Below the pieces are notes generated by a model, which did not search any database, was not told the DNA's origin, and worked only from the letters and a program-made list of their open reading frames with translations. From Flavobacteriaceae bacterium (GTDB lineage Bacteria; Bacteroidota; Bacteroidia; Flavobacteriales; Flavobacteriaceae), in NCBI GenBank assembly GCA_947378465.1, contig CANCJZ010000006.1, positions 1-33,870 of the forward strand: 33,870 nucleotides of DNA, in the 5' to 3' direction. This document shows, piece by piece, positions 1-33,870 of the stretch. Both the position numbers and the translations under genes were made by a program. The stretch's first letter is position 1; each line of letters opens with the position of its first letter.

Positions 1-180
1 TGGTTAGACAAACCAAGAGAAGAAGCGTTGAGAAGTCAAATCGCTTCCGATCCGCATTCCCCTGCTAAATTCCGTATCAATGGAGTAGTGCGTAACGTAC
101 CTGAATTCTACGAAGCATTCAAAATTAAACCAACAGATTCTCTTTACCTTGCTCCTGAAAAGCGAGTGAAAATTTGGTAA
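1..180 (+). CDS. M13 family metallopeptidase (neprilysin/PepO-like), C-terminal fragment, truncated by window edge
   Basis: Frame 1 is open from base 1 to TAA at 178-180: WLDKPREEALRSQIASDPHSPAKFRINGVVRNVPEFYEAFKIKPTDSLYLAPEKRVKIW*, a typical M13 C-terminus (DPHSPAKFRVNG..., ending in ...VxIW). Confidence 0.85.
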   Translation, partial: WLDKPREEALRSQIASDPHSPAKFRINGVVRNVPEFYEAFKIKPTDSLYLAPEKRVKIW

Positions 181-190
181 TCAATAACAC

Positions 191-221
191 AAAGCCAACT
201 CAATTGAGTTGGCTTTTTTTT
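191..221 (+). terminator. Rho-independent terminator after the M13 peptidase
   Basis: Perfect palindrome AAGCCAACTCAA/TTGAGTTGGCTT (192-215) followed by a T-run. Confidence 0.9.
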
Positions 222-330
222 GTTGTAAGTTGTTTTTGTTGTAAGTTGTAGGTTCTACGCGTAAGTTCTATGTGTAAGTTCTATGTTATGGTTTTAGGAC
301 TCTTGGTTATAAGTTCAGTATTTCATTCAT
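216..330 (+). repeat. Degenerate short-period intergenic repeats (GTTGTAAGTTGTAGGTTC / GTAAGTTCTATGT)
   Basis: Recurring GTTGTAAGTTGT, GTTGTAAGTTGTAGGTTCTA, GTAAGTTCTATGTGTAAGTTCTATG. Confidence 0.6.
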
Positions 331-372
331 AATTCATAATTTCTTTCCATCGTCTCTATTTCTATACGCTAT

Positions 373-474
373 ATCTTTCTTCTTTCTTCTTTCTTCTGAT
401 CTCAACGTCTATTTGACTATTCTCTATATTCTTGAGCAATATCTTTCTTCTAACTTCTTTCTTCTTTCCTCTCT
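373..474. repeat. Polypyrimidine repeats, TTTCTTC units
   Basis: ATATCTTTCTTCTTTCTTCTTTCTTCT at ~373-398 and ATATCTTTCTTCTAACTTCTTTCTTCTTTCCTCTCT at ~439-474. Confidence 0.6.
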
Positions 475-1471
475 AAAGAGACTTCCTCAATATCAACTGC
501 GACGGATTTTCCAATTGTTCTTTCTTATTGTTTACAACCATTTCGGCTAGAGTTTGTCCCATCGCTTTAAAGTCCGTGGAGATAGTAGTGATACCATTTT
601 CAACCACCTTTTTGAGGGAAGTATCGTTATAAGAAATAATCCCAAAGTCGGTTCCTAGGTGGAAGTGTTGTTTTTTAGCTTGTACAATAACATTCACTAA
701 ATGCTCGTCATTAGGGATGATGAATACACTGCCTTTGGCTATTTCTTCTTCTATAAAATCAGTGATGATTTGATATTCAAAACCAAATTCATTGCAGAAC
801 AATTGAAAGCCTTCCACCATTCCGATAGGTTCCTTATGTCCTGGGAAAATAAGCAATAGCTTTTGGTATTTTTTTAATAAAGAAGTTCCTTTAAGTAAAG
901 CATTATAGATATCCGTCACAAAGTTTTGATGCACGGATGGGTAGTCTTTGAGTTCTGGATTCGTTTGATCCAATATATACACATCTTGCCGGGGTAATCC
1001 TTTAATATAAGGAGTAGCTCCTTTTAAGTTAGTTGGCATAATGATGTATTTGGAATAGTTGCCATTACTTTCATTGATTAACTTTTTAAACATATCCAGA
1101 TTGAAATGATGGAAATAGATGTCTATTTGAGCTCGGTTGTCCATTGCTTTCAAAAAGGAATTGTACAATTCCTCTTTAAAAGCATTCAATTCGTCAAACA
1201 ACACAAAGATGCGTTGCTCAAAACTAAACTCCACACTTTTTACATAATACCCTTTTCCAGGGATGGCATAGACAATACCTCGTTTTTTGAGTTCTTCATA
1301 AGCTAATAATACAGTGTCGCGGGAGATGCCAAACTCCAAGCTGATTTTGTTAACGGAAGGCAATTTGTCATTTCGAAAGAGGCGTTCGTCTGCAATTGCC
1401 ATTTCGATAGAAAGCACAATTTGCTTGTATTTTGGAACAGTAGAACTGTTTTCGATTTGTAATAATTTCAT
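473..1471 (-). CDS. GntR-family transcriptional regulator with C-terminal periplasmic-binding-protein-like sensor domain (probable galactose/galactan regulator)
   Basis: N-term MKLLQIENSSTVPKYKQIVLSIEMAIADERLFRNDKLPSVNKISLEFGISRDTVLLAYEELKKRGIVYAIPGKGYYV is a GntR wHTH; C-term resembles a LacI/PBP effector domain. Start chosen at CAT 1469-1471; the longer ORF (to 1636) overlaps galM. Confidence 0.85.
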   Translation of the reverse strand: MKLLQIENSSTVPKYKQIVLSIEMAIADERLFRNDKLPSVNKISLEFGISRDTVLLAYEELKKRGIVYAIPGKGYYVKSVEFSFEQRIFVLFDELNAFKEELYNSFLKAMDNRAQIDIYFHHFNLDMFKKLINESNGNYSKYIIMPTNLKGATPYIKGLPRQDVYILDQTNPELKDYPSVHQNFVTDIYNALLKGTSLLKKYQKLLLIFPGHKEPIGMVEGFQLFCNEFGFEYQIITDFIEEEIAKGSVFIIPNDEHLVNVIVQAKKQHFHLGTDFGIISYNDTSLKKVVENGITTISTDFKAMGQTLAEMVVNNKKEQLENPSQLILRKSL

Positions 1472-1525
1472 AGAAGTAGGTTCAAAAGAATCAAACTGGT
1501 GGCAAGATACAAAAAAACTGGTAGG

Positions 1526-1562
1526 TACTAGTATGGTAGAATGGTGTGGTTTTATACTTTTG
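1526..1562 (+). promoter_or_regulatory. Putative galM promoter with palindromic operator candidate
   Basis: TACTTTTG at 1555-1562 fits Bacteroidota -7 TAnnTTTG; palindrome TACTAGTA at 1526-1533 lies just upstream in the divergent gntR-galM spacer. Confidence 0.45.
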
Positions 1563-1584
1563 GTATCACATTGATAAAAAACAA

Positions 1585-2631
1585 ATGCAAAAAAACCATA
1601 TTTCTCAAATTGATCCCTCAATAAATGTGAAATCATTCGGATTGTTAGCCGATGGAACCGAGATCAATGGTTATACTTTAACCAATAAAAACGGCTTAAG
1701 TTGCGAAGTGCTCAATTATGGAGCCACCATCAAATCCTTAATGATTCCCACTTCTACTGGCAAAGTAGTAGATGTGGTATTGGGATTCGAAACGATTGAA
1801 GATTATGTCAATTCGTTCCAATTGCCTAATGCTACTTATTTTGGAACCGTTGTAGGGCGTTATGCGGGAAGAATCAATCAAGGTCAATTTGAATTGAATG
1901 GCAAGCTTATTCAGTTAAGTCAAAACCACAATCAGCATCAAATTCACGGAGGAATCAAAGGTTTTAGTTTGCATGCTTGGGAGGTTATTGATTGTAATGA
2001 AAATGAAAATCCGTCAATTACTTTACAGTATATAAGTCCTGATGGGGAAGAAGGTTATCCTGCCGAAGTTAGGGTTGAGGTTAAATATACCCTTACGGAA
2101 ATGAACGAGCTGCAAGTACATTTTAAAGCAACTTCTTCCGAAGACACCGTAATTAACCTGACGCAACACAGTTATTTTAATTTAAACGGACACCAGCATA
2201 AAGTGATTGGTCAACAATTGCAAGTACATTCCAATCAAATTCTAGAAACTACAAACGAGTTAATTCCTACTGGAAATTTTATATCTTTAAAAGATAATGC
2301 CTTTGACTTTTCAATACCTAACGATTGTCCCACAATGATTGACACCACCTTTGTACTGTCCCAAGCCGATGCCGTGGTATTGTTTAGTAAACAAAACCAA
2401 CTTCAAATGAGTGTTACTACCAATCAACCTGCTGTGCATATTTATGTAGGCGGGAATTGTTTTGACCAAATCAAAGGAAAAGAAGGAGCTGCTTATCATC
2501 CTTTAAGTGGAATTTGTTTTGAAGCACAGAATTTCCCCGATGCTCCTAATCATTCTCATTTTCCTTCATCTGTATTGAAAAAAGGAAGTATTTACCATCA
2601 TCAAACCGCATTTAAATTCGATATTTTATAA
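1585..2631 (+). CDS. galM: Aldose 1-epimerase (galactose mutarotase)
   Basis: NGLSCEVLNYGATIKSLMIPTSTGKVVDVVLGFETIEDYV, YFGTVVGRYAGRINQGQFELNG, NLTQHSYFNLNG: GalM motifs; internal ATG at 1585 preferred. Confidence 0.93.
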   Translation: MQKNHISQIDPSINVKSFGLLADGTEINGYTLTNKNGLSCEVLNYGATIKSLMIPTSTGKVVDVVLGFETIEDYVNSFQLPNATYFGTVVGRYAGRINQGQFELNGKLIQLSQNHNQHQIHGGIKGFSLHAWEVIDCNENENPSITLQYISPDGEEGYPAEVRVEVKYTLTEMNELQVHFKATSSEDTVINLTQHSYFNLNGHQHKVIGQQLQVHSNQILETTNELIPTGNFISLKDNAFDFSIPNDCPTMIDTTFVLSQADAVVLFSKQNQLQMSVTTNQPAVHIYVGGNCFDQIKGKEGAAYHPLSGICFEAQNFPDAPNHSHFPSSVLKKGSIYHHQTAFKFDIL

Positions 2632-2633
2632 TT

Positions 2634-3686
2634 ATGAAAACGATACAAATAAGTTTATTACTAGTTCTAGCTGTGTTTTTACCTTCTTGCAGTCATACGC
2701 AAGTGAGTAATAGTCCAAGTACCCCTGTAACTCCAGCGTCCAATTTTTCTAAAGGAGCTGACATTGGTTGGTTGGCACAAATGGAGGCTACCGGCTATCA
2801 TTTTTATGATGCTGATGGCAGTGAAAAGGATTGTTTACAACTACTAAAAGATAGAGGTATTAACACCATTCGTTTGCGTGTATGGGTAAATCCATCCAAC
2901 GATAAAATTAATGGACATTGCAGTAAAGACGAAACAGTAGCGATGGCCGTTCGTGCACACAATATGGGAATGCGCATTATGATAGACTTTCATTACAGCG
3001 ATTCATGGGCAGATCCAAGTAAGCAAACTAAACCTGCGGCATGGGCATCACATAGTTTTTCTTCCTTAATGGACGATGTTTATAATCACACTTATGATGT
3101 GTTGCATAGCTTAAAATCAGCTGGAGTTACTCCTGAGTGGGTACAAATTGGGAATGAAATTCCTGGTGGGATGTTATGGCCTGAAGGAAGCACTTCTAAT
3201 TTTAGTCAATTGGCGCAATTGCTCAACAAAGGTTATGATGCTACCAAAGCAGTCGATCCTGCGATAAAAGTAATTGTTCATATTGATCAAGGGAATGACA
3301 ATATCAAATTCCGTTGGTTCTTTGACAATGCCACTACTAATGGAGTTAAATATGATGTGATTGGCGCTTCGTATTATCCGTATTGGATCAATAGTGATTA
3401 TACCACTACGATAAATAACTTGGCAGCAAACCTTAATGATATGGCTTCGCGTTATAATAAAGAAGTGATGGTAGTTGAAGTTGGTGGCGATTTTACCTTG
3501 GTTCAAAACACCCACGATATGTTAGTAGCTGTAATCAATGCGGTTAAAAATGTCCCTAACAGCAAAGGACTAGGGGTGATATATTGGGAACCTGAAGGAG
3601 AAAAAAGTTGGAGTGGATACCAATTGAATTGTTGGCAATCCAATGGAAAACCTTCTACCGCCTTAGATGCCTTCAAATACAATTAA
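2634..3686 (+). CDS. Arabinogalactan endo-beta-1,4-galactanase, GH53, lipoprotein
   Basis: Lipobox signal peptide MKTIQISLLLVLAVFLPSC; GADIGWLAQMEATGYHFYDADG, NTIRLRVWVNP, IDFHYSDSWADPSKQTKPAAW, EWVQIGNEI, VMVVEVGG are GH53 motifs. Confidence 0.92.
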   Translation: MKTIQISLLLVLAVFLPSCSHTQVSNSPSTPVTPASNFSKGADIGWLAQMEATGYHFYDADGSEKDCLQLLKDRGINTIRLRVWVNPSNDKINGHCSKDETVAMAVRAHNMGMRIMIDFHYSDSWADPSKQTKPAAWASHSFSSLMDDVYNHTYDVLHSLKSAGVTPEWVQIGNEIPGGMLWPEGSTSNFSQLAQLLNKGYDATKAVDPAIKVIVHIDQGNDNIKFRWFFDNATTNGVKYDVIGASYYPYWINSDYTTTINNLAANLNDMASRYNKEVMVVEVGGDFTLVQNTHDMLVAVINAVKNVPNSKGLGVIYWEPEGEKSWSGYQLNCWQSNGKPSTALDAFKYN

Positions 3687-3693
3687 GATATCG

Positions 3694-5991
3694 ATGAAGA
3701 AATTAGCACTACTGTTTTCAATAGTTCTTACTACTCTTGCTGTGGCACAATCGCGGAGCAAGGTGAATTTTGGCACTGATTGGCAATTCAAAAGCTCAGA
3801 AACAGCTGCTTGGGAGCAAGTCAGTTTGCCTCATACCGCCCGATTGGAAAATTTAGTGGTGGTCAATCAGTTTCAAGGGGTGTGTTATTACCAAAAGAAA
3901 TTCCAAATCCACAGCAGTCCTAATCAGAAACAATTCCTCTATTTTGAAGGCGTAATGATGGAGGCCGAGGTGTTTGTAAATGCTATCCCAGTTGCCCATC
4001 ACAAAGGAGGTTATCTTCCGTTTACCGTTGATATCAGCAAAGCAATCAAAGACAATCAGGAGAATGTAGTTACCGTAAAAGTAACCAATGTTGACAATCC
4101 TGAAATCCCACCAGGGAAACCCATCAAGGATTTGGATTTTAACTATTATGGTGGAATCTACCGCAATGTTTATTTGATTACCACGCCTAAACTTTATTTT
4201 ACCGATGCGGTGGAAGCCCATCAAAAAGCAGGAGGAGGAATCTCCATTCATTTTGATTCGATTACTGCTCAAAAAGCTTTGGGAACCATTAAAGCCTTCG
4301 TTAAAAATGAAGAAGCATTTCCAAAAAAAGTTAGCCTAAAAGCAGTGTTGACGGAAACTAAAAACAGTCTTGAAAACCACTCTAAAATAGTCGAAATTCC
4401 TGCTAATTCTTCCTTAGAAATCAGTTTGCCTATTACAGTAAATAATCCCAAGCTTTGGTCCACACAACACCCTAATTTATATAATTTAGAAATTAGTTTG
4501 ATAGCGGATAAGACAACAATTGATGTACAAAACACTAAGGTTGGAATTCGCAAAATTGCAATTAAAGAAGAGGGTTTGTATTTGAATGATGTTAAAACAT
4601 TTCTCAACGGTACTAACCGCCATCAAGAATATCCTTACATCGGTTATGCTCTTTCGGATGAAGCGCAATATAGAGATGCTGTAAAAATAAAAACCGCTGG
4701 ATTTGACTTTGTCCGTCTTTCGCATTATCCACAATCGGAAGCGTTTTTGAATGCTTGTGATGCCTTGGGGATATTGGTGATGGATTGTATTTCGGGCTGG
4801 CAGTTTTTTGGAAATCAAACTTTTCAAAACAATTCCTATCAAGAGATACGCGATTTAGCGCATCGTGATCGCAATCATCCTTCGGTGCTTTTTTGGGAAG
4901 TTTCCCTAAATGAAAGCAGTATGGATGCAAATTATATGAAAACCGCCAATGCGGTTCTAAAAGAAGAACTCCCTTATAAAGACACTTATACCGCGGGTTG
5001 GATTGACAACGCCAATTACGATTTGTACATTCCTGCACGGCAGCACGGCAAAGCGCCGGACTATTGGACGCAGTACGACAAAGGGTCTCGTAAAATACTA
5101 ATTGCAGAATACGGCGACTGGGAATATTACGCCCAAAATGCTGGCTTTAATCAAAAAGAATTTGCTGGATTAAAAGAAGAAGAACGCACTTCGCGTCAAT
5201 TCCGAAGCAATGGCGAAAAGCGAATGCTGCAACAGGCATTTAATTTTCAAGAAGCATTTAATTCTAATTTGAAAGGAAAACAAACGATTGGTCAAGCCAA
5301 TTGGTTGATGTTTGATTACAACAGAGGCTACAGTCCCGATATCGAATCATCAGGGGTCAGCGATATTTTCAGACTGCCTAAGTTTGCCAATTATTTTTAC
5401 CAAAGCCAACGCAATGTCAATTCCGATAATTATTCCAAGCCAATGCTTTTCATTGCCAGTTATTGGAATGAAAATTCGCCTTTGGATCTCACCGTTTACA
5501 GTAATTGCGATGAGGTAGCCCTATATCTTAATGATACTTTTATTGGCAAACAAAAGCCTGCGATTACTCCTTTTTCTAATCTATTGCCGCATCCTCCATT
5601 TGTATTTAAAATGGCAGCTTTTCAAAAAGGAACTTTAAGAGCAGAAGGATTTATCAAAGGACAGAAGGTTGTTGAATCTCAAGTGAGCACTCCTGAAGTG
5701 GCGGCTAAAGTAGAAGTAGCAGCGGACTTGTCTGGAGTTGTTCTCAGTAAACAAACGTCCGATGTGATTTTTGTTTATGCCAAAATTACCGATGCTCAAG
5801 GTACCGTTGTTCCTGACGCTACCAATGAAGTTAGTTTTGCTATAGATGGCGCAACTTTAATAGGTCAAAATCCTATCAAAGCAGAGGCTGGCATTGCTAC
5901 AATATTAGTAAAAACAAATGCCAATCATAAAAATATAAAGATAAAAGCCACTGCAACTGGATTGCAGTCGGGCGCAATTGAATTACAATAA
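3694..5991 (+). CDS. Secreted GH2 family beta-galactosidase-like glycoside hydrolase
   Basis: Signal peptide MKKLALLFSIVLTTLAVAQS; sugar-binding fold start; GTNRHQEYPYIGYALSDEAQYRDAVKIKTAGFDFVRLSHYPQSEAFLNACDALGILVMD; acid/base LNES; ILIAEYGDWEY. ATG 3694 preferred over 3667. Confidence 0.9.
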   Translation: MKKLALLFSIVLTTLAVAQSRSKVNFGTDWQFKSSETAAWEQVSLPHTARLENLVVVNQFQGVCYYQKKFQIHSSPNQKQFLYFEGVMMEAEVFVNAIPVAHHKGGYLPFTVDISKAIKDNQENVVTVKVTNVDNPEIPPGKPIKDLDFNYYGGIYRNVYLITTPKLYFTDAVEAHQKAGGGISIHFDSITAQKALGTIKAFVKNEEAFPKKVSLKAVLTETKNSLENHSKIVEIPANSSLEISLPITVNNPKLWSTQHPNLYNLEISLIADKTTIDVQNTKVGIRKIAIKEEGLYLNDVKTFLNGTNRHQEYPYIGYALSDEAQYRDAVKIKTAGFDFVRLSHYPQSEAFLNACDALGILVMDCISGWQFFGNQTFQNNSYQEIRDLAHRDRNHPSVLFWEVSLNESSMDANYMKTANAVLKEELPYKDTYTAGWIDNANYDLYIPARQHGKAPDYWTQYDKGSRKILIAEYGDWEYYAQNAGFNQKEFAGLKEEERTSRQFRSNGEKRMLQQAFNFQEAFNSNLKGKQTIGQANWLMFDYNRGYSPDIESSGVSDIFRLPKFANYFYQSQRNVNSDNYSKPMLFIASYWNENSPLDLTVYSNCDEVALYLNDTFIGKQKPAITPFSNLLPHPPFVFKMAAFQKGTLRAEGFIKGQKVVESQVSTPEVAAKVEVAADLSGVVLSKQTSDVIFVYAKITDAQGTVVPDATNEVSFAIDGATLIGQNPIKAEAGIATILVKTNANHKNIKIKATATGLQSGAIELQ

Positions 5992-7175
5992 TGAAGAAGA
6001 AAAAACTCATACAAAGCACTGTTGCACATTTTCAAAAATCATTTCACAGCGAGCCTGAAGCCTTGTTTCTATCGCCAGGGCGTATCAATATTATTGGAGA
6101 ACACGTGGATTATAACGATGGTTTTGTGCTGCCAGCGGCCATCAATAAATACATTTGTTTTGCAATTTCCAAAACCAACAGCAGTGAGTGTACTTTGATT
6201 GCTATGGATTTGAACGAAGCCTATAAGTTTGACCTTGAGGATGAGTTAAAGCCTGTAGATAAAATGTGGGTCAACTATATTTTAGGAGTGATTCAACAAC
6301 TCAAAGAACGCGGTTGTGCAATTCAAGGCCTTCAAATTGTATTTAGCAGTACCATTCCTATGGGAGCAGGGCTTTCCTCTTCTGCTGCTTTGGAATGTGG
6401 GATTGGATATGCCTTTAATGATATTTTTGATTTGGGATTAAGCAAGGAAGAAATTGCTTTGATTGGACAAAAATCAGAACATACTTTTGTTGGCGTTATC
6501 TGTGGCATTATGGATCAGTTTGCTTCTGTTTTTGGACAAAAAAACAAAGTTATCAAACTCGATTGTACTACGCTGCAATACGATTATCATCCAGCGTCTT
6601 TTAAAAATTATTCCCTTTTGTTATTGGACAGCAATGTCAAACATACGCATCTTACTTCGGGTTACAATACCAGAAGAGAAGAAGTGGAATATGGCTTGAC
6701 CTTAATTAAAGCCTATTTTTCAAAAGTGCATTCGTTTCGTGATTGTACGTTGGAAATGATAGAAGAATTAAAGGAAACATTAGGCGACATTATTTATAGA
6801 CGTTGTCTTTTTGTGGTAAAAGAAATCCAACGCGTTCAAGATGCGGTTGAAGCATTGGAAGCTTCTGATTTTAATCAATTAGGGCAATTGATGTTTCAAA
6901 CCCATAAAGGATTATCCAAAGAGTATGAAGTAAGTTGTGCCGAATTGGATTTTCTGGTGGAATCCGTTCAAAATATCCCGACCGTATTAGGCGCCCGAAT
7001 GATGGGCGGAGGATTTGGAGGTTGTTCCATCAATCTGGTTCAAAAAGGAACCGAAAATCAATTAATAGCAAGCATTACTGAACAATACCGCGATACTTTT
7101 GGTATTGAACTCAAGGCTTATAAAATAAAAATTACCGAAGGAAGTCATCGTTATTATGACAAAATAGCTAAATAA
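5991..7175 (+). CDS. galK: Galactokinase
   Basis: SPGRINIIGEHVDYNDGFVLPAAI, PMGAGLSSSAALE, GARMMGGGFGGCSINLV: GHMP galactokinase motifs; ATG overlaps the GH2 stop (TAATG). Confidence 0.96.
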   Translation: MKKKKLIQSTVAHFQKSFHSEPEALFLSPGRINIIGEHVDYNDGFVLPAAINKYICFAISKTNSSECTLIAMDLNEAYKFDLEDELKPVDKMWVNYILGVIQQLKERGCAIQGLQIVFSSTIPMGAGLSSSAALECGIGYAFNDIFDLGLSKEEIALIGQKSEHTFVGVICGIMDQFASVFGQKNKVIKLDCTTLQYDYHPASFKNYSLLLLDSNVKHTHLTSGYNTRREEVEYGLTLIKAYFSKVHSFRDCTLEMIEELKETLGDIIYRRCLFVVKEIQRVQDAVEALEASDFNQLGQLMFQTHKGLSKEYEVSCAELDFLVESVQNIPTVLGARMMGGGFGGCSINLVQKGTENQLIASITEQYRDTFGIELKAYKIKITEGSHRYYDKIAK

Positions 7176-7209
7176 CATTCCTTACTTTTAAAAAACGAAC
7201 AATAATCAA

Positions 7210-8286
7210 ATGGATACATTTAACACAAACGAACATCCCCATCGCCGATACAATCCCTTGTTGGACGAGTGGATATTGGTGTCGCCTCACCGGGCCAAAC
7301 GGCCTTGGCAAGGACAAAAGGAAAGTCTACCTGAAGAGCATCGGCCGGAACACGATCCTGAATGCTATTTGTGTTCTGGAAATACCCGTTCTAATGGAAT
7401 TCAGAACGAGGTTTATACGGATTGTTATGTGTTTGACAATGATTTTTCCGCCTTATTGCAAGAGGAGGTTGATGATAAAAACACTTCAAATGATTTGCTG
7501 CAATTAAAACCTGAAAGAGGAATTAATAGAGTGGTTTGCTTTTCGCCTCAACACAATTTGACCCTTCCGGAAATGGAAATTGCGTCGATTGAAAAAGTCA
7601 TCCAAACTTGGAAGCAACAATACTTAGAGTTGGGCAGCAAGGATTTTATTAACTATGTACAAATCTTTGAAAATAAAGGAAGCGTTATGGGATGCAGCAA
7701 TCCGCATCCACACGGACAAATTTGGGCACAATCGTCTTTGCCTACACAGGTATTGCGTACACAGAAAAATTTACACACTTATTACCATAAAAACAACAGT
7801 AGTTTGCTTCAGGATTACCTTGTTCAGGAATTAGAAGCGGAGGAACGTATTGTTATTGAAAATGATCATTTTGTTGTAGTGGTTCCTTTTTGGGCTACAT
7901 GGCCTTATGAAACTTTGTTGATTAGCAAAAGGCATTTTGGAAGTATCATTGCAATGACCAAAGAAGAAACCCATTCCTATGCCACGATATTAAAAGAGCT
8001 TACGGTTAAATACGACAATCTATTTGAAACCTCTTTTCCTTATTCCTCAGGTATTCATCAAGCGCCTACTGATCGAATGGCGCATCCCGAATGGCATTTT
8101 CACATGCACTTTTATCCCCCTTTGTTGCGCAGTGCTACCGTTAAGAAATTTATGGTGGGCTATGAAATGTTAGGCGAAGCCCAACGCGATAGCGCTCCGG
8201 AACAAAGTGCCAAAATTCTTCGTGAGCTGTCTACAGTTCATTATAAAACTAAAAAACAACATTTGGATGCAAACATTAGCTACTAA
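7210..8286 (+). CDS. galT: Galactose-1-phosphate uridylyltransferase
   Basis: RRYNPLLDEWILVSPHRAKRPWQGQ, GCSNPHPHGQIWAQSSLP, WHFHMHFYPPLLRSATVKKFMVGYEML: GalT motifs incl. HPHGQ. Confidence 0.96.
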   Translation: MDTFNTNEHPHRRYNPLLDEWILVSPHRAKRPWQGQKESLPEEHRPEHDPECYLCSGNTRSNGIQNEVYTDCYVFDNDFSALLQEEVDDKNTSNDLLQLKPERGINRVVCFSPQHNLTLPEMEIASIEKVIQTWKQQYLELGSKDFINYVQIFENKGSVMGCSNPHPHGQIWAQSSLPTQVLRTQKNLHTYYHKNNSSLLQDYLVQELEAEERIVIENDHFVVVVPFWATWPYETLLISKRHFGSIIAMTKEETHSYATILKELTVKYDNLFETSFPYSSGIHQAPTDRMAHPEWHFHMHFYPPLLRSATVKKFMVGYEMLGEAQRDSAPEQSAKILRELSTVHYKTKKQHLDANISY

Positions 8287-9937
8287 AGATTATATCGTTT
8301 TCTTCCTTTATTTCGTCATCATTGTGGGTTACGGACTATGGATTTACAATCGAAAAAAGAAAGAACAAACCAATAGTAATGATTATTTTCTGGCCGAAGG
8401 TTCGCTTACGTGGTGGGCTATTGGTGCTTCATTAATTGCCAGTAACATCAGCGCCGAACAATTTATCGGGATGAGCGGAAGTGGATTCAAAATGGGATTA
8501 GCCATTGCTACTTACGAATGGATGGCGGCAGCCACTCTGATTATTGTGGCAGTGTTTTTTATGCCAGTTTATTTAAAAAATAAAATATTCACTATGCCCC
8601 AATACCTGAACAAAAGGTACAACAGCAATGTGGCGATGATTATGGCGGTCTTTTGGTTGTTGCTTTATGTATTGGTCAATTTGACTTCCATACTTTATTT
8701 AGGAGCTTTGGCCATCAGCAGTATTTCAGGATTGAACCTCACCTTGTGTATGATATTCCTGGCTTTTTTTGCCGTGATGATTACTTTGGGTGGAATGAAG
8801 GTAATTGGATTTACGGATGTAATTCAAGTTTTCTTTTTGATTTTGGGAGGATTGGTGACTACTTATCTTGCTTTGAATTTGGTGGCTACTGAATTTGGTT
8901 CGAAAGGTGTCATCAATGGTTTTAATTTGATGACTACCCACGCAAACGACCACTTCCATTTGATATTTGACAAGTCCAATCCTAATTATATGGATCTACC
9001 AGGGCTATCAGTGCTGATAGGAGGGATGTTGATTATCAACTTGAACTATTGGGGATGCAACCAATACATTACGCAACGCGCCTTAGGAGCCGATTTAAAA
9101 ACCGCTCGTGGCGGAATATTGTTTGCTGCTTTTTTAAAATTATTAATGCCAATTATAGTCGTGCTTCCGGGTATTGCCGCTTATGTATTGTACCAAAATG
9201 GAAGCTTTCATACCGAAATGCTGCAAGACGGAACAGTGAATCCTGACCGAGCTTATCCTGTGCTGTTGAACCTATTGCCTGTTGGACTAAAGGGCTTGTC
9301 GTTTGCCGCACTTACGGCTGCGATTGTAGCTTCCCTTGCGGGAAAAGCCAACAGTATCGCTACAATATTTACATTAGATATTTATAAAACCAAACTGAAT
9401 CCTATTGCAGATGAAAAGAAATTAGTGCAAATAGGAAAGTTAACCATTGTATTAGCGATGATTATTGCGGTATTGGTAGCGCCCTTTTTAGGTATTGACA
9501 AAAAAGGAGGCTTTCAATACATTCAAGAATATACTGGTTTTGTAAGTCCTGGAGTATTTGCGATGTTTATTCTTGGTTTCTTTTGGAAAAAAACCACTTC
9601 TAATGCGGCCTTGTTTGCTACCATTGGTGGGTTTATGTTTTCTATTTTATTTAAAATACTACCCAGCTTGATGGATTTGTCTTTCCTAAATCCAATGGGA
9701 TTTGCGGTACCTAATGCCAAAGGTGTTTATGAAATTCCTTTTATCGACCGAATGGGATTTGTATTCTTGATTTGTGTTATCGGGATGTTTTTTATCAGCC
9801 AATACGAAAGCAAAAGAAATGTTCCTACCAATGGATTGGAGATTGATAAAAGTATGTTTAAAATGTCGCCTTCCTTTACCGTTGGAGTGTTGATCATTGT
9901 TTCGGTATTAGCCGCTTTGTACACTTTGTTTTGGTAG
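8267..9937 (+). CDS. Sodium/sugar symporter, SSS family (SGLT-like)
   Basis: SNDYFLAEGSLTWWAIGASLIASNISAEQFIGMSGSGFKMGLAIATYEW, NYWGCNQYITQRALGA, AALTAAIVASLAGKANSIATIFTLDIY; start at internal ATG 8267 overlaps galT by 20 nt. Confidence 0.93.
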   Translation: MQTLATKDYIVFFLYFVIIVGYGLWIYNRKKKEQTNSNDYFLAEGSLTWWAIGASLIASNISAEQFIGMSGSGFKMGLAIATYEWMAAATLIIVAVFFMPVYLKNKIFTMPQYLNKRYNSNVAMIMAVFWLLLYVLVNLTSILYLGALAISSISGLNLTLCMIFLAFFAVMITLGGMKVIGFTDVIQVFFLILGGLVTTYLALNLVATEFGSKGVINGFNLMTTHANDHFHLIFDKSNPNYMDLPGLSVLIGGMLIINLNYWGCNQYITQRALGADLKTARGGILFAAFLKLLMPIIVVLPGIAAYVLYQNGSFHTEMLQDGTVNPDRAYPVLLNLLPVGLKGLSFAALTAAIVASLAGKANSIATIFTLDIYKTKLNPIADEKKLVQIGKLTIVLAMIIAVLVAPFLGIDKKGGFQYIQEYTGFVSPGVFAMFILGFFWKKTTSNAALFATIGGFMFSILFKILPSLMDLSFLNPMGFAVPNAKGVYEIPFIDRMGFVFLICVIGMFFISQYESKRNVPTNGLEIDKSMFKMSPSFTVGVLIIVSVLAALYTLFW

Positions 9938-9961
9938 AAGTTATTTAAATATTTGTAGAGT

Positions 9962-9996
9962 AAAAAGCAGTAAACTTAGGTTTGCTGCTTTTTTTT
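9962..9996 (+). terminator. Rho-independent terminator of the galactose operon
   Basis: AAGCAG-T-AAAC / GTTT-G-CTGCTT hairpin followed by a T-run. Confidence 0.8.
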
Positions 9997-10003
9997 GTAT
10001 CAA

Positions 10004-10037
10004 TTGAATTTAGGGAATGAATTATTATTTAATTTTG
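10004..10037 (+). promoter_or_regulatory. Putative promoter of the TM/TIR pair
   Basis: TTG at 10004-10006 and TAATTTTG at 10030-10037 (TAnnTTTG), ~48 bp before the ATG. Confidence 0.4.
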
Positions 10038-10084
10038 AAATAAATAAAACTCTAACTTTTATTTAATTCTAAATATCTTCTCAA

Positions 10085-10570
10085 ATGTCTAATCAAATGC
10101 AATATATTAAATCTTTAGAGGATGAAATTGATTGGAAAGTAATAGATCAACTCCATACAGCAACAGTTAATTTTTCTTCTACAAGTTTGGAACTTAAAAA
10201 GCTTTATTTTGTTCTTGTTGGAATTGCTATTCCATTATTAATTAAATTAGCAGGAAATAAGCTAGATGTTTCACTTTTTATTGCGGTGTATGTTTTTACA
10301 ATTTCCTTTTGGTTTTTAGATGGATTTACTTACTATTATCAAGAAAAATTAAGAGAAAAAATGGATTTTCATTTTAATTTAATAAAAGAAAGAAATATTG
10401 AACACTTAATTCTTCCCAATAAATTAAAACAAGATTTCACCATTGATCACAATAGAAATAATAAGGGACGATTATACCGTTCGGCTACTAATTATTCTGT
10501 GATTTTTTATTTATTGGTTTTAGTTATAAATACTATAGGTTTAGCGTTGTTTTTGTTAAAATTAATCTAA
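10085..10570 (+). CDS. Small integral membrane protein (about 3 TM segments) with cytoplasmic middle region, unknown function
   Basis: ATG start; hydrophobic stretches LYFVLVGIAIPLLIKLA, LFIAVYVFTISFWFLDGF and C-terminal YSVIFYLLVLVINTIGLALFLLKLI; overlaps the next CDS by TAATG-type junction. Confidence 0.75.
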   Translation: MSNQMQYIKSLEDEIDWKVIDQLHTATVNFSSTSLELKKLYFVLVGIAIPLLIKLAGNKLDVSLFIAVYVFTISFWFLDGFTYYYQEKLREKMDFHFNLIKERNIEHLILPNKLKQDFTIDHNRNNKGRLYRSATNYSVIFYLLVLVINTIGLALFLLKLI

Positions 10571-10869
10571 TGAAATACTTTGTAAGTTATACTACCCGCG
10601 ATAAAGAAATCACCTCTGATTTACTGAAACAATTTTCTAAAGAATTAGAGAAAAAAGGGGAGGTGTTTATTGACTTACTTCATAATGATTCTATAGACAA
10701 ACAGAGTAGAGTGCTCAAAGAGTTAGATAGCAGTGATGTGTTGATTTTAATTGAAACTAATAGTGTGTATCAATCAGAATGGGTAGTACTTGAAATAGAA
10801 CAAGCCAATGCGATTCCTATTCCTATTCAAATAATGAACCTTGATCAGTTAAGAAAATTTAAAGTGTAG
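10570..10869 (+). CDS. Minimal TIR-domain protein
   Basis: MKYFVSYTTRDKEITSDLLKQFSKELEKKG (TIR box1-like F-SY-xxD), SSDVLILIETNSVYQSEWVVLEIEQANAIPIPI (S-x-W-V-x-x-E motif with the position of the TIR catalytic Glu). Confidence 0.75.
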   Translation: MKYFVSYTTRDKEITSDLLKQFSKELEKKGEVFIDLLHNDSIDKQSRVLKELDSSDVLILIETNSVYQSEWVVLEIEQANAIPIPIQIMNLDQLRKFKV

Positions 10870-10955
10870 TTTTAACTTGACATTGTTATTATCAATAAGT
10901 TTTTTGAGTTTACCCAATATTTGTCCATTTTCCTAAAAGTGTTTCCAAGGTCTTC

Positions 10956-11249
10956 TTGAGTAGTGGTTCAGTCTTCTTGAGTAGTGGTTCAGTCTACTTG
11001 GATAGTGGTTCAGTCTACTTGGGTAGTGGCTCAGTCTACTTGAGTAGTGGCTCAGTCTACTTGAGTAGTGGCTCAGTCTACTTGAGTAGTGGCTCGGTCT
11101 ACTTGAGTAGTGGCTCAGTCTACTTGGGTAGTGGCTCAGTCTATTTGAGTAGTGGCTCGGTCTACTTGGGTAGTGGCTCAGTCTATTTGAGTAGTGGCTC
11201 GGTCTACTTGAGTAGTGGCTCGGTCTATAGAAGCAGTGGTATAGTCTAC
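10956..11249 (+). repeat. Minisatellite: 14 tandem copies of a 21-bp unit, consensus TTGAGTAGTGGCTCAGTCTAC
   Basis: Direct reading; ORF track 10956..11252 shows the matching (L/R)(S/G/D)SG(S/I)V(Y/F) heptads; 14 x 21 = 294 bp exactly. Confidence 0.95.
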
Positions 11250-11440
11250 TGAAGCGGGGAGTGGACAGAATTTTGTGTAAACTCTAAAAATGCTTAATTA
11301 GAGTCGCTGGGCCTAGTCAAGTTGTTCCAAGGCGATTCGAGTTGTTCCAAATATAAATTAATGAAATGGTTTGCTAAAGGAAGATATTACTTCTTTATAG
11401 GTAATACCTGTGATTTTTTGGAATACAAAACATACCACAA

Positions 11441-11744
11441 AAAAACCTACAACCTATATAACCACAAAAAGATTAAAACCTACAACCTATATAACCACAA
11501 AGATTAGAACCTACAACCTATATAACCACAAAGATTAGAACCTACAACCATATAACTACAAAGATTAAAACCTACAACCTATATAACCACAAAGATTAAA
11601 ACCTACAACCTATTTAACCATAAAGGTCATAACCTATAACCTATATAACCACAAAGATTAGAACCTATAACCTATATAACCACAAAGATTAAAACCTACA
11701 ACCTACAACCTAAAAAAACCTACAACCTAAAATTAAACCTAAAA
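11441..11744 (-). repeat. Tandem array of ~31-bp units (plus-strand GATTAAAACCTACAACCTATATAACCACAAA), ending in short ACCTACAACCT repeats that abut the rpoN stop
   Basis: About 8-9 near-identical units, no unique spacers; on the minus strand it reads as GGTTGTAGGTT downstream of rpoN. Confidence 0.92.
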
Positions 11745-13211
11745 TTAAATTTTCTTTCTCATTCTAGCGACAGGAATGTCTAATAGTTCGCGGTATTTGG
11801 CGATGGTTCTTCGAGCAATAGGATAGCCTTTTTCTTTTAGGATATCGGCCAATTGATCATCAGGAAGTGGTTTGTGTTTGTCCTCTGCTCCGATGATTTC
11901 TTTAAGAATTTGTTTGATTTCCAAAGTAGAAACATCTTCACCTTGGTCATTTTTCATAGCCTCAGAAAAGAATTCTTTGATCAATTTGGTGCCATAGGGA
12001 GTTTCTACATATTTGCTGTTTGCCACACGAGAAACGGTAGAGATGTCGAGTCCAACCAAATCAGCAATATCTTTCAGAATCATAGGTTTTAGGCTGGTTT
12101 CCTCTCCATCTAAAAAGTACTCTTCTTGGAAGTGCATAATGGCATTCATCGTTACAAAAAGTGTTTCCTGACGTTGACGAATGGCATCAATAAACCATTT
12201 GGCAGAATCTAATTTTTGTTTGATAAACTGTACTGCATCTTTTTGTGCATTGGATTTGTCACGGGATACTTTATAGGTTTGCATCATTTCCTGATAATCC
12301 TTTGAAACGTGTAGTGAAGGAGCATTTCGGCCGTTTAAAGTCAGCTCGAGTTCGCCTTCCACAATGCGAATAGCAAAGTCTGGGATAATGTGTTCCACCA
12401 TTCGAGAGCTGCCGTCAAAGGCGCCTCCTGGTTTTGGGTTAAGTTTCTCAATTTCTTCAATTGCTTTTTTCAATTGCTCTTGAGAGACACTGTATTTTTG
12501 AAGTAATTTTTCGTAGTGTTTTTTAGTAAAAGACTCAAACTGATTTTCCAATAAATCAATGGCCAAACTAATGTATTCGGTAGGTGTTTTGTGTTTTAGT
12601 TGCAACAATAAACATTCTTGCAAATCCCGGGCACCAACACCAGCGGGCTCTAATTCGTGGATGATGTTTAGGATTTTATGTACCGTTGGTTCATCGGTAT
12701 ATATTCCTTGTGTAAAGGCCAAATCATCTACTATATCCTGAACGTCTCTTCTCAAATAACCGTCGTCGTCGATACTTCCTACTAAAAATTCGGCAATATC
12801 ACGGTGCTCATCGGTGAGAATAAAAGTGTTCAATTGGTTGATCAAATCCTGATGAAAACTAACTTGCGCAGCAAATGGTGTTTCTCTTTCTTCGTCATCA
12901 TCGCTATAGTTGTTGGCCTGCAGTTTGTAATCAGGCGTATCATCATTGTTCAAATACTCGTCAATGTTGATTTCGTCCGATTCCATTTTGTCGGAAGCAT
13001 CATAATCATCGTAATCCTCATTGTTGTCAAACTCGTCTTTTTCATATAAATCCTCTCCCTCTTTACCGGTTTCCAAGGCTGGATTCTCAATCAATTCTTC
13101 TTTCAGACGTTGTTCAAATGCCTGCGTAGGCAATTGTATCAACTTCATCAACTGAATTTGTTGAGGCGATAGCTTTTGAGATAATTTAAACTGTAAGTTC
13201 TGTTTTAACAT
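11745..13211 (-). CDS. rpoN: RNA polymerase sigma-54 factor
   Basis: MLKQNLQFKLSQKLSPQQIQLMKLIQLPTQAFEQRLKEELIENPALE; C-terminal RpoN box ARRTIAKYRELL; DISTVSRVANSKYVETPYGT. Confidence 0.97.
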   Translation of the reverse strand: MLKQNLQFKLSQKLSPQQIQLMKLIQLPTQAFEQRLKEELIENPALETGKEGEDLYEKDEFDNNEDYDDYDASDKMESDEINIDEYLNNDDTPDYKLQANNYSDDDEERETPFAAQVSFHQDLINQLNTFILTDEHRDIAEFLVGSIDDDGYLRRDVQDIVDDLAFTQGIYTDEPTVHKILNIIHELEPAGVGARDLQECLLLQLKHKTPTEYISLAIDLLENQFESFTKKHYEKLLQKYSVSQEQLKKAIEEIEKLNPKPGGAFDGSSRMVEHIIPDFAIRIVEGELELTLNGRNAPSLHVSKDYQEMMQTYKVSRDKSNAQKDAVQFIKQKLDSAKWFIDAIRQRQETLFVTMNAIMHFQEEYFLDGEETSLKPMILKDIADLVGLDISTVSRVANSKYVETPYGTKLIKEFFSEAMKNDQGEDVSTLEIKQILKEIIGAEDKHKPLPDDQLADILKEKGYPIARRTIAKYRELLDIPVARMRKKI

Positions 13212-13277
13212 TTTTGAGTTCTAAGTTGTAGGTTACAAGTTAAATGTTCTTGGTCTATAACATACGGGCTTGATCTA

Positions 13278-14711
13278 TTAAAATTCTGCGTTTTGTGGTG
13301 TTCTAGGGAAAGGAATTACGTCTCTAATGTTCGTCATTCCTGTTACAAACAATACCAATCGTTCAAAACCTAATCCGAAACCTGAGTGTACCGCGCTTCC
13401 AAATCGACGGGTATCTAAATACCACCATAATTCTTCTTCATCAATTCCTAAGACTTTCATTTTTTCAACCAAAACATCATAGCGTTCCTCTCTTTGAGAA
13501 CCTCCTACGATTTCTCCAATTCCAGGGAAAAGGATGTCCATTGCTCTAACCGTTTTGCCATCTTCGTTCAAACGCATATAGAAAGCTTTGATATTCGCTG
13601 GGTAATCGAATAAAATTACCGGACATTTGAAGTGTTTTTCAACCAAATAACGCTCGTGCTCTGATTGTAAATCAGCGCCCCATTCGTTAATGATATAGTT
13701 GAATTTTTTCTTTTTATTAGGGGTACAATCTCTTAAAATATCAATTGCTTCAGTGTAGGATACACGTTTGAAATTGTTTTCTAAGACAAAGTTTAATTTT
13801 TCTAACAAGGTCATTTCACTGCGTTCAGCCTGTGGTTTTGATTTTTCTTCTTCTACCAAACGGCCTTCTAAGAATTTTAAATCATCGCCACATTTATCCA
13901 TAGTGTATTTGATTACATATTGGATAAAATCTTCTGCTAAGTCCATATTGTCGTTCAAATCATTGAAGGCAACTTCTGGTTCAATCATCCAAAATTCGGC
14001 TAAGTGACGTGAAGTATTTGAGTTTTCCGCACGGAACGTAGGTCCAAAAGTATACACTTGACCTAAGGCCATAGCATAGGTTTCTGCTTCTAATTGACCC
14101 GATACCGTTAAGTTGGTTTCTTTTCCAAAAAAGTCTTCTTTATAGTTTACTTTTCCTTCCTCTGTTCTAGGAGTTCCGTCAAATGGCAAGGCGGTTACTT
14201 TGAACATTTCTCCTGCACCTTCTGCATCCGATCCAGTGATGATTGGAGTGTTTACATACACAAATCCTTTTTCTTGAAAGTAGTTATGAACGGCATGCGC
14301 TAATACCGAACGCACACGCATAATAGCACCAAAAGCATTGGTACGCACGCGTAAATGAGCGTTTTCACGCAAGAATTCTAAAGAGTGTTTTTTAGGTTGC
14401 ATTGGGAATTTCTCCGCATCCGAATCACCCAAAATTTCTAAACGGGAAACTTGGATTTCGTATTTTTGACCTGCTCCTTTGCTTTCCACTAATTCACCAT
14501 AAACAGAAATAGCGGCTCCTGTAGTGATTCTTTTTAAAGTTTCTTCAGGGGTGTTTTCAAAATCCACCACACACTGAATATTATTGATTGTTGAACCATC
14601 GTTCAACGCGATAAATTGATTGTTTCTAAAAGTTCTTACCCACCCTTTTGCATTAACTTCATTGAGGGTTTTGGTGCTGCTTAATAAGTCTTTAACTTTT
14701 GTATGTTTCAT
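13278..14711 (-). CDS. asnS: Asparaginyl-tRNA synthetase
   Basis: [88 protein letters not shown]; start [10 protein letters not shown] at 14711. Confidence 0.97.
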
Positions 14712-14789
14712 TTTTGTTTTGATTTTGCCCTCGAAGTAGTACACTAAATGAACACGTCTTGGGGATCGTTTTGTTATAAATCGTTATTG

Positions 14790-14797
14790 CAAATATA
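14790..14797 (-). promoter_or_regulatory. Putative -7 box upstream of asnS
   Basis: Minus strand reads TATATTTG (TAnnTTTG); no convincing -33 element seen. Confidence 0.4.
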
Positions 14798-14800
14798 AAT

Positions 14801-17236
14801 TTATTTTTCTTCTATCGATGAACTTTCTTCGTCCTCCTCATCGTCCTCTTCTACGTGTGATCGAAGGATGTTAAGGGCGGGTTCGTCAATGATCTCTTTT
14901 TTACCACTCATTCGTTCCATAGTCAATACTAAGGCAGGAAGCACTAATAAATTAGCAAACATCGCAAAGGTCAAGGTAACAGAGATTAATCCTCCTAAAG
15001 CGATAGTGCCACTAAAACTTGACAAGGTAAAGATGGCAAATCCAAAGATCAATACAATAGAGGTATAGAAAGTGCTCACTCCTGTTTCGTGTAGCGAGCT
15101 CACTACTGATTTTTTGATTTTGCCTTTATTGTGAATCAGGTCGTGTCGGTATTTGGCCATAAATTGAATGGCATTGTCTACAGATATACCAAAGGCAATA
15201 CTGAATACTAAAATAGTCGATGGTTTTAATGGAATTCCAAAATACCCCATCAATCCTGAAGTGATGCAAAGCGGAAGGATGTTGGTCACCACCGATGCAA
15301 AGATCATTTTCCAAGAGCGGAACATATAAGCCATCAATCCGGCAATCAATAATATCGCGAAGATTAAGGATTCAATAAGGTTCTCTACTAAATAAGTGGT
15401 TCCTTTTTGGAATACTAACGCTTTACCCGTTAAGGTTACTTCATAGCGATCGCTTGGGAATATTTCGTTGATTTTTCCTCTCAATTTTCCTTCTACCTTA
15501 GCCATTTCTTCGGTTCCAATGTCTTTCATAAAGGTGGTGATTCGAGCGTATTGCCCTGTGGAATCAACATAACTTTTCATTAAATTCTCTTTGGAGTTTT
15601 TAGTGGCATTTTTAGCATAACCCAAGATGAAGGTTTGCTCTTGAGAAGTAGGCAATTCATAAAATTCAGGATTGCCATTATAGTAGGCTTGTTTGGAATA
15701 TTTCACCAAATTGACAATAGAAATAGGTTTGGAAAGTTCAGGAATACTTTCGATAGTATTTTGCAATTCGTCCATTTTTCGAATGGTCGATGCTTTCATA
15801 ACACCTTTTTTCTTTTTGGTATTGATCATAATTTCCAATGGCATTACCCCATTGAATTCTTTTTCAAAAAATAAAATGTCTTTGTAAAAGGAAGCGCCTT
15901 TTGGCATTTCACCAATAAGACTTCCAGAAACTTTCATACGAGAAACCCCAATTACACTAAACACTAATAGTAAAGCATAAATGATATAGATGGTTTTACG
16001 TTTGTATTTGACACAGTTTTCCACCCAGTTCAATAAGGAAGAAAGATAGTTTTTGCTCAAGTGATTCAAGTGTCTCACTTTTGGAAGTGGCATAAAGCTG
16101 TAAATAATTGGCACCACTACTAAGGTTAACAAATAAACGATGATTACATTTATAGAAGTTACCAATCCAAATTCGTACAACAAATCATTACCCGTAATCA
16201 TAAAGGTAGCAAAACCAATAGCCGTGGTAAGATTGGTCATCAAAGTAGACACTCCAATTTTAGAGATTACACGTTGTAAAGCCTTCGCTTGATTCCCGTG
16301 ATTCTTGATCTCTTGCTGGTATTTGTTAATCAAGAAAATGCAATTCGTAATTCCAATTACAATGATTAAAGGAGGAATAATCGCTGTTAAGATGGTGATT
16401 TTATAATGGAATAATCCCAAAGTTCCAAATGACCACATTACTCCAAACAGTAAAATACAGATGGAGATAAAGGTAGCTCGTAATGAGCGGAAGAATAAGA
16501 AGAAAATCAAGGAAGTAATGAATAAGGCTGCTCCAATAAACAGTCCTATTTCCCCTTTCATATTGTCAGTATTGATGGTCCGTATGTAAGGCATTCCCGA
16601 TACTTTCAAGTCGATACCTGTGGCATCTTCGTATTTTTTAACCTCAGGAACTAATACTTTTAAGATGAATTCTTTTCGAATAGGGGAGTTGACCACCTTT
16701 TTGTTGATGTACAAAGCGGCTCTAATACTACCAGATTGTTTGTTGAAAAGCAATCCTTCATAGAAAGGGAGGTCATTAAAAAGTTCTCTTTTAATTTCCG
16801 TTAAATACGTTGGGTCAGTTGTTTTTTTCTGATCGATTAAAGGAACCAATTCAAAGCGTTCGTTAACGGTGTCTTTGCGTAATTTTTTCAAATCATTTAC
16901 AGAAACCACTAGTTCCACTTCTTTATGGGACTTTAATGATGTCATCAATTCCGACCAAGCGGCGAAGGATTTAGGGGTAAAAAAACGTTTGTCTTTCACT
17001 CCAATAACTACCAGATTTCCTTCTTCACCGAAAGTGTTTAGGAATTGCGTATAGTCTTTATTTGCGGGATGGTTTTTTGGTAAAAGATTCGCTTCATTGT
17101 AAGTCATACCTACGTTTCTCCACTGAATAGCGAGAAAAACGGTCAGTAAAAAGATAACAACTAAAATCGTAATCCTGTTGCGGAGTACGATTCCTGCAAC
17201 AAATTCCCAAAAGCCGGCTTTTATTTTCTTTTTCAT
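14801..17236 (-). CDS. RND/MMPL-family transporter (efflux RND, hopanoid/lipid exporter-like)
   Basis: Two repeated 5-TM MMPL blocks (GLFIGAALFITSLIFFLFFRSLRATF..., ITNCIFLINKYQQEI; SIAFGISVDNAIQFMAKYRHDL) and acidic C-terminal tail. Confidence 0.88.
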   Translation of the reverse strand: MKKKIKAGFWEFVAGIVLRNRITILVVIFLLTVFLAIQWRNVGMTYNEANLLPKNHPANKDYTQFLNTFGEEGNLVVIGVKDKRFFTPKSFAAWSELMTSLKSHKEVELVVSVNDLKKLRKDTVNERFELVPLIDQKKTTDPTYLTEIKRELFNDLPFYEGLLFNKQSGSIRAALYINKKVVNSPIRKEFILKVLVPEVKKYEDATGIDLKVSGMPYIRTINTDNMKGEIGLFIGAALFITSLIFFLFFRSLRATFISICILLFGVMWSFGTLGLFHYKITILTAIIPPLIIVIGITNCIFLINKYQQEIKNHGNQAKALQRVISKIGVSTLMTNLTTAIGFATFMITGNDLLYEFGLVTSINVIIVYLLTLVVVPIIYSFMPLPKVRHLNHLSKNYLSSLLNWVENCVKYKRKTIYIIYALLLVFSVIGVSRMKVSGSLIGEMPKGASFYKDILFFEKEFNGVMPLEIMINTKKKKGVMKASTIRKMDELQNTIESIPELSKPISIVNLVKYSKQAYYNGNPEFYELPTSQEQTFILGYAKNATKNSKENLMKSYVDSTGQYARITTFMKDIGTEEMAKVEGKLRGKINEIFPSDRYEVTLTGKALVFQKGTTYLVENLIESLIFAILLIAGLMAYMFRSWKMIFASVVTNILPLCITSGLMGYFGIPLKPSTILVFSIAFGISVDNAIQFMAKYRHDLIHNKGKIKKSVVSSLHETGVSTFYTSIVLIFGFAIFTLSSFSGTIALGGLISVTLTFAMFANLLVLPALVLTMERMSGKKEIIDEPALNILRSHVEEDDEEDEESSSIEEK

Positions 17237-17424
17237 TTAGTAACACAAAAACGGTCGCAAAGGTAGTGAAAACCAATGAAACCCAAAGGGGTTAAATTTA
17301 AAACTTTTGTCGAAGTTAATCTTCGTTTTGCATTAAAAAAATGACAATTATTTAATAAAAAATATTTAATTACTAGTTTAGATTTCTCATATTTGTAACT
17401 GCTTTTAAAAAAGCGTTTATTAGT

Positions 17425-19692
17425 ATGAGGAATTTAAAGAATGCCATTTTTTATATAGGAGTTACTGGTGGATTTACAGCCTTAATGTTTTGGATTGTAT
17501 CCAAAGGTAAGTCCCTCGAAATTGGAAGGGAAATAGTTGCTCACTCTTCAAAAGACACCTTACTCAATCAATTTATAGTTTCGATAGTTCACAATTTAGA
17601 GCATCCATTAGCGTTATTGTTGCTTCAAATTATTGTCATCATTATAGTAGCGCGATTATTTGGATGGATCTTTAGAAAGATCGGTCAACCCACGGTTATT
17701 GGGGAAATTATTGCAGGTATCGCCCTTGGACCCTCCTTATTTGGGATGTATTACCACGATTTGCAAGTGGGATTGTTTCCTGATGCCTCGATGGGGAATT
17801 TGCAAATTTTAAGTCAAATCGGTTTGATCCTTTTTATGTTTGTCATTGGGATGGAGCTTGATTTGAAAGTATTAAAAAACAAAGCTAATGATGCGGTTGT
17901 CATCAGTCATGCGAGTATCGTGATTCCTTTTACCCTGGGAATTGGATTGTCCTATTATATTTATGATCAATTCGCCCCTGTGGGTGTTGAATTCCTGTCG
18001 TTCAGTTTGTTTATGGGAATTGCGATGAGTATTACCGCCTTCCCCGTATTGGCTCGAATAGTACAAGAACGAGGGATTCACAAAACCAAGTTAGGAACGA
18101 TTGTAATTACCTGTGCTGCCGCAGATGACATCACTGCTTGGTGTATCTTAGCTGCGGTTATTGCAATTGTAAAGGCCGGTACTTTTGCCAGCTCACTTTA
18201 TATCATTATGTTGGCTTTCGCCTATGTATTGACGATGTTGTTTTTAGTAAAACCCTTCTTAAAGAAAATTGGTGATTTGTATTCTTCCAGTGAAAACTTG
18301 AGCAAACCCGTGGTTGCTATTTTCTTAGTAACATTAATATCTTCGGCTTATTTGACTGAAATTATTGGGATTCATGCTTTGTTTGGCGCGTTTATGACAG
18401 GTGCTATTATGCCTGATATTACCAAGTTCCGAAATGTATTTATTGAAAAAGTTGAGGACATTGCCGTGATTCTTTTCCTTCCATTATTCTTTGTGTTCAC
18501 AGGAATTCGAACTGAAATCGGATTGATTAATGACTCCTATTTATGGGAAGTTACTGGTTTGATTATTCTTGTTGCTGTTGTAGGGAAGTTTTTTGGAAGT
18601 GCCTTGGCGGCCAAATTTGTGGGACAAAATTGGAAAGACAGTTTGACTATCGGTGCCTTGATGAATACGCGAGGGTTGATGGAATTAGTAGTATTGAATA
18701 TTGGATATGAGCTAGGGGTGCTTTCCCCAAAGATATTCACTATGATGGTCATTATGGCCTTGGTAACTACTTTTATGACTGGGCCTGCTATTGATATTAT
18801 CAATTTTGTTTTCAAAACCAAAGATGTCATCATCCCGCGAGATATTTTACACAATCAATTCAAAATATTAATTTCCTTTGGAAACAATGAAAAAGGGAAA
18901 TCACTATTGCGTTTAGCTAATAGTTTTGTCAAAAAACAACAAGACAAATCAAATATTACTGCACTACATCTTTCTCTTAGTGATGAAATGCACGCTTATA
19001 ATTTGGAAGAATATGAAAATGAAATCTTTCACCCTTTATTAAATGAATCAGAATTATTGCATCAAGAAATATCTACCATCTTCAAAGCTACAGTGGATAT
19101 TGAAACGGATATTGCGGATATTGCAACGAAGGGAGATTATGATTTGATTTTGGTTGGTTTAGGAAAATCAATCTTTGAAGGTTCGCTTTTAGGGAAAATC
19201 CTCGGGTTTACGACTCGTATTATTAATCCCGATCGATTGTTGGATAAGTTTACTGGAAAAGAAGGCTTGTTTGTCAATTCGCCTTTTGATGACCGTACTC
19301 GTTTGATTATTTCTAAATGTAAAAGACCTTTAGGGATTTTGGTAGATAAAGATTTGCAAACTGTAAATCACGTATTTGTTCCTATCTTTAATTTAGAAGA
19401 TCTCTTTTTAGTAGATTATGCTCAAAAATTAATTTACAATAACAATTCGATGATCACCATCATTGACATTAATGAAGAAATTAAAAAGGACTTCGAATTG
19501 GCGAAAGCCATCACCGAATTGAAAAACAACTATAGCGCTAATGTAGCTTTGTTGGATGAAAAAGAAATGAAGGCAGGATTTTTAGCACAACAAGACTTGA
19601 TGATGTTGAGCTTAGAAAGCTGGAAAAACTTGGTGGATTCTCAGAGTATTTGGTTGACTAACGTTCCTTCTACTTTGATTATAAAACCTTAG
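17425..19692 (+). CDS. CPA2-type cation:proton antiporter with C-terminal UspA-like cytoplasmic region
   Basis: GQPTVIGEIIAGIALGPSLFG, GMELDLKVLK, SITAFPVLARIVQERGIHKTKLGTIVITCAAADDITAWCILA, MNTRGLMELVVLNIG. Confidence 0.92.
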   Translation: MRNLKNAIFYIGVTGGFTALMFWIVSKGKSLEIGREIVAHSSKDTLLNQFIVSIVHNLEHPLALLLLQIIVIIIVARLFGWIFRKIGQPTVIGEIIAGIALGPSLFGMYYHDLQVGLFPDASMGNLQILSQIGLILFMFVIGMELDLKVLKNKANDAVVISHASIVIPFTLGIGLSYYIYDQFAPVGVEFLSFSLFMGIAMSITAFPVLARIVQERGIHKTKLGTIVITCAAADDITAWCILAAVIAIVKAGTFASSLYIIMLAFAYVLTMLFLVKPFLKKIGDLYSSSENLSKPVVAIFLVTLISSAYLTEIIGIHALFGAFMTGAIMPDITKFRNVFIEKVEDIAVILFLPLFFVFTGIRTEIGLINDSYLWEVTGLIILVAVVGKFFGSALAAKFVGQNWKDSLTIGALMNTRGLMELVVLNIGYELGVLSPKIFTMMVIMALVTTFMTGPAIDIINFVFKTKDVIIPRDILHNQFKILISFGNNEKGKSLLRLANSFVKKQQDKSNITALHLSLSDEMHAYNLEEYENEIFHPLLNESELLHQEISTIFKATVDIETDIADIATKGDYDLILVGLGKSIFEGSLLGKILGFTTRIINPDRLLDKFTGKEGLFVNSPFDDRTRLIISKCKRPLGILVDKDLQTVNHVFVPIFNLEDLFLVDYAQKLIYNNNSMITIIDINEEIKKDFELAKAITELKNNYSANVALLDEKEMKAGFLAQQDLMMLSLESWKNLVDSQSIWLTNVPSTLIIKP

Positions 19693-22169
19693 AACCCTAA
19701 GTCCAATACATAAGAGATTTTCAATGCTAAATTGTCTTCAAATTTAGGTAATCCATTAGGTCCATAACGGTAGAAAAAAGTCAATCCTATTCCTTTATAA
19801 ATTGAATTGGCTTCTACACCACTTTCAATATAACCTTTGTCAAGCGTTTTGTATTCAAATCCTATATGACGATCGGCATGATCCATAGTTCCCCAAGCTA
19901 AACGAGTAACTACTGAGATTAGCGGTTTGATTTTGTAGGCTATTTTTACTTTGTTAAAAGTATGTCTTGCTTGAAAAGTCATGTACTTGCTGGAGAAAAA
20001 CTCATTGAAATACATTGTTTCAAAACTATTTTTACCTGCGAAAGTGATTCTTTTTAATAGTGTGTCTTTATTCAAATTATTAGGCGCCACACTGTAGAGA
20101 TTGGTCAAAGGAACATCTCCAAAAGCAAACCCCCCTTGAAAAATGAAGGAGCTGACTTGTCCTGTTAAGTAAGGGATTTCATGAAATACTCTAAAATCTA
20201 TTTTGGAAAAGTTAAAGCTGTTTCCAAGAACATTAGGAATGGATTTGGTGTATTGAAATGAGAATTTTGGGTATTTCTTTTCAATCTCTAATCGTCCAGT
20301 AGAAGTTTGCATATAACTACTAAAAGGATTCCACTGTAAGGCAAATTGAGCTGAAGTAATGTTAAACTGTGAAAAAGAGGTGTCGTTTAGTAAATAGGTA
20401 TAATCAAATAAAGGATGTACTTCACTGCGTGCAATACCAAAATAGGTTTCAGTTTTAGGAATGTATTTACTTTCTATAAAAGCAGAAAAGGTTTTGTGAT
20501 TGTAAAAAGTAGAGATGTTAATTGGTCGTGGATCGTAAATTTTAAACCTTCGCGATTCTGTGGCAAATTGTATTTGACCAATCTCTTTCAAATCGTCGGC
20601 ATAGGACACACTTACCCAAGTATTGGTTTCCTTATCAAGTAAATAGGAAGGTGTAAAACCATACTTGAGTTTTTGATCTTTTATTCCATAAGCTCCATAA
20701 ACACTTACCTTATATTTTTCGGATAATTTATTGTTGGTTACGCCTCCAATTCCAAAACGGAATCCTTCAAAGTTGTTGTATTTTACCAAGCTTCTTAAGT
20801 CTACGTCAATAATGTTGACCGGAAAATAGCCATTGAATATTTTTCGTCCCAAAAAGAGTTTGTGTTCAATATTCTCCGCTAATGACAAACTGTCTAGGCT
20901 GGTGTAGGTTTTGATTTTTCGAACATCTAAGGTGTCTTTTTTAAAAGCATTCCAGTATTTGTCGGGTTTTGACATACTCACATCGGGAACATCAATTTTT
21001 ATTTTAGGATGTTTAAAAGCAACTTCTTTATTGATTTCAATATCATAAGGAGTGGAAACCAGTTTGATATAAGTATGGTCAGAGGCATTTTTGGAAACGC
21101 CTTCTAAGCCCGAAGTGAATTTAATAGTACCGCCTAAAATATTCAAATCTTCGGCATTATTTCCTTTAACCACGGTGAATTTACGTTGTTCCGGAAACCA
21201 AAGATTATAGTCTTTCATATAATTGAAAGTATAAAGCGCATTGATGTTTACAATCCCATAAATTCTAAAAAAAGCTTTGGCAACTGCATTGCTCTCGGCA
21301 TCAATATACAGCAGTCCACGAAGTTTATTATCGTGAAGTTTCTTGGGTTGAAAATAAATACGATATACATTTCGACCTTGAATCTGTAAAGTATCAATTA
21401 GTTTAAATACATATAGTTTCCGTCCATAACTCGAGATGGGATTGTGGATGGACATTTCCAAAATATCTAATTGATTATCATAAAGAGAATACGAAACTAA
21501 ATTTAACCCAAGATATTCATATAAAGGTTTTTGAAATCCAGCCATTCGAGCGGCGATGACAGTTTCTTTAGTGTTTTTTTTACTAAACTGAATTAAATTC
21601 ACTTTTTCAGTTTGATAAATATGTTGCTTTTCAACTAGTTTTTTAAACTTATAATTAGTGGAGTCTAATTTGATTTTGGCTGCACCAAACCAATTGTGTT
21701 TGACGATAGTGTCAATTTTATTGGAAATAGAATCCGGATTGGCAGAAACTAATAAGTGCTCGTAATTTTTGTATTCAAATGATTTAAGAGCGCGTTCGGG
21801 TTGGTTTTTGTCCTTGCTTTCAATCACCTTTTTGATGATGGCATTGACTTGTGATTCAGAGTAAATGTCCTTCTCTTTAAGGGATGTATTGGAAACCAGT
21901 TTGATTAACAAAGTGCGTGCTCCTTCGGTCAAATAATAATTTTTGTCGTAATACCCTTTGCAAGTTAGCAGCAAAGGTTTGTTGTCGTTTATAATATCAA
22001 CGTCGAACTTTCCTTCCCAATCGGTTTCAGTAACGGTATTGTTGTAGAATATTTTGACAAAGGCAATAGGTACGGTGGTGTCAAAATCAATTACTTGACC
22101 TTGCATGGTCTTTTGAGAAAAGACCAAAGAGCTTATCAGAAAAAAACAAATAATCCAAAAATTCTTCAT
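19689..22169 (-). CDS. DUF5686 / carboxypeptidase-like regulatory domain outer membrane protein
   Basis: Signal peptide MKNFWIICFFLISSLVFSQK, CarboxypepD_reg-like plug MQGQVIDFDTTVPIAFVKIFYNNTVTETDWEGKFDV, long beta-strand-rich C-terminus. Confidence 0.8.
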   Translation of the reverse strand: MKNFWIICFFLISSLVFSQKTMQGQVIDFDTTVPIAFVKIFYNNTVTETDWEGKFDVDIINDNKPLLLTCKGYYDKNYYLTEGARTLLIKLVSNTSLKEKDIYSESQVNAIIKKVIESKDKNQPERALKSFEYKNYEHLLVSANPDSISNKIDTIVKHNWFGAAKIKLDSTNYKFKKLVEKQHIYQTEKVNLIQFSKKNTKETVIAARMAGFQKPLYEYLGLNLVSYSLYDNQLDILEMSIHNPISSYGRKLYVFKLIDTLQIQGRNVYRIYFQPKKLHDNKLRGLLYIDAESNAVAKAFFRIYGIVNINALYTFNYMKDYNLWFPEQRKFTVVKGNNAEDLNILGGTIKFTSGLEGVSKNASDHTYIKLVSTPYDIEINKEVAFKHPKIKIDVPDVSMSKPDKYWNAFKKDTLDVRKIKTYTSLDSLSLAENIEHKLFLGRKIFNGYFPVNIIDVDLRSLVKYNNFEGFRFGIGGVTNNKLSEKYKVSVYGAYGIKDQKLKYGFTPSYLLDKETNTWVSVSYADDLKEIGQIQFATESRRFKIYDPRPINISTFYNHKTFSAFIESKYIPKTETYFGIARSEVHPLFDYTYLLNDTSFSQFNITSAQFALQWNPFSSYMQTSTGRLEIEKKYPKFSFQYTKSIPNVLGNSFNFSKIDFRVFHEIPYLTGQVSSFIFQGGFAFGDVPLTNLYSVAPNNLNKDTLLKRITFAGKNSFETMYFNEFFSSKYMTFQARHTFNKVKIAYKIKPLISVVTRLAWGTMDHADRHIGFEYKTLDKGYIESGVEANSIYKGIGLTFFYRYGPNGLPKFEDNLALKISYVLDLGF

Positions 22170-22301
22170 CCACTAAAATTAAAAGGGCAATGCAAAAGTA
22201 GGAATAATTACCACTTTGAAATCATTTAGAAAGCAGCTTTTAATAATGTTTTAACAAAAGCGGTATAAATTGGCTTTCTAGTCAGCTTCCACGGTATTAA
22301 T

Positions 22302-22332
22302 TAAATAAAAAACTCGGACATTGTCCGAGTTT
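22302..22332 (-). terminator. Rho-independent terminator of pyrH-frr
   Basis: AACTCGGACA-T-TGTCCGAGTT; on the minus strand followed by TTTTTATTTAA. Confidence 0.88.
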
Positions 22333-22349
22333 ATATATGATAGATGTAG

Positions 22350-22910
22350 TTACACCTTCATGATTTCAGCTTCCTTAGTTACCAAGTGCTCTTCAATTTT
22401 TTTGATAAAAGCATCGGTCATTTTTTGAACTGTTTCTTCTGCTACTTTACATGAGTCTTCTGAAGTCCCTTCTTTCTCTAATTTTTTAATATCTGTATTC
22501 GCATCTTTACGATGGTTACGGATACCTATTTTTGCCTCTTCCGCTTCGTGTTTGGCTTGTTTTACCAAGTCACGACGGCGCTCTTCTGTTAATGGCGGTA
22601 CACTTATGATGATAATATCACCGTTATTCATTGGGTTAAAACCTAAGTTAGCCACCATAATTGCTTTTTCAATAGGTTGTAACATGTTTTTTTCATAAGG
22701 TTGTATCGTGATGGTACGCGCGTCAGGCACATTGATGTTTGCAATTTGAGAAAGCGGTGTTTGAGAACCGTAATAATCAACAAAAACACTTCCTAACATT
22801 TGTGGTGATGCTTTTCCTGCACGAATGTTTAAAAAGGATTTCTCTAAATGCGCTACAGAACCATTCATTGCTTCTTTAGTGCTGTCTAAAATAAATTCAA
22901 TTTCTTCCAT
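22350..22910 (-). CDS. frr: Ribosome recycling factor
   Basis: HLEKSFLNIRAGKASPQMLGSVFVDYYGSQTPLSQIANINVPDARTITIQPY. Confidence 0.97.
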   Translation of the reverse strand: MEEIEFILDSTKEAMNGSVAHLEKSFLNIRAGKASPQMLGSVFVDYYGSQTPLSQIANINVPDARTITIQPYEKNMLQPIEKAIMVANLGFNPMNNGDIIIISVPPLTEERRRDLVKQAKHEAEEAKIGIRNHRKDANTDIKKLEKEGTSEDSCKVAEETVQKMTDAFIKKIEEHLVTKEAEIMKV

Positions 22911-22938
22911 TTTTATATAATTTTAGGTGGTTCGTGAA

Positions 22939-23646
22939 TTATACCGTTACCACTGTTCCTACATTTTCTCCTTCACAAATTTTCAATAAATTCCCTTTTT
23001 GATTCATATCAAAAACGACAATTGGTAATTTGTTTTCTTGACTTAATGTAAATGCCGTAGTGTCCATTACATTCAAACCTTTTTTCAATACTTCATCAAA
23101 AGTTATTTGGTCAAATTTAACCGCGTTTTTGTCTTTTTCAGGATCAGCAGTATAAACCCCATCAACGCGAGTTCCTTTTAGGATAACATCTGCATGTACT
23201 TCAACCCCGCGCAATACCGCTGCTGTATCCGTAGTGAAATATGGATTTCCTGTTCCTGCTCCAAAAATAACGATACGTCCTTTTTCTAAATGACGAACCG
23301 CTCTTCTTTTAATATAAGGTTCTGCAATCGCTTCAATTTTTAAAGCGGTTTGCAAACGAGTCAACATTCCTTTGTCTTCTAAAGCTCCTTGTAATGCCAT
23401 ACCATTAATTACGGTTGCAAGCATTCCCATATAATCCCCTTGAACTCTATCCATTCCATTACTTGCTCCTGCCACTCCTCTGAAAATGTTCCCTCCGCCA
23501 ATTACAATTGCAATTTCAACACCTCTGTCGTGTAATTGTTTGATTTCATCTGCATATTCGGAAAGTATTTTTGGGTCAATTCCATATTGGCGTTCTCCCA
23601 TTAATGCTTCCCCGCTCAATTTTAAAAGTATTCTTTTATATTTCAT
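22939..23646 (-). CDS. pyrH: UMP kinase
   Basis: [78 protein letters not shown]; start at 23646. Confidence 0.97.
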
Positions 23647-23719
23647 TACAGTTTTGTTTTTCGATTGGAGTTTCGGTTTTGCAAGCACACAGCAATCTTT
23701 ACATTGTTGTTTTGCGTTG

Positions 23720-23727
23720 CAAATATA
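23720..23727 (-). promoter_or_regulatory. Putative -7 box upstream of pyrH-frr
   Basis: Minus strand reads TATATTTG, ~75 bp upstream of the pyrH start. Confidence 0.45.
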
Positions 23728-23831
23728 TACATTAGTTTTTTATTTTTTTTTAACAAAAATCATCTTGTGTAACATTTCTTACTGTGAATTATTCCTTGCT
23801 TTTGTATTTTCGCCCCAACAAACAAACAAAA

Positions 23832-24443
23832 ATGAAAACAATAATTACAAACAGCCTTATTCATAGTTATACTTATAAGGAGTATAGAGATTTGGTAGCA
23901 CAATATGCTCTTGAAGGTAAAACCTCTGGAAATATTCAAACGCCTGACTATATTAATTACACTAAATTAAACGAAGCTCGTATGCATCGTTTAGACAAAA
24001 CTTTGCAAATTACAGAGCAAACAGGCGATTTCTTAGCCCAATTGAACGGTGACTTCCTTTGGATTGTTATTGCGGAAACTTGGTGTGGCGATGCTGCTCA
24101 AGTAACCCCTGTAATTCATAAAATGGCAGAAGCATCCACTCATATTGAACTGCGAATTGTACTTAGAGATGAGCAAGAAGAGCTGATGAATTTGTTTTTA
24201 ACCAATGGAACGAAGTCTATTCCTAAGTTGATTATCATTGATAAAAACACCTTTGAAGTTATCGCGGACTTTGGTCCACGACCTGCAGGCGCCAAACAAT
24301 TAATTGTGGATTACAAAGCTGCTCATGGCGTTGTAGATGAAACCGCTAAAATTGAATTGCAAAAATGGTATTTAAATAATAAAGGAGTTGAAATTCAAAA
24401 CGAAATCATTGCTTTATTAGAAAATGCAACTGCAAAAGTCTAA
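23832..24443 (+). CDS. Thioredoxin-like family protein with WCGDA in place of a CXXC motif
   Basis: LWIVIAETWCGDAAQVTPVIHKMAEAS...ELRIVLRDEQEELMNLFLTNGTKSIPKLIIID: thioredoxin fold pattern with cis-Pro region SIPKLI; start MKTIITNS at 23832. Confidence 0.8.
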   Translation: MKTIITNSLIHSYTYKEYRDLVAQYALEGKTSGNIQTPDYINYTKLNEARMHRLDKTLQITEQTGDFLAQLNGDFLWIVIAETWCGDAAQVTPVIHKMAEASTHIELRIVLRDEQEELMNLFLTNGTKSIPKLIIIDKNTFEVIADFGPRPAGAKQLIVDYKAAHGVVDETAKIELQKWYLNNKGVEIQNEIIALLENATAKV

Positions 24444-25132
24444 TCTAATGACGCTTCAAATGCTTCAGGGGAAATGCCGTTAACCACCGAGTATTCCCCT
24501 ATTTTTGTGCGTCTCAAAGCAGTCAAGTGGCCTCCTGATTGCAAGGCTACTCCAAAATCATACGCCAAAGAACGAATATAAGTTCCTTTGCTACAACTTA
24601 CTCTAAAATCAATCTCAGGCAATTCAATTCGGGTAATTTCAAACTCGTATATGGTGGTTTTGCGCGATTCAATAACAACTTCGGTTCCTTCTCTTGCGTG
24701 TTCGTACAAACGGATACCGTCTTTTTTGATTGCGGAAAACACAGGAGGTTTTTGATCGATTTCTCCTAAGAATTGTAGTGTAGTGGCTTGAATTAATGCC
24801 GCGGTGATGTGCGCTGTTGGGAAAGTAGCATCTACTTCGGTTTCCAAATCGTATGAGGGAGTAGTAGCGCCAACAGTTATTGTGCCTGTGTATTCTTTAG
24901 CTTGCGCTTGAATCTCGGTAATTTTTTTGGTAAATTTTCCGGTGCAAATAATCAACAGTCCTGTAGCCAATGGATCTAAAGTGCCTGCATGTCCAATTTT
25001 GAACTTCTTAGGCAAATCGTATTTGCGTTTAAGGATGTATTTTAGCTTGTTTACTGCTTGAAATGACGACCATTTTAAAGGTTTATCTATCAGCAGAATC
25101 TCACCGTTTAGGAAGTCTTCAGCAGTTTTCAA
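24440..25132 (-). CDS. truB: tRNA pseudouridine(55) synthase
   Basis: GEILLIDKPLKWSSFQAVNKLKY, KIGHAGTLDPLATGLLIICTGKFTKKI, RVSCSKGTYIRSLAYDFG. Confidence 0.96.
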   Translation of the reverse strand: MKTAEDFLNGEILLIDKPLKWSSFQAVNKLKYILKRKYDLPKKFKIGHAGTLDPLATGLLIICTGKFTKKITEIQAQAKEYTGTITVGATTPSYDLETEVDATFPTAHITAALIQATTLQFLGEIDQKPPVFSAIKKDGIRLYEHAREGTEVVIESRKTTIYEFEITRIELPEIDFRVSCSKGTYIRSLAYDFGVALQSGGHLTALRRTKIGEYSVVNGISPEAFEASLD

Positions 25133-25138
25133 AAGCGT

Positions 25139-25948
25139 CTATTTGTTGATGGTGAAATAAATTAATAAGGCGGTACCGGCAACGATACGATAGTATCCCC
25201 AAGGTTTGAATCCGTATTTTTTGATGATTCCAATAAACAATTTAATGGCTAATATGGCCACAACAAAGGCAATGACATTTCCTAAAAGGAAGAACTTCAT
25301 ATTGTCTTTGGACTGTAATAACAATTCATATCCTTTTAGTTGCGATACTTCAAAGGTTTTTAAGAACAACGAATAAACGGTTACCGCTAACATGGTTGGT
25401 ACGGCTAGGAAAAAAGAAAATTCCGCTGCGGTGTCACGCGTTAATCCTTGTTGCATTCCTCCAATGATAGAAGCAGCAGAACGACTTGTTCCAGGCATCA
25501 TGGCTAAACATTGCCAAAATCCAATGGTCACCGCTTTTTTAATAGTGATGTTTTCTTCGTTAGCAATTACAGGGTTTTTGAATACGTTGTCAATAAAGAG
25601 CAATACAAATCCTCCAACGATTAATACAATAGCAATGGGAATAGGGTTGCCTAAGATGGCGTCAATTTTGTCGTCAAACAATTTTCCTAAAATTAAGGCT
25701 GGCATCACAGCACAAGCCAACTTTACATAGAAATTGATTTTAGTAAAGTCGAAAAACTTTTTCCAATACAAAACAACTACCGCCAAGATGGCTCCAAACT
25801 GAATGGATACTTGAAATAGTTTTACAAATTCATCTTCTTGAATTCCAAAGAACGAACTGGTAAATATCATATGGGCCGTAGAAGAAACCGGTAAGTATTC
25901 TGTCAATCCTTCTACAATAGCAATGATGATAGCTTGAATAGTATCCAT
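25139..25948 (-). CDS. uppP: Undecaprenyl-diphosphate phosphatase
   Basis: AIIIAIVEGLTEYLPVSSTAHMIF and MMPGTSRSAASIIGGMQQGLTRDTAAEFSFFLAVPTM: BacA/UppP motifs. Confidence 0.96.
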   Translation of the reverse strand: MDTIQAIIIAIVEGLTEYLPVSSTAHMIFTSSFFGIQEDEFVKLFQVSIQFGAILAVVVLYWKKFFDFTKINFYVKLACAVMPALILGKLFDDKIDAILGNPIPIAIVLIVGGFVLLFIDNVFKNPVIANEENITIKKAVTIGFWQCLAMMPGTSRSAASIIGGMQQGLTRDTAAEFSFFLAVPTMLAVTVYSLFLKTFEVSQLKGYELLLQSKDNMKFFLLGNVIAFVVAILAIKLFIGIIKKYGFKPWGYYRIVAGTALLIYFTINK

Positions 25949-26193
25949 TATTTTTTTGTTGGATTTTTAAAGATAGAGTAAATAGTGATTCCAAATCCAA
26001 TCAACACCATAGTTGGAGCCAAACGAATTCTTCTGAAGCTAAACAATTCTGCTTCGTTAAATACTTTTGCATTATCACTACCTCCTCCAGTCATTAGGAT
26101 AAAGCCCAAAGCTATTACCCCTATACCGATAAATAGTATTTTATAATTTTCACTTTCAAAAAGAAAGCCTTTTTTGTTTTCGTTATTTTTCAT
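25948..26193 (-). CDS. DUF3098 family small membrane protein
   Basis: 81 aa, two TM segments, LMTGGGSDN and FSFRRIRLAPTMVLIGFGITIYSIF, located between ftsX and uppP as commonly seen in Bacteroidota. Confidence 0.8.
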   Translation of the reverse strand: MKNNENKKGFLFESENYKILFIGIGVIALGFILMTGGGSDNAKVFNEAELFSFRRIRLAPTMVLIGFGITIYSIFKNPTKK

Positions 26194-26208
26194 GAGTTGA
26201 AGCTGTAT

Positions 26209-27087
26209 TTAGTATAAGTCGTCTGTTCGTAAATTTAAAAAACGTTGTGTTGCAAAATAGGTGCTGATTCCAGTGATGATTACTCCTAGAACCAAAACCC
26301 CTGTCAATACTAAAATGGTTAAAAGTTGATCTTTAAAGATGTCTATTGTTGGAAAATTTGTTTGAATATAAATCAATACTCCTGTTAATGCAATCACCGC
26401 TAGAACAGAACCTATTACTCCTAATACAATGCCTCTAATGATAAAAGGGCGACGGATAAATGCCTTAGTAGCACCCACCATCTGCATGGTTTTGATGATA
26501 AATCGATTGGCATAAATAGACAAACGCAAAGAACTGTTGATTAATAAAAACGAAATAAGTGCAAATACTCCGCTAAAAATCAAAATCCACATACTGATCT
26601 TTTTTACATTGTCGTTGACTAAGGTGATCAATTGTTTGTCGTACACAATATCACCCACCATAGTGTTTTTGCGCAATTGACGCTCTGCTTTTGAAAACCC
26701 AGGATTGGTTACATAGTCGGCTTTCAAATGGATATCAAATGAATTTTGTAAAGGATTAACTCCAAGGAATTGCATAAAATCTTCTCCAAATACCTTTTTG
26801 TGTTCGCGAGCTGCCGCTTCTTTGGATACATATTTAAAGTCTTTGGCAAACGGAGCCAATTTAAGTTCTCCTTCAAACGCTTTCAGTATGCTGTCGTTCG
26901 CTTCGTTTTTAAAGAAAACGGTCATTACGATGTCTTCTTTGAAGTTGTCGGATAATCGTTTCGAATTTATCACAAACAACCCCAATAACCCTAGTAAAAA
27001 CAATACTAGGAATACGCTCAATACTACCGAAAAATAGGAGGTAATTACCCTGCGTTTTTGAAACTTATCAAAATTAGAAGATGCCAT
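26209..27087 (-). CDS. ftsX: Cell division protein FtsX (permease)
   Basis: Four TM topology; VFFKNEANDSILKAFEGELK; FIIKTMQMVGATKAFIRRPFIIRGIVLGVIGS. Confidence 0.9.
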   Translation of the reverse strand: MASSNFDKFQKRRVITSYFSVVLSVFLVLFLLGLLGLFVINSKRLSDNFKEDIVMTVFFKNEANDSILKAFEGELKLAPFAKDFKYVSKEAAAREHKKVFGEDFMQFLGVNPLQNSFDIHLKADYVTNPGFSKAERQLRKNTMVGDIVYDKQLITLVNDNVKKISMWILIFSGVFALISFLLINSSLRLSIYANRFIIKTMQMVGATKAFIRRPFIIRGIVLGVIGSVLAVIALTGVLIYIQTNFPTIDIFKDQLLTILVLTGVLVLGVIITGISTYFATQRFLNLRTDDLY

Positions 27088-27152
27088 AAATTGTTATTTA
27101 AGCCGTAAAAATAAAAAAGAAATTTGGTTCTTACAGAATATAACGTTTAAAG

Positions 27153-27183
27153 TTTTGACTTTATTACAATAAACGTATTTTTG
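27153..27183 (+). promoter_or_regulatory. Bacteroidota-type promoter of the WG-repeat/YwqK pair
   Basis: TTTTG (27153-27157) - 18 nt - TATTTTTG (27176-27183), start codon ~35 nt downstream. Confidence 0.6.
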
Positions 27184-27217
27184 ATGCATCATTTTTTCCC
27201 ATCCTTATTATTTCTTT

Positions 27218-28996
27218 ATGATGAAATACAAAATAGCTTTATTTATTATAGTCTTTTCAGGGGTTAACCTTTTTGCTCAACAGTTGGCTATTCCCTATCG
27301 AGACGGTAATAAATGGGGAATATCTGATGTTGAGGGCAATCTGATCTTGCCTGCGCTTTATGATTCGGTTACTTTTGATACTCATGATAGCTACAATCAA
27401 GAGATTTTGTTTACTGAATTAAATGGGAAAAAAGGACTTATAGTTAAAGGGGTTGAAGTATTCAAACCCGAATATCTTTCCATTGTCTTTAAGCAAAATA
27501 TATACATTGCAACCAAGGATGTCAATAATCAATATGAATTGCATATAGCGGATCAAACGGGTAAAGAGATTTTAGACCACAGCTTTGTATTGCTCACCAG
27601 TCTTAAAGAACATTCTTTTTATAGTAAAGTTCAAACAGAGAAGGGGAGTGAGCGTTCCAAAGTGAATTATTTAGTAACGCTTTCATTAATCAATCGCGAC
27701 AACAAAAAAAGCGTGTTGGTTTGGGATGTACAGCAAAACAAAATCACGCAATGGCTCTTTAAAGATTATTATTCTATTTCTGATCCAAGTTATTATGATC
27801 ATTCGGAACTGCAGTATCGATATAAAATAAAAGCAGATAGTCCGCTACAAGAACAAATATTTGACATTAAAGACGGACAATTTGTTGTAATTCATCTCTT
27901 AAATAAAGAACAATTATCTGAAATTCTTATTCCAAAAGAAGAAATTTCAGGATACAGTGGAGGCAGTGGATCAGGAAATGGATCAGGATCTGGCAAAGGT
28001 GTGGGGAAACGAAGCAGCAATCGTTCCGAGGATTATTCAGAAAGAATTGGTTTGAACTCCGATTATGATATGATAGTGGAAAGTCCTGCCATCAAAGGCG
28101 TTCCCGATTCAGATACAAGTTTGGTTGCTCCCAATGAAGTTCCTGTAAAAGAAAAGCCCAAAGAATATATTTCTAAAACGGTAGAATACAGTTTGCTCAA
28201 TTCTAAAATCATCTTTGAAACTGCTTTAAGAAATAACCCGAAAATCAAAGGAGCTACCGAAGTGCCTTTAAAAGGGAAAATCAGTGATTTGAAACTCAAC
28301 AAAATTGGCTATACCGAAGTAAAATCCACCAAAGCAGATACCATTTTTTATTATAAAAACTTTATTACCTACAGAAACGGATCCAAATACGGCGTATTGA
28401 TTGGGGATGATAGTTCCAGAGCACGTGAGTTTGACACTTTAATCGTTAAGCAATATACTTCTCATTTGGAGTTCAGAGGGAAATTATCTTTTTTAGTTGG
28501 AAATAGAGACAAGAAAACTAAAAAAATGAAATGGAGTATTATGGACAGCGATTTGGAAATGAAATTCCCTTTTGATTACGACCAAATCATTGACAACAAC
28601 CCTTATGGTGGCGAAGATCTCAACCAATGGACGGCCATAGTCGATGGGAAATACGGCATCATCAATCCTAATGGGACCGTACTTCTTGCTCCTGAATACG
28701 ATGAGATTGTTTCCAAGAAAAACAATTTTGGAAGTAATATTTTCCTTCAATTAAAAAAAGGAAATCTTTATGGCGTTTATATTAGAGAGCGAGACAAAAA
28801 AATAGAAATCTATCCTGCGCTTTATCCGTATCCAATTGATAAAATCTACTTTAATTATCCTTTTCAAAAAGACGGTTTCTCGGAATTGACTAACGAACAA
28901 AAACAACAATCCATTATGCTTTTTTCTTTAATCAATGAAAAAGGAAAACCTATGGGGTATGCAAACAAAAACGGAACTTTTTATTTTAAAAATTAG
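27218..28996 (+). CDS. Secreted WG-repeat-containing protein with internal Ser/Gly-rich linker
   Basis: Signal peptide; WG-type units DGNKWGISDVEGNLILPALYDSV, VDGKYGIINPNGTVLLAPEYDEI, NGSKYGVLIG, KGNLYGVY; linker GYSGGSGSGNGSGSGKGVGK. Confidence 0.78.
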   Translation: MMKYKIALFIIVFSGVNLFAQQLAIPYRDGNKWGISDVEGNLILPALYDSVTFDTHDSYNQEILFTELNGKKGLIVKGVEVFKPEYLSIVFKQNIYIATKDVNNQYELHIADQTGKEILDHSFVLLTSLKEHSFYSKVQTEKGSERSKVNYLVTLSLINRDNKKSVLVWDVQQNKITQWLFKDYYSISDPSYYDHSELQYRYKIKADSPLQEQIFDIKDGQFVVIHLLNKEQLSEILIPKEEISGYSGGSGSGNGSGSGKGVGKRSSNRSEDYSERIGLNSDYDMIVESPAIKGVPDSDTSLVAPNEVPVKEKPKEYISKTVEYSLLNSKIIFETALRNNPKIKGATEVPLKGKISDLKLNKIGYTEVKSTKADTIFYYKNFITYRNGSKYGVLIGDDSSRAREFDTLIVKQYTSHLEFRGKLSFLVGNRDKKTKKMKWSIMDSDLEMKFPFDYDQIIDNNPYGGEDLNQWTAIVDGKYGIINPNGTVLLAPEYDEIVSKKNNFGSNIFLQLKKGNLYGVYIRERDKKIEIYPALYPYPIDKIYFNYPFQKDGFSELTNEQKQQSIMLFSLINEKGKPMGYANKNGTFYFKN

Positions 28997-28999
28997 GCT

Positions 29000-30475
29000 A
29001 TGAAAAAATTATCTCTTTATTGCTTCCTTTTTTTTGTGCCTTTTTTGAATGCTCAAGTAAACAACTTTAATCCTTTTGAACTTCACAGTGATCGATCGGA
29101 CATAGAAAAGTTTTTTAATTTTGAATTAGAGTTTCTTCCAGGTGAAATCAGTCCAAGTAATAACCTTGTGGATGAAGAATATGGGACTACCTACAAGGCG
29201 CCACTCAATGGTAGTTGTCAAACCTATGTACGAATCAAAAATAAGGTCTTGCGTTCAGAGTCCAGCTTTAAAAACGGACTTTTGGACGGGACAAAGTACA
29301 TCTACCACAAAGAAGGTAACGTGTTTCAAGAAATTCCTTTTGTAAAAGGCAAGATGAATGGAGTGTATAAGATTTATGATTACAATGGAAATTTGATTTT
29401 AGAGACCACTTATAAGAACAATGTCAAACACGGAGTCCGTCGATGTTATTACAAATCCAATAGAGAAGGCGATTATATCGAAGGCAATTACACCAATGGC
29501 GTATTGGATCCTACCGTAAAAATCATCAACCGCTATTCAACTAGCATCTTTCCAAATGATTTGAGTAGAGGAATAGTGAAGGTTTATCAAAACGAACAAT
29601 TGCGGGAAGAAATTCCCATTTACAAATATAATGGAATCCACGGGAAAGCCATTGAATATGGAAGTAATGGCTTGAAATTACAAACTCAAGATTATTATTA
29701 TGGTATAGTTCACGGGGTGTACGAACGTTATAATGGCAAAGGAGAATTGCTTTACAGCTGTCGGTATAAGTTTGGGAAACCTATTGGGGAGCATAAAATC
29801 CTTAGTGATAACGGGCAGCTTTTGATAGAAAATTATTATGACGAAGAAGGCAACAAAATCGGCACTTGGAAGAAATATGATAGGATGGGGAAATTGACGG
29901 AAGAGTCTTCCTATGCGAACGATAGTTTGGAGGGTGCTTCAAAGACCTATTACAAAGATAAACTTAGCGTTCTTTCCATTTATAAAAATGGATTGATTAC
30001 CTCAAAGAAGAATTTTTCCAGCAAATCCGATCAAGTTCTAGCAGAGTATTTTTATAAAAATGGAATCAGTACTTATGTGAATGAATTCAATGAAGCAGGC
30101 CTACTTTTAAGTAAGTTTGTTTATGATGCCCAAGGGGTTGTTCAAAGTAAAATATACTATGATAAAAATGGTAAGCAACTCTGTGAGAATTTTTATAAAA
30201 ATGGAAGCCAACGTAAAGGAATTCACAAAGAATATACAACCGATGAAAATGGCGATATGTTCCTAAGCAGAGTTTCAGAATACGACAATAATGGGCAACA
30301 AATTTATACCATCTCGTATGCTCCAAATGGGGATTGGGTCGAGACGCATTTTAAAAATTACCAATGGCACGGTCCTCGAATCTCTTATGATAAAGTAAAG
30401 GACAAAAAAACAATTGTCTATTATTTTAATAACAAAATAGTAACCGAAGAAGAATTCAATTCGCTTTCTAAGTAG
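29000..30475 (+). CDS. Secreted YwqK-like / MORN-repeat-variant protein
   Basis: Signal peptide MKKLSLYCFLFFVPFLNAQ; many YxxNGxL..xxYxxGxxxGxxxxYY units (YDYNGNLILETTYKNNVKHGVRRCYY; KYDRMGKLTEESSYANDSLEGASKTYY). Confidence 0.85.
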   Translation: MKKLSLYCFLFFVPFLNAQVNNFNPFELHSDRSDIEKFFNFELEFLPGEISPSNNLVDEEYGTTYKAPLNGSCQTYVRIKNKVLRSESSFKNGLLDGTKYIYHKEGNVFQEIPFVKGKMNGVYKIYDYNGNLILETTYKNNVKHGVRRCYYKSNREGDYIEGNYTNGVLDPTVKIINRYSTSIFPNDLSRGIVKVYQNEQLREEIPIYKYNGIHGKAIEYGSNGLKLQTQDYYYGIVHGVYERYNGKGELLYSCRYKFGKPIGEHKILSDNGQLLIENYYDEEGNKIGTWKKYDRMGKLTEESSYANDSLEGASKTYYKDKLSVLSIYKNGLITSKKNFSSKSDQVLAEYFYKNGISTYVNEFNEAGLLLSKFVYDAQGVVQSKIYYDKNGKQLCENFYKNGSQRKGIHKEYTTDENGDMFLSRVSEYDNNGQQIYTISYAPNGDWVETHFKNYQWHGPRISYDKVKDKKTIVYYFNNKIVTEEEFNSLSK

Positions 30476-30480
30476 TTTCC

Positions 30481-30512
30481 TTTTGACATTAAGGACAATA
30501 AATGTAAATTTG
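30481..30512 (+). promoter_or_regulatory. Bacteroidota-type promoter upstream of leuS
   Basis: TTTTG (30481-30485) - 19 nt - TAAATTTG (30505-30512). Confidence 0.65.
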
Positions 30513-30618
30513 CCGCTCAAATCAGCAACTGGAATCCCTATTTATCGCGCCTTTGCTTATGTTTAGGTTTTTTATAAAATAAGATTCTCATTTGCCAACA
30601 ACGGACAACAATAGAACA

Positions 30619-33453
30619 ATGAAATACTTTCACGAACAAATCGAAGCCAAATGGCAACAATACTGGGCAGATAATCAAACCTTTGCTGCCAGCAATCAAT
30701 CCGACAAACCAAAGTACTATGTGCTAGATATGTTTCCTTATCCTTCGGGAGCAGGACTTCACGTAGGACATCCTCTCGGATATATTGCCTCTGATATTGT
30801 TGCTCGATACAAACGTCACAAAGGTTTCAATGTGTTGCATCCGCAAGGATATGATTCGTTTGGTTTGCCAGCAGAACAATATGCAATTCAAACCGGTCAA
30901 CATCCTGACACTACTACCAAAGAAAACATTGCACGTTACCGTCAACAATTGGATAGAATAGGTTTTTCTTTTGATTGGAGCAGAGAAGTACGCACTTCCA
31001 ATGCCGATTATTACAAACATACCCAATGGATTTTTATCCAATTGTTCAATTCTTGGTACAATATCAATACGGATCAAGCGGAAGATATAGCTACTTTGAT
31101 AGCGTTATTTGAAAACGAAGGTAACGCTACCGTGAACGCAGTTTGCGATGAGGCAATTGCCCCTTTTACTGCTGCGCAATGGAACGCTTTTTCTTCTGAA
31201 GAACAACAAAAAATACTCCTTCAATACCGATTGACTTATTTGGCAGAAACAGAAGTTAACTGGTGCCCTGCGCTAGGAACCGTTTTGGCCAATGACGAAA
31301 TCATCAACGGGGTGTCTGAACGTGGAGGACATCCAGTAATCCGCAAAAAAATGACCCAATGGTCCATGCGTATTTCAGCTTATGCAGAACGTTTGTTGCA
31401 AGGTTTGGACACTATTGATTGGAGCGAATCCATCAAAGAATCACAACGCAACTGGATTGGAAAATCAGTGGGAGCAGCAGTTGATTTCAAACTTAAAGAA
31501 GTTGATGCTACGATTTCTGTTTTCACCACTCGCCCGGATACTATCTTTGGAGTTACCTTTATTACTTTGGCACCGGAACACGAATTGGTGGCTCAAATTA
31601 CTACTCCTGCGCAAAAAGCAGCTGTGGAGGCCTATGTGGAAGCAACTGCAAAACGATCGGAACGCGAACGTATGGCCGATGTAAAAACCATTTCAGGGGT
31701 ATTTACTGGGGCTTTTGCCGAACATCCTTTTACTAAAGAAGCCATACCGGTATGGATTGGCGATTATGTATTGGCGGGTTATGGTACAGGCGCCGTAATG
31801 GCCGTTCCTTGTGGCGACGAAAGAGATTTTGCTTTTGCAAACTTCTTCAAAGGTCAAGAAGGAATGCCTGCAATTAAAAATATCTTCAATCAAGACATCT
31901 CTGAAGCGGCTTATGGAGAAAAAGGAGGATTTGAATTGGTAAATTCGGATTTCCTGAACGGTCTTGGCTATAAAGAAGCAACTAAAAAGATCATTGAAGC
32001 TTTAGAAAATATTGGTCAAGGAAAAGGAAAAACCAACTATCGCTTGCGTGATGCCGTATTTTCTCGCCAACGTTACTGGGGTGAGCCATTTCCTGTATAC
32101 TATGTAAATGGTTTGCCACAAATGATTGAGCCCAAACATTTGCCTATCGTACTTCCTGAAGTGGAGAAGTATTTGCCTACTGAAGACGGACAACCGCCTT
32201 TAGGAAATGCGACTACCTGGGCTTGGGATACTGCAAGCGGTACTGTAGTAAGCAACCAATTAATTAATCACACTACCGTTTTTCCATTAGAATTAAATAC
32301 AATGCCCGGTTGGGCAGGAAGTTCGTGGTATTGGATGCGTTATATGGACGCATATAATACTGACGAGTTTGCGGCTGCCGATGCCTTAAAATATTGGGAA
32401 AATGTAGACCTGTATATAGGAGGAAGCGAACACGCTACCGGCCACCTTTTATACGCGCGTTTTTGGAACAAATTCCTTAAAGACCGCGGTTATGCTCCTA
32501 CCGAAGAGCCCTTTAAAAAGCTTATCAATCAAGGAATGATTTTGGGAATGAGTGCTTTTGTTTACCGTAGTGAAGACTCAAGTAAACTTTATTCTAAAGG
32601 GATGATTGCCGATAATGCAGTGCAACCTATCCACGTTGACTTGGCGGTAATCAATGATATAACTAACGAACTGGATATCGAAGCCTTCAAAAACCATCCG
32701 TTGTATTCCGATTATAAAAATGCTGAGTTCATTTTGGAAAACGGCAAATATATAGTAGGTCGTGAAGTCGAAAAGATGTCCAAATCCAAATACAATGTAG
32801 TGAACCCGGATGATATTTGTAGCCAATACGGTGCAGATACCTTGCGTTTGTACGAGATGTTCCTTGGGCCGTTAGAACAAGCAAAACCATGGAATACTGC
32901 AGGAATCACAGGAGTTTCTGGATTCTTAAAAAAACTATGGCGCCTGTACTTTGACGACAATGGCAGTACCGTTACTAACGAGGAGCCAACAGCAGAGATG
33001 TACAAAAGCCTTCACAAAACCATCAAAAAAGTAACCGAAGATATCGAGAACTTCTCTTTCAATACCTCGGTGTCTCAGTTTATGATTTGCGTGAACGAAT
33101 TGGCCCAACTCAAATGCCACCACCGTGCTATCTTAGAACCTTTAGCATTAGTGCTATCGCCTTATGCACCACATATCGCGGAAGAACTTTGGAGCCAATT
33201 AGGACATTCAGGGTCTATTGCAACGGTACAGTTCCCAATATTTGAAGCGAAATATTTAGTAGAAAGCGAAAAAGAATACCCTGTATCTTTTAACGGAAAA
33301 ATGCGCTTTACCATCAAACTTCCGCTCGATCTAACTGCTCCCGAAATCGAAGCAATTGTTATGGCAGACGAACGTACACAAGCCCAATTGCAAGGCCGAA
33401 CTCCTAACAAAGTAATCATTGTTCCAGGGAAAATCATCAATCTTGTGGGGTAG
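30619..33453 (+). CDS. leuS: Leucyl-tRNA synthetase
   Basis: FPYPSGAGLHVGHPLGYIASDIVARYKRHKGFNVLHPQGYDSFGLPAEQYAI, GGSEHATGHLLYARFW, MSKSKYNVVNPDDICSQYGADTLRLYEMFLGPLE (KMSKS); start at 30619. Confidence 0.97.
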   Translation: MKYFHEQIEAKWQQYWADNQTFAASNQSDKPKYYVLDMFPYPSGAGLHVGHPLGYIASDIVARYKRHKGFNVLHPQGYDSFGLPAEQYAIQTGQHPDTTTKENIARYRQQLDRIGFSFDWSREVRTSNADYYKHTQWIFIQLFNSWYNINTDQAEDIATLIALFENEGNATVNAVCDEAIAPFTAAQWNAFSSEEQQKILLQYRLTYLAETEVNWCPALGTVLANDEIINGVSERGGHPVIRKKMTQWSMRISAYAERLLQGLDTIDWSESIKESQRNWIGKSVGAAVDFKLKEVDATISVFTTRPDTIFGVTFITLAPEHELVAQITTPAQKAAVEAYVEATAKRSERERMADVKTISGVFTGAFAEHPFTKEAIPVWIGDYVLAGYGTGAVMAVPCGDERDFAFANFFKGQEGMPAIKNIFNQDISEAAYGEKGGFELVNSDFLNGLGYKEATKKIIEALENIGQGKGKTNYRLRDAVFSRQRYWGEPFPVYYVNGLPQMIEPKHLPIVLPEVEKYLPTEDGQPPLGNATTWAWDTASGTVVSNQLINHTTVFPLELNTMPGWAGSSWYWMRYMDAYNTDEFAAADALKYWENVDLYIGGSEHATGHLLYARFWNKFLKDRGYAPTEEPFKKLINQGMILGMSAFVYRSEDSSKLYSKGMIADNAVQPIHVDLAVINDITNELDIEAFKNHPLYSDYKNAEFILENGKYIVGREVEKMSKSKYNVVNPDDICSQYGADTLRLYEMFLGPLEQAKPWNTAGITGVSGFLKKLWRLYFDDNGSTVTNEEPTAEMYKSLHKTIKKVTEDIENFSFNTSVSQFMICVNELAQLKCHHRAILEPLALVLSPYAPHIAEELWSQLGHSGSIATVQFPIFEAKYLVESEKEYPVSFNGKMRFTIKLPLDLTAPEIEAIVMADERTQAQLQGRTPNKVIIVPGKIINLVG

Positions 33454-33505
33454 GTTGTTTAGGTTGTAGGTTTAATTTAGGTTGTAGGTTGTAGGTTGTA
33501 GGTTC
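33451..33505 (+). repeat. GGTTGTAGGTT short-period repeats directly after the leuS stop
   Basis: TAGGTTGTTTAGGTTGTAGGTTTAATTTAGGTTGTAGGTTGTAGGTTGTAGGTT. Confidence 0.9.
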
Positions 33506-33520
33506 TGTGCGTCTTCCACG

Positions 33521-33576
33521 ATTGGAATTTGGAATTTGAGATTTGGAATTTGGAATTTAGAATTTGAGATTTGAAA
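33521..33576 (+). repeat. TTTGGAATTTGGAATTTGAGA short-period repeats
   Basis: ATTGGAATTTGGAATTTGAGATTTGGAATTTGGAATTTAGAATTTGAGATTTGAAAC. Confidence 0.9.
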
Positions 33577-33634
33577 CACTAACAGTCTCGACAATATACA
33601 AACTACAATATACAAAATAACGATAACTATATGA

Positions 33635-33738
33635 GGGGCGTGCCCCTTCGGGTCGGGCTTTCCGCTCCAATCTTTTGTTTTTTTAAGAAAAAAAACAAAA
33701 GGATTTCCGCTGCAATCCCTCACGCGGAAATCTTTTCC
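33635..33738. repeat. Compact structured palindromic intergenic element with direct repeats flanking a 13-bp hairpin
   Basis: TTTCCGCTCCAATC (33659-33672) and TTTCCGCTGCAATC (33704-33717) flank the hairpin CTTTTGTTTTTTT-AAGA-AAAAAAACAAAAG (33672-33701); additional GATTTCCGC/GCGGAAATC inverted repeat. Confidence 0.8.
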
Positions 33739-33789
33739 ATATGATAAATCATACACAATAGAATATTTATTTTTATCAGAACTATTTTA

Positions 33790-33840
33790 GGCAATAGGAA
33801 ATAGGAAATAGGAAATAAGCAGTAGGCAATAGGTATTAGG
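33790..33840 (+). repeat. AATAGGA short-period tandem repeats
   Basis: GGCAATAGGAAATAGGAAATAGGAAATAAGCAGTAGGCAATAGGTATTAGG. Confidence 0.9.
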
Positions 33841-33870
33841 TCTTTCTGAACTTCGCTGATTAGTGTTGAC

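Follow-up and report, generated by a model that had tools for sequence, protein, structure and literature searches.

A minimal TIR protein and a three-TM membrane protein encoded as a candidate two-gene defence module in Flavobacteriaceae

In this study, sequence comparison showed that a gene for a minimal TIR protein and the membrane-protein gene in front of it are coupled and inherited together in a 1:1 ratio, that both are under purifying selection and that they often lie near defence genes. That the module exists as an obligate two-gene unit is near certain, and a role of the pair in phage defence is likely. An earlier sequence-only reading had suggested a candidate two-gene defence module; this reading is supported here, with a function that we infer. 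More tentatively, and with slightly less than even confidence, the pair may represent a distinct, undescribed anti-phage system, in which a free-standing TIR protein of ~100 aa drives a three-TM hairpin effector directly, without a recognised ligand-binding domain. It would then belong to a wider group that swaps the same membrane module between TIR, Roc-COR and AAA triggers.

The gene pair, its surroundings and its relatives

The window, a stretch of 33,870 nucleotides from the genome of a Flavobacteriaceae bacterium, carries both genes on its forward (+) strand. The gene for a 161-aa membrane protein with three TM segments, a distant relative of PDC-M50A, is located at 10085..10570 (+), and the minimal TIR gene (99 aa) at 10570..10869 (+). 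The stop of the former and the start of the latter overlap by 1 base in a TAATG junction at 10568..10572 (+), which confirms the two overlapping ORFs that had been described there. The pair measures ~0.8 kb. Its G+C content is 24-28%, compared with 38-40% in the flanking DNA, so that it forms an A+T-rich stretch. Upstream lies a galactose operon (galK, galT and an SSS symporter gene, named from sequence), and on the other side is rpoN-asnS on the opposite strand. A terminator-like hairpin (9962..9993, +) was found between the symporter gene and the pair, although the scan would yield ~0.8 sites of this kind by chance. The pair is unlikely to be a member of the galactose operon, given the hairpin, the shift in base composition and the unrelated positions of the pair in other genomes. 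The unit contains no third gene: repeats and then rpoN follow downstream, the hairpin and the symporter gene precede it, and no further defence gene adjoins the pair in the window itself. In 29 relatives the rpoN flank is variable, and neither the pair nor the symporter gene was found within 1.5 kb of it. The location between a sugar operon and rpoN had thus been noted correctly, but it is incidental.

Two tandem arrays were observed just downstream of the pair (10950-11227 and 11442-11705), consisting of a 21-mer (GTCTACTTGAGTAGTGGCTCA) repeated 13 times and a 31-mer repeated 8.5 times. Arrays of the 21-mer were also found on two other contigs of the same genome (C72 and C152); because the 21-mer is a genome-wide repeat, it is not part of the pair.

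Besides the window, 13 further complete pairs were found, giving 14 pairs in 13 loci. The carriers are Flavobacterium, Terrimonas, Siphonobacter, Winogradskyella (two tandem pairs), Paenibacillus, a UBP6 MAG and two MAGs labelled Planctomycetaceae and Saccharibacteria, which are suspected to be misbinned. Gene order is identical in 14/14 complete pairs (a hit cut by a contig end, L025, was left out of this count), and every complete locus is a pair, as the proposed module had led one to expect. In most pairs the TIR start overlaps the membrane-protein stop, and the commonest junction is a 4-base overlap of the ATGA type (7 of the 14). When the membrane protein was used as the query, 6 of 400 same-genus genomes gave a match, with a TIR gene directly behind it in each. 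The TIR-profile search, which is taken to cover the same 400 genomes (identical sampling settings), scored the same six at E 4e-42 to 3.4e-35; the next match was 5e-10 or weaker, and the weaker matches that were checked were TIR domains of larger or different proteins. A contig scan with the single membrane-protein sequence gave no match, and the alignment query gave 11 loci.

Both genes are under purifying selection, with dN/dS of ~0.08-0.2 where estimable, well below 1. Their distance matrices correlate (r = 0.70, 0/20,000 permutations) in a small sample of 14 pairs, which is too few for a coevolution analysis. Mean identity is 51% for the membrane protein versus 41% for the TIR protein, indicating that the TIR protein varies more. 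In one locus (L021) duplication involved whole pairs, and the 1:1 ratio was kept. Chance is ruled out because of the 13 further pairs, the low dN/dS in both genes and the correlated distances; likewise, a chance ORF or a pseudogene is rejected by dN/dS and co-occurrence. Relatives of the membrane protein were absent from IMG/VR, INPHARED and PLSDB, and a phage- or plasmid-borne pair was rejected on this ground.

The TIR protein and its membrane partner

The second protein had been called TIR-like for its FVSYTTRDK and SEWVVLE motifs, and both the family models and the predicted structure bear this out. The AlphaFold model (14 sequences; pLDDT 93.1, pTM 0.84) is predicted to have the fold of the TIR domain superfamily, in the order strand-helix-strand-helix-strand-helix-strand-helix, that is, a four-stranded core without the last strand and helix. 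Structure prediction had been named as a test of the reading, and the PDB matches of the model were the SPARTA TIR, plant TIRs, ThsB and SARM1, each at a probability of 1.00 and with TMq 0.58-0.74; their E of only ~1e-3 is expected for 99 residues. Residues invariant in 14/14 members include Phe4, Tyr7, Thr8, Gln45, Ser69, Trp71, Val72 and Glu75. Glu75, in the SxWxxxE motif SEWVVLE, corresponds in the alignment to the Glu of the 9m0n TIR motif SEWVKKE, and the Glu suggested from the sequence thus occupies the predicted catalytic position of TIR NADases in all members. We take it to be equivalent to SARM1 E642.

Pfam TIR_2 matched the window TIR with E 1.6e-5 and 25.8 bits, just under the 28-bit cut-off, and the ThsB models of PADLOC matched it at 2.6e-8. 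ThsB_TIR (PF08937) reached 18.8 bits against a cut-off of 21.2. The NCBIfam model ThcB4 (NF058526) matched at 1.3e-9, with 37.4 bits against a cut-off of 220, and it was the best NCBIfam match in 14/14 TIRs, with E down to 2.8e-12. By these models, whose matches are always below the curated cut-offs where such exist, the TIR protein appears to sit near the Thoeris TIRs. Across the 14 members its length is 99-130 aa. The domain had been called minimal or truncated; minimal is the appropriate word, and truncation is rejected because the whole family is equally short. ThsB proteins often have extensions whose proposed roles are phage sensing and the prevention of self-association (PMC11204291). 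The window TIR has none of the extensions found in many ThsB sensors, nor a regulatory or sensing domain; therefore, its partner or another factor would have to take on both roles.

For the first protein, about three TM segments had been noted. Hydrophobic segments were found at residues ~39-58, 60-82 and 137-160, and all three lie in helices of the AlphaFold model (pLDDT 81), which consists of a long hairpin (H11-56 and H62-103) plus H137-157. The layout is thus a cytosolic helix (residues 11-38), TM1, TM2, a second cytosolic helix (82-104), a variable linker and TM3 (137-158); the orientation, with the hairpin ends in the cytosol, is suggested by charge. Conservation is highest in the cytosolic helices (0.82 and 0.76), versus 0.51 in TM3 and 0.48 in the linker, the lowest values of the structured part. 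Pfam gave no match for the membrane protein, including SLATT, and macro, SLOG and SAVED domains were not found. There was no match in the PDB, and a Foldseek search with the model returned no meaningful match. A SLATT identity was rejected for want of a Pfam match.

A relationship was found with PDC-M50, a candidate system of PADLOC-DB 2.0 that consists of the membrane protein PDC-M50A and the TIR protein PDC-M50B; the PDC labels of PADLOC are themselves predictions. The PDC-M50A model (PDLC04686) matched 6/6 membrane proteins of the pair weakly (best E 1.5e-5), and hhalign against genuine PDC-M50A sequences gave 97% probability with E 8.5e-11. The pattern FWxLD...QE..xR is common to both groups, and comparison of the sequences thus indicates that they are homologous. 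For the TIR proteins, the PDC-M50B model did not match that of the window and matched weakly in 3/6 relatives (up to 2.6e-5); the profile-profile comparison (87.6%, E 3.5e-6) is as expected for any TIR.

The PDC-M50A membrane module appears, from its gene neighbourhoods, beside several trigger-like proteins. In G589 it has a TIR protein on one side and a ThsB protein on the other, and in G939 two ThsB-type TIRs follow it. In G445 (C17, L098:397-2980), a protein of 699 aa that carries COR-A and COR-B domains (Roc-COR) directly precedes a PDC-M50A-family membrane protein, and these two genes may form a separate two-gene defence unit. PDC-M50A adjoins an AAA_15 ATPase in G596 and a GH25 protein in G580.

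Genomic company and putative mode of action

The pair has no fixed genomic location. The neighbourhood of defence genes that had been looked for was found in several carriers. In Paenibacillus, Avs2 lies directly downstream of the pair; in the UBP6 MAG, ThsB (6.8e-74) and ThsA-macro (1.4e-74) lie directly upstream; in Terrimonas, PDC-M34B (7.5e-67) lies directly upstream; and two ThsB-type TIRs precede the pair in a further locus (L016). In G438 (L011:2700-12000), the pair fills one slot in an array of short genes. This array contains ~10 attC-like elements of 130-160 bases, starting with TAACAGCCGTT and ending with CGTTA, and its slots hold single genes or operons (Fic-like, toxin-antitoxin-like or unknown) as well as the pair. 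In the search for an integron integrase, tyrosine recombinases matched but none above the curated IntI cut-off; hence the array is called only integron-like.

Other TIR and membrane-protein genes were observed in the same genome and in others. The window's genome has a second TIR/membrane system (L035, G000:C257:1-4251), in which two ThsB-type TIRs, a TPR-S-domain protein and a SLATT_3 + SLATT_1 membrane protein stand in a row; it runs off the contig end. A same-genus (Flavobacterium) genome encodes a TIR-like domain fused to the Pfam 8xMP octameric membrane domain (L047:566-1878). The 8xMP part of this fusion has three TM segments, and the gene adjoins ThsB-type TIR genes; homology of the 8xMP part to the membrane protein of the pair is not supported, there being no detectable sequence match. 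In G015 (L036:323-5613), genes for an AAA/OLD-like ATPase and a UvrD-like helicase, recognised by eye only, lie directly upstream of a ThsB and TM-macro-like ThsA pair.

In the direction of action that we prefer, to which we give a little less than an even chance, the TIR protein is the trigger and the membrane protein the effector of a Thoeris-like abortive-infection module. Upon phage infection the bare TIR protein would self-associate and process NAD+ by means of Glu75. Either the signal so produced or the TIR cluster as such would act on the three-TM protein at its conserved cytosolic helical hairpin; this protein would oligomerise and breach or depolarise the inner membrane, and the cell would die before phage maturation. 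Elsewhere the membrane module is found with other triggers, as would be expected of an effector, and it is better conserved than the TIR; both points favour this direction, as does a precedent in type II Thoeris, in which the TM-macro ThsA is clustered by TIR-made His-ADPR or related nucleotides and the membrane is perturbed (PMC11204291, PMC12847820). Counting against it, no nucleotide-binding domain was recognised in the membrane protein, which also has no PDB match, and the TIR lacks the extensions by which many ThsB proteins may sense phage. The 1:1 pairing, kept even on duplication, is explained by a physical complex as well as by a diffusible signal, if not better.

The same module may also work in reverse, with the membrane protein as a sensor and scaffold that holds the bare TIR and clusters it upon infection, and the TIR killing by NAD+ depletion within a stoichiometric membrane complex. 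A TIR that lacks a regulatory or sensing domain of its own would suit this arrangement, as would the strict 1:1 pairing, the overlapping genes, the duplication of whole pairs, and a cytosolic hairpin that is the most conserved surface. The Flavobacterium relative that joins a TIR-like domain and a three-TM 8xMP in one polypeptide also points this way, but its 8xMP part is not detectably homologous to the membrane protein of the pair. Moreover, the membrane protein is the less variable of the two, unlike a fast-evolving sensor, and M50A-family proteins with non-TIR partners fit an effector better than a TIR scaffold. The reversed arrangement is the chief alternative, though less likely than the preferred direction.

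Two further explanations place the pair outside this scheme. It would be improbable, though conceivable from its small overlapping genes, sporadic distribution and presence in a cassette array in one genome, that the pair is another kind of two-gene module, either a toxin-antitoxin pair or a phage-unrelated signalling unit in which one protein restrains the other; its recurring neighbours are phage-defence genes, the nearest TIR families are Thoeris proteins, and neither protein resembles a known antitoxin. That the pair is a functionless remnant of a larger TIR system, left by decay or truncation, is scarcely credible. As a TIR domain the protein is indeed short, the last strand and helix being absent, but the shared shortness of all members, the low dN/dS, the intact frames and the invariant key residues contradict decay.

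If confirmed, the pair would be among the smallest TIR immune systems (~0.8 kb). It would offer a tractable setting for the control of a TIR without a sensor or regulatory domain, and a tractable case of TIR activity passed to a membrane protein in which no nucleotide-binding domain is known. The PDC-M50A membrane family, which in this analysis looks like a module that can be exchanged among several defence-type triggers, would at the same time come into view for the first time.

Comparison with known systems

Among the small membrane proteins of nucleotide-signalling and TIR systems, those of the SLATT, S-4TM and 8xMP types resemble the partner in being helical TM proteins with cytosolic helices that adjoin, or are fused to, TIR-like domains; however, the membrane protein of the pair matches neither the SLATT nor the 8xMP models. 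In type II Thoeris (ThsB and TM-macro ThsA), a TIR gene likewise stands beside a membrane-protein gene, and abortive infection through membrane damage is the outcome proposed for the pair as well. In contrast to that system, the membrane protein of the pair lacks a macro domain, its TIR is bare and scores below the cut-off of the ThsB family, and one pair (L024) adjoins a separate type II Thoeris. More generally, the partner has neither the SIR2-SLOG nor the TM-macro domain of the Thoeris I/II effectors.

The ThcB4 TIR of Thoeris (NF058526) belongs to type III; the caspase type is named 'type IV' in one paper. ThcB4 is the closest NCBIfam family of the TIR domain throughout the 14 members, but it is a protein of ~375-390 aa with an extra N-terminal domain, whereas the window TIR has 99 aa, and no caspase-like gene adjoins the window pair.

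PDC-M50 shares with the pair a homologous three-TM membrane protein encoded next to a TIR. However, each true M50 locus has two genes for TIR or ThsB-type proteins of 120-210 aa, the membrane proteins are only ~19% identical, and the acidic motif conserved at the N-terminus (EDEIDWK) is longer in that of the pair. Since the pair has no Thoeris I/II partner, differs from ThcB4 in these respects and encodes a PDC-M50A homologue, it is regarded not as a member of Thoeris but as a variant related to PDC-M50, which, judging from its genes, probably works like a Thoeris system.
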